Origin: a virus
Strand: one strand, 5' to 3'
DNA: 39,537 bases
Virus record (IMG/VR): IMGVR_UViG_3300028840_001687
Span: 1 to 39,537 of that record
Shown piece by piece: positions 1 to 39,537 of the stretch. Position 1 is the stretch's first letter. Each line of letters opens with the position of its first letter. The translations under genes were made by a program, and so were the position numbers. The notes beneath the pieces were generated by a model. It was given only the letters and a program-made list of their open reading frames with translations, ran no database searches and was not told the DNA's origin.

Positions 1-441
1 GGGAGTGAGATAGGCGCCTATAAAGGTTTTCGAGCGTATTCATCGACGGACACATCGGTAACGGCATCCACTCCACAGTATTTCACAACGTCACTTGTCA
101 CCTCGATGACTGAAGAATGGGATACTGAAGGGTGGTTCACTCCATCAACTGGAAGATTCCAGCCGGATGAGGCAGGGTACTATCAGTTGACGTTTACCGT
201 GCGAGCAACTGCGCTATCAGGGGATGGGTTACAGGCCACCCTGATCAAGAACACAACAACCATAGTGGGGCAAGCGAGTGCGCCGGATTATGGTCCCGGT
301 CAAGTCTATCTAACCGTAACGGCAGAGGTATATTTTAATGGTTCTACCGATTTCGTCACGGCATATTTCTCAAGCTACACTGATACCAGCTACACCCTTT
401 TGAATCGGTCAGCTTTTTCTGCTCACAAGATAGGGACTTAA
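1..441 (+). CDS. Tail fibre / receptor-binding protein, C-terminal C1q-like part (5' end outside window)
   Basis: The reading frame is open from base 1 and ends with TAA at 439-441, so about 146 codons are visible and the start lies upstream. The first ATG in frame (106) is inside the domain and is not a credible start. The residues follow the C1q/TNF-like jelly-roll pattern seen at the C-termini of phage fibres: an early FRAY segment, a WFTPSTGRFQPDEAGYYQ core (Gly-Tyr-Tyr strand), then alternating beta strands rich in Thr, Ser and Tyr, ending AHKIGT. Such domains trimerise and bind receptors. Position at the head of the late block agrees with a fibre. The C1q assignment is by pattern only. 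Confidence 0.72.
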   Translation, partial: GSEIGAYKGFRAYSSTDTSVTASTPQYFTTSLVTSMTEEWDTEGWFTPSTGRFQPDEAGYYQLTFTVRATALSGDGLQATLIKNTTTIVGQASAPDYGPGQVYLTVTAEVYFNGSTDFVTAYFSSYTDTSYTLLNRSAFSAHKIGT

Positions 442-442
442 T

Positions 443-721
443 ATGTTAGATGAACTTAAAAGACAGCTTATTAAAAAGCTTATATCAAAATACATATCAC
501 AGCTTGTATGGACTGATGTAACACAGGCTGTGGTAGCTACCTCTCCTGAGGATAAGAATAAAATAGTTGTTGCTTTACAAGGAGAAAACCCTCAAGAAGC
601 TGGACGTATTCTTGGGAATATGGTATACTTAGCTTTACAAGCTAAAGCAACAACTGAGGTAGAGTTGATGTTTGCTGACAACACCTTAGACCTCACCGAA
701 CTACAATATATATTTGAGTAA
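443..721 (+). CDS. Hypothetical 92-aa protein between tail fibre and internal virion protein
   Basis: The ATG follows the fibre stop by one base, so the two genes are probably co-translated. The product is mainly helical and charged, with a Lys-rich N-terminus (MLDELKRQLIKKLISKY), and ends acidic. No catalytic motif or membrane segment is visible and I do not recognise the family. Its place inside the late operon suggests a small virion or assembly protein. Confidence 0.7.
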   Translation: MLDELKRQLIKKLISKYISQLVWTDVTQAVVATSPEDKNKIVVALQGENPQEAGRILGNMVYLALQAKATTEVELMFADNTLDLTELQYIFE

Positions 722-726
722 TAGAT

Positions 727-2892
727 ATGCACATAGTAAATAAAGACAAAACTCCTGTTGAGGAGATGTCCTATACACAGATGATGGATGAGCGTGCTGC
801 AATTCAAGAGTCTATCGAGCGTAGCGAAAACAATCCAGATGTGAATTTTGGATCTGGAGCTACTCTGAGTGATGCTTGGACGGACCGGTTGAATGAACTC
901 GAAGATGCCATCAATTCAGCTACCACTCGTGGTGCAACTGGTGATGCTCAAGAGACTTTACGCAACACAATGGAAGACAGAGGTTTGACAGAATCTGGTG
1001 TAACTCTCTCAGGTAATGTTCCAGTTTATGACAGTAGTATTAGGGAAACTGTCATGGATCAACTTCAGACTCCTACTTTAGCTCCTGGTACAGAGCAGAC
1101 CTTCACCCCAATCACTCAGGGTGAGGGTGAAGCTATGACTGGTGAGGGTTCAATGATTGAGCCTATCCAGGGCATCACTGCTTCTGGTATGGGTGATTCA
1201 GCTGCTGCAGCAACTCCTGGAGATATCGCAACAGCACAGATAGATCCTAATCTTCTTGATCAAAGTCAGGTGCCTGTGCTTAATCCTGAAACTGGGCAAA
1301 TCTCTTATGTAGCCAAGTCAAGTGGTATTGGTGCTCAGGCTATTGAAGCTGCTCAAGGGACGCTAAGTGATGAGGCCCTTGCACAAGAGTCAGGCATTAC
1401 GGCCGGGGAGATTGAAGCTGCTCAGGGAGAAGCCAGCCCTAAGGACATGATGAAGGCTGCTGTTGGCACAGTTGATAGTGATGCCCTTGTCAAAGCTGCT
1501 AAGGGCTCTATTGATGATGTGGTCAGCCAGATAGGTAATATGTCCACAGATGTCCAGGCTGCTGTTGCTGAGCTTCCTCCTGAGGCACTTGTCAGCACAC
1601 AGCTGGATGCACTTCTGGAAGGATTGAATGAAGATGAGATTCCTGTGTGGGCTCGTCCTGCAGTGGATCAGGTGGATGCGATGCTTGCCTCAAGAGGCTT
1701 GTCAAAATCCACTATTGCCCGGGAGCAACTGTTCAATGCTATCATCCAGAGTGCAATGCCTCTTGCTCAGGATAATGCATTAGCTATTCGCGAGAGAGCC
1801 AACCTAAATCTGCAGCATCAGCAGCAGGCCTATATGCAGCAGTCAACCCTTGATGGTAGACTGGCTGAGGTTAGTGCCACCTTTGCTGCTAATATGGGAC
1901 TGGCCAATCTGAACAACGCGCAAGAAGCAGCAATCAAGAATGCTGATGCTAATCTCCAGATGGACCTCACCAATCTTAATAATCAGCAACAAGCTGCTTT
2001 GGTGAATAGCCAGTTTATGCAGAGCCTCACCCTTGAGAATCTGAATAATAGACAACAGGCTGTCATCCAGGAGAGCTTGAACACCCTTGCTGCGGATGAG
2101 GCTACTTTGCAGGCCCAGACACAAACACGGATTGCCAATGCTCGCTCCTTCTTAGAGATGGATATGACCAATCTAAGTAATCAGCAGCAGACCAATCTGC
2201 AGAATGCAGCTAATGCTCTCGTAGCAGATCAGGCTTCTCTTGATGCAATCATGAAGGCAGAGCAGATTAATGCTCAGTCGTTCTTGGAAATGGATTTGAC
2301 AAACTTGACAAATAAGCAGCAATCTGCTATTATCAATCAGAAGAGTCGGATGGATGCAATGCTTTCTAACCAGAGCATCATCAATGCTTCTCTTCAGTTT
2401 AATGCAGAGAGTCAGAACCAGATGGCACAGTTCATTCAGCAGCTGGCTACTACAGTTGAGATGGATAATGCAGCAAGGTCTGATGCAGTAAGGCAGTTTA
2501 ATGCAACACAGGACTTTGATGCACAGTCATTCAACTCTCAGCTACAGTATAACAGGGCACAGTTTAATGCCTCTCAGTCTGCAGCAATTGAACAGAGTAA
2601 TGTTGAATGGCGCCGGAATATGAATCAGATTAACACTTCTGGTATCAACACTGTACAGCAGGCTAACGCCACTAACATGTTCAATCTCTCTAATCAAGCT
2701 CTCACCTACCTGTGGCAGGAGCAGAGAGACAACCTCTACTGGGCGTGGATGAGCAGTGAGAACCAAGAGGAGAGGGTAACTAAGATGTCTATGGCTGCTC
2801 TATCTTCCGAAGCTGCTGAGGATAAGATTGATCAGGAATATTTCGAAACTCTTGGTGCATTTGGTGCAACCCTTATAGGTGGTATGCTTTGA
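727..2892 (+). CDS. Large structural protein with LNNxQQ repeats (721 aa)
   Basis: The protein is rich in Gln, Asn and Ala. Residues roughly 390-540 carry five copies of a repeat of the form LxNLNNxQQxAIxN, starting near residues 391, 412, 435, 479 and 523, that is at multiples of about 22 residues, as in an extended helical rod. The N-terminal third is low-complexity and acidic, and residues 520-650 are rich in FNA and QFN motifs. I recall proteins with this repeat as virion components of marine podoviruses, where they sit among internal or tail-associated proteins as here. There is no enzyme motif. Only a weak Shine-Dalgarno (GAG) precedes the ATG. Confidence 0.75.
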   Translation: MHIVNKDKTPVEEMSYTQMMDERAAIQESIERSENNPDVNFGSGATLSDAWTDRLNELEDAINSATTRGATGDAQETLRNTMEDRGLTESGVTLSGNVPVYDSSIRETVMDQLQTPTLAPGTEQTFTPITQGEGEAMTGEGSMIEPIQGITASGMGDSAAAATPGDIATAQIDPNLLDQSQVPVLNPETGQISYVAKSSGIGAQAIEAAQGTLSDEALAQESGITAGEIEAAQGEASPKDMMKAAVGTVDSDALVKAAKGSIDDVVSQIGNMSTDVQAAVAELPPEALVSTQLDALLEGLNEDEIPVWARPAVDQVDAMLASRGLSKSTIAREQLFNAIIQSAMPLAQDNALAIRERANLNLQHQQQAYMQQSTLDGRLAEVSATFAANMGLANLNNAQEAAIKNADANLQMDLTNLNNQQQAALVNSQFMQSLTLENLNNRQQAVIQESLNTLAADEATLQAQTQTRIANARSFLEMDMTNLSNQQQTNLQNAANALVADQASLDAIMKAEQINAQSFLEMDLTNLTNKQQSAIINQKSRMDAMLSNQSIINASLQFNAESQNQMAQFIQQLATTVEMDNAARSDAVRQFNATQDFDAQSFNSQLQYNRAQFNASQSAAIEQSNVEWRRNMNQINTSGINTVQQANATNMFNLSNQALTYLWQEQRDNLYWAWMSSENQEERVTKMSMAALSSEAAEDKIDQEYFETLGAFGATLIGGML

Positions 2893-3197
2893 GTTTTAAT
2901 GAAGATTTTGAGAAGTACAAAGAGAAGAGTGGGGACATCTCTGATGGTCTCGCACTGGTCCCAATCTTCCGAACCAATGAACATGGTTTCATTACGATGT
3001 CAGTCGAAAAGGATATTCTCTTTGTACACCAATGTTATGGAGACGGTCAATACTGGGATGACTTTGCTGTTCAATATGCCAAGGATAAAGGGTTGACAAA
3101 GATTCGGTTTTTCACATTTAGAAGCGCCAGGGCCTGGGAACGTAAGTTCGGGTATAAACAGATTGGCGTAATTATGCAAAAAGATTTGGAGGTTTAA
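2889..3197 (+). CDS. GNAT-like small protein, TTG start (102 aa)
   Basis: The start is TTG, overlapping the upstream TGA stop as TTGA and preceded by AGGTGG, so it is translationally coupled. The ATG at 2899 is in another frame. Residues about 40-100 (LFVHQCYG..., then RFFTFRSARAWERKFGY and a final beta strand) resemble the second half of a GNAT acetyltransferase fold, in which a late helix and strand place the acceptor. A clear acetyl-CoA P-loop (Q/RxxGxG/A) is not visible, so catalysis is uncertain. Similar short GNAT-like proteins sit in virion operons of other podoviruses. Confidence 0.65.
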   Translation: MSFNEDFEKYKEKSGDISDGLALVPIFRTNEHGFITMSVEKDILFVHQCYGDGQYWDDFAVQYAKDKGLTKIRFFTFRSARAWERKFGYKQIGVIMQKDLEV

Positions 3198-3198
3198 T

Positions 3199-4302
3199 AT
3201 GGCCGTTGCAATTCCCATTCTTGCTGGGTTGGGCGGAGCAGCCGGTGGTGCTGCATTAGGTGCTGGGCTTGCTGCTAGTGTAGGTCTCACAGGAATGTGG
3301 GCAGGAGTGGCAATGGGTGCTGCTGCTGGTCTTGGTGGGGCTATCACTTCAGCTGCGGCTAGTGGAAATCTTGATGAGCTGTTCGATGATCCCACAGCCC
3401 TTTTCACTTCGGCTGCCCTTGGTGGCCTCACCGGTGGTGCTACACATGCTTTCTCAGGTGCAACCCAAGCTGTTGGTCCTGAGGTGGCTTTGGAGGGTGC
3501 TCCGGAGATTGCAGAAGGTATCTCTAGTCAAGCTGCACAACAGGCGGGAGGTTATTCTGTTATCGAGTCAGGGGCCATGGAAGTTGCCAATGGTAACACT
3601 ATGTTCAATGAGTCTCTCGGTGACTTGGTCGGAACCACTGTCAAGGCAGGAAAGGATAACTTCACTAATCCTGACTACTTGCAGGCTATTCAAGAGGCCC
3701 CAACCTCTGTAGCTAAGAATGAGATGGCTGAGGCTGTGATGAAAGTACAGGACTTCCAAGACTTGTTTAAAGCTTCTGACCTGATGGTTGATGTTCCTGA
3801 CACTTCTGTTGTAGATCCTTTCAGTGTGAATGAAGCCTTCGGTCTCCCGGGTAAGTCTGCTCTTGATGAGAGCACATATAGGCTGAGTGCAAAGCCCACC
3901 TATGACCTGGCGCCTTCAACTGATAAGTATGGTGTTGGTAGTAATATTGATGCTACGGCCGGCTTTGAAGACTTCCAGGCTGATATGGAAGCAGAGCCTG
4001 GGTACGGGGATAAGGCCAAGGATGCATTGAAAGAGGCTTTGAAAGGTATGGGTGGTATGCCTGAGTTTGGGGGTAGCTACAATCTTCCACAATCTCCTGT
4101 CCTTCCTATCAACCAGATCACTGGTAGTCAAGGTATGGGTGCTGGTAGTGCTGGCCTGATTGGTGATGATGAATTACATAATAATCCTGTTGTGCGTCCT
4201 ATGAGAGATGCTCTCTTGAGACAGCAGAGCAGGGCAGAAAGAGTTGCAAACAACGCATGGGGGCTACTCTCCTCAACTAGACAGCAGGGACTTATGACAT
4301 GA
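3199..4302 (+). CDS. Gly/Ala-rich internal virion protein (367 aa)
   Basis: A strong ribosome site (GGAGG, seven bases upstream) precedes the ATG. The first 60 residues are almost entirely Gly, Ala, Val and Leu (for example GLGGAAGGAALGAGLAAS) and could form two membrane-inserting helices. A second Gly/Ala stretch follows near residues 75-95. The rest is hydrophilic and unrecognised. Phage ejection (pilot) proteins often have such a hydrophobic Gly/Ala region that helps make a channel through the cell envelope. That role is inferred from composition and from the neighbouring large virion genes. Confidence 0.68.
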   Translation: MAVAIPILAGLGGAAGGAALGAGLAASVGLTGMWAGVAMGAAAGLGGAITSAAASGNLDELFDDPTALFTSAALGGLTGGATHAFSGATQAVGPEVALEGAPEIAEGISSQAAQQAGGYSVIESGAMEVANGNTMFNESLGDLVGTTVKAGKDNFTNPDYLQAIQEAPTSVAKNEMAEAVMKVQDFQDLFKASDLMVDVPDTSVVDPFSVNEAFGLPGKSALDESTYRLSAKPTYDLAPSTDKYGVGSNIDATAGFEDFQADMEAEPGYGDKAKDALKEALKGMGGMPEFGGSYNLPQSPVLPINQITGSQGMGAGSAGLIGDDELHNNPVVRPMRDALLRQQSRAERVANNAWGLLSSTRQQGLMT

Positions 4303-4796
4303 AGATGAATCCTTTTATTACAGATCACCCAATTCCTGGTGAGAGCCTTACTAATTCCCCTGATAGGAAGCTTCCTTATGAAACTCCTCCGGAGGTTCTT
4401 ACGGTTCAAGAAGGGATGGAGAAGATGTGGCAAAGTTTCACTAAGAAAGAAACCATCCCTCAGCTGTTGCGTATGCTAAGACGAGATATCCCTGTATCTG
4501 ATATTGCTAATGTCACAGTGATGGCAGGTATTTCCGAAGGCAAGTGGACCCAGGACCTGGCTGTCCAACTCCTCCAGCCAACTATGTTGATGATTATGGA
4601 CATTGCACACAGAGCCAATGTGGAATATGTGTTCAGTAAGGAGCTCCCGAGTCTTAAGGCTGAGATGGATAATGAAAAGAAAACCTACCTTGAGAATAAG
4701 CTGAAAGAGAATGCTCCCCCTGCAGATGAAGGCCTAATGGCAGAGATGGAGGGAGAAGAGGAAGTTGGTTTGATGGGTGAGGAGGAGATGCTGTAA
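4299..4796 (+). CDS. Conserved podovirus virion-operon protein (165 aa)
   Basis: The ATG overlaps the previous stop (ATGA). The N-terminus (NPFITDHPIPGESLTNSP) and the central helices containing GISEGKWTQDLAVQL match my recollection of a conserved protein encoded beside ejection proteins in marine podoviruses. The C-terminal 45 residues are strongly acidic (repeated EEE, MEGEEEVGLMGEEEML). No enzymatic motif is seen. The tail could act as an assembly or chaperone segment for the neighbouring Gly/Ala-rich protein, but that is inference. Confidence 0.68.
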   Translation: MKMNPFITDHPIPGESLTNSPDRKLPYETPPEVLTVQEGMEKMWQSFTKKETIPQLLRMLRRDIPVSDIANVTVMAGISEGKWTQDLAVQLLQPTMLMIMDIAHRANVEYVFSKELPSLKAEMDNEKKTYLENKLKENAPPADEGLMAEMEGEEEVGLMGEEEML

Positions 4797-6112
4797 TGAG
4801 TAATTTTCTAGCCTTTCTCAGTGGTGCTGCAAAGAAAGCAACTGCTGATATTGATGCACACAATAAGCTGAATGAGCAGATCAAGTTGGCTGCATATGAG
4901 CAGGCTCTTGAGGCACATGAGGAAGAGAAGAGTAAGTTTGGTGAGATCCAGAGAGTAATGGAGTCTCAGCAGAACATCTCCCCCATTATGGCAAAGCTCA
5001 GTGGTCTCGAGTGGAAGGATATGTCTGTTGATGAGAAGAATGCCTACCTTGAAAAGTTCGACACTGAAGAGGGCCGTCAGGCTGTGCTTGATGCATACAA
5101 CCCGGGTGATGCTCCCAACCTAGATAACTACGGTGATAAGTTGAAGAAGCATCCTTTGATTGAATATGTCAAGGACAAAACTGGACTCACCCCCAACACT
5201 TCCTATGCTCGTCAGAAAGAGTATGAGGGATTTGTTGCTAAGAACATTGACCTTGGGTATGAGTCTGTTAAGCCTATTGAAGAGGATGAGGAGGGCATGG
5301 ACCTCCAGGTTAATAGCCCAACAATGTACGTTCTTGCTAAGATGGAAAGAGGTGAGGAGATTGATCCGAGAGCTTGGGAGCTGGTAAATAATAAGCTTGC
5401 AGGTAAGGAAGGCAAAACCACCTATGTTAATCTGCACAATAAAACTACAGATCAAACTGTAATGGTTGAGGCTGGTAGTCCAAGGGCTGAACAGCTTATG
5501 GGTCAAGGTTGGATAGCTGCTGGTAAGATGAATCTTAACCGTGGTTATGATGTAGAATATAAAGAGCTGGCAGGACCTGCACTTACGCGCATGAATAACT
5601 TCCTGGAGTCCACCGCTAGCCTTGAACCCACTGAAGAGAATAAGGATCTCATCCGGATTGCCGGCGCCTTGGAAGATCTGAAGAAAGAGGAAGAGGAGGC
5701 TAAAGAGCCTCGTGGTTACTCTCAGGTAATGAACACTATCATCGAGAAGTATTCTACAAAATACTCCACCGTCACTGATCAGAATGAGAGATGGAATAGA
5801 GCCCTGATGGATACGCTCCAGGGTGTCACCCCGGGTAAAGAGACTAAAGGGTTGATGGGAGTTATTGATAAGGTGTTCGGTAGTGAGGGTGCTTCCTTTA
5901 AAACTGATAGTAGGAACACATACGTTCCTCCTCCTAAGGATTCTACAGCTGCTCTGAATGAAATACTGGAGGGTGATGTCAAGAGGAGATTAAGACTCGG
6001 GACAGCACAGAAACGTGAACCAGCTAGTAATAAGAACAAGGAGCCTGGTGAGCGGTTGTTCATTATCGTAGATCCAAAAACCAAAGAAGTGTTACAGCAG
6101 GGTAAATATTAA
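4796..6112 (+). CDS. Internal/structural virion protein (438 aa)
   Basis: TAATG overlap with the preceding gene. The N-terminal 90 residues form a long predicted helix (AAKKATADIDAHNKLNEQIK onwards), the middle is mixed, and residues about 290-330 are highly charged with a run of Glu and Lys. No transmembrane segment or enzyme motif is visible. By position and size it resembles the second of the three internal core proteins of T7-like phages (gp14/15/16 region), although no sequence match can be claimed by eye. Confidence 0.68.
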   Translation: MSNFLAFLSGAAKKATADIDAHNKLNEQIKLAAYEQALEAHEEEKSKFGEIQRVMESQQNISPIMAKLSGLEWKDMSVDEKNAYLEKFDTEEGRQAVLDAYNPGDAPNLDNYGDKLKKHPLIEYVKDKTGLTPNTSYARQKEYEGFVAKNIDLGYESVKPIEEDEEGMDLQVNSPTMYVLAKMERGEEIDPRAWELVNNKLAGKEGKTTYVNLHNKTTDQTVMVEAGSPRAEQLMGQGWIAAGKMNLNRGYDVEYKELAGPALTRMNNFLESTASLEPTEENKDLIRIAGALEDLKKEEEEAKEPRGYSQVMNTIIEKYSTKYSTVTDQNERWNRALMDTLQGVTPGKETKGLMGVIDKVFGSEGASFKTDSRNTYVPPPKDSTAALNEILEGDVKRRLRLGTAQKREPASNKNKEPGERLFIIVDPKTKEVLQQGKY

Positions 6113-9093
6113 TGGCTAATGAATTTGCAAACTGGGAAGAGTGGGATGTAGTCGATGTCACTGATACACAGGAGACGAACGAGGGTGACGCTCCTGTGGA
6201 TGAATTCGCAAACTGGGAAGAGTGGTCCACTACAACTGTCTATGATGAGGAATACCCTGTCATGGAGTCTGACCAGACGAGTGTAGAGGAGAACCTTCCC
6301 ACGACTTTACAGGTTGATCCTCTGGCAATCCTTGAGCCTCTTGGTATCGATGTAATGGACCCAATCGACACTGGTGTTTCTTTTAAAGAGGCAGCTGAAG
6401 ATGTAAAGAGTTGGCACCCTATGGCCCGTATGGCAGACTATGTACTTGATAAGATGGGGGTAGAGGTTGAAGCCCCTGAAAGTAAGGAGATAGGTGCTAT
6501 GCTCACTGGCTGGGGTGCAGGGATGATGGATGTTTCCCGGGGTGTAAAGCAGCTGCTGGATATTGATGTTGAGGAAGAGAAGAGAAACGAAGAGATTCTA
6601 AAAAACCTCACTCAAGATGCAGAGTACGGGATGTATGCTACCCTGGGTGAAATGGGTGGGATGATTACAGATCCTATGGGGTTTCTACTTCCTATGACCA
6701 AAGCCCAAACTACCGGTAGAGCTCTTGTGTATGGTGCTACCACCGGTGGTGTCTTTGGCTTTGCTGGGTATGTTGATACAGAGTCTGGGGAAGATAGACT
6801 TGTCAATGCAGCCACCGGCACTTTCCTTGGTGGTGCATTTACCTATGGTTTGAATAAATTTGGTAAGGTTCTTTCTAATAGAGAGCAGAGCAAGGCTATA
6901 AAGCAGGTGAGAACCCTGGAAGCTGAGTGGGCTCGGGTGATGAGAGAAACTGGTGATGAGCTTCTAACCACCACCATTCTTAAGCAATCCTATCCTGAGC
7001 TTGTTGAGGAAGGATTAAGCGCAGGCCAGAAGATTGGTGTTGAGCCTACGTTTGCTATTGATAAGGAGGAGGCAGGAAAGCTCCTTACATATTATGGGGG
7101 TGATCTGAAGAATCCTCCGTCAGGTTTGATAGATAAGGTGGCAGGGGTAGTTAGCACTCGTATTAAGAATATTAGCCCTGTTGTCGCAAACAACCTGAAC
7201 AGGCTTGAGTATAATCTCCATCGTAGGCCTGAAGAGCTGAGGCCTATTGTTGAAGGTTTTGCAGAGATGTACAAGGGGTTGAATAAGGATGCACAGCATG
7301 TTGTGAATAAGGCTCTCATCAATGGTGACTTTGATGTTGCATCAGATGAGATTAGGAGATTCGCCGGGGATGCTGGTGTTGAGGTATTTGAGGAAGCTAC
7401 TGGAATCTTCAATAAGCTTGGAGGAGAACTCAAAGAGCTGGGAGTGATTGAGGACACCATTGAGAACTACTGGCACCGTCATGTCACCAATGTAGAGGGA
7501 CTCCTGGAGGATCTTGGCACACCTAAGGACACTACTAAAACCATTGCTATGGAGATAGCTGCTAAGAATAAAGAGGTGAGGAAGGCTCGTGGCTACGAGA
7601 TGACACCTCATGAAGAGGCTGTGTTTGTCCAGGGTAAGCTACGAAATAATAAGCAGCTGGAAAAGGTGGGGTATGCTTCTGAGCGTGGACTGGAGAAGGT
7701 AGAAGAGAAACTCCTGAAGCACTACTCTGATCCTGTGGTGAGCTTACAGTCCTACATCTACAATGCAGTCAATGATATTGAGATTGCTAAATTCCTGGGT
7801 CCTGATAACCTTAGAATGAGGGGTAAGAAAGCTGATGGTAAGGGTAGTGATGAATTCCTATTCGACCCTAAAGGCTCTATTGAAGCATGGGCAGAGAACT
7901 TTGAGGAGATCAAAGATCTTGATAGGATGCAGCTGTATGAACTGAAGGAGCTGCTAAGGGCACGCTTTGGTGCAGGCCAGCAGCCTATGAATGAGGTATT
8001 GAAGGGTATGAAGACTTTCATGTACAGTGCTCTTCTTGGCAATCCTATCGCTGCTATGACACAGCTTGGTGATGTTGGTGCTGCAGCATATCGTAATGGG
8101 GTTATGGACACATCTAAGGCTCTTGTCCGTACTGTCCTAGGCGCCACTGATATCAAGACAAAGGATTTAGGTTTGGGTGATAGATTGGTGCAGGAGTTTA
8201 GTGAAGCTAATAAAGGAAGTAAGAAGCTCGAGTGGTTCCTGAAGGCAAGTGGTTTTGATGCTGTTGATCGGATGGGTAAGTCTGTTCTCATTAATGGTAG
8301 TCTGGACAAGTATGCCAGAGGCGTCACTGATACATCCAGTAAGGAGTTTAAGAGACTTTCGAATAAGTACAGAGAGGCATGGGGCGCCGAGTTCCATGAC
8401 CTGGTGAGTGATCTCCGCACATATCAGGCAGACCGTAAGCCTGAGAACATCACTGACAACATTCGATTTCTGGTGTGGAGTGAGCTGTCTGAGATGCAGC
8501 CAATCTCCCTGAGCGAGATGCCTCAGAAGTATTTGGAGATGCCGAATGGTAAGGTTGTGTACATGCTGAAGAGTTTCATGCTTAAGCAGTTTGACATCCT
8601 AAGAAGAGATGGTATCCAGAAGATCAAGCAAGGTGATATTGCTGAGGGCATTGCTAACATCACAAAGTACAGCATGCTGATGGGTGGTGGTGCTATGGGT
8701 GCTGATAAGTTGAAGGACCTGGCACTTGGAAAAGAAAATGCAGATGATCCAGATAATGGTATTGAATCCTTGCCTGGAGAGTTTGTTTCCAATATCTTCA
8801 AAACCTTTGGTATCTCTGAGTTTATGATTAAGAACATCAAAGAAGGGAACATTGATGATGCAGTGGCACAGGTAGTGCTTCCTCCATTAAACATTCTCGG
8901 AGACATCTTTATCAAGAGCTGGAGCAAGTCTATTAAGCAGGATGAGAAGGGTGATATTGAATTTGACCCAGAGGGACTGAAGCCTGAGAAGATCACAAGA
9001 TACATCCCGATAGCCGGCCGTATAGCCACTGAGAGGTTTTTGGATGGCAAGGATGAGAAGAAGTATTCACCCCTGGATCAGTTTGGAGATTAA
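6112..9093 (+). CDS. Largest internal virion / ejection protein with duplicated EFANWEEW motif (993 aa)
   Basis: TAATG overlap with the upstream gene. The N-terminus carries the octapeptide EFANWEEW twice (residues 4-11 and 31-38), encoded by almost identical DNA at about 6121 and 6202. Residues about 170-250 include Gly-rich, possibly membrane-active segments (TGGVFGFAGY, TGTFLGGAFTYG), and a similar one (SMLMGGGAMGAD) lies near residue 855. The bulk is helical and charged, as in T7 gp16-type ejection proteins. I see no lysozyme or transglycosylase active site, so the wall-degrading activity of gp16-like proteins is not supported. Being the largest and one of the last ejection-type genes in the block supports the call. 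Confidence 0.7.
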   Translation: MANEFANWEEWDVVDVTDTQETNEGDAPVDEFANWEEWSTTTVYDEEYPVMESDQTSVEENLPTTLQVDPLAILEPLGIDVMDPIDTGVSFKEAAEDVKSWHPMARMADYVLDKMGVEVEAPESKEIGAMLTGWGAGMMDVSRGVKQLLDIDVEEEKRNEEILKNLTQDAEYGMYATLGEMGGMITDPMGFLLPMTKAQTTGRALVYGATTGGVFGFAGYVDTESGEDRLVNAATGTFLGGAFTYGLNKFGKVLSNREQSKAIKQVRTLEAEWARVMRETGDELLTTTILKQSYPELVEEGLSAGQKIGVEPTFAIDKEEAGKLLTYYGGDLKNPPSGLIDKVAGVVSTRIKNISPVVANNLNRLEYNLHRRPEELRPIVEGFAEMYKGLNKDAQHVVNKALINGDFDVASDEIRRFAGDAGVEVFEEATGIFNKLGGELKELGVIEDTIENYWHRHVTNVEGLLEDLGTPKDTTKTIAMEIAAKNKEVRKARGYEMTPHEEAVFVQGKLRNNKQLEKVGYASERGLEKVEEKLLKHYSDPVVSLQSYIYNAVNDIEIAKFLGPDNLRMRGKKADGKGSDEFLFDPKGSIEAWAENFEEIKDLDRMQLYELKELLRARFGAGQQPMNEVLKGMKTFMYSALLGNPIAAMTQLGDVGAAAYRNGVMDTSKALVRTVLGATDIKTKDLGLGDRLVQEFSEANKGSKKLEWFLKASGFDAVDRMGKSVLINGSLDKYARGVTDTSSKEFKRLSNKYREAWGAEFHDLVSDLRTYQADRKPENITDNIRFLVWSELSEMQPISLSEMPQKYLEMPNGKVVYMLKSFMLKQFDILRRDGIQKIKQGDIAEGIANITKYSMLMGGGAMGADKLKDLALGKENADDPDNGIESLPGEFVSNIFKTFGISEFMIKNIKEGNIDDAVAQVVLPPLNILGDIFIKSWSKSIKQDEKGDIEFDPEGLKPEKITRYIPIAGRIATERFLDGKDEKKYSPLDQFGD

Positions 9094-9095
9094 AG

Positions 9096-9536
9096 ATGAA
9101 AGAGAATGAATATCATATCATCCCGGTGAAGGATGGAGAGACGGATGAGGAGGCTATTGCCAGATGGAAGGAAGGGAATAGGGAGAGCATCAAGAAGGCT
9201 GACAGTCTCCGTACCCTCAAGAAGGAGGGATGGAAAGTGTATGGGAATGGTTTGGTGTGGCCAGGTGAAGACCAGGAAGGTATTAAGGAGGTGGTATACC
9301 ATGATGATGTGCTCTTTCACCCAGACGCCCTACAACGCTACTACAACGCCAATAAGGCAGATGTTGACATGATGGTATCTCTTGAGGAAAAAGTCGCCTC
9401 TGCTGCCGTCTCAGAGCCTGTAGAGGAGGAACCTGAGAGAGTTGGTGGCCGTATTTATAGGGATGATGAAACTGGGGACATTTATATTGCTGATGAGAAT
9501 GGAGAGCTGCAGAAGCTTGACAGACCTAAGCAATGA
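9096..9536 (+). CDS. Hypothetical acidic protein of the virion operon (146 aa)
   Basis: It starts two bases after the preceding stop. The sequence is hydrophilic and acidic, with a compact N-terminal half (EYHIIPVKDGETDEEAIARW) and a C-terminal segment rich in Glu followed by a beta-like DDETGDIYIADENGELQ repeat of short strands. Family not recognised. Confidence 0.65.
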   Translation: MKENEYHIIPVKDGETDEEAIARWKEGNRESIKKADSLRTLKKEGWKVYGNGLVWPGEDQEGIKEVVYHDDVLFHPDALQRYYNANKADVDMMVSLEEKVASAAVSEPVEEEPERVGGRIYRDDETGDIYIADENGELQKLDRPKQ

Positions 9537-9570
9537 TGATATACTCTAATCTTCACACGAGGAACAAATA

Positions 9571-9822
9571 ATGGCAATTAAAGAAGTGACATCCCCAGTT
9601 GTTGTCCAGAGGATTGAGGGTGCTCCCGGACCTGAAGGGCCGATGGGTCCTCCCGGTGAGCCTGGTCCTTCCCTTGAGGAAGTTGTTGAAATCCTTAAGA
9701 ATGACAATGAGTTTATGGCCAGGCTTGCAATGAAGCAATCTTGGGACTTTCAGATAATTAGAGATGAGATGGGAAGGGCTCAGAGTATACGAGCAGTTCC
9801 TCTTGTCTACTTGGAGGACTAA
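9571..9822 (+). CDS. Small collagen-like protein (83 aa)
   Basis: An AGGA ribosome site lies upstream of the ATG. Residues 18-33 are a short collagen-type run of Gly-X-Y triplets (GAPGPEGPMGPPGEPGPS), flanked by a beta-like N-terminus and a helical segment (LEEVVEILKNDNEFMARLA) that could trimerise it. Phage collagen-like stretches occur in trimeric fibres and tail-tip proteins. Its stop is followed at once by the ATG of the 405-aa virion protein, so it may be an accessory to that protein. Confidence 0.72.
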   Translation: MAIKEVTSPVVVQRIEGAPGPEGPMGPPGEPGPSLEEVVEILKNDNEFMARLAMKQSWDFQIIRDEMGRAQSIRAVPLVYLED

Positions 9823-11040
9823 ATGACAGCTACTCCTATTGCAACTCAGATGGCTATAACGGCAGCTGACAGCCCGAGCATTGATGCTTTCGGTCGCTGG
9901 CGTACCTCTGACATTCAAACTATCTTTGACAGTAAGCAGCTCTCAGATTCTGCTCCTCTTGTATGGGATGATCAGGAAGAGAGTGGATCTGGTACAACCT
10001 CTACACATAGTGTGGACAATGCCAGCACCACGATAGCTGTTGCTGGTTCCACTGCTGGTAAGCGCACACGTCAAACTTTCATGAGGTTTAACTACCAGCC
10101 AGGTAAGTCCTTCCAAATATTCATGACCTTCAACCTGGACAAAACTGGTGGAGGCACTGGCATAACCCGTACTATCGGCTATGGAGATGATAATAATGGT
10201 GTATTTCTTAGAGACAATGAAGGAACGTATGAACTTGTTATTCGCACGCACACATCAGGTAGTGCTGTGGACACTGCTGTATCTCAGGCTAATTGGAATG
10301 TAGATAAGTTTGATGGAACTGGGCCGAGTGGTATAACCCTTGACTTCTCTGATACACAGATATTGTTCGTTGACCTTGAGTGGCTTGGTGTTGGTCGAGT
10401 GAGGATGGGGTTTGTTATTGATGGCAAGATATATTATGCACATTATTTCAACCATGCTAATGTAATTCAGACCGTCTATATGTCTACTCCCAATCTCCCT
10501 CTGCGTTATCAGATAGAGAATGATGGCACTGGTGTTGCATCTTCACTCCAGCACATCTGTTCCTCTGTGAGTAGTGAGGGTGGGTATGATGACTTGGGTG
10601 TATTGCATAGTGCTTTTAATGGCGTTGTGACTAGCCTCAATTCCCCCAACCTGTATGCATTAATGTCTGGGAGATTGAAGACTACACACTTCGGTACGTC
10701 TATTGATGTGATCGATTTGTCAGGACTGGTCACCACTAATGACAGAGCTCGGTGGGGGTTTTATGTCGGGGGAACTGTAGCCGGTACACATACATATGTT
10801 GATGAACCTACTACGGCTGTTCAGATTGCTCGAGGAGATGCAACAAATACATACACCCCGGGCAAGCTTGTGTCGGGCGGATACTTTACACAAAATCTTC
10901 CAACCCTTAATAGTGTACAGAATGCATTAAGACTGGGTAGTGCTATTGATGGCACTCCTCAAGAGTGGCATTTGGTTATTGCTCCACTTGCTGCAAACTT
11001 GCAGATAGCTGTTAGCGTTGGCTGGCGGGAGATGGCATAA
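9823..11040 (+). CDS. Conserved virion surface protein, marine-phage type (405 aa)
   Basis: I recognise this as a beta-rich protein common in marine phage genomes. Hallmarks are the N-terminal DAFGRWRTSD...FDSKQL segment, the WDDQEESGSGTTSTHSV motif near residue 50, RQTFMRFNYQPGKS near residue 85, and the long conserved WNVDKFDGTGPSG...EWLGVGRVRMGF segment in the middle. No enzyme motif is visible. It is probably a tail- or capsid-associated structural protein. It directly abuts the collagen-like gene upstream, and its TAA overlaps the next ATG (TAATG). Confidence 0.75.
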   Translation: MTATPIATQMAITAADSPSIDAFGRWRTSDIQTIFDSKQLSDSAPLVWDDQEESGSGTTSTHSVDNASTTIAVAGSTAGKRTRQTFMRFNYQPGKSFQIFMTFNLDKTGGGTGITRTIGYGDDNNGVFLRDNEGTYELVIRTHTSGSAVDTAVSQANWNVDKFDGTGPSGITLDFSDTQILFVDLEWLGVGRVRMGFVIDGKIYYAHYFNHANVIQTVYMSTPNLPLRYQIENDGTGVASSLQHICSSVSSEGGYDDLGVLHSAFNGVVTSLNSPNLYALMSGRLKTTHFGTSIDVIDLSGLVTTNDRARWGFYVGGTVAGTHTYVDEPTTAVQIARGDATNTYTPGKLVSGGYFTQNLPTLNSVQNALRLGSAIDGTPQEWHLVIAPLAANLQIAVSVGWREMA

Positions 11041-11414
11041 TGTGGTTTGATGCGGCTTTTGGAATTGCTGGCCTCACCACTGTAGGTTATCGCCAGTATA
11101 AGAGTGATGGTAGTGATGCTGTTGCACGCACTACTGCAAATGTTGTTGAAATCGGAGGAGGCGCCTACGGATGTGACATCACGCTAGATGATGCTGCTGT
11201 AGGTATTGAATGGGATACGGGAGAGGCCACGCCAATATACGCACATGAGTCTGTTGTTATGACTCGTATGGTGTATGAGCTATGGAAGTGGGAGGGACTG
11301 GAGAGCGGTAATGCAATGACTGTTACACCGGCATCTCGTGCTGTGTCAGATGGAACTATGAGCGCTACTCTCACTGGAGATGGTATCACTACTAAGACAG
11401 TGAGTAGGGCTTAA
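11040..11414 (+). CDS. Small virion-operon protein (124 aa)
   Basis: TAATG coupling to the 405-aa gene. The N-terminal two thirds is beta-rich and unrecognised. The C-terminal 45 residues begin with a WKWEGLESGNAMTVTP segment that I associate with small structural proteins of long-tailed and marine phages. Probable minor virion protein. Confidence 0.65.
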   Translation: MWFDAAFGIAGLTTVGYRQYKSDGSDAVARTTANVVEIGGGAYGCDITLDDAAVGIEWDTGEATPIYAHESVVMTRMVYELWKWEGLESGNAMTVTPASRAVSDGTMSATLTGDGITTKTVSRA

Positions 11415-11665
11415 TGGCTAATCATACGAGCCCCTTGTCAATAGCGACAAGCGGGTATATCTCAAATAAGAAGTGGGAAGCTTATGGATCTATCCCACTC
11501 GCAACTGCTACCGATGGTTACATTACTCTCAATCCTGAGGGGAGATTAGGCGGAGGTATGCGATACGAGGAGTACTTGAGGAGAAATCCCAAGTTGTACC
11601 AAGAAGAGGATGAAGAATTGTTGTCCTTAGTTATGGCTGTCGTCAGCCGAAATTTACTTAATTAA
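11414..11665 (+). CDS. Hypothetical small protein (83 aa)
   Basis: TAATG overlap with the preceding gene. The N-terminal 50 residues are beta-like and Ser/Thr-rich; the C-terminus is helical and acidic with a hydrophobic end (LSLVMAVVSRNLLN). No recognised domain. Confidence 0.6.
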   Translation: MANHTSPLSIATSGYISNKKWEAYGSIPLATATDGYITLNPEGRLGGGMRYEEYLRRNPKLYQEEDEELLSLVMAVVSRNLLN

Positions 11666-11679
11666 GAGAGGGTATTATT

Positions 11680-11853
11680 ATGGCGAAGAAGAAGAAGGGT
11701 ATGGGTGCTGCTAGTATGTTCGGTGGTCTTGCTGGTGGTGCTGCGAAAGATTTGTTTGGTCGGGGTGCTGCTATCGATGCAGCTGTGCGTCGTGGTAGCG
11801 GTATGGCACAGAAGACTGGGATGAAGAAGAAGGGCGCTAAGCGGGGGTACTGA
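11680..11853 (+). CDS. Small basic Gly/Ala-rich peptide (57 aa)
   Basis: A short gene with ATG at 11680, ribosome site AGAGAGGG about seven bases upstream and TGA at 11851-11853, three bases before the next ATG. The product is MAKKKKGMGAASMFGG at the N-terminus, a Gly/Ala-rich middle and a Lys/Arg-rich C-terminus (MKKKGAKRGY). The charge pattern and location before a holin-like gene would fit a small virion or lysis accessory, but the function is unknown. Confidence 0.65.
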   Translation: MAKKKKGMGAASMFGGLAGGAAKDLFGRGAAIDAAVRRGSGMAQKTGMKKKGAKRGY

Positions 11854-11855
11854 TC

Positions 11856-12227
11856 ATGAGTGGGGACACCCAGGGGAAGGTGATCTCCGGCAGCAATTGG
11901 CATCTTGATAAGAAGGTGCCTTTAGCTCTGTTGTTCGCTATTGTAGTCCAGACAGCCAGTGCATTCTGGTGGGCAGGTAAGGTGGATGCTGCTCTAGGGT
12001 ATACGGAATTACGTATACAGGCTGTCGAAGCTGAGAATAAACTGGTACGAACTCTCTCTGAGAAAGTTATTAGGATAGAATCACATATGGATAATGTTGA
12101 TAAAAATATTGAGAGGTTAATGCACAGTATTGAAAGGCATACAGATAAAGTGTTGGGAAAAGAGATGCAACTAGAAAGTTCTTTTGTAGAGTTTTCTTCT
12201 TTTGAAGCTTGCGATAATCAACTATAA
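11856..12227 (+). CDS. One-TM, coiled-coil membrane protein, holin/spanin-like (123 aa)
   Basis: One clear transmembrane segment at residues about 21-40 (VPLALLFAIVVQTASAFWWAG), preceded by a short charged N-terminus and followed by a long coiled coil (residues 50-105, heptads through VEAENKLVRTLSEKVIRIE). It is the last gene before the bidirectional terminator, where lysis genes are often found. N-in topology with a periplasmic coiled coil would fit a class III holin or an i-spanin-like protein. No endolysin gene is visible beside it, so the lysis role is inference. Confidence 0.65.
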   Translation: MSGDTQGKVISGSNWHLDKKVPLALLFAIVVQTASAFWWAGKVDAALGYTELRIQAVEAENKLVRTLSEKVIRIESHMDNVDKNIERLMHSIERHTDKVLGKEMQLESSFVEFSSFEACDNQL

Positions 12228-12231
12228 ATAG

Positions 12232-12254
12232 AAGGGGACCATCAGAGTCCCCTT
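12232..12254. terminator. Bidirectional Rho-independent terminator between convergent blocks
   Basis: Stem AAGGGGAC (12232-12239) pairs with GTCCCCTT (12247-12254) around a seven-base loop. A T-rich run follows on the + side and A-rich sequence precedes it, so it can stop transcription from both strands. It lies exactly between the + strand late genes (ending 12227) and the minus strand genes (ending 12270). Confidence 0.88.
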
Positions 12255-12269
12255 TCTTATGTCCGGTAA

Positions 12270-12473
12270 CTACTTACCCTTAAACACCGCTCCAGGCCTT
12301 ATAGCATCTACACCTACCTCATAAGGCACACCACTTACTCTCACTGTCATGTCCGGTTTTGTGTCCGGTTTAACAAGGGCCTGATTCTCTAGCTGAACAA
12401 TCTTAGCTTCCATCTGCATAACAGCTCTCTTCAATCCTTCGATGTCATCTCTCATATCAGTTAGTAAGGACAT
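12270..12473 (-). CDS. Small coiled-coil protein (67 aa)
   Basis: Last gene of the minus-strand block. AAGGAG lies eight bases upstream of the ATG, which overlaps the methyltransferase stop as TAATG. Residues 1-32 form a heptad-patterned helix (MRDDIEGLKRAVMQMEAKIV) and the C-terminal 30 residues are beta-like. Function unknown. Confidence 0.68.
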   Translation of the reverse strand: MSLLTDMRDDIEGLKRAVMQMEAKIVQLENQALVKPDTKPDMTVRVSGVPYEVGVDAIRPGAVFKGK

Positions 12474-13009
12474 TACACTGCTCCTTTCACACGTTGATCA
12501 GCCAACAGTACAATGTGATTGCCATTGGATTGAATTACTTTCAACTCTCCCCACCAGCGCCCAAGCTTCTCCATCCACCAGTCAGGGGACTTCACTGTAA
12601 CATGTGGGTCTGATCCATCAGGCAATCTCTTCTTTGCTGGCCGACAGGAGATAGTGAAGAACACCCTTCGTCCCATCAGCCATAAATCAAACAAGGTGCT
12701 GGTGAGGTTGTCCTCAAGGACATGCTCCATTACATCTGTACAGATGATAAGGTCATGTGGTTTGATTAGCCCAGAAGGAAGCTTATCCTTTCCAGGGATG
12801 GCTGGGTCATACCAATACTTCACCGGTACGTCCAGGGATGACAAGAGCTCTGACTGACCGCAGCCGAAGTCTAGTACATCCTTCACCTTATATTCATAGA
12901 TGATGCTCTGAACATCATCCAGGTAATCAATGGATGTGTTGCCATATACCACCTGCTCATGCATCAGTTTGTATTGCTCAATCAAACTTTCTCTTGTGTG
13001 TTGTACCAT
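12473..13009 (-). CDS. SAM-dependent methyltransferase, class I (178 aa)
   Basis: Rossmann-type methyltransferase. Motif I is VLDFGCGQSELL (residues about 45-56), which binds S-adenosylmethionine; a later LIICTDVMEHVLEDN matches the methyltransf_11/23-type motif after strand 4. The substrate cannot be read from the sequence: there is no DPPY motif, so an adenine or cytosine-N4 DNA methylase is not supported, and small-molecule or protein substrates are possible. It overlaps the ParB-like gene by 28 bases, so the two are expressed together. Confidence 0.78.
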   Translation of the reverse strand: MVQHTRESLIEQYKLMHEQVVYGNTSIDYLDDVQSIIYEYKVKDVLDFGCGQSELLSSLDVPVKYWYDPAIPGKDKLPSGLIKPHDLIICTDVMEHVLEDNLTSTLFDLWLMGRRVFFTISCRPAKKRLPDGSDPHVTVKSPDWWMEKLGRWWGELKVIQSNGNHIVLLADQRVKGAV

Positions 13010-13347
13010 TCGTTTTGTTTCCTTCGTTCTTCCCGCATCTCTGCATTGTTGGTGTATACCTTAATCATTACATTCTCAATCCCTAAAGCATCAATAGCAA
13101 ATATCTTCTGGTTTCCAGCTGCAATAGCATACACCTTCTTATCTATAACCATCTTTGGGAGATCGGATCTCATACGATAGTTTGGGTAGGAATCCTCTGG
13201 ATTAGCTATCAATAGGATGGGAGAGATCTGGCCTTCCTTGGCGAAGGACCGGATAACTCTTACAAGCTTATCCGGATCCTCCACTCTATATTGTGTAAGA
13301 GTGATATCCTTCCTTGGGATTATTAATGTCTCATTCGTATTCATCAT
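12982..13347 (-). CDS. ParB/Srx-like domain protein (121 aa)
   Basis: Starts at the ATG overlapping the RNR stop (ATGA at 13347). The fold signature is an N-terminal beta segment (LIIPRKDITLTQYRV), a helix and SPILLI, then YAIAAGNQKIFAIDALGIENVMIKVY near residues 80-107, which lines up with the G-x-x-R-x-x-A-x-x-x-x-G core of ParB N-terminal domains. The usual Arg of the GxRR motif is Gln-Lys here, so CTP or nuclease activity is doubtful. Phages often pair ParB-like proteins with methyltransferases, as with the next gene. Confidence 0.6.
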   Translation of the reverse strand: MMNTNETLIIPRKDITLTQYRVEDPDKLVRVIRSFAKEGQISPILLIANPEDSYPNYRMRSDLPKMVIDKKVYAIAAGNQKIFAIDALGIENVMIKVYTNNAEMREERRKQNEWYNTQEKV

Positions 13348-15245
13348 CTTACTGGACACATCCCGCCTTCGCAGTCATTGATGTCGATATCATCGAAGTT
13401 AATATCATTAATGGAAGTGATAGGGCTCACCTTCGATGCCATCTGTTCGTATGTCTCTTTATCAATCTCCTCATAAGGTGCCTGGTCAAAGCCATGCCCT
13501 GAATGCAGGAGAAAGCTGACAGTTTTGACATTCACATAGTTGTCTTTGAGCCAGGCCTTAATCTCATCAAGCTCCTCTACCTTGTAGTAGACAGTAACAG
13601 AGACTGAATTGTCTGACCAGTTGGCCTGGAGTTCCTTGATTGTGTTAAGTTGGTCCACTGCTGTCATCTCATCAGCCAATACAGCATTCTCAGGATAGCT
13701 GCAAGGGAATTCGACAACAGAGGTTGAATGATCCTCGGTGCCGTCGAAGTTCCTCACATATTCCACATTGTATCCCTTAGCCCTGCATGCCTTCACTAAC
13801 ATATGCTCAGAGGCTATACGAATACGTCTGATGTAATATCTGCTGTAACCTGGGTGAGCGCCAGGGGTCACTCCTGCAAGCAGCGAGAGGGTCCCTGAGG
13901 GCTTTACAGTGGTGAGCTTTACACTCTCTGGCCACCCCATCTTAGCAGAATACTCTTTATCCAGCTCACGGAGACGCGGATAGATGTTCTTACACCACTG
14001 CTTCTGCTCAGGTGTGCTCATCAAATATCCAGTGACACCAATACCCATTCTCATATTCTTATGGACAATCTCTTCGGTCTCCTTCAAGGCGCATGGGATT
14101 GCCAGAGAATGCTTATTCACTTTATACAGCATGGAGGCTACACCAAACAGCTCCTCCTCACTGGTGATATTAGGTAGCCAGATCTCAGAGAGACAGCAAG
14201 TTTCAAAGTCTGCCAGTCCTTGCTCAGCACAGGGATTAAATCCCATTACAGTGGGATCAGGGTATTCAGTCTCCCCAGTACGGCCCATCCTACGAGCAGC
14301 CTCAAGATTGATTAGGCCATAAGGCTCTCCATCCCCTAAGTAACCCCTCCAGAAAGCTTCAGGAAGCTTGTCAATATCCTTGGAGTCACAGACAACAGAG
14401 TTGTTAGACATAGCTCGCCAGTTCGGAATGTCCCCCATAGACCAGTTTTTGGCTTGGAGATAATCAATATCGTCAAAGTCACCAATGGCTATCTGAGCAC
14501 TACGACGTACATTCCCTGCCACTACAACTGATCCAATGATATTCATAATATCCAGGCAGTCAATAGGACGGAGGCGCCTGTTCGATCTGGAGTTGAGGAC
14601 TTTATTGATATTGAACATACCCTCAACCAGATCCTCAGGTCCAGATGCTGTGCCTCCAAACCCCTTAATCGGACTGCCCTTGGAACGAATGAGATGGGTG
14701 GCAAAGCTGAACCCTTCCCCGGTGTAGAAAGAGGCCTTCAATACCTTACCCAGGAGCTTCACCCATCCTTCTCGAGAATCAGGGACAATGAAGTCAGCAT
14801 CATTCTCATCCTTCCGTACAATCTTCACCTTCCCTGGTTTCACCTTCGGGAGCTGGTAAACATTCTCCCGTTGAATGTTAAAGCCTACCCCACTCCCAAG
14901 CATCAACATCTCAAAGGCCCAGGTGAATGGACGTACAGGCTGATTGACTGTAGTGAATGCACAGTTCTGAAGAGAAGGTAGGCCTAGTCGATCAACAGTG
15001 CCTGTTCCAAGCTGCCATAGGAAACGGCCGGCCACTGTTCCCTTCAGCTCAGTCATATACTTAGTCAGCTGAGCCTGCTCATCACTACCGAAGGAGCAAT
15101 CGAGCTGCTTATTGCATGCCTTCACTACACGGTTAATAGTGTCAGGCCACTCCTCCTTTACCCCTTTCCGTATATCTCTTGCATATGTTCTCTTGTAGGT
15201 GATGTATCCTACCTCACCCCATGGTGTTACCGTATCTGTACTCAA
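13344..15245 (-). CDS. nrdJ: Class II (adenosylcobalamin-dependent) ribonucleoside-triphosphate reductase, monomeric type
   Basis: Reduces ribonucleotides to deoxyribonucleotides with coenzyme B12. The start is TTG, overlapping the upstream stop (TTGA), with an excellent GAGGAGG ribosome site seven bases before it. Family landmarks in order are LPSLQNCAFT (residues about 88-97, first active-site Cys), the finger-loop region NPCAEQGLADFETCCLSE near residue 335 (catalytic Cys and Glu), PSGTLSLLAGVTPGAHPGYSR near residue 450, and the C-terminal redox pair in CEGGMCPVR. This pattern matches the monomeric RtpR-type enzyme. Its 633 aa is shorter than the 739 aa of the Lactobacillus enzyme. It needs no oxygen and no partner subunit but depends on host B12. 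Confidence 0.95.
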   Translation of the reverse strand: MSTDTVTPWGEVGYITYKRTYARDIRKGVKEEWPDTINRVVKACNKQLDCSFGSDEQAQLTKYMTELKGTVAGRFLWQLGTGTVDRLGLPSLQNCAFTTVNQPVRPFTWAFEMLMLGSGVGFNIQRENVYQLPKVKPGKVKIVRKDENDADFIVPDSREGWVKLLGKVLKASFYTGEGFSFATHLIRSKGSPIKGFGGTASGPEDLVEGMFNINKVLNSRSNRRLRPIDCLDIMNIIGSVVVAGNVRRSAQIAIGDFDDIDYLQAKNWSMGDIPNWRAMSNNSVVCDSKDIDKLPEAFWRGYLGDGEPYGLINLEAARRMGRTGETEYPDPTVMGFNPCAEQGLADFETCCLSEIWLPNITSEEELFGVASMLYKVNKHSLAIPCALKETEEIVHKNMRMGIGVTGYLMSTPEQKQWCKNIYPRLRELDKEYSAKMGWPESVKLTTVKPSGTLSLLAGVTPGAHPGYSRYYIRRIRIASEHMLVKACRAKGYNVEYVRNFDGTEDHSTSVVEFPCSYPENAVLADEMTAVDQLNTIKELQANWSDNSVSVTVYYKVEELDEIKAWLKDNYVNVKTVSFLLHSGHGFDQAPYEEIDKETYEQMASKVSPITSINDINFDDIDINDCEGGMCPVR

Positions 15246-15388
15246 GCGTTCTCCTCCTCTATCACTGCATCTTCTGGGATATCATCACACAAGATATCAT
15301 GTTCAACTCCGTCTTCGTCTTCATACCAGCATACACATGATGCTGGCTCTTGCGGGAATAGCTGTACCTTATAATACTTTTTGCTCAC
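15242..15388 (-). CDS. Small acidic protein upstream of RNR, GTG start (48 aa)
   Basis: GTG at 15388 with AAGGAG nine bases upstream; TGA at 15242-15244 overlaps the TTG start of the reductase. The product begins VSKKYYKVQLFPQEP, contains a CVCWYEDEDG motif and ends in an acidic tail (EEEN). The final codons supply the GAGGAGG ribosome site of nrdJ, so translation of this gene is probably coupled to that of the reductase. Function unknown. Confidence 0.7.
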   Translation of the reverse strand: MSKKYYKVQLFPQEPASCVCWYEDEDGVEHDILCDDIPEDAVIEEENA

Positions 15389-15512
15389 CTATCACTCCTT
15401 TCTTCTGCCGCTCGATATATGCAAGACACTCTTCATACCCGCCAGAGAACACTACACGCTTGTATGCCGTCCCTTGGTAGTATTCAAATGTATCTTCCTC
15501 TACACAATACAT
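15369..15512 (-). CDS. Hypothetical small protein (47 aa)
   Basis: I place the start at the ATG at 15512 (MYCVEEDTFEYYQG); an in-frame GTG at 15557 would add 15 residues overlapping the MazG-like gene. The product has a compact beta-alpha look with FSGGYEECLAYIERQKKG at the end. It overlaps the next small gene by 20 bases. Function unknown. Confidence 0.6.
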   Translation of the reverse strand: MYCVEEDTFEYYQGTAYKRVVFSGGYEECLAYIERQKKGVIGEQKVL

Positions 15513-15534
15513 AGACCCGCCGGCGTGGGTTATG

Positions 15535-15852
15535 TTAACGGTTGTCGCCGTTACCACTCAACACCCCTCTTGCCTGACGTGAGATTAGCTTAGTGTGGTT
15601 AATCTTCAAGACATCAGATGCCTTAATATCCATCTCATCACAGATGCGTACCAGATACCAGAAGACATCTCCAATCTCTTTGATGAAGTTGTCGTCATCC
15701 CAATTCTTATCTCGAATATATTTCTTAACTTTCTCTGCAATCTCACCACTCTCGCCATTCAAACCTAAAGCCAGATAAGGGAGAGCATCGATACCCTCTC
15801 CTGGGTAGAAAGCTGTAGTCTTTGTAAAAATTTGATAATCGTCTAAGTTCAT
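15535..15852 (-). CDS. MazG-like nucleotide pyrophosphohydrolase (105 aa)
   Basis: All-alpha NTP pyrophosphatase of the MazG superfamily. GLNGESGEIAEKVKK (residues about 30-44) gives the first metal-binding ExxE helix, and FIKEIGDVFWYLVRICDE (about 56-73) gives the second ExxD helix. Such enzymes hydrolyse (d)NTPs to monophosphates and pyrophosphate. In phages they are thought to adjust nucleotide pools or lower ppGpp. A GGAGA ribosome site lies about seven bases before the ATG. It sits with RNR and another predicted dNTP hydrolase. Confidence 0.9.
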   Translation of the reverse strand: MNLDDYQIFTKTTAFYPGEGIDALPYLALGLNGESGEIAEKVKKYIRDKNWDDDNFIKEIGDVFWYLVRICDEMDIKASDVLKINHTKLISRQARGVLSGNGDNR

Positions 15853-15927
15853 AGTGTTGTCTCCATATAAATAGTCTTTTTCAATCTCGTTTTCAAGTCC
15901 AAACTCTTGTTGTGCTTTATTTAAATC

Positions 15928-16164
15928 TTAATCCTCCAACAGACTCATAACTAAATCTTCTTTAGTTGTGTAAAGGTCATCCATTGGATACCTCACAGGC
16001 GATGAAGTATCATAGATGCCTCTAATAACCAATGCATATTTTACTGTAGTGAAACACTCCCTTTCAGAAGTGTCATCAACCATACTCTCCCCCACTGCAT
16101 AAACAATCCTCTCAGTGGGTAGATTATTCTCCATAATCCACACCTTGTCATATACGTTCAGCAT
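15928..16164 (-). CDS. Hypothetical protein (78 aa)
   Basis: The start overlaps the preceding small gene by seven bases. Beta-rich N-terminal half (YDKVWIMENNLPTERIVYAVGES) and an acidic helical end. It looks like a small beta-barrel adaptor but no family is recognised. Confidence 0.65.
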   Translation of the reverse strand: MLNVYDKVWIMENNLPTERIVYAVGESMVDDTSERECFTTVKYALVIRGIYDTSSPVRYPMDDLYTTKEDLVMSLLED

Positions 16165-16337
16165 TGTCTTCCATCTCCTTCATCCCAGCTGAAATAGTGG
16201 TATAAATCCCTTGCGTCTTTTTCTGAAATTACATCATATTCTTCAAGCATCATAATAATATGATTAACAGAACAATCCAGCTTAGAGGCCATTCTCATAA
16301 AAGAAGATTCTAAATACTGCATATCTTTAAAGTTCAT
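16158..16337 (-). CDS. Hypothetical small helical protein (59 aa)
   Basis: The ATG at 16337 overlaps the stop of the Cys-rich gene (ATGA), and TGA at 16158-16160 lies just inside the next gene. Helical, with a helix-turn-helix-like look (MASKLDCSVNHIIMMLEEY) at residues 15-35, followed by an acidic aromatic tail. A DNA-binding role is possible but unproved. Confidence 0.62.
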   Translation of the reverse strand: MNFKDMQYLESSFMRMASKLDCSVNHIIMMLEEYDVISEKDARDLYHYFSWDEGDGRQC

Positions 16338-16633
16338 TCACCGCTCCAAGGCTTAGGATCCTTCATCCAATGTTGAATAAAATTCCAAGACTTATGAATC
16401 CCATTATGAGGGAGAGTGCAAGCACTGCAATCTTTCCTCTTAACCCCATCATACTCGAGCACTGTATAAGGGCCAGGACATTCAAGAAAAGCCAAAGGGC
16501 AATAGCAAAAAAGGCAGTTGAATCGTTCATCAGGAATTCCTGTATGGCAAGGGAAAAATTCACATTCACGTCTTGGACCTCCTTTGAAGTGGTCAGTGGT
16601 TACTGTGTCTTTAGGCTGGATAGGTTCAGTCAT
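16334..16633 (-). CDS. Cys-rich small domain protein (cobalamin-associated type, 99 aa)
   Basis: Residues about 23-90 match the Cys-rich small domain (PF04071 type) in my recollection: CEFFPCHTGIP, then NCLFCYCPLAF...CPGPY, then KRKDCSACTLPHN. The eight or so Cys residues and the His suggest metal binding. In bacteria this domain occurs alone or fused to cobalamin-salvage enzymes such as CbiZ. Here it lies five genes upstream of a B12-dependent ribonucleotide reductase in the same transcriptional direction, so a role in handling cobalamin or a metal for that enzyme is a reasonable inference. Confidence 0.78.
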   Translation of the reverse strand: MTEPIQPKDTVTTDHFKGGPRRECEFFPCHTGIPDERFNCLFCYCPLAFLECPGPYTVLEYDGVKRKDCSACTLPHNGIHKSWNFIQHWMKDPKPWSGE

Positions 16634-17199
16634 TAAGCTCTCACTATCTCATAGTCAGGGAACTTAGCTTTAACTCGAGGAAGGTGTTCACTTTCCGAAA
16701 AATTTACCAGCTGAAGTGATCGATTCTTGTGATATAGTGTAATCGTCTTATTGATCTTATCATCAATAAAATTCTCAGTGAAGATGTATTCACCACCCTT
16801 CCTTGCTATTTGACAAATCCCCATATCAAAATTAAATAGAAGTGAATATCCTTTCATCCCCTCACTCAAGAACTTAGTGCTAATAAGATCAATATCAACA
16901 CCATCTACCTGACACTTCACTATCCTAGTAATACCAATCTCCTCAATCTTATAGTGATCCTCAGACTCTGTTATAGTGGGAATAGTAAGACACATTCCCC
17001 TGCTTTCAAACAACTCTTTAAGAAGATCACTTTCTCGATTACCTATCTTTACATCTGAAGGAATCCATATATCAATATCTTTTGGAGTTTTACCAAAATA
17101 AATATCCCTAGGGAATCCACCTGCTATCATTGATTTGCTTCCGTACACTAGAGAAAACACATCCAGTATATCATCTGCAAGCTTAAGAGTCTTATTCAT
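16633..17199 (-). CDS. Nucleotidyltransferase-superfamily protein (188 aa)
   Basis: Residues 23-47 show the Pol-beta-type NTase signature: IAGGFPRDIYFGKTPKDIDIW, with the Gly-Gly, the Arg-Asp and the paired catalytic Asp residues in DIDIW. A third acidic residue is likely in GVDIDLIS near residue 105. This is the catalytic core of CCA-adding enzymes and kanamycin-type transferases, without the tRNA-binding C-terminal domains of the former. The substrate is unknown. It may modify RNA or a small molecule. Start ATG shares ATGA with the upstream gene. Confidence 0.78.
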   Translation of the reverse strand: MNKTLKLADDILDVFSLVYGSKSMIAGGFPRDIYFGKTPKDIDIWIPSDVKIGNRESDLLKELFESRGMCLTIPTITESEDHYKIEEIGITRIVKCQVDGVDIDLISTKFLSEGMKGYSLLFNFDMGICQIARKGGEYIFTENFIDDKINKTITLYHKNRSLQLVNFSESEHLPRVKAKFPDYEIVRA

Positions 17200-17501
17200 T
17201 TTTCTACACCTCGCAAATAGAGTTCAAGAATAGCCAAAGCATTCCATGCCATGTGTGCCATGTGAGGAAGATTGCTCTCCTCATCCATCTCCAATCCGCT
17301 AGACATCTTCAACCAATGTCTCATCAATGCGTTGTTGTACCTCTTCTCTGCACTTATCACTTCCAGCCATCCATGCTCAGAGTACTTCTCAGCCCCGAAC
17401 GTTCCCACCTTAGATACTTCCATCAAAGCCCTTGAGAAGTCTCCTAGAACGAGCCCAGCTTTAGGCTTACCCTCGTCATACTTAACACCAGGTATAGTCA
17501 T
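17196..17501 (-). CDS. dATP/dGTP diphosphohydrolase-like (DUF5664, 101 aa)
   Basis: The sequence follows the family pattern KYDEGKPKAGLVLGDFSRAL, then GAEKYSEHGWL, RYNNALMRHWL near residue 65, and a final HMAHMAWNALAILEL helix. This all-alpha MazG-related family is annotated as dATP/dGTP diphosphohydrolase in phages. Expected role: removing or remodelling purine dNTPs. It forms a nucleotide-metabolism set with the MazG-like protein and RNR. The ATG overlaps the upstream stop as ATGA. Confidence 0.82.
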   Translation of the reverse strand: MTIPGVKYDEGKPKAGLVLGDFSRALMEVSKVGTFGAEKYSEHGWLEVISAEKRYNNALMRHWLKMSSGLEMDEESNLPHMAHMAWNALAILELYLRGVEK

Positions 17502-17734
17502 GGCATACTCCTTAAAATTATTGAATGGAGGTAAGACATTGCACCAAGGATGGTGAATGGTTTTTGGTAGGCACAGTCAACAAACTGATAGGCACTATTC
17601 CCATCTTCCAAATCTGCAATAAGAATGAAGTCAGGGTATTCAGTTTCATCCTCTGCTGCCTCAAGCTTGGACAGCAATACTCGGAGGATAGCTTTAGGGT
17701 CTTGGTTATAGGCATTAAACTGTTCAACTGACAT
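17498..17734 (-). CDS. Hypothetical protein (78 aa)
   Basis: AGGAG lies upstream of the ATG. Central segment YPDFILIADLEDGNSAYQFVDCAY suggests a beta-sheet core; the C-terminus is helical and hydrophobic (ILGAMSYLHSIILRS). Its stop is coupled to the DUF5664 gene. No family recognised. Confidence 0.68.
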   Translation of the reverse strand: MSVEQFNAYNQDPKAILRVLLSKLEAAEDETEYPDFILIADLEDGNSAYQFVDCAYQKPFTILGAMSYLHSIILRSMP

Positions 17735-17914
17735 TTAGAATCTCCTGATCACAATCTCTTGTGCATTAGTATTAGGGTTTACCCAGAGCTCTTCTACTTC
17801 AAGGCGGTGTGTTATGTGGATGGGGCATACATCAAGCAACACCCAACCACCTTTATCATTACATAAAAAAGAAGGGGCCTGTCTGGCCCCGTCTACGATC
17901 TCAATCTCTTCCAT
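17735..17914 (-). CDS. Hypothetical protein whose 5' end overlaps a terminator hairpin (about 59 aa)
   Basis: ATG at 17914 (a TTG lies directly before it); TAA directly precedes the next ATG. Codons about 9-17 (DGARQAPSF) are encoded by the strong terminator hairpin at 17865-17890. The remainder (WVLLDVCPIHITHRLEVEELWVNP) looks like a genuine beta-rich protein. If the terminator works, translation would have to come from read-through or the true start would be further in. The reading frame is supported mainly by its fit between neighbours. Confidence 0.5.
   Translation of the reverse strand: MEEIEIVDGARQAPSFLCNDKGGWVLLDVCPIHITHRLEVEELWVNPNTNAQEIVIRRF
17865..17890 (-). terminator. Rho-independent terminator (minus strand)
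   Basis: On the minus strand, GGGGCC (17890-17885) pairs with GGCCCC (17879-17874) around the loop AGACA, followed by TTCTTTTTT. This is a strong canonical terminator, 28 bases after the stop of the 62-aa gene at 17918. It lies within the 5' part of the next ORF, which is unusual in a tightly packed operon. Confidence 0.8.
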
Positions 17915-17917
17915 CAA

Positions 17918-18106
17918 TTATTTAATCTTCTTACTCAAGTCGTGCAGGAGTGCTTTCTTGTGGGGGCTATATCCCATAAGCTCTTTTGGAACTGCCTTCC
18001 TCCCATTAATTCTCCACATGTTAATGTTTGGGTTGTAGTCCAGCCAATAGTCTGAGCCTTTAATCTCTTCTTTAATTGTATCTTTCGATGTTGCAAAGTA
18101 TCGCAT
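17918..18106 (-). CDS. Hypothetical protein (62 aa)
   Basis: The start abuts the upstream stop. N-terminal half polar; residues 28-60 (NMWRINGRKAVPKELMGY...HKKALLHDLSKKIK) are basic, compatible with nucleic acid binding. Not recognised. Followed by a terminator. Confidence 0.62.
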   Translation of the reverse strand: MRYFATSKDTIKEEIKGSDYWLDYNPNINMWRINGRKAVPKELMGYSPHKKALLHDLSKKIK

Positions 18107-18307
18107 TTAGTGGTAATACCGTGAGTTGGATTGATGCTCTTCTACATCAAAGGTGATTGTATATTCTTTACCAGAGTTTTTGTCCATCAAAGAAAGGCGA
18201 AAGCTATCCTCTGGATCTTCGATGTATAAGTTCAAGATGAAGTTCACTACATTTCCTAACGGTGTCTGCATAAACTCTATCTTTTCTTCTGGGCTCAAAT
18301 CGTCCAT
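18107..18307 (-). CDS. Hypothetical protein (66 aa)
   Basis: The ATG is preceded by AGGAG (about nine bases). Acidic helical N-terminus (MDDLSPEEKIEFMQ) and a beta-rich C-terminal half (KEYTITFDVEEHQ). Its first 100 bases overlap another coupled ORF in a different frame (18204-18380). Confidence 0.62.
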   Translation of the reverse strand: MDDLSPEEKIEFMQTPLGNVVNFILNLYIEDPEDSFRLSLMDKNSGKEYTITFDVEEHQSNSRYYH

Positions 18308-18380
18308 CGTACTTTATCTCCTGTCTAGGAAAGTTCCAAAGATTCAGTGGTGGTAGTTTCAATAGAGGCCATTCAATCAT
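18204..18380 (-). CDS. Possible overlapping small protein starting MIEWPLLKLPPLNLW (58 aa)
   Basis: ATG at 18380 overlaps the exonuclease stop as TAATG, the same coupling used elsewhere in this operon; TAG at 18204. The N-terminus with LPPLNLWN recalls short phage peptides with an LPPINLWN motif. The second half overlaps the 66-aa gene in another frame and is compositionally ordinary. It might be functional only in its first 20-25 residues. Confidence 0.42.
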   Translation of the reverse strand: MIEWPLLKLPPLNLWNFPRQEIKYDGRFEPRRKDRVYADTVRKCSELHLELIHRRSRG

Positions 18381-19177
18381 TATACCGTAAGTACATCAAC
18401 ACGCTTCTTGAACTGATCATCAGCATATCTCTCTCGGGGATATGATCCACAATCCTTGCAGTGATATTGCTTATAACCCATCACTTTGGTTCTCTTATAG
18501 GATTTGAATGACAAGTTTGTGCTGCCGCAATTAGGGCAAACTTTATCCTCACCACGTGGTAGCCATAGAGCTTGATTAGGATGACCCTTAATCCAAGGCA
18601 GTAGCTTGAGATATAAATCCTCTAGCAAGACAGTGTCCTGGATATTATAAGTCTTCATATTTTCCCAGGACTGGATGAGTTCAGGGGTGAGTGTATCCCG
18701 GGGGATGTTGAGAGCGGTCATGCAATCCTCCCACAAAGAGAACCCCTTATGGCTCACCTTCCCGCCAATACCAAGCTGCTGTGCTACGAAGTCCAGCTTA
18801 TTACTCATGAATCTAAAATTACTCTTCACTACATTAAGAAGATCAATTTCATGTACAGGAGATGCAGGAGTCATTCCATTCAAAACAAACTCTTTATTCA
18901 GAATAGGTACATCGAACTTCTTTCCGTTGTAATGTACCACTGCATCTGCCTCATCCATCAAGCTCCAGATGGACTGGAGCATATCTTTTTTAGTGTCGTG
19001 GAAAAGACTCTTAAAAATAATATCATCTTCCCCATGCCACTTAGCAGCATAGCAAAGCGTGAACCCAGGTTTCACAATCTGGTGAATACCTACATTCTGT
19101 TTGTGTAAGCCCCAGACGTAGGCAACAGCGGGTGCTGTTTCAATATCCAGATGCAAAACCTTAAGGTTGTTAGTCAT
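18380..19177 (-). CDS. DnaQ/RNase H-like 3'-5' exonuclease with C-terminal zinc ribbon (265 aa)
   Basis: DEDD-type exonuclease. ExoI is LHLDIETAP (residues 9-17, Asp and Glu), ExoII is VVHYNGKKFDVPIL near residue 80 (NGxxFD), and ExoIII is the YNIQDTVLLEDLY helix near residue 185 (Asp). The C-terminus adds a zinc ribbon, CPNCGS...CKDCGS (residues about 222-248), probably for DNA or RNA binding. Such YprB-like exonucleases occur in podoviruses in addition to the polymerase proofreading domain. The start overlaps the preceding stop by eight bases. Confidence 0.85.
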   Translation of the reverse strand: MTNNLKVLHLDIETAPAVAYVWGLHKQNVGIHQIVKPGFTLCYAAKWHGEDDIIFKSLFHDTKKDMLQSIWSLMDEADAVVHYNGKKFDVPILNKEFVLNGMTPASPVHEIDLLNVVKSNFRFMSNKLDFVAQQLGIGGKVSHKGFSLWEDCMTALNIPRDTLTPELIQSWENMKTYNIQDTVLLEDLYLKLLPWIKGHPNQALWLPRGEDKVCPNCGSTNLSFKSYKRTKVMGYKQYHCKDCGSYPRERYADDQFKKRVDVLTV

Positions 19178-19352
19178 AAAAATTACACTCCATCATGTCC
19201 TCTTCGGACATCTCAATTTTTTTGTCAGCATAGTAAGCATTTACAATATCGCTTACTTCCTCAATGGTGAATACTCGATGAGTGTATCCCGAGGGGCACA
19301 CATAGTCCTCTTCCTCTAATATCGTGCCACATGTTGTACAGATTTTAACCAT
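19170..19352 (-). CDS. Small zinc-ribbon-like protein (60 aa)
   Basis: Starts at the ATG in the TGATG overlap with the HNH gene. N-terminal CTTCGTILEEEDYVCPSGY holds a CxxC plus a third Cys, suggesting a zinc knuckle. The rest is acidic. Function unknown. Confidence 0.65.
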   Translation of the reverse strand: MVKICTTCGTILEEEDYVCPSGYTHRVFTIEEVSDIVNAYYADKKIEMSEEDMMECNFYD

Positions 19353-19729
19353 CACTTCTTCCTCTCTTCATTCGTTTTTAACTGGTGGCACTCGAGGCAT
19401 AATACTTGGTAGTCTTCACCTGATTCATTTTCCGGTGTTAGTCTTTCAATAAACCCAGCTACATCATCAAGACTTTTAAGACTTCCTGCCGGCTGAACGT
19501 GATCAATCTGGATGGACTTTTCGGGGAACCATCCCTTGCAAGCGTTACACTGATATTCCCATTTTTGTCTTCGATTAGATCCAGTATACTCCCGTCTGGC
19601 TGCAAGCTTACAGTCTGTAGCAGGTTTCCAATAACGGAACTTATGCCTGAGGGCCGAACGGATTGCGGAGAAATATTGGGATTCTGTCCAGGTGCCGCCA
19701 TTACGAGTCCTCTTAACTCTCCTTGCCAT
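19352..19729 (-). CDS. HNH endonuclease (125 aa)
   Basis: The HNH/treble-clef core runs from YQCNACKGWF (first CxxC, near residue 60) through IQIDHVQPAGS (the DH catalytic pair, near residue 73) to VLCLECHQLKTNEER (second CxxC and final His, near residue 110). The N-terminus is strongly basic (ARRVKRTRNGGTW). Similar HNH proteins occur in podovirus replication regions, either as free-standing mobile endonucleases or as DNA-degrading enzymes. The 5' end overlaps the upstream 52-aa gene by 17 bases. Confidence 0.88.
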   Translation of the reverse strand: MARRVKRTRNGGTWTESQYFSAIRSALRHKFRYWKPATDCKLAARREYTGSNRRQKWEYQCNACKGWFPEKSIQIDHVQPAGSLKSLDDVAGFIERLTPENESGEDYQVLCLECHQLKTNEERKK

Positions 19730-19871
19730 CGCTTTCAGTTGCCGTTATAGGGTCGGGTACTGGCAGATTCATAATGGTATGCTTCAGTGCTACCATAGCC
19801 TCAGCCTCACTACCTTTCAAATCAACCCGGCTCAAAAACTCAACTGCAATTTTCTTCAACTCTTCATTCAT
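19713..19871 (-). CDS. Hypothetical small protein (52 aa)
   Basis: ATG at 19871 with AGAGAGG upstream; TAA at 19713. Helical N-terminus (MNEELKKIAVEFLSRVDLK) and a Pro-rich acidic tail. Function unknown. Confidence 0.65.
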   Translation of the reverse strand: MNEELKKIAVEFLSRVDLKGSEAEAMVALKHTIMNLPVPDPITATESDGKES

Positions 19872-19940
19872 AATTTTACCTCTCTATTAATAATACTCTT
19901 CAATGTGGAATAACTGTCTTTGTATGGGCATCTGCTATCG

Positions 19941-20129
19941 CTACACCCATACCTCCCCTGTCCCTTCACATGTCAGGCACATCTCTGATAGGCCTGCATT
20001 GCTTGTAGTATACCCTCTCCCTTGGCAATCAGGACATACATCAGGCATTGGTATAGGACAATGATGTGGCCCGCCCTTCTCCCTCCATGTCCTGTCCTTC
20101 TCGTTGTCCAGATTCTTCTTATAAGCCAC
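19941..20129 (-). CDS. DnaJ-type zinc-finger small protein (62 aa)
   Basis: Two CxxCxGxG motifs, CPDCQGRGY and CLTCEGTGEV, separated by about 18 residues, reproduce half of the DnaJ cysteine-rich domain. The N-terminal 28 residues are charged and contain HHCPIP. Phage proteins with this partial DnaJ finger are common; in HMO-2011-type phages it is fused inside DNA polymerase, here it is separate. Role unknown. Confidence 0.78.
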   Translation of the reverse strand: MAYKKNLDNEKDRTWREKGGPHHCPIPMPDVCPDCQGRGYTTSNAGLSEMCLTCEGTGEVWV

Positions 20130-20334
20130 GATTAAATGTCTCTCGTACCGTTGATGGTGATATATTTAGAGGTCCGTTCCTTTTATCATATTGGAGCTTA
20201 AGCTCAAGGATAGTTTGGAGATCCATCCCAAAGAGCTTTATATCTTCTGTAGCGAATGTGGACATAATCATATCTAAAGCTAAAGTTACATACGCTCCAT
20301 TCACATCCTTTATAACTACATGATTAGAACTCAT
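20119..20334 (-). CDS. Hypothetical protein (71 aa)
   Basis: I choose the ATG at 20334, preceded by GGGAGA and overlapping the exonuclease stop by 11 bases. Beta-rich start (NHVVIKDVNGAYVTLALDMI), helical middle, and an end (ISPSTVRETFNRGL) resembling a DNA-recognition helix. Not recognised. Confidence 0.62.
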   Translation of the reverse strand: MSSNHVVIKDVNGAYVTLALDMIMSTFATEDIKLFGMDLQTILELKLQYDKRNGPLNISPSTVRETFNRGL

Positions 20335-21208
20335 AATAGAATCTCCCAGGCTCATACATCTGATCTCTCTCCTGCCTCATCCAGATAAGATTACCAACTT
20401 CATACAGAGCATCTGTATTACCTTCATACAGATTAAGTATATAATAATAGATATCTTTCTCGTTGTCAAGCTTATCTATTGCTTTGTTCCACTGAGCTGG
20501 TGTGTTTCTGCTTTTTCCCATGAACTCTTTCCAGCCAGGAATGTTATCCGTCTTATCCCCGATAAGAAGTTGCTTATAGAAATTCTTGCAAGCAGCTTCC
20601 AGGGTGATGAAGTGGAGTTTCTTACTGGCAACGTTATACCGCATTCCGGGCACCATGTCAAGGTCTTTGTCCTTGCAGACGATGATGGTTTCCTTCTTAT
20701 CCCACACTGGCCACTGGTTAATACTACACCCATCATCAGCCTCTAGCCCATCCATCTCCTCATACTGGTAGTTGGTCTTGAGGTAGTCCTTAATCTCTTT
20801 GATGTACACTGGCTTGCTGCCAGGATCCCGGTTTCCTTTATAACCGTGTACCGGCTCACCCTTAATCATGCAAGGTGTATTGGCTACCCCCTCTCTGACA
20901 TTGTCCTTTCCAGAGAAGAATAGTGTATAACTGTTAGCATCACCCTTCTTCATCAGGGAGTTGACAATCATCTTGGCATTGTAAAGGGCCATCTTCAGAG
21001 GCTCGACCCTCTTCTCCCTGCCCACTGTGATGTCATCTCCGTCAACCAATCCCCATCTATCACAGTATTCCACCATGTCCTTGTGGTATGGGAAGGAGGC
21101 CATAGGTCCATCCTCTTCCTGGCCATTGGCATAGATAAGGTAGTGTGTCTTCTCTACAGAAAACCCAGCTGCATATGCAATCTCATCGCCTTCAATCAGC
21201 GCTCTCAT
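20324..21208 (-). CDS. 5'-3' exonuclease, FEN/T7 gp6-like (294 aa)
   Basis: PIN/FEN superfamily nuclease. An Asp-containing N-terminal strand (ALIEGDEIAYAAG), LEADDGCSI near residue 155 (paired acidic metal ligands), IIVCKDKDLDMVPG near residue 175 and the H3TH segment LLIGDKTDNIPGW near residue 220 are all present. It probably removes RNA primers and degrades host DNA for nucleotide recycling. AAGGAG precedes the ATG. Confidence 0.88.
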   Translation of the reverse strand: MRALIEGDEIAYAAGFSVEKTHYLIYANGQEEDGPMASFPYHKDMVEYCDRWGLVDGDDITVGREKRVEPLKMALYNAKMIVNSLMKKGDANSYTLFFSGKDNVREGVANTPCMIKGEPVHGYKGNRDPGSKPVYIKEIKDYLKTNYQYEEMDGLEADDGCSINQWPVWDKKETIIVCKDKDLDMVPGMRYNVASKKLHFITLEAACKNFYKQLLIGDKTDNIPGWKEFMGKSRNTPAQWNKAIDKLDNEKDIYYYILNLYEGNTDALYEVGNLIWMRQERDQMYEPGRFYYEF

Positions 21209-21242
21209 TTATCTTCTCCTTTATGAGAATAAGAATTGTACT

Positions 21243-21374
21243 CTATTCCGGTGTTCCCGGGCATGGCTTCTTCATTGCCTTCTTGGCAACCGGTGCTCTG
21301 GTAGCTATCAGGCCACACTTGCTACAGTACCGGTAGTTGCAGATCTTAAGATTAAAGTTATGTGCCTTACTCAT
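21243..21374 (-). CDS. Small Cys-rich basic protein (43 aa)
   Basis: ATG at 21374 overlaps the preceding gene by eight bases; TAG at 21243. Contains CNYRYCSKCG and a later Cys in KKPCPG, so it is probably a zinc-binding peptide with a basic C-terminal half. Function unknown. Confidence 0.6.
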   Translation of the reverse strand: MSKAHNFNLKICNYRYCSKCGLIATRAPVAKKAMKKPCPGTPE

Positions 21375-21537
21375 AGAATACTATGTGCTCATTTTTATAA
21401 GGGCATCTATCGTCTATGCATTCTGCACCATCACCACGGTATACCCAGGCTTCTGCATCATCACACCATCCCGCATAATCAGCTCTATCTAACAGTGGGC
21501 AATTTTTACATGAAGTCACATCAAAGATAAGCTTCAT
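21367..21537 (-). CDS. Small Cys-rich acidic protein (56 aa)
   Basis: ATG at 21537 overlaps the upstream stop (ATGA). CKNCPLLDRADYAGWC in the first half and CIDDRCPYKN in the second give five Cys residues in a zinc-knuckle arrangement. It may work with the overlapping 43-aa Cys-rich peptide. Confidence 0.62.
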   Translation of the reverse strand: MKLIFDVTSCKNCPLLDRADYAGWCDDAEAWVYRGDGAECIDDRCPYKNEHIVFYE

Positions 21538-21731
21538 AGGTTCTCCCCAAGAATCTCATCATACTCTCCATCAGCTTTATATAGCTGGTAATAACGATTA
21601 GCCTCTTCAATCAAACTCATACCGTATGGACCTTCAACACTCCATAGTCCTAGCTTACATGAGATAATGCAACGACCTGTATTCAAGAACATGAAGGTGG
21701 TACACTTACGCATCTCTAATTCTGCGTTCAT
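21534..21731 (-). CDS. Hypothetical protein (65 aa)
   Basis: ATG overlaps the previous stop. Contains two Cys in RCIISCKLGLW and an acidic Tyr-rich C-terminus (ANRYYQLYKADGEYDEI). Not recognised. Confidence 0.6.
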   Translation of the reverse strand: MNAELEMRKCTTFMFLNTGRCIISCKLGLWSVEGPYGMSLIEEANRYYQLYKADGEYDEILGENL

Positions 21732-22054
21732 TATTTAAAATAGTTCTCCTTACTTGGGATAGGCCGCCAGTATTCGCACTGTTCCGGGCGCATACCATCT
21801 CTGGCGTAAAAACAATCATGAATGTGGCCATCAATAAGTACACAGGAATCAGGTTCCATATGTTCTTCCAGATCACAATGACAGCCGTATTGGATGTCAT
21901 CAAATTTCCCAAGCTCAAGAACTTGTTTAATTGAGTCTGCAGCATCATACATACCTAGTCGTGCGGCAACTCGAATTAGATCCTGTACCTGGCTAATTGT
22001 AGAATCTTGTCGTTGAGGTCTTGATGGGATTCCATCTAGTATATTGTCATTCAT
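21731..22054 (-). CDS. Hypothetical Cys/His-containing protein (107 aa)
   Basis: TAATG overlap with the upstream gene. Helical N-terminal half (QVQDLIRVAARLGMYDAADS), then YGCHCDLEEH...CVLIDGHIHDCFYARDG...CEYW, a cluster of Cys and His that suggests metal binding. Family unknown. Confidence 0.65.
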   Translation of the reverse strand: MNDNILDGIPSRPQRQDSTISQVQDLIRVAARLGMYDAADSIKQVLELGKFDDIQYGCHCDLEEHMEPDSCVLIDGHIHDCFYARDGMRPEQCEYWRPIPSKENYFK

Positions 22055-22215
22055 TAACCACTCCCAATAAATACAATCGTTTCAATATGTTTAATCTTTC
22101 TCTTATGGGTCTTTTCCATTCGAGCTTTCACATCCTCTTCATTGCTTGCTTTGATAGTGAGGGCAGGAAGATTGTTATCAAATAATACACGCCATATGGC
22201 TAGCTTCTTAGGCAT
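22054..22215 (-). CDS. Hypothetical small basic protein (53 aa)
   Basis: ATG at 22215 overlaps the preceding stop; TAA at 22054-22056 overlaps the next ATG. Beta strand (AIWRVLFDNNLPALTIKA), then a basic helix (ARMEKTHKRKIKHIE). Possibly nucleic-acid binding. Confidence 0.62.
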   Translation of the reverse strand: MPKKLAIWRVLFDNNLPALTIKASNEEDVKARMEKTHKRKIKHIETIVFIGSG

Positions 22216-22777
22216 TCACTGATAACAGAGTTGCCTCTGTCCTAATACTATCCACATTATTACGCTTACGTTGCTCATGCAATATCTCTTTAGCATTAGG
22301 TGTTTGTAGATCTCGGATAATCTCCAGTGCCTGTGGCACCTTATCAAGAGTGATGATGAGCTCTTCCTTTTCTTTAGAAGGCTCGAATATCATCCATTCA
22401 TTCTTATCTTGGAGTGGAGAATCTGGTGGAGACATAGGCCGCCCTACACTCATAGGCTCCCAATCTATGACAGGCATGTGCATCCTTTCCGCTATCCCTT
22501 CTTTGCTTGAGAGAGTAATCTCTTCAGGGAAGTAGAGATATTCCATAAAGTGACGCGCAGATGACATCTGTTCCGTTGGTAAACTAAAGCTTGCTACCAT
22601 TCCTGTACGTTTATTATACAGGCGAACCATGTATAACATCATATAATCATTGCGGGCTAAGTCGAACTGCCACCCACTTAAGACCAGCTCTCTGGATTGT
22701 GCTACCCAGGGACCAGCTCTAACTGTAACCCCTGGATCCAGAACATGTGAGTGGATATTAGAGGTTGTCAAGCTCAT
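22208..22777 (-). CDS. Hypothetical protein (189 aa)
   Basis: I choose the ATG at 22777 (MSLTTSNIHSHVLDPG), which overlaps the end of the disrupted coiled-coil gene; an upstream in-frame start would read through that gene. Beta-rich N-terminal 110 residues, a Pro-rich middle (GRPMSPPDSPLQD), then a helical C-terminal part rich in Glu and Arg. No enzymatic motif recognised. Confidence 0.66.
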   Translation of the reverse strand: MSLTTSNIHSHVLDPGVTVRAGPWVAQSRELVLSGWQFDLARNDYMMLYMVRLYNKRTGMVASFSLPTEQMSSARHFMEYLYFPEEITLSSKEGIAERMHMPVIDWEPMSVGRPMSPPDSPLQDKNEWMIFEPSKEKEELIITLDKVPQALEIIRDLQTPNAKEILHEQRKRNNVDSIRTEATLLSVNA

Positions 22778-23086
22778 ATACAAACTCATCCAGCTCGCGC
22801 TCAAGGTTGCGAACAATAGCCTTAGCATCATCGATCTGCTTCAGCTTCTGTTTTAGAAAAACAATACTGTTTTCCTAAAAATTATCAGCATTTTTATATG
22901 TCGCAAGGTATTGAAAATAAAGTTATTTCACGGATATATGGCCGTGGTAGGGGGTGGGCCTTTACCAAGACCGACTTTGTGGCCGAATTTGGCGAGGCTA
23001 ATATCCACCAGGCGCTTTCCAGCCTGACCAAGGCTGGCAAGATCCAGCTCCCACTCAGCCTGCTTCTTGATATCATCAATATTCAT
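22758..23086 (-). pseudogene. Small coiled-coil phage gene split by a 170-bp insertion
   Basis: The 5' part starts at an ATG (23086) that overlaps the upstream stop as ATGA and encodes MNIDDIKKQAEWEL, ending at 23045. The 3' part (22874-22758, stop TAA) encodes ENSIVFLKQKLKQ... and a heptad-patterned end (LERELDEFVYELDNL). Removing bases 22876-23045 restores one 52-codon frame reading ...EWEL-ENSIV..., with a shared three-base GGA at the seam. As it stands, translation from 23086 runs into the insert and stops after about 52 unrelated codons. The next gene's start lies inside the intact 3' part, so coupling to it is probably lost. Confidence 0.8.
22876..23045 (+). pseudogene. Inserted fragment of a DUF6088 / AbiEi-type antitoxin gene (5' end only)
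   Basis: The ATG at 22898 opens a frame, opposite to all neighbours, encoding MSQGIENKVISRIYG, then GRGWAFTKTDF, FGEANIHQALSSLTKAGKI. This is the N-terminal winged-helix region of DUF6088 (AbiEi-antitoxin-like) proteins: the GRG.xFT..DF motif and the Leu-rich recognition helix followed by GKI are characteristic. The real gene continues for another 100 or more residues, which are missing. After 23045 the frame runs into antisense phage sequence. The coding part is more GC-rich than its surroundings. TCC at each end of the insert marks a three-base direct repeat or microhomology. Confidence 0.82.
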
Positions 23087-23322
23087 AATACACTCAACAC
23101 TTTCAGTACAGCCTTATCCAAATCATCTGCTTCTCTGATTGGCCATGGGATTGGACTACCATGGGTGTCTAAATCAGAATACAGCCAATCCTTTCCATCC
23201 CTTTCCCTGATGTATTCAGCTCCATCAATTAGAGTTGATAACTTCTTCTTGACAACCTTATTCACATTGTCGGGAGATAAGATGACGTCTTCACATACAG
23301 TACGTTGAACTGTTAATTTCAT
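23083..23322 (-). CDS. Hypothetical protein (79 aa)
   Basis: ATG overlaps the previous stop. Basic beta-rich N-terminus, acidic middle (IREREDG-like, YSDLDTHG) and a helical end (READDLDKAVLKVLSVL). Its stop is coupled to the disrupted coiled-coil gene. Not recognised. Confidence 0.63.
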   Translation of the reverse strand: MKLTVQRTVCEDVILSPDNVNKVVKKKLSTLIDGAEYIRERDGKDWLYSDLDTHGSPIPWPIREADDLDKAVLKVLSVL

Positions 23323-23534
23323 TAATATAATCCTACGGCTGTAAGAAACTCCTCTCTCTTAAAATTAGGATTATCTGTTTCGAAGAAATCAGCCATATCT
23401 TCTGCAATATATTCCCACAGATCCCACAGACGATACTCACTATCATAGCATGTATACATATCGTATATTGGTGCAACAGGCTCATTATCTTTTAAGATTT
23501 TAGCAACAGCTATGTAATGTTTCTTTGTAAACAT
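23322..23534 (-). CDS. Hypothetical protein (70 aa)
   Basis: Starts MFTKKHYIAVAKILKDN, a pattern recurring in phage small proteins of the type that ends DFFETDNPNFKREEFL. I recognise this as a frequently conserved short phage ORF but know no function. TAATG-type contacts with both neighbours. Confidence 0.7.
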   Translation of the reverse strand: MFTKKHYIAVAKILKDNEPVAPIYDMYTCYDSEYRLWDLWEYIAEDMADFFETDNPNFKREEFLTAVGLY

Positions 23535-23761
23535 TAGAAATCCACCACTGCAATTCTAAGATAATCAGAAGCTTTCCAGTCTCCATAACTGAAATTATTT
23601 AAAGGGTTGTCAACCCACCATTTTCCATTACACTTAGTAAGAACAAACACTTCATAGGAGGGGTGAATATCCTCGACTAGGATAATAATATTTTCAAGTG
23701 CAGTTTTATCCAAGCAGGCTTGAAACTCTGCCGGAGTCTTCCAGATAATATCTTTATTCAT
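23534..23761 (-). CDS. Hypothetical protein (75 aa)
   Basis: AGAGGA about eight bases upstream of the ATG. Mixed alpha/beta, with an aromatic segment CNGKWWVDNPLNNFSYGDWKASDY. Unknown function. Confidence 0.63.
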   Translation of the reverse strand: MNKDIIWKTPAEFQACLDKTALENIIILVEDIHPSYEVFVLTKCNGKWWVDNPLNNFSYGDWKASDYLRIAVVDF

Positions 23762-23765
23762 CGCT

Positions 23766-23804
23766 TTAATCCTCTACCTTTTTGTTTACATACATGCTGT
23801 GCAT
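23766..23804 (-). CDS. Possible 12-residue coupled peptide after the helicase
   Basis: ATG overlaps the helicase stop as TAATG; the frame gives MHSMYVNKKVED then TAA. It may simply carry ribosomes across to the ribosome site of the next gene. Confidence 0.25.
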   Translation of the reverse strand: MHSMYVNKKVED

Positions 23805-25531
23805 TAGTTTAACCTCAAGTCTTTGTAAGTACGTGCTGAGTCTTCAACGAAGTCTTCAATATCATCTACTTGATAGAGCCTTCCTGTTTCCTTAGCATAA
23901 TATAGATGAGCAGCTGCTCCTGTCAACCCTGCATATCGATTCTTTAACACAACAATCTTTGTCATGTTCTGAATCTTTGGATCATCAGCTTGTTGATTTC
24001 TCTCCAACCCAATCACTGCATCAGACAGCTGAGCAATTGAATGGCTGCCTCGGAGTTGGTTGAGGGTGACGTTAGCTCCCTGCTCATGCCCCTTGTCACC
24101 ACTACCACGGCGAAGGTGTGATACTAAGAACAGCCCGGCGCCTGTCTCCTCAATGAGCTTCCGTAGATTGGTCATGATGCTATCAATAGTACGACGCTCA
24201 TCTCCACCATCCTCCATAGCTGATACTACAATGGAAAGATGATCCAGGAATATCCACTTGCAGTCCATACCCTTAATCAAATATCTCACTTGTGTTATGA
24301 GATTCTCTTCTGAAGTGGACCCGAAGTGATCATAGGATATGAATCTACCAGTGCCAGCTGTATTATCCCAGTGCTGCTTGATAACCTCTCGCTTAACATT
24401 CTTCCTCTCTTCCCTGATATGCAGAGGGAGGGAAGCATCCACTGATACAATGCCCCATTGTGTACGGCCGATTGATTCCTCTAGGGCCAGCACTCCAATG
24501 TTGTCCTCTGTCTTCTTGAAGAGCCAATGCTCGAGCTCTCGAATGATGGCACTCTTTCCCATCCCAGACCCTGAAGTGATAGTGACGATCTCGCGAGGCC
24601 TGACGCCGTACAGCTTGTCATTAAGGCCATCCCAGGGGTAGGGTATAGAGTCGATGCTATCGTCGGCCCACATCTCATCCCAGGCCTGTGAGAGGCGAAT
24701 GATACCATCGGGCCTATACTCTTTTGCATTCCATACAGCCTTAACCCATTCCCCATACTTCCGTTGGAGAAGCATATCGTTGGTGTCCTTCTCTGACATG
24801 GACCCAATCTTAGCCTTCCCTGGTGTCAGCAGCTCTGCTATATCTTTAGCAGCCTTCTGTCCCGGGGAGTCCTGGTCCATCATCAACACTACATTCTCAA
24901 AGCTCTCAAGCCACTCCAAGGCGTCCTGAGCATTGCGTTTAGCTGAGGCTGCACCATGAGGGATAGATACTACAGCATAATTTTTATTATTCTTCTTGAG
25001 GATGTCATAGGCAGCCAGACAATCCAGCTCACCCTCAACAACGATTAAGAGCTTTCTGCTTCCCCCTGCATACAGGTGTTGACCAAAGAATTCACAGCCT
25101 TTTGTATCTCCTCGTGAGATAAAGTCCTTAGTGGCAACGGTGCGCTCTTTGTATCCCGTAATCTTTCCATGTTTATACACAGGGTAGTAATGCCGATCAA
25201 CTTCCCCGGTCCCAGTATCAAATGACACCCTGACCCCAAACTCTTTGCAGGCATCTTCTGATATACCTCTGTCTGGAAGGGCCTGGATTGGGAGATCTTT
25301 AATCCAGTCAATGCCTTTGTTTCTATCTAATCCTGATGTGATCTTGGGCCGGTCATCCTCCTCACTCTCTTCTGCTTCTCCTTGTGGTACGAACTTATTA
25401 CAGCTCCAGCAATATCCATCAAGCCTCCCATCAGGCTTCTCATAAATAGCCAGTGCATCAGAGCTACCACACTTCGGGCAGGATGTGTGATATAGGAATT
25501 GACCTTTTGTTTTGTCTTCATATTTTTTCAT
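23804..25531 (-). CDS. DNA primase-helicase, T7 gp4-like (575 aa)
   Basis: Bifunctional replication enzyme. The start is the ATG at 25531, overlapping the upstream stop (ATGA). Zinc-binding domain: CPKCGSSDALAIYE...YCWSC (residues about 15-45). TOPRIM primase domain with LLIVVEGELDCLAAYDIL (Glu, near residue 170) and VVLMMDQDSPGQKAA (DxD, near 220). RecA-like helicase with Walker A ITSGSGMGKSAI near residue 320, Walker B WIFLDHLSIV near 430 and HLRRGSG...NQLRGSHSIAQLSD near 480. It unwinds DNA and primes lagging strands for the family A polymerase encoded upstream in the operon. Confidence 0.95.
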   Translation of the reverse strand: MKKYEDKTKGQFLYHTSCPKCGSSDALAIYEKPDGRLDGYCWSCNKFVPQGEAEESEEDDRPKITSGLDRNKGIDWIKDLPIQALPDRGISEDACKEFGVRVSFDTGTGEVDRHYYPVYKHGKITGYKERTVATKDFISRGDTKGCEFFGQHLYAGGSRKLLIVVEGELDCLAAYDILKKNNKNYAVVSIPHGAASAKRNAQDALEWLESFENVVLMMDQDSPGQKAAKDIAELLTPGKAKIGSMSEKDTNDMLLQRKYGEWVKAVWNAKEYRPDGIIRLSQAWDEMWADDSIDSIPYPWDGLNDKLYGVRPREIVTITSGSGMGKSAIIRELEHWLFKKTEDNIGVLALEESIGRTQWGIVSVDASLPLHIREERKNVKREVIKQHWDNTAGTGRFISYDHFGSTSEENLITQVRYLIKGMDCKWIFLDHLSIVVSAMEDGGDERRTIDSIMTNLRKLIEETGAGLFLVSHLRRGSGDKGHEQGANVTLNQLRGSHSIAQLSDAVIGLERNQQADDPKIQNMTKIVVLKNRYAGLTGAAAHLYYAKETGRLYQVDDIEDFVEDSARTYKDLRLN

Positions 25532-25710
25532 ATAATGTACCAGCATTCATTCATATAATAATTACCATTGTCATCTTGTCGGCACTCTCCGCCATCAAGA
25601 AACAGATAGTATGTTAAACTGTGAGGGTAATCATTAAGGGGGGAGGATATAGTTAAGAAGCATATAAAGAGGATAAATTTAATATCATTCAACAGGACCA
25701 GTGATTGCAT
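25528..25710 (-). CDS. Possible small membrane protein (60 aa)
   Basis: AGGTGA lies upstream of the ATG and the stop overlaps the helicase start (ATGA). Residues 10-25 (IKFILFICFLTISSPL) could form a membrane segment. A competing 16-codon ORF, TAATG-coupled to the upstream gene, occupies 25689-25739 in another frame (MDTAQIGDQACNHWSC), so gene identity here is uncertain. Confidence 0.48.
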   Translation of the reverse strand: MQSLVLLNDIKFILFICFLTISSPLNDYPHSLTYYLFLDGGECRQDDNGNYYMNECWYII

Positions 25711-25738
25711 GCTTGATCACCTATCTGAGCAGTATCCA

Positions 25739-25990
25739 TTACAATCCCTCATAACTAGTTTCCTCAAACATATGGAGAGGGAGGGGGTTGGGGGCATGGA
25801 GAGGAGGTCCTTTCCTCTTTAACACAGGTAAAAGACCATTTGGTGACATGAGGCAGATTAAATCCTCAACAGTCAACCTCAATAGCTCCTCTTGCCTAAA
25901 GAACTTACCACTTGCATTTATAATAGAAACCTGTATATCTTCTAAGGCATTGTGCTCAGGGCCACCGTATGACCAATCTTCAATCTTCAT
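25739..25990 (-). CDS. Hypothetical protein (83 aa)
   Basis: Starts at ATG just after the polynucleotide kinase stop. Helical N-terminal 55 residues (ALEDIQVSIINASGKFF), Pro-rich end (PPLHAPNPLPLH). Unknown. Confidence 0.62.
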   Translation of the reverse strand: MKIEDWSYGGPEHNALEDIQVSIINASGKFFRQEELLRLTVEDLICLMSPNGLLPVLKRKGPPLHAPNPLPLHMFEETSYEGL

Positions 25991-25991
25991 A

Positions 25992-26903
25992 TTAGAAATC
26001 TCCCGGAGCTACTTGGAAACAAGGGAGCCCCATCCCTCTCCACAAATCCACCACTTGATTCCGGTCATCAAGAATAAAATCAATATGATATTCACCCTTA
26101 ACATAGGATTCAAACATCTCCTTCTTTAACACGCTGTCCTTCCTATAATCACCAGCTGGTCTCATGAAGAGGTGAATGGAAGGTTTACATAAATCTATCT
26201 TAGCCTTATCCTTTAACCAGCGCTCAGTCTCCTTCCTCACTTTTCCTGCAGCCTCTCGACCTGATAGAAAGATGATGTGTCCATCGCCTCTATCCAGGTA
26301 GTTCTGCAATACCATCTGAACACCCCTGTTTACATCATCATTGTAACAAGAGGCGCCGTCGTATGGACTACGGCCACCTATGAGGGCTAGGGTTCCATCA
26401 AGATCACAGATGATGGCGTGAGGGAGATCCTCATCCTGCTCCATTGGCTCAGTCTTCTTATACTCTTCCGGCCTCAACCATCTATTGTACATCTCCGTGA
26501 TCACCTTCTCACCAACAGGATTATCTCTCTTGCTATCTCGTTGAATACAGTCAGTTAAACTTACATCCTTGCTGAAGTCTATAACTTCAATTAATACACT
26601 CTTATTATATTGTTTCCGGAAACGGCTAACAAGCTTAGAGATAGTTTTAATATTATGTGGGTTTAGATTAGTGTCATCCACTATTACATGCTTTCCCTTC
26701 TCCAATGAAAGCCAAATCAAATCATCCCTTGCTTTCACTACAAATTCTTCATTACCTTTAGACCGGTGACTGTCATCAAACATCTCTCTCAGCAGGTCTT
26801 TGTTGATCCTCTTGATTCCACCAGGGTTGGTGAGGAGTTTCTTCTTAGCCCAAGTAGACTTACCTGAAGCAGGGAGTCCCCTGGTAATATGTACTGTTAG
26901 CAT
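25992..26903 (-). CDS. pseT: Polynucleotide 5'-kinase / 3'-phosphatase, T4 PseT-like (303 aa)
   Basis: RNA-end healing enzyme. The ATG at 26903 is chosen because the in-frame start further upstream lacks a site. The kinase domain has Walker A RGLPASGKSTW (residues 8-18), VIVDDTNL near 75 and an Arg-rich lid (RDSKRDNPVG, near 125). The HAD-type phosphatase domain begins with the DxDGT signature ICDLDGTLALIGG near residue 167 and continues with FLSGREAAG and a DILDDRNQVV-like final motif. It makes the 3'-OH and 5'-phosphate ends needed by the neighbouring RNA ligase. Length matches T4 Pnkp (301 aa). Confidence 0.93.
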   Translation of the reverse strand: MLTVHITRGLPASGKSTWAKKKLLTNPGGIKRINKDLLREMFDDSHRSKGNEEFVVKARDDLIWLSLEKGKHVIVDDTNLNPHNIKTISKLVSRFRKQYNKSVLIEVIDFSKDVSLTDCIQRDSKRDNPVGEKVITEMYNRWLRPEEYKKTEPMEQDEDLPHAIICDLDGTLALIGGRSPYDGASCYNDDVNRGVQMVLQNYLDRGDGHIIFLSGREAAGKVRKETERWLKDKAKIDLCKPSIHLFMRPAGDYRKDSVLKKEMFESYVKGEYHIDFILDDRNQVVDLWRGMGLPCFQVAPGDF

Positions 26904-26907
26904 GGCT

Positions 26908-27090
26908 TCAACACCCGTCAAGCTCTATAAACAAGTCTATAAGTTCTTGTTCATTAGCCCCAATAATAGATAACATATTCATACCATCATTACTCATAAG
27001 GATACTCACAATATCATCTATGACAGCTTCCCTTTTACTTGGAAAAAGCTGGCCGAATTTATTAAGATATGCTTCTGTTTGCCTGGGCAT
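26908..27090 (-). CDS. Hypothetical protein between RNA ligase and kinase (60 aa)
   Basis: TAATG overlap with the ligase gene. Helical, with PSKREAVIDDIVSILMS and an acidic end (EQELIDLFIELDG). Its position inside the RNA-repair pair suggests a related accessory role. Confidence 0.63.
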   Translation of the reverse strand: MPRQTEAYLNKFGQLFPSKREAVIDDIVSILMSNDGMNMLSIIGANEQELIDLFIELDGC

Positions 27091-28013
27091 TAATCACCTC
27101 CATTCATTAACTGCTTCTTGTAGAATTCAGGGAACCCTTTGACAGATTCACTTAGTATATCCTTCCCAAACTCATTCCAGAGTTTTTCCATGATATTGTG
27201 CTTCTCCTCCTCAGAGATATCATCTTTGATTCGTTCAATGAGAGGACCAATATCTTTAGGTGTACCCGTTAGCTCACCCTTCTCTTTCAAGTATTGAACG
27301 GCTTTGTTCCATCGTGCCTCAGTACGGAAGCCTTCCTTATAGGTCTGCCACTTACCTCTGCCAGTGTTCTCTTTGTTCCAATTCTTGTTATGTACTTCCT
27401 TGAAGGCCTCAGACACATACTTCCCTGACATGATAGGAAGAAGTTGGCTTCCTACAAGATGCTCCTGATATCTCTTAACTACTACACCCTCAATCTTAGG
27501 TCCACCCAGTTGGCTCTCCGACTTCAAGAAGGTTTCAATCCACTCTGATGTAGAGATGTCCTCAGGCTTCATCCCAGTGTAGAGAAGCTTTACGACACCC
27601 ACTCCAAAATGCATTGCCTCATTCTTAATCTTAGCATATTCAAAGGGTACTCCATCTGGATCCAGCACGCCAAAGAGAGCTATGTTGTTTTGTGGTGTTT
27701 TATCATAAGCAAGAGTGGAATGCTTAGGCTTACACAATGTCTCACCGTAGTAGATGTGACTGTCAAGGAGATAGTCTTGCTCCATCAAGATGTATTGAAC
27801 AGCAGGGTAGAACAGATCATTCTCTGGAATATCACGTACAAAGTGATCACCATCATAAATGAATGCACCCTTACTACGGATGAATACATCCTCACCCTTC
27901 CGCATGAAGCCAAGCTGACTACCGTCAATCTTCTCTGTTACTTCAACTGGCACATCAACACTTTGTTTGATGGGCCTATCGCCAATGTGAAAAATCTTTG
28001 GAAATGATTGCAT
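27090..28013 (-). CDS. RNA ligase, Rnl2-like (307 aa)
   Basis: Nucleotidyltransferase-type ligase. Start ATG at 28013, preceded by GGAGacAGG; the in-frame ATG at 28028 has no ribosome site and overlaps the upstream gene. Motif I is VTEKIDGSQLGF (AMP-accepting Lys, near residue 27). Motif III-like IALFGVLD, motif IV KIEGVVVKRY near residue 174 and motif V GKYVSEAFKEV near residue 198 follow, then a helical C-terminal domain. It seals RNA nicks, probably tRNA cut by host anticodon nucleases, together with the kinase-phosphatase two genes on. Confidence 0.9.
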   Translation of the reverse strand: MQSFPKIFHIGDRPIKQSVDVPVEVTEKIDGSQLGFMRKGEDVFIRSKGAFIYDGDHFVRDIPENDLFYPAVQYILMEQDYLLDSHIYYGETLCKPKHSTLAYDKTPQNNIALFGVLDPDGVPFEYAKIKNEAMHFGVGVVKLLYTGMKPEDISTSEWIETFLKSESQLGGPKIEGVVVKRYQEHLVGSQLLPIMSGKYVSEAFKEVHNKNWNKENTGRGKWQTYKEGFRTEARWNKAVQYLKEKGELTGTPKDIGPLIERIKDDISEEEKHNIMEKLWNEFGKDILSESVKGFPEFYKKQLMNGGD

Positions 28014-28014
28014 T

Positions 28015-28257
28015 TTACCTGTCTCCATAATATGTCTTTAGGTATGTTGCATACTCTTTATAGCGTGGATTAAGCAGCGTATCAATATGTTTTATAGACT
28101 GTACTGTATTTGATATAAGTTCCTTATAAGCTTTACTTTCAGCTTCCGCCCTTGAATCTGCCCTTATCTGAATAGTCTTAAAAGGATACTCTGCTCCGTA
28201 GTGGTATAAACCAAAGACATAAATAGCTATTGGTATGTGTCGTAAAACTGGTTGCAT
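28015..28257 (-). CDS. Hypothetical protein (80 aa)
   Basis: Start ATG at 28257 with GGAGG five bases upstream; a longer frame would begin inside the terminator hairpin. Beta-alpha-beta look: AIYVFGLYHYGAEYPFKTIQIRADSRAEAESKAYK, as in small stress-type or DUF-like phage proteins that carry an (I/V)xAxSRxEAxxxA motif. Unknown role. Confidence 0.68.
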   Translation of the reverse strand: MQPVLRHIPIAIYVFGLYHYGAEYPFKTIQIRADSRAEAESKAYKELISNTVQSIKHIDTLLNPRYKEYATYLKTYYGDR

Positions 28258-28273
28258 AATATCCTCCAGACAT

Positions 28274-28317
28274 AAAAAACCCACCAGCACCACAATATAA
28301 ACATGCAGTGAGGTGGG
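28274..28317 (-). terminator. Rho-independent terminator after the SSB gene
   Basis: On the minus strand CCCACC (28317-28312) pairs with GGTGGG (28285-28280), with partial extra pairing inside the 26-base loop, followed directly by six T residues. It lies 50 bases downstream of the SSB stop. Confidence 0.72.
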
Positions 28318-28366
28318 CCGTGTTAACTAAGGATTATACTTAGACCCGGGAATTGTTACTGTTTCC

Positions 28367-28981
28367 TTAGTCATCATCGCCAGCCACATCAAGGAGAGCT
28401 TTGAGGGTACTCTCCTCGTAGTCCACTGCCTCCTTACACTTGGTCTTCAGCCAATTAGGAAGCTTGTTATAAGCATCGATATCCGGGTCATAGAAGTCGA
28501 ACACTACCGGATCATTCTCCAGCTCGGGGACAGGCAGCTCCTCGGGGGTAGGGGTGACGGTGACAACCTTGGGATTGCCACTCTTGGTGTGGCCAACCTG
28601 GCACATGATAGGCACACCAATTGCACTACTGTAGTCATCCTCATCGGGTAGGATAGGATCTACCTGCTTATACAAACCGCTCTTCTCATACCACTCATTG
28701 TATGAACCATCAGGCTGATACTTGTCCACGATCTTGAAACTCTTAGTCAACCAACGTGGCTTACTCTCTCCATCCACATCCATACGGAGCTTACTGAACT
28801 CAAAGATAAAGATGAGTTCTTCTCGTGCTGGCTTATCCTCACCAGTCTGCCAATCCTTCTGAGGCTGGACACCAATGTCCACAACACAAGCAACCCGGCC
28901 TGTGTAGGTTCCTTTCTTAATCTCAGGAAGATCGATTTTCTTAGAGCTGCTGTTATTATTGCGCTTTGCATTTAATGGCAT
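28367..28981 (-). CDS. Single-stranded DNA-binding protein-like (204 aa)
   Basis: Basic, Ser/Asn-rich N-terminus (MPLNAKRNNNSSSKK), a beta-rich OB-fold-like centre (TGRVACVVDIG, ELIFIFEFSKLRM, WLTKSFKIVD) and a short acidic C-terminal tail ending DVAGDDD, the hallmark of SSB proteins that dock onto polymerase and helicase. Size is close to T7 gp2.5 (232 aa). Placement between the polymerase and the primase-helicase, and before a terminator, suggests high-level expression. Confidence 0.75.
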   Translation of the reverse strand: MPLNAKRNNNSSSKKIDLPEIKKGTYTGRVACVVDIGVQPQKDWQTGEDKPAREELIFIFEFSKLRMDVDGESKPRWLTKSFKIVDKYQPDGSYNEWYEKSGLYKQVDPILPDEDDYSSAIGVPIMCQVGHTKSGNPKVVTVTPTPEELPVPELENDPVVFDFYDPDIDAYNKLPNWLKTKCKEAVDYEESTLKALLDVAGDDD

Positions 28982-29173
28982 TTAGATTTCCTCTAGCATT
29001 GTAATATGCGTTGAATGTTTAACTGACTTTACTGTTACGGATACATCATCGTATCCTTTATCACGGAGTGTATCCCGTAATTCTTTAAGTATACTGGGGT
29101 AGTATACTTCTTTGTTTGATGAACTATTGATGTCTATCATAACATCAATTTGTGTTTCATACAAGGTTTTCAT
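28982..29173 (-). CDS. Hypothetical small protein (63 aa)
   Basis: First gene after an AT-rich promoter-like region. Short ferredoxin-like pattern: beta strand (TQIDVMIDIN), helix (SILKELRDTLRDKGY), beta strand (VSVTVKSVKHS). It directly abuts the SSB gene. Unknown. Confidence 0.63.
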   Translation of the reverse strand: MKTLYETQIDVMIDINSSSNKEVYYPSILKELRDTLRDKGYDDVSVTVKSVKHSTHITMLEEI

Positions 29174-29256
29174 AGCTTATCTTTTACCATAATAATAATA
29201 TAATATATATAATATAATAGAAACAATACCGATACAATCCTTGCATTGAGATAGTA

Positions 29257-29286
29257 ATCTTAGCATTACTACGGTACAGTTGTCAA
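29257..29286 (-). promoter_or_regulatory. Candidate sigma-70 promoter upstream of the SSB unit
   Basis: On the minus strand TTGACA (29286-29281) is followed, 18 bases later, by TAAGAT (29262-29257). The 137-bp gap between the polymerase stop and the 63-aa gene is the longest non-coding gap outside the intron and is very AT-rich near 29188-29222, with further TATATT-like boxes. Host-type promoter by sequence only. Confidence 0.5.
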
Positions 29287-29310
29287 GTATCTTCTCTTAT
29301 GGTACACCCA

Positions 29311-29780
29311 TCAATGTGTCTCCGCCCAGCTCTCACCCACTGAATAGTCAGAGTCAAGGTCTACGTTAAGGTTCAATACCCGGCCAGCTTTCCGGATACT
29401 CTCAATTGCCAGGCTACCATATACTTTGGTGTGATGCTCAGCTACATCTGCCTGGGCTTCATCATGAATATCCCCAACTTTCATAGCATCAATGTTATAC
29501 TTCCTTACCCAGTAGTCAAGCAACACCATACTAACCTTCATGACGATAGCACCAGATGATTGGAAGTTCGAGTTAAGAAGAGCACTTTCCTTGCGTATGA
29601 AGATTGGCCGGCCATCTAATCCAGTGATGTACCCCTTATTACTCCACTCCCTCTTGAGCATGCTCTTAACCTTATTCAATGGGTTGTCATCTGACCAGAA
29701 ATTGTCAAAGATCTCTTGAGCTTTCTTCGAAGAAATGTCCAGGGTAGTAGATAGCTTAGGTGGATAGGCGCCGTACATTA
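29311..29780 (-). CDS. Family A DNA polymerase, exon 2 (motif B end to C-terminus)
   Basis: Second exon of the split polymerase gene. After splicing it continues the exon 1 frame as ...KYAL-MYGAYPPKLS. It holds the fingers/palm C-terminal half: YITGLDGRPIFIRKESALLNSNFQSSGA (like the T7 WIKGLDGRKVHVR...LNTLLQSAGA segment) and motif C VGDIHDEAQADV with the catalytic His-Asp-Glu. It ends SVGESWAETH, close to the T7 C-terminus MGPNWAICH. An in-frame ATG at the exon start is coincidental and part of YALMYGA. Confidence 0.93.
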
Positions 29781-30490
29781 CACTATGTTCAAGACAGTTC
29801 GTTAAGCTGTCTCCGGAATGAATTCCAGCTGCATGTTGCCATGCAGGTCAGACTATATCATCACCCTCTGTTGAGGGGCCAGGCGCTTCCACTCACTTGA
29901 GTGTACTCCCTTTCGGGATAGTCGTTGCACCTTCTAAGTATTGAATGGCAGATTGTAGGTTATCTGTGCTATCCTGCATCAAGCCTAAAGCTCGGTTGCA
30001 GTTATGGCAGAGGAGTCCTCTTACCTTTTTGGTATCGTGGCAGTGATCAACCACAAGCTTCACGGTCTCTCTGGTTTTGTGTTTGGCTAGGGAGAATCCT
30101 TCACTTCCACATACTGCACACTTATGGTCCTGCTTCTTGAGGAGTTCCTCATAGTCAGCGAGAGTGATACCATATGTTCTCATTAGATAACCGTCATCGT
30201 ATGCAGCTGTCTTACACTCTTCGCTACAATACATATGACTTGGTGCATTAGGTTGAAACACCTCACCGCACCTTTTACATCCCTTCTCTTTGAAGAACCC
30301 TTGGGGATACTTCTCAGGAGAAGCTGTCATCTCAGATTGTTTCTTATTTGCATCTCTATACATACACACCTCTTGAATAAAGAAGGTATTGTACCATAGA
30401 TAAATGATCAATTCAATACTTAGCTTGGCTCAGGATTATCTACTAGAGACTTCCCCTGAGTTCACCTGGTTTAAACTGCGCTAGCTATTA
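29781..30490 (-). ncRNA. Group I self-splicing intron in the DNA polymerase gene (710 nt)
   Basis: The 5' splice site follows ...UGCGU: exon UGCGU pairs with the internal guide GCGCA about 10 bases into the intron, giving a P1 helix ending in the obligatory U-G pair. Core elements are a Q-like AAUCCUGAGCCAAGC (30437-30423), R-like GCAACGACUAUC (29928-29917) and S-like GAUAUAGUC (29859-29851), which forms P7 with GACUA. CUCAGG (30460-30455) pairs with CCUGAG (30434-30429). A P9 hairpin CUGCAUG-GCAA-CAUGCAG lies at 29846-29829. The intron ends in G at 29781. Splicing gives ...GCG UUA AUG UAC GGC..., and exon lengths 931 + 470 make exactly 467 codons. Confidence 0.93.
29893..30363 (-). CDS. Intron-encoded HNH homing endonuclease, Endonuclease VII type (156 aa)
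   Basis: ATG at 30363 with AAGAGGTG upstream; the frame further upstream has no site. N-terminal zinc knuckle CKRCGEVFQ...HMYCSEECK. C-terminal Endo VII-like core: CAVCGSEGF, then LVVDHCHDTKKVRGLLCHNCNRALGLMQDS, with the catalytic DH and the final Asn. It should cut intronless polymerase alleles and spread the intron. The last 13 codons overlap the P7/P8 region of the intron core, so gene and ribozyme share sequence. Confidence 0.93.
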   Translation of the reverse strand: MYRDANKKQSEMTASPEKYPQGFFKEKGCKRCGEVFQPNAPSHMYCSEECKTAAYDDGYLMRTYGITLADYEELLKKQDHKCAVCGSEGFSLAKHKTRETVKLVVDHCHDTKKVRGLLCHNCNRALGLMQDSTDNLQSAIQYLEGATTIPKGSTLK

Positions 30491-31421
30491 ACGCATATTT
30501 TCCTGTCTTCGCCTTATTTCGTAGTGTGTTACCCTCTGGATCTTTTTTGGTTAGGCCTTCAGATTCCTTCTGAAAGAAGAGGGTACGGACATTCTGCCAA
30601 TGCATATCACCATTCAACAACTCATCAGCATAGTCCTGACTGAACGGGTAGACAGCATGTGCTTCCATCCTCCCCTCAAGACCGCTGGCATCATGACCAA
30701 CTAGCTTTCGTCCAGGTCTGTGAGTGAAGAGGCTACGGCATTCCTTTCCAAAGAAAACCTTGGGGTCATTCTTAGGCACATTCACCACACCACGATGCCT
30801 CATCCTTGCTGTTGGTGTACCAAGAACATTTGCCCTGGCAGAGATGGTGCCATCCTCCCTCACTTGTGATAGCCATCCACGGATCGAGGAGAGCCTCATG
30901 CTCACTTTCAAGTAGAGTGCCAGGTCAGGGCCTATACCAGCTGAAAGACTGTCGTATGAGCTTTCAGTGAGCTTTGGAGATGTAGGGATAGGTTCACCGT
31001 TGATATACTCTATCTTCCCCCTCTCATTCTTCTTGTAGTTCCACTCATCTGGCTCCCATCCCAGCTTGAATAACTGTTCCTTTAATTGCTTATCACTATC
31101 TAGGTTAGGCTCCTCAAATCTTACTCGGGTAAATGGTCCGCCAACAAGATGTGCATCCTCTTCTCCCATCCACTTGATAACATAGGAGTTGTGTGCCCCG
31201 CTCTTAAGGAATGGCCTGTTGATAGGGGTCTTATATGGCTGAACAACATTAAGGCTTAGGTTAGGGATGATAAGATCATGTAGCCTCTTGCTCTCACTCT
31301 CCAAGGAGTTGATGTACTCCTCTGCAAGATCCTTATCAAACTGCCATCCCCTATCCTCTTGCCGGCTGATAATATCCTGGGCATACTGCTCAAGTAGTAG
31401 AGCTCTGTATATGTTTACCAT
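30491..31421 (-). CDS. Family A DNA polymerase, exon 1 (palm/thumb to motif B)
   Basis: Start at ATG 31421 (MVNIYRALLLEQYAQDIISRQ), matching the point where the T7 polymerase domain begins after its exonuclease domain; GAGGAAG lies upstream. Motif A GHDASGLEGRMEAHAV (catalytic Asp) is near residue 245, and motif B RNKAKTGKYAL... is cut by the intron after the first base of the Leu codon. Read without splicing, the frame stops five codons after KYALIA. The 466-aa spliced product lacks the 3'-5' exonuclease domain, which is encoded by a separate gene at 32524-33030. Confidence 0.93.
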
Positions 31422-31422
31422 T

Positions 31423-31749
31423 TCATTTAAACTTCCTCGTCTTATGATATAGGATTTCAATATCCTCTATAGTGAGGGAGGATTTCTTTTGGTTGAAGCT
31501 AAGGCAACACGCTACTACATTACCTTTGACATATCCCTTTGCTGCATCAACTCTGTCAATCGTTCTATCTGTGCCTCTAGCTACAGCATCAAACGTTGGC
31601 TCTGTCAGCTGAACACCAGTGAAGTAACATACCTTAGCTGCTAGTAAATTTCTTACTGAGGTGAGGGATAAATTGAACTCAAGGTCTCTCTTCTTCGCAT
31701 TCTTTAGGAGATGCAGAAACTTTCTTGCAACCTGTTCGTCAGCAGGCAC
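31423..31749 (-). CDS. HNH-like protein between exonuclease and polymerase genes (about 108 aa)
   Basis: Probable start GTG at 31749 (a TTG at 31776 would add nine residues). Core: VCYFTGVQLT, then RTIDRVDAAKGYVKGNVVACCLSFNQKKS. The CYxTG...DRxDxxKGYxxGNV pattern is shared by a widespread group of phage HNH-related proteins that lack the usual zinc Cys pairs. The N-terminus is a basic helix (FLHLLKNAKKRDLEF). It may be a free-standing mobile endonuclease whose insertion separated the polymerase domains. Its stop lies one base before the polymerase ATG. Confidence 0.66.
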   Translation of the reverse strand: MPADEQVARKFLHLLKNAKKRDLEFNLSLTSVRNLLAAKVCYFTGVQLTEPTFDAVARGTDRTIDRVDAAKGYVKGNVVACCLSFNQKKSSLTIEDIEILYHKTRKFK

Positions 31750-31894
31750 AGATAAATACCAGCACAAGCCAGACAAGTGTTGCTATAGCGACAGGATATT
31801 CCCATTTAGTTTCATTAAATGGAGAAGTTGCAGGCAATACCCATAACAGTGTCAGTAGAAATGCCATTCCGGCAAGAAGATAATCAACTCTCAT
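31739..31894 (-). CDS. Two-TM small membrane peptide (51 aa)
   Basis: ATG at 31894 overlaps the UDG-like stop (ATGA); TGA at 31739. Two hydrophobic segments, YLLAGMAFLLTLLWVLPA and VAIATLVWLVLVFICAC, separated by SPFNETKWEYP. A membrane peptide inside a polymerase gene cluster is unexpected. Function unknown. Confidence 0.66.
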   Translation of the reverse strand: MRVDYLLAGMAFLLTLLWVLPATSPFNETKWEYPVAIATLVWLVLVFICAC

Positions 31895-32292
31895 ACTAAA
31901 CTCCACTGAATCGGCTCCTTAAGGTAGGTCATAAGATATGAATTGGCTTGGCTGAAGTAACACCCACCAAGGAATCCATCCCGACTGGCTGATGGGGTAG
32001 CTCCGGTGAGTATGAGATTACATGAGGTGTCAATGAATTTCTGTTTGTCTTGCGCTTCATCCCCCCACAGCATATAGACAATGTGCTTATGTTTCTTGAG
32101 CTGCTCGAATGTATCCTCAGTTGCAAGGTTATCAAGAAGAAGTACCCCTTGCTTACGCCAGTGGGAGAGATTGTTAGTGTGTTTTAGATTCATCCCGAAC
32201 CCTAAGTCATTGTCAATCTCTTCGAAGACAACATCGAGATCAAGAATACAACCAACTATCACTACTTTAACATTATCAATTTCCATCTTCAT
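31891..32292 (-). CDS. Catalytically degenerate family 1 uracil-DNA glycosylase homologue (133 aa)
   Basis: It aligns along its length with the C-terminal two thirds of E. coli Ung: NVKVVIVG (for DVKVVILG), HWRKQGVLLLDNLATE (for SWARQGVLLLNTVLTV), IVYMLWGDEAQDKQKFID, DGFLGGCYFSQANSYL and a final EPIQWSL (for TPIDWM). Every catalytic element is lost: GQDPYH (with the catalytic Asp and base-stacking Tyr) reads GCILDL, the Asn of LLLNT is Asp, the HPSPLS His is Thr in GATPSAS, and the Phe-bearing uracil pocket loop is deleted. The N-terminal 55 or so residues are also absent. It is therefore not an active glycosylase. It lies between the exonuclease and polymerase genes, so a structural role at the replisome is likely. 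Confidence 0.85.
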   Translation of the reverse strand: MKMEIDNVKVVIVGCILDLDVVFEEIDNDLGFGMNLKHTNNLSHWRKQGVLLLDNLATEDTFEQLKKHKHIVYMLWGDEAQDKQKFIDTSCNLILTGATPSASRDGFLGGCYFSQANSYLMTYLKEPIQWSLV

Positions 32293-32512
32293 AATATTCC
32301 ACCAAGGTAAATCTATGTGTTACGTCCTCCCAACTTGTAGAACTTGACACACCAATACCTCCTCGAACTGAATTCCACGTTAGGCCACTCGTAACAGAAA
32401 TTAAATAGCTATCAGATGTGCATAAGTAAATTTCACCTGTAACCAGATTTTTATACAAGTTCCCAGCAATGAGATTAAGATCTTTATTAGGTTGAGATTG
32501 AATAACTTTCAT
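32276..32512 (-). CDS. Hypothetical beta-rich protein (78 aa)
   Basis: AGAGGA precedes the ATG. Sequence pattern of short beta strands (NLYKNLVTGEIYLCTSDSYLISVTSG, VTHRFTLVEYYED) with many Ser and Thr, suggesting a small beta-sheet fold. Overlaps the UDG-like gene by 17 bases. Not recognised. Confidence 0.63.
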   Translation of the reverse strand: MKVIQSQPNKDLNLIAGNLYKNLVTGEIYLCTSDSYLISVTSGLTWNSVRGGIGVSSSTSWEDVTHRFTLVEYYEDGN

Positions 32513-32523
32513 TGGTTTTTCCT

Positions 32524-33030
32524 CTACTTATCGTATCTCTGTACATCCGTCATCAGATCCTTGAAGATGAGGTGTTGTATCTCCACATCCTCTTGGCATC
32601 TGTATAACATTTCAGGAGAAAACTTAGACCAGTCTTCATGCTCAGGCTTGCTTCTCCCGAACCTCATACCATATGCCTCAACCGAATGAGGAGCTGGCTG
32701 TCCTTTCCAACCATATGGAACCTTCTGGTCTGGCCTCAACATCTTGGAAAGGATGAGGGTATCAATCACCCTGGGGATTGGGAGATCGACACCCAGCACC
32801 TTCTTAATTAACCAGCGATCATAAGCAATTCCATTATGCATAGTCCAAGTGTCATGCTGCAGGGCTAGGGATAAATCCTTGAGCGTCTTATCACCCTCAT
32901 CCAGTCTGTCAGGATTATCATAATACCTTACTATCTTACCAGTGCTGGTATTCTTGGTAACACAGCACCAGATTCTATCAGCTATAGGTCTTAGGTTATT
33001 AGCTTCAAAGTCAGCTATCAATATTGCCAT
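32524..33030 (-). CDS. DNA polymerase 3'-5' exonuclease domain as a separate protein (168 aa)
   Basis: Corresponds to the N-terminal proofreading domain of T7 gp5. ExoI ILIADFEANNL (residues 3-13, DxE), ExoII TMHNGIAYDRWLI near residue 64, DTLILSKMLRPDQK near 88, HSVEAYGMRFG near 115 and ExoIII YRCQEDVEIQHLI near 143 are intact, so it should be active. It ends where the exonuclease domain of T7 polymerase ends. The polymerase domain follows about 1.1 kb downstream after four intervening ORFs. The start overlaps the peptidase gene by 13 bases. Confidence 0.92.
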   Translation of the reverse strand: MAILIADFEANNLRPIADRIWCCVTKNTSTGKIVRYYDNPDRLDEGDKTLKDLSLALQHDTWTMHNGIAYDRWLIKKVLGVDLPIPRVIDTLILSKMLRPDQKVPYGWKGQPAPHSVEAYGMRFGRSKPEHEDWSKFSPEMLYRCQEDVEIQHLIFKDLMTDVQRYDK

Positions 33031-34010
33031 GTATTGTAACCCATTGATCTTTGAGCCTCCTCCCTATCCCACTTCGTGGTCTCCAAGTGGACAAGAATCT
33101 CAGCTGCAATTTCCGGATAGTCTCGACACAAGTCATACAACTCATCATAGGTGAGTTGCCTATTCCCATCACCAAGATTATACGAGCTGTAACCATCACT
33201 GTAGCCATGTTTCCTATCACTCGATACTTGGTTAGGCCACCCGATTGATCGCACTGTAGGCAGCGTCTCCCAGTCCACAGCAATGCATGCTTCAAGTAGT
33301 TCTGAAGCAAAATCTACATCCAGAGTTTCATATACTGTGTGTTCATCCAAATACCCTACGCTTATGTTGGTGCATTCAGGAATAAGGTCGATGTAATTTG
33401 CTGTGTCTGTGTATACTCCACTGGCCGGCGCCATCTTCAGATTACGATTAGCCATGAACAACCGTTCACCAAGAGCAACAGCAAACTCATCACTGCAACA
33501 GACCCTCCCCATCTGAGAGGTGATGATATCTCCTACCCCTCTTCGGTCAAAGGCAATCGCCCTGTTAATTCCTTTTAAGAGGCTTGGATTATTATCCGCT
33601 ATATGGTGTGACCCGATACCACCACACTCCTCGCCTCGATGAAAGATGTATAGGCCTGGGACACCAGCTTCAATCATATTCAGCATAATCCACACGCCTA
33701 CACCATCATCAGCACCAAGACAATCATCATCATATTCTGGCGTACTTTCATCCTGTTCCTTCATGAGGACATTAGGCCCATCAATCAAGAAGATCTTTTG
33801 TCGGCCATCCTCCACATGCACTGTATCAGTGTGAGAGCTGAACAAAGTTGTAGGGTTATCCCCCACTGTTACCCAGAAGTTTCCTTCAATGTCAAACTTA
33901 ACATTGTCTAAGGGGGCTATGAATCTGTTCAAAAACTCCCATTCACTATCACTTCCATAATCCCTTTTGTATGAGAGTATATCGAATAATCTTCCAACAT
34001 CATGATGCAT
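33018..34010 (-). CDS. Clan MH metallopeptidase (M20/M28/M42-like, 330 aa)
   Basis: Zinc peptidase with a complete ligand set: FSSHTDTVHV (HxD, near residue 60), CLGADDGVGVWIML (bridging Asp, near 97), IFHRGEECGGIGSHH (catalytic Glu and metal Glu, near 122), AIAFDRRGVGD (Asp, near 152) and LDEHTVYETLDVD (His, near 234). These enzymes remove N-terminal residues or cleave small peptides. It lies directly after the 490-aa zinc-knuckle protein, and its end overlaps the exonuclease gene. A phage role could be processing of a peptide made by the neighbour or detaching host peptide tags; this is inference. Confidence 0.85.
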   Translation of the reverse strand: MHHDVGRLFDILSYKRDYGSDSEWEFLNRFIAPLDNVKFDIEGNFWVTVGDNPTTLFSSHTDTVHVEDGRQKIFLIDGPNVLMKEQDESTPEYDDDCLGADDGVGVWIMLNMIEAGVPGLYIFHRGEECGGIGSHHIADNNPSLLKGINRAIAFDRRGVGDIITSQMGRVCCSDEFAVALGERLFMANRNLKMAPASGVYTDTANYIDLIPECTNISVGYLDEHTVYETLDVDFASELLEACIAVDWETLPTVRSIGWPNQVSSDRKHGYSDGYSSYNLGDGNRQLTYDELYDLCRDYPEIAAEILVHLETTKWDREEAQRSMGYNTWQY

Positions 34011-34013
34011 ATA

Positions 34014-35486
34014 TTACTCCTCTTCCTCATCTTCAATATTTTCCGCAGCCCAGCTCTCGTAAGAAGTTTGCAGAATATAATCTTCATCACCATCAGAGCT
34101 AGTGACATGCATCACGTCACCATCATCTGGCAACAGATAGTCCTGTTCCCATTCTGAATAATGACATTTATTATCCAGGAAATAATCATCATGATAATTA
34201 GAATACATAATATCATCATCAATTAGATCTGAGTGAAAGTGTTGACGATGATAATAAGAATACACTGCATCATCTACGTGTACCAGCTCAGAGGACCAAA
34301 TACCTGAAAAACTTACAGACGTGACGGCCATTACATAATACTCACCTATGCAATATTCACATAGCAACTCACCACTGGCCGCTTCAGTAAGAGACTCTGA
34401 ATTAAAGGATGCACAACAATGAGAACATTCAGCTGTATCGGTGTGTGTTACCCCTGAAGTGTCATCGGCATAAAAATCACATATATCAGAAACACGCCAC
34501 CAATCCCCATCATCTGCAATACCAGATTCCCCATCAATATATGGCATATAATACTCAGTGGAATATGCTTCATACACCCTAACCTTCTTTAATCTGCAAC
34601 CCAACAAGTCACCTGACTTGTAGCCCTTGTTGATGAGGAGATCCTCAAGCTGTTCATTGCCATAGACAACACTGAATTCTTTGCTCTTTACGTTGATTAG
34701 GGCTCGAGCATATAGTTTTTGATTTTTCTTATCTCCCAAGTATGCCAGTTTGATGTCAGGACTGTCATACACACATGCCGGGTGATGCTCGCCAGGGAAT
34801 GAATGATCACTATCCATGCAACTAGTGAAGCCTACATGCTCCCAGAGATAAATATCTTCTATCTCCGCACCACTTGCAAGATTCAATTCCAGGCTCCCAT
34901 ATTTTGCCATGAACTCATTGGCTGCATCCTTCACTTGTACGGGATTGAGATCAGTGTATCGGTTTAAAAACTTACCAATCTTCATTACAATCTGTCGATC
35001 TTCTCTCCCATGACGTGCGCTTGGCGTGAAACTCACCATACCTGGATTACTTTTTGAGACATGAGGGAAGAGCAGAGGGTCTACACTATCATGAAGATAC
35101 CCAGATAATACATCCCCCCTATAGGAAACTTCAAATTTATAGCCTACCTCTACCTCTACCTCTCTCTCTATCTTAGCAAGAGCGTTAAGTTCAATCCATC
35201 GATACTTATCTTCATCTGGGCAGGACCCTTTCATCCTCATCCATTCCCTCCACATCCAGAAGTTATCTTCATTGATAAATCCAAATACCTTAAAGGGGCT
35301 CCATTGATGCTTTAATGTAGAGATTAGAAAAATATTATGGTTCCATGGATAGCTCATCTCCACATCCATGTAGCTATACATATATTCCTCCCGCTCTACC
35401 CACTCACGGCCTAGTACTATAGAAAAACGATAATCACCGTATGCTTCCAGGAACTGCTCTTCAGAAGTAAGTCTTTTGTTAGTCAT
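34014..35486 (-). CDS. Unrecognised 490-aa protein with zinc knuckle and acidic tail
   Basis: The ATG overlaps the ACP-like stop by eight bases. Residues 1-150 are rich in Trp and Tyr; a central segment GREDRQIVMKIGKFLNRYTDLNP (about 180-205) and WEHVGFTSCMDSDHSF are the most motif-like parts. A CSHCCASFNSES...LLCEYCIGEYY zinc knuckle sits near residues 360-390, followed by alternating YxYYH and YSNYHDDYF Tyr/His/Asp-rich segments and an EEDEEEE-like end. I recall related large proteins in other phages but no function. Its neighbours are an ACP-like protein and a metallopeptidase. Confidence 0.75.
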   Translation of the reverse strand: MTNKRLTSEEQFLEAYGDYRFSIVLGREWVEREEYMYSYMDVEMSYPWNHNIFLISTLKHQWSPFKVFGFINEDNFWMWREWMRMKGSCPDEDKYRWIELNALAKIEREVEVEVGYKFEVSYRGDVLSGYLHDSVDPLLFPHVSKSNPGMVSFTPSARHGREDRQIVMKIGKFLNRYTDLNPVQVKDAANEFMAKYGSLELNLASGAEIEDIYLWEHVGFTSCMDSDHSFPGEHHPACVYDSPDIKLAYLGDKKNQKLYARALINVKSKEFSVVYGNEQLEDLLINKGYKSGDLLGCRLKKVRVYEAYSTEYYMPYIDGESGIADDGDWWRVSDICDFYADDTSGVTHTDTAECSHCCASFNSESLTEAASGELLCEYCIGEYYVMAVTSVSFSGIWSSELVHVDDAVYSYYHRQHFHSDLIDDDIMYSNYHDDYFLDNKCHYSEWEQDYLLPDDGDVMHVTSSDGDEDYILQTSYESWAAENIEDEEEE

Positions 35487-35706
35487 AGCAATGTTCCTCC
35501 ACGAGGTTGATAAGCTCTCCTACAGTTTGAGGCTGATTGTTATATGGTATCTCCATATCCAGTTCGTCCTCAATATCCATGATAAGATTGTCAATGCAGG
35601 AATACGTCATTGCATAGTCATACTCAAAGGTATCACCAATGTCAATCTCTTCCCGGAGAAGGCCGGTATGTGAACAGATAATGTCATAAATATAATTAAT
35701 ATTCAT
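35479..35706 (-). CDS. Acyl carrier protein-like, Ser replaced by Tyr (75 aa)
   Basis: GGAAG precedes the ATG. The four-helix ACP pattern is clear: helix I YIYDIICSHTG, REEIDIGDTFEYDYAM, then the helix II stretch YSCIDNLIMDIEDELDMEIP aligning gap-free with the ACP segment [21 protein letters not shown], and a final QTVGELINLVEEH for TTVQAAIDYINGH. The serine that takes phosphopantetheine aligns with Tyr, although a Ser follows at the next position. It could be a scaffold or a decoy rather than a true carrier. The next gene is the 490-aa protein. Confidence 0.7.
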   Translation of the reverse strand: MNINYIYDIICSHTGLLREEIDIGDTFEYDYAMTYSCIDNLIMDIEDELDMEIPYNNQPQTVGELINLVEEHCYD

Positions 35707-35786
35707 CTTAATACTTCCAGATATAGTGTATAAGAAATAGGATGTAAAAGTTGTACAGACTAGAGGTACTACTACCGGTGTAAAGA

Positions 35787-36035
35787 CTATGACACTACCT
35801 CTATCCTTACAAACCCCTCAGGGCCAGAGAATGAATAAGACCTGTTTACCCAAGTGGTAGGAGCATTCAGATAAGAAAACATCTTACCATACTGTACGAT
35901 GCAATCGCATCTTCCTGTCATATCAAAGGCCAGTTGCATCGCATCCAAACTGATGTCATCCCCTATCCGTTTCACTCCATGGAAATGGTGTGACACTTTA
36001 CTGGTAGCAGTAGTGTGTGTGACAACAATCTTCAC
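35787..36035 (-). CDS. Hypothetical protein (82 aa)
   Basis: Coupled to the upstream gene (ATGA). Small beta-rich protein with HHFHGVKRIGDD and an aromatic segment APTTWVNRSYSFSGPEG. Unknown. An 80-base gap separates it from the ACP-like gene. Confidence 0.62.
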   Translation of the reverse strand: MKIVVTHTTATSKVSHHFHGVKRIGDDISLDAMQLAFDMTGRCDCIVQYGKMFSYLNAPTTWVNRSYSFSGPEGFVRIEVVS

Positions 36036-36280
36036 AGTACCACCTCCACCAGATCAGACAGGCTCGGGATGACAGTGAGACCATTAGGAGTGAGGGCCTT
36101 AGCGTTGCTAATCTTTTTAGCTCGCAACCCCTTGTCCTTGGTGGATTTTGATGGCACCTTTCTGCCACGCTGCAGGCACATACCAGTGTGAACGAAATCC
36201 ACTCCCACCCAGACACGGCTATAAGGAATGGTGATGGTTTTAACGATACCGGCGTTGTTGAATGCTTGTTTCAGGTTCAT
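36032..36280 (-). CDS. Hypothetical basic protein (82 aa)
   Basis: GGAGA precedes the ATG. Basic centre GRKVPSKSTKDKGLRAKKISN between beta-like ends (IVKTITIPYSRVWVGVDF and LTVIPSLSDLVEVV). May bind nucleic acid; unknown. Confidence 0.62.
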   Translation of the reverse strand: MNLKQAFNNAGIVKTITIPYSRVWVGVDFVHTGMCLQRGRKVPSKSTKDKGLRAKKISNAKALTPNGLTVIPSLSDLVEVVL

Positions 36281-36293
36281 GGTGTATCTCCGA

Positions 36294-36386
36294 TTAGAGG
36301 ATGAGGTAGATGGTGAATGCCAGCCACAAAGTGAAGGCGATCAATACCAGGATGTCAGCCAGTGAATTTCCGCGTTGATTAGTCAT
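36294..36386 (-). CDS. Single-TM micropeptide (30 aa)
   Basis: AGGAG about 12 bases upstream of the ATG; overlaps the preceding ORF by eight bases. Sequence MTNQRGNSLADI followed by one hydrophobic helix (LVLIAFTLWLAFTIYLIL) to the end: a classic membrane micropeptide. Confidence 0.6.
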   Translation of the reverse strand: MTNQRGNSLADILVLIAFTLWLAFTIYLIL

Positions 36387-36555
36387 GCCAATAGGCTCCT
36401 AAAATTATACCGAGTGGAGGGAAAGCTATGCCTATACATCTTGCAATCCATAGCGGAGTAACTTCCGACAGTTCATAGGAGAAAACCGCAAGGACGTTGT
36501 AAATGTACAGGCAATAGCAGGTGAGGGTGAGCAAATCTACAAGGATGGTGGTCAT
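36379..36555 (-). CDS. Small two-TM membrane protein (58 aa)
   Basis: ATG overlaps the upstream stop (ATGA), AAGGAG upstream. Two hydrophobic segments, ILVDLLTLTCYCLYIYNVL and ARCIGIAFPPLGIILGAYW. Unknown early membrane protein. Confidence 0.64.
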   Translation of the reverse strand: MTTILVDLLTLTCYCLYIYNVLAVFSYELSEVTPLWIARCIGIAFPPLGIILGAYWHD

Positions 36556-36719
36556 GGGGGTCTCCTTGAGTCCTTTAGGTAGAACTCTCTCCGATTTGAT
36601 AAGATGTCCTCAAGGACTTCACGCAAAGCCTCAGCTTCTTCAGGGGTTTGTAAGGGGAGATAGATGCCATCCTTACAGATGACTACTCTCCCCTTAGTTT
36701 CTCGCCAGGATAAGCTCAC
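36552..36719 (-). CDS. Hypothetical protein, GTG start (55 aa)
   Basis: GTG overlaps the preceding TGA (GTGA). Beta strands at the start (WRETKGRVVICKDGIYLPLQ), then an acidic helix (EEAEALREVLEDILSN). The last codons contain the AGGAG ribosome site of the next gene. Confidence 0.62.
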   Translation of the reverse strand: MSLSWRETKGRVVICKDGIYLPLQTPEEAEALREVLEDILSNRREFYLKDSRRPP

Positions 36720-36910
36720 AGAGGCTTCATTCTGTATTCAATGAGGCGACGATAATAGTGAGTGACATTCCCAAAGATGTCTTCCCAATATTCATCCTGC
36801 CCAACACCCTCATACCGATACTTACGGGTGTATCGGTGATACTTCTGGGAATTGTGCCGGAACAAAAGAGCTGAGAAAGGAGGGCGTTGTGTTTTTATCA
36901 ATATGTTCAT
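36716..36910 (-). CDS. Hypothetical basic protein (64 aa)
   Basis: ATG overlaps the previous stop (ATGA). Very rich in Arg, Tyr and His (FRHNSQKYHRYTRKYRYEG), net positive. Unknown. Confidence 0.62.
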   Translation of the reverse strand: MNILIKTQRPPFSALLFRHNSQKYHRYTRKYRYEGVGQDEYWEDIFGNVTHYYRRLIEYRMKPL

Positions 36911-37074
36911 TCTGAATCTCCAGATTTGGTTTTGTAAAGTTTGATTGACTTAACAGGGGGCTCATCGAGCTTCTCATAAATCTCAATCAGTGTGTAGGTC
37001 ATCATCTCCCTTACACATATGTCATAACCTCCGCTGTGCACCCAGCAATGAGATGGCGCCAACTGTACATACAT
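36907..37074 (-). CDS. Hypothetical protein (55 aa)
   Basis: TGATG overlap with the upstream gene and ATGA with the next. Begins MYVQLAPSHCWVHSGGYD and ends in a basic segment (SIKLYKTKSG). Unknown. Confidence 0.6.
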   Translation of the reverse strand: MYVQLAPSHCWVHSGGYDICVREMMTYTLIEIYEKLDEPPVKSIKLYKTKSGDSE

Positions 37075-37268
37075 CAGTTTCTTACCTCATTGGTGCGTCT
37101 GTCGAGTCTTTCCTCCAGCTCCAACACCCACCAGACATCAATCAATTCATGGAAAAAGAATTGATCGACCAGAAACCGAGCCTCCATATAGTTCTCGGTA
37201 TGGGTATAGACAAGGGTATTTACGAGTTGTCCATGTTCATAGACATCGCGCATTACATGATAGTACAT
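37074..37268 (-). CDS. Hypothetical protein, paralogue of upstream gene (64 aa)
   Basis: Begins MYYHVMRDVYEHGQLV and contains YMEARFLVDQFFFHEL, matching YYVERWKTGEDGHV and YMEAAIAVDVFEWLSEN in the gene just upstream at the same spacing. The two are probably a tandem duplication. Beta-hairpin then helix architecture. Unknown function. Confidence 0.64.
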   Translation of the reverse strand: MYYHVMRDVYEHGQLVNTLVYTHTENYMEARFLVDQFFFHELIDVWWVLELEERLDRRTNEVRN

Positions 37269-37462
37269 CAGCTGTTCTCCACTTTTATATGATATTCAAT
37301 GTCAGGATTGTTTTCTGACAACCATTCAAACACATCGACAGCTATTGCAGCCTCCATATAGGTGTCATAATAGGAGCAATGGCAGAGCTGGCGAGGGATG
37401 ATGGTCTTTCTTACATGCCCATCCTCGCCTGTCTTCCACCGTTCCACATAATACTTCTTCAT
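37268..37462 (-). CDS. Hypothetical protein, tandem paralogue (64 aa)
   Basis: Same layout as the following gene: an N-terminal strand MKKYYVERWKTGEDG, then the shared YMEAAIAVDVF helix near residue 35, then a beta strand. The TA stop base is shared with the next ATG. Unknown function. Confidence 0.64.
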   Translation of the reverse strand: MKKYYVERWKTGEDGHVRKTIIPRQLCHCSYYDTYMEAAIAVDVFEWLSENNPDIEYHIKVENS

Positions 37463-37632
37463 GGGGACCTCTTCCTCTCAATTTTAAGGAACCAATTATA
37501 GAGGGCAGACATCAGATAAGGATACTTATCCCACCTGTTATGAGTCCCTCTTATCCCCGTGAGTGCCACTACGACTGTCATATACGCACCCCACAGTCGT
37601 AAAGATCTTTTAAACCTTTCATCCTGTTGCAT
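37459..37632 (-). CDS. Small single-TM protein (57 aa)
   Basis: ATG at 37632 overlaps the end of the upstream membrane gene by 14 bases; TGA shares ATGA with the next gene. Basic N-terminus (DERFKRSLRLWG), a short hydrophobic stretch (AYMTVVVALTGI), then basic residues. Weakly membrane-like. Confidence 0.55.
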   Translation of the reverse strand: MQQDERFKRSLRLWGAYMTVVVALTGIRGTHNRWDKYPYLMSALYNWFLKIERKRSP

Positions 37633-37792
37633 TTAACCACCCCATAGATGCTATGAATACCGTTGTCCACACGGAAAAATTGCGGATATACATTTTCTTG
37701 TTTTGTTTTGCGAAAATCATAGCCACGGCATTCAGCAGAGCGGGGAATAACACAATCGCCCTGGCAATGATAACGAATGCTTCAAAATACAT
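37619..37792 (-). CDS. Small two-TM membrane protein (57 aa)
   Basis: Start at ATG 37792 (MYFEAFVIIARAIVLF) with GAGGTG upstream. Two hydrophobic segments separated by AKQNKKMYIRN. It follows the outer-membrane-type gene. Confidence 0.62.
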   Translation of the reverse strand: MYFEAFVIIARAIVLFPALLNAVAMIFAKQNKKMYIRNFSVWTTVFIASMGWLNATG

Positions 37793-37803
37793 AATCACCT
37801 CAT

Positions 37804-38199
37804 TCAAAAAGTTATAGAGTATTCAAGAGACACCACACTGTCAACCTTCCAGCCACTCTCAAGCTCAACAGGTGGAATATAACCGAGCCTCACCCCTTTG
37901 TATTGGATGATAGCCCGAGCGGCCGGAACAACACTGTCACGGTAGCCGTCCACGACACCGAAATGCACCCCTGCAAACAGATCTTTCCTGTTGTCAGTGG
38001 TTAGGAGGAAACCAGCATGCTTGCTTATGGTGTATAGAGAGTTGTGATAGGCCCCAATAGAAGCCCTCCAGTGGTCGCTGATGGTACATTCGACAGCAAC
38101 CCCGGGATTGGATTCATTGTACTTCTCCAGCTCTCCCAGACCGTCATGGGTTAGGTGTAGGGAAGCAATCGACAGAGTGAGCGCAATAGAGAGGCACAT
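37804..38199 (-). CDS. Exported outer-membrane beta-barrel-like protein (131 aa)
   Basis: AGGAG lies upstream of the ATG. A hydrophobic leader (MCLSIALTLSIASL) resembles a signal peptide, although it lacks the usual N-terminal Lys/Arg. The body shows alternating short beta strands (ASIGAYHNSLYTISKHAGF, FAGVHFGVVDGY, RAIIQYKGVRLGYIPP) and ends VVSLEYSITF, with hydrophobic residues at positions -1, -3, -5, -7 and -9 and a terminal Phe: the beta-barrel recognition signal used by BAM. It is reminiscent of small PagP-like or phage-encoded outer-membrane proteins. A likely role is altering the cell surface early in infection, for example superinfection exclusion. Confidence 0.66.
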   Translation of the reverse strand: MCLSIALTLSIASLHLTHDGLGELEKYNESNPGVAVECTISDHWRASIGAYHNSLYTISKHAGFLLTTDNRKDLFAGVHFGVVDGYRDSVVPAARAIIQYKGVRLGYIPPVELESGWKVDSVVSLEYSITF

Positions 38200-38257
38200 G
38201 ATATTCTCCTAATCTTTCTTAAACCAAATTAAACCTATCTGATCGGGGGTGGACTTT

Positions 38258-38419
38258 TCATTTTAATTTCTCTTCAAAAGTCCCGAACTCTATGCTCTCC
38301 TCAATCGAGAGAATAGCCATGTGTCCAAAGGCATAGACAAAAGCCAGACAAGCCACCAGGAACAGGACGTTAGCCCAATTCAGACTATACCACCACTTAC
38401 GAAATTTACTTACAGGCAT
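38258..38419 (-). CDS. Small single-TM protein (53 aa)
   Basis: ATG at 38419 with GAGGAG seven bases upstream. Basic, aromatic N-terminus (SKFRKWWYSLNW), one TM helix (VLFLVACLAFVYAFGHMAIL), acidic C-terminus (EESIEFGTFEEKLK). Orientation rules suggest N-in, C-out. Confidence 0.64.
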   Translation of the reverse strand: MPVSKFRKWWYSLNWANVLFLVACLAFVYAFGHMAILSIEESIEFGTFEEKLK

Positions 38420-38456
38420 TGGAATTCTCCTCTTCTCGATCAATCCAGTTAATCAT
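38406..38456 (-). CDS. Possible 16-residue leader peptide behind a duplicated start region
   Basis: ATG at 38456 lies in the repeated ribosome-site/start segment; the frame reads MINWIDREEENSNACK and stops inside the next gene. It carries the GAGGAG of that gene, so it may couple translation or be a remnant of a truncated gene. Confidence 0.3.
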   Translation of the reverse strand: MINWIDREEENSNACK

Positions 38457-38470
38457 CGTCTTGTCTCCCC
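38451..38470 (-). repeat. Direct repeat, copy 1 of a 20-bp translation-initiation segment
   Basis: Identical 20 bases occur here and at 38710-38729 (minus strand GGGGAGACAAGACG then ATGATT): ribosome site, spacer and first two codons. The two copies flank the 75-aa gene at 38488-38715. Confidence 0.85.
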
Positions 38471-38487
38471 TTTGTAGGCTGGTATCG

Positions 38488-38715
38488 TTATGCGTACAAA
38501 GTCCGCATCAGTTCAGCCACCATACTCTGTACCTTGGCATGGAAGATGTAATCGTTTCGGTATCTATCAACGGCTACGTCCATCGCTTCTTGTACTTCCC
38601 CGGGGTCCCAAGACATGCCGCCGCGCTTATCTGCCTCATCAAAAAAGTGCAGTTGTCTGGTAACGGTTCTGGTAAGCAACTCAATCGTATGTTTTTTTGT
38701 GCGTTTATCAATCAT
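38488..38715 (-). CDS. Hypothetical protein (75 aa)
   Basis: Starts from the second copy of the repeated GGGGAG...ATGATT segment. Helical and charged; contains MSWDPGEVQEAMDVAVDRYRND. Unknown. Confidence 0.64.
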   Translation of the reverse strand: MIDKRTKKHTIELLTRTVTRQLHFFDEADKRGGMSWDPGEVQEAMDVAVDRYRNDYIFHAKVQSMVAELMRTLYA

Positions 38716-38729
38716 CGTCTTGTCTCCCC
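38710..38729 (-). repeat. Direct repeat, copy 2 of a 20-bp translation-initiation segment
   Basis: Same 20 bases as 38451-38470. This copy provides the ribosome site and the ATGATT start of the 75-aa gene. Confidence 0.85.
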
Positions 38730-38921
38730 GTCACCAAAGTTTTCTAAGTCCTTGCGCAACTCTTCCAAAGAATCCCAATAAGTCACATTGGGTGTAAATT
38801 TATCAGCCGGTGTGCTACGGATAATCGCCCTCAGCTTGTGCATGTAGTCACAGGTTGTATTTTCACCATGCTGCTCTGTGAGCAATTCATGTAGCCACAT
38901 CAAAAAATCTCTGTCGTTCAT
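38712..38921 (-). CDS. Hypothetical protein (69 aa)
   Basis: GAGAG precedes the ATG. Helical N-terminus (DFLMWLHELLTEQHGE), middle TPADKFTPNVTYWDSLEELRKDLENFG. Its 3' end contains the repeated ribosome-site segment. Unknown. Confidence 0.63.
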   Translation of the reverse strand: MNDRDFLMWLHELLTEQHGENTTCDYMHKLRAIIRSTPADKFTPNVTYWDSLEELRKDLENFGDGETRR

Positions 38922-38963
38922 AAGTATCTCTCAAAAATTAACCAGCAACAGTTACCTCAGTCG

Positions 38964-39191
38964 TTAGATTGCCGCTGCTTTCTTTTCTGTGTCATGGCGC
39001 ATGCAAGCCCATTCCATCACATTGAAGAATGCGGGCTTGATGCCAAGAGAAAGCAAGGATGTATATGCGTCAACGAAATTCCCGGCCTCGATGTCATCGT
39101 TCACTTTCCGCAGTTTCTGCTCAATCTCTGCGGCACCAGTCGTGAGCACGCCGCGCAGTACGTTCTCGAATTGTTCGCTTGTTACATTCAT
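38964..39191 (-). CDS. Hypothetical helical protein directly downstream of an attC site (75 aa)
   Basis: Starts 20-odd bases after the core GTTAGAT of the attC at 39211-39277. Its TAA is part of ATCTAAC (38969-38963), which is complementary to that GTTAGAT, as expected of the R'' box in an integron cassette's own attC. The rest of an attC hairpin is not seen, so the downstream end may be truncated. The protein is acidic and helical (SEQFENVLRGVLTTGAAEIEQ). Unknown. Confidence 0.66.
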   Translation of the reverse strand: MNVTSEQFENVLRGVLTTGAAEIEQKLRKVNDDIEAGNFVDAYTSLLSLGIKPAFFNVMEWACMRHDTEKKAAAI

Positions 39192-39210
39192 TTAGTGTCT
39201 CCAATGCCTT

Positions 39211-39277
39211 GAATCTAACAAGGCAAATCAAGTGCGGACGCCGCTACACGGCTCCGCTTATTTGCAACGTTATATTC
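39211..39277 (-). other. Integron attC recombination site
   Basis: Imperfect palindrome. Outer R boxes GAATATAAC (39277-39269, minus) and GTTAGATTC (39219-39211); an unpaired three-base spacer; L boxes GCAAAT/ATTTGC (pairing 39223-39228 with 39260-39265) extended by AAG/CTT, CGGA/TCCG and GCCG/CGGC; a five-base terminal loop (39244-39248); and extrahelical bases (39229, 39233-39234, 39239) all on one arm. This is the full attC architecture, and the 3' core GTTAGAT matches GTTRRRY exactly. The site begins directly after the stop of the 72-aa gene. Confidence 0.9.
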
Positions 39278-39524
39278 TCAGCGAACAGGAAATATCTCAT
39301 CGAATTTCTCTTGCACACGATCAAGGTCGCTGGTGGAGTATTTCTTTTCTGAGTCGAGGAACTCCTGAATATCTACTTCGGCACCAGACGCAACAAGCTC
39401 GGAAAAGCAATCAGGGCAGATGTAGCCGTATACTGGCGAGTACCGATCACACATGATGGCATCACAGCCATTTCGAGAACATGCTAAAACACCCATGTCT
39501 TTCTCCTATTAAAAATGAATATAA
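39219..39524 (-). mobile_element. Complete integron gene cassette (306 bp)
   Basis: Between two G|TT core points (G at 39525 and G at 39219 on the minus strand) lies one gene, at 39278-39496, and its attC. The cassette begins TTATATTC and its R'' box is GAATATAAC, a perfect nine-base complement of GTTATATTC, while it differs by one base from the next cassette's GTTAGATTC. That self-match is diagnostic of an independently mobilised, circularisable cassette. There is no integrase gene in the window. Confidence 0.87.
39278..39496 (-). CDS. Cassette-borne small zinc-binding protein (72 aa)
   Basis: AGGAGA precedes the ATG. The N-terminus MGVLACSRNGCDAIMCDRY, then VYGYICPDCFSELV, holds CxxxxC, C and CxxC motifs typical of a zinc knuckle; the C-terminus is acidic. 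I recall this MGVLxCSRxGCxxxMCDRYS...YICxxCF protein as recurring in proteobacterial phages and mobile elements. The stop lies one base before the attC. Function unknown. Confidence 0.8.
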   Translation of the reverse strand: MGVLACSRNGCDAIMCDRYSPVYGYICPDCFSELVASGAEVDIQEFLDSEKKYSTSDLDRVQEKFDEIFPVR

Positions 39525-39537
39525 CAAGGCATTTCAC
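39517..39537 (-). other. 3' end of a second attC site, cut by the window edge
   Basis: On the minus strand ...GCCTTGTTATATTC; the core GTTATAT and the adjacent TGCCTT are the same as the 3' end of the attC at 39211, apart from one base in the core. It is the trailing end of an attC whose cassette lies beyond the window, so at least two cassettes are arrayed here. Confidence 0.72.

Follow-up and report, generated by a model that had tools for sequence, protein, structure and literature searches.

Does the right-hand end of this phage genome hold an integron gene cassette array and, if so, were its cassettes taken from a host integron or do they belong to a pool carried by phages? The window is the whole stretch of DNA analysed here, namely the complete IMG/VR record IMGVR_UViG_3300028840_001687 of 39,537 bases, which is classed as linear. 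Nothing can therefore be read past position 39537, and the right end of the window is the end of the contig. A virion protein, a primase/helicase, a DNA polymerase, an exonuclease and an endonuclease VII are all found on the contig, which identifies it as a phage genome. From the ORF list and PHROG matches, virion-type genes occupy the plus strand up to ~12 kb. They are followed by a long minus-strand block encoding ribonucleotide reductase, exonuclease, primase/helicase, polynucleotide kinase, RNA ligase and a split family-A DNA polymerase, with numerous small ORFs toward the right end. The array lies at the extreme right, upstream of these small minus-strand genes (Table 1).

Elsewhere in the genome, the DNA polymerase gene (30471-31460 / 29311-29778) is split by a group I intron at 29829-30500 on the minus strand (Rfam RF00028, 37.4 bits, E 8.7e-8, below the gathering score). 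An endonuclease VII-type ORF lies within the intron, and the 3′ end of the intron shares 81-96% identity with phages from unrelated genera. No match in an Rfam search of the window reached the gathering score. Two separate ORFs, at 18380-19177 and 32524-33030 (-), both match DNA polymerase exonuclease families (phrog_403 and phrog_17), which suggests a duplicated or split exonuclease. Within the early region, an ORF at 37804-38199 (-) matches the C-terminal part of the PagP-like phage family phrog_3600 (E 2.2e-12). An exact 20-base direct repeat, AATCATCGTCTTGTCTCCCC, is found at 38451-38470 and 38710-38729 around the starts of two adjacent early ORFs, and is perhaps their shared leader. Close relatives of the window were absent from the collections searched, leaving no empty site for comparison: when the right-hand 24.5 kb was compared with 50,697 phage records by megablast, only the 110-bp end of the group I intron matched, the primase/helicase led to two distant loci only, and the peptidase near the array led to none.

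Sites were scored with a covariance model (R1) built from 15 attC sites taken from two prophages published as carrying integrons, Shewanella M16-3 and V. anguillarum p16; both sides vary in 10 of its 11 inner-stem pairs. A string-matching attC finder was dropped in favour of this model because it missed known sites. As an independent check, R1 recovered four sites in Pseudoalteromonas phage H101/PH101, scoring 35-39 bits, and three in Tetrasphaera phage TJE1, scoring 25.6, 19.3 and 16.4 bits. It failed to find the published Polaribacter P12002L sites, so the model is biased to gammaproteobacterial-type attC. No match of at least 20 bits was obtained over 0.84 Mb of other viral DNA, where the top score was 17.7, and no attC was found in 368 kb of viral DNA picked by an exact 15-base attC motif.

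The preliminary description of this DNA had proposed an attC array at the head of the phage early region, with the end of a second attC at the window edge, and both proposals were borne out by the covariance model. The complete site, attC1, scored 29.0 bits (E 3.5e-5) with the whole model covered. Its core boxes, ATCTAAC (39213) and GTTATAT (39269), conform to RYYYAAC/GTTRRRY, with R′ departing from GTTRRRY at one position. R1 polarity and the fold agree on an imperfect L″/L′ hairpin with extra-helical bases on one side. The bottom strand folds into a hairpin of -14.4 kcal/mol (z about -4), a stability reached by 0 of 200 shuffles. Of the second site, attC2, the contig end leaves only the 5′ half, which scored 12.5 bits over R1 positions 1-19 of 53 (E 0.72 alone). 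The attC1 region found no match among plasmids. Hairpins are common between phage genes, and it might be objected that attC1 is an ordinary terminator or a chance palindrome between two early genes. This is extremely unlikely, as the score of attC1 reflects polarity-specific features, no terminator was called, a second copy lies 306 bp away and the boxes are paired and self-matching (see below). attC1 is a genuine integron-type attC, above chance.

Table 1. Features at the right-hand end of the window, with positions in the 39,537-base record.
Feature	Position	Strand	Evidence
Small early-type phage genes	36716..38921	-	Downstream of the array and transcribed the same way; ORF list, PHROG, codon usage
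Core site GTTAGATT of the left junction (G^TTRRRY type), at the 5′ end of cassette A	38963..38970	+	8-base match to attC1 R″
Cassette A, complete, 306 bp, ends with attC1	38964..39269	+	Bounded by core sites (38963, 39269); R box matches own 5′ end
ORF A, 75 aa, antiparallel to attC1	38964..39191	-	Stop codon in core site; GGAG upstream of ATG
attC1, complete	39213..39275	+	R″ ATCTAAC, L″ GCAAATCAAG with extra bases, L′ CTTATTTGC, R′ GTTATAT
Cassette B, incomplete, attC severed by contig end	39270..39537	+	9-base self-match of core site and R″
ORF B, 72 aa, antiparallel to attC	39278..39496	-	PHROG 22735, E 9.8e-16; cysteines C6, C11, C16, C27, C30
attC2, 5′ half only	39519..39537	+	R″ ATATAAC then AAGGCATTTCAC; ends at contig end

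Outside the window, attC-like matches of 17-19 bits were seen in L074, G009 and G010, the one in L074 being just 27 bases long. A Robiginitomaculum MAG (G002, contig C87; L063, L067, L069) has an attC array (33.7, 28.8 and 22.6 bits), which lies not on the phage contig of the same MAG but on another contig of 7.3 kb. An exact scan of viral contigs for TAACAAGGCNNNTCAAGNNNGGAC gave no match, and a scan for TAACAAGGCATTTCA returned 46 stretches, 0 of which contained an attC by R1, leaving them as chance matches.

The ends of an attC site are nearly palindromic, with the result that a cassette reads alike in both directions and the asymmetry of the inner stem alone tells its polarity. On the plus strand R1 gave attC1 its full score, as against 2.9 bits on the minus strand. 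With the polarity set as plus, the complete 306-bp cassette is cassette A, which holds ORF A. The preliminary description was right that a complete cassette of this length exists, but the boundaries that it gave, 39219-39524, fit the opposite polarity, and the cassette of ORF B, which it took as the complete one, begins at 39270 and is cut off by the contig end. It had also missed the third core site, at 38963.

A closer inspection of the boxes supports these boundaries. The 5′ end of cassette A matches the reverse complement of the attC1 R″ over 8 bases, and the array therefore starts at 38963/38964. In cassette B, GTTATATTC at 39269 matches exactly, over 9 bases, the reverse complement of the R″ ending at 39525, whereas a cross pair of core site and neighbouring R″ matches over 4 bases; the nine-base self-match and mismatched neighbour first described for this cassette were thus reproduced. 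In both cassettes, then, R″ is complementary to the cassette's own 5′ end. In a 10-position test of this kind, 3.7% of background ORFs reach 8 matches and 0.6% reach 9. Because each R″ box matches its own 5′ end, it is probable that cassettes A and B were joined by an integron integrase, and that what is seen here is an integron-type array of at least two cassettes, lacking an integrase and inserted into the phage at the promoter-side end of its minus-strand early region. No attC stem is present at the left boundary, where R boxes only were found (4.7 bits on either strand), as expected if a simple G^TTRRRY site at 38963 received the first cassette. A search for intI gave no match to TIGR02249 or PF00589 in the contig; the contig, which is a fragment, thus has no intI and does not hold a complete integron.

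The cargo of the array was examined with codon usage trained on the large genes of the window phage itself. ORF A scored 0.24 vs -0.12 for its plus-strand rival (38994-39212), and ORF B scored 0.03 vs -0.22 for its own; ribosome-binding sites also favour the two minus-strand ORFs. No relatives of ORF A were found in phages, viral contigs, Pfam or PHROGs. ORF B matches PHROG 22735, a small cysteine-rich phage protein, in agreement with the earlier suggestion that it is of a type seen in phages. Its family was found in 11 phage records (Aeromonas, Vibrio and Pseudoalteromonas phages) and at 43 viral loci (alignments A1 and A4), with the five cysteines conserved or nearly so (alignment A4). No member was found in plasmids, nor in 397 other Pseudomonadota genomes, although attC sites are present in 61 of the genomes in that sample. 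When 84,980 species genomes were scanned by motif, 1 match was returned, on a contig with terminase, portal, head and tail genes, and hence a phage within a MAG. To judge from these sequence comparisons, ORF B belongs to a phage-only family in every collection searched. Other members of PHROG 22735 differ from ORF B in lying in ordinary phage gene clusters without attC boxes. The AlphaFold model of ORF B is of moderate confidence (pLDDT 74.8), and no significant match to the PDB was obtained by sequence or by fold. PADLOC, whose library covers defence and not counter-defence proteins, gave no match in the window, and an anti-defence role for the window cassettes is no more than a possibility.

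Both cassettes have their ORF antiparallel to their own attC, and so depart from the usual, if not absolute, parallel arrangement. The longest-ORF test on its own places cassette B as antiparallel and gives a tie for cassette A, which codon usage resolves as antiparallel. For comparison, R1 was run over 398 Pseudomonadota genomes, 61 of them with attC, and 30 loci were rescanned, taking the longest ORF between consecutive sites. Scored in this way, 38 bacterial cassettes were parallel, 4 antiparallel and 1 unclear (n=43). The two prophage arrays, scored likewise, contained 8 parallel cassettes, 0 antiparallel and 2 unclear. The contrast in polarity between phage and bacterial arrays, drawn from two phage arrays plus the mixed array of H101, gave a Fisher P of 0.0025 per cassette and 0.01 per array, the array count being approximate.

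The second of these phage arrays is on IMGVR_UViG_3300022542_000228, a contig of 28.3 kb whose phage genes include those for a tape measure and for Gam-like, Erf-like, DnaD-like and terminase proteins. Here an attC-like array is internal, between the Erf-like and DnaD-like genes, with its sites on the minus strand and its ORFs, by codon usage, on the plus strand. As in the window, it is an early-region array antiparallel to its ORFs, and it includes a relative of ORF B (L022) that is 60% identical over the best segment and occupies a cassette of its own, whose boxes match each other over 10 bases. Of 52 family members tested, paired boxes around the ORF were found in just these two, the window (9 bases) and L022 (10 bases), as against a background of 1 in 1,359 at no fewer than 9 bases. 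Unlike the window, the contig is a different phage by its core genes, with about ten cassettes, many of whose sites are degenerate, and with a cassette for a Lar-like restriction-alleviation protein (L071, 3788-4021 (+), PHROG 599, E 2.6e-10). Nine of 20 ORFs in the array have a box match of at least 8/10 where 3.7% would be expected (P ~1e-8, indicative since the ORFs were hand-chosen). The sites are weak singly, at 17.7, 15.6, 12.9 and 8.9 bits, and shuffled sequences fold as well as several of the hairpins, as would be seen in an old array. No integrase was found on this contig either.

The array of the window closes a metagenomic contig, and chimeras are most likely at such ends; the assembler could have joined phage and integron DNA near 38963 or near the contig end. 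We regard this as very improbable. ORF B is a phage gene, the codon-usage scores of ORFs A and B fall within the range of the adjacent early genes, which they also match in strand and spacing, and G+C has no step across the last kilobases of the window. Moreover, the analogous array in the second phage is internal, flanked by Erf-like and DnaD-like/terminase genes.

A more serious alternative is that a stretch of a chromosomal integron was taken up by illegitimate recombination, bringing in ordinary host cassettes that are reversed by chance and immobile in the phage. Vibrio anguillarum prophages carry pieces of host integron (PMC9892861), attC1 resembles Shewanella-type arrays (TAACAAGGC...), and the 4 antiparallel cassettes among the 43 scored demonstrate that bacterial cassettes can be reversed as well. 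Like sedentary chromosomal integrons (Shewanella, Vibrio), the window has small cassettes, self-matching R boxes and the attC sequence and fold; it differs from them in that the contig lacks intI and, it appears, attI, the ORFs are reversed and the setting is a phage early region. Set against capture from a host are the ORF B family, which is phage-only in all collections searched, and the reversal of both window cassettes, which recurs in a second, unrelated phage. Host capture is therefore unlikely, and the earlier idea that phages take early genes from host integrons by this route is not favoured, ORF B being phage-only and both ORFs antiparallel, which is rare in bacteria.

Phages are not normally built from attC cassettes, as the preliminary description stated, and this stands as a rule. 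However, attC arrays in both temperate and virulent phages have already been published (Qi et al. 2023, PMC9892861), and arrays of this kind are thus already known. Published phage clusters of attC without an integron integrase (CALINs), such as H101/PH101 and TJE1 (PMC9892861), both of which R1 finds, share with the window their attC-bounded small ORFs, a virulent-type phage and the lack of an integrase. They differ in polarity and cargo, as the window has both cassettes antiparallel and a phage-only gene in cassette B. TJE1, a virulent phage, has the normal parallel cassette order. The cassettes of H101 have been described as all oriented one way (PMC9892861), but the array was found here to be mixed, with four attC on the plus strand and annotated CDS on the minus strand, plus an unannotated plus-strand ORF (L016, 25919-27987). 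What is new here is the reversed polarity, the phage-only cargo and a cassette gene common to an unrelated phage.

Whether the cassettes still move is a further question. They may be true attC cassettes that have lost their mobility and are retained because the genes are useful, a reading that we consider possible if somewhat doubtful. It would account for a contig without an integrase, for the failure to find a relative with a different cassette set and for the single departure from the consensus in the attC1 R′. Yet attC1 retains its stem, extra-helical bases and both core sites. In published work, 5 of 6 phage attC sites tested recombined with IntI1, and phage sites recombined about as well as attCaadA7 (PMC9892861).

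In the scheme that we consider most likely, an integron integrase supplied by the host would act in trans on the single-stranded attC, with the bottom strand folded and cut during phage replication. A phage early promoter beyond the contig end would transcribe the cassettes by read-through, as an operon, and the cargo would be small phage early or host-takeover genes. Bottom-strand selectivity sets the orientation of a cassette for expression from Pc (PMC8946536), and without a promoter of their own, reversed cassettes would thus not be expressed in an ordinary integron. With their ORFs against the attC polarity, insertion of the window cassettes at a normal bacterial attI would leave the ORFs antisense to Pc. 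They therefore look suited to a phage-borne pool, and not like cassettes taken from the expressed array of a host.

Taken together, the reversed polarity and the phage-native cargo favour a pool of cassettes borne by phages over an origin in a host integron, and suggest that cassettes are a form in which phages store and exchange small early genes. In its fullest form, the idea is that phages maintain an attC pool of their own, made up of reversed phage-native early or counter-defence genes that are silent in bacterial integrons but active in the phage operon, and that host integrases move between unrelated phages. We put this forward as speculative and, as yet, rather unlikely. If a distinct, reversed phage pool does exist, phage attC arrays need polarity scoring before they are called host-derived, and integron integrases, beyond shuffling bacterial genes, would also exchange phage early genes site-specifically across unrelated phages, counter-defence genes included. 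This would provide a mechanism for the mosaicism of phage early regions, in which small genes swap without homology, and would tie phage evolution to a host enzyme.
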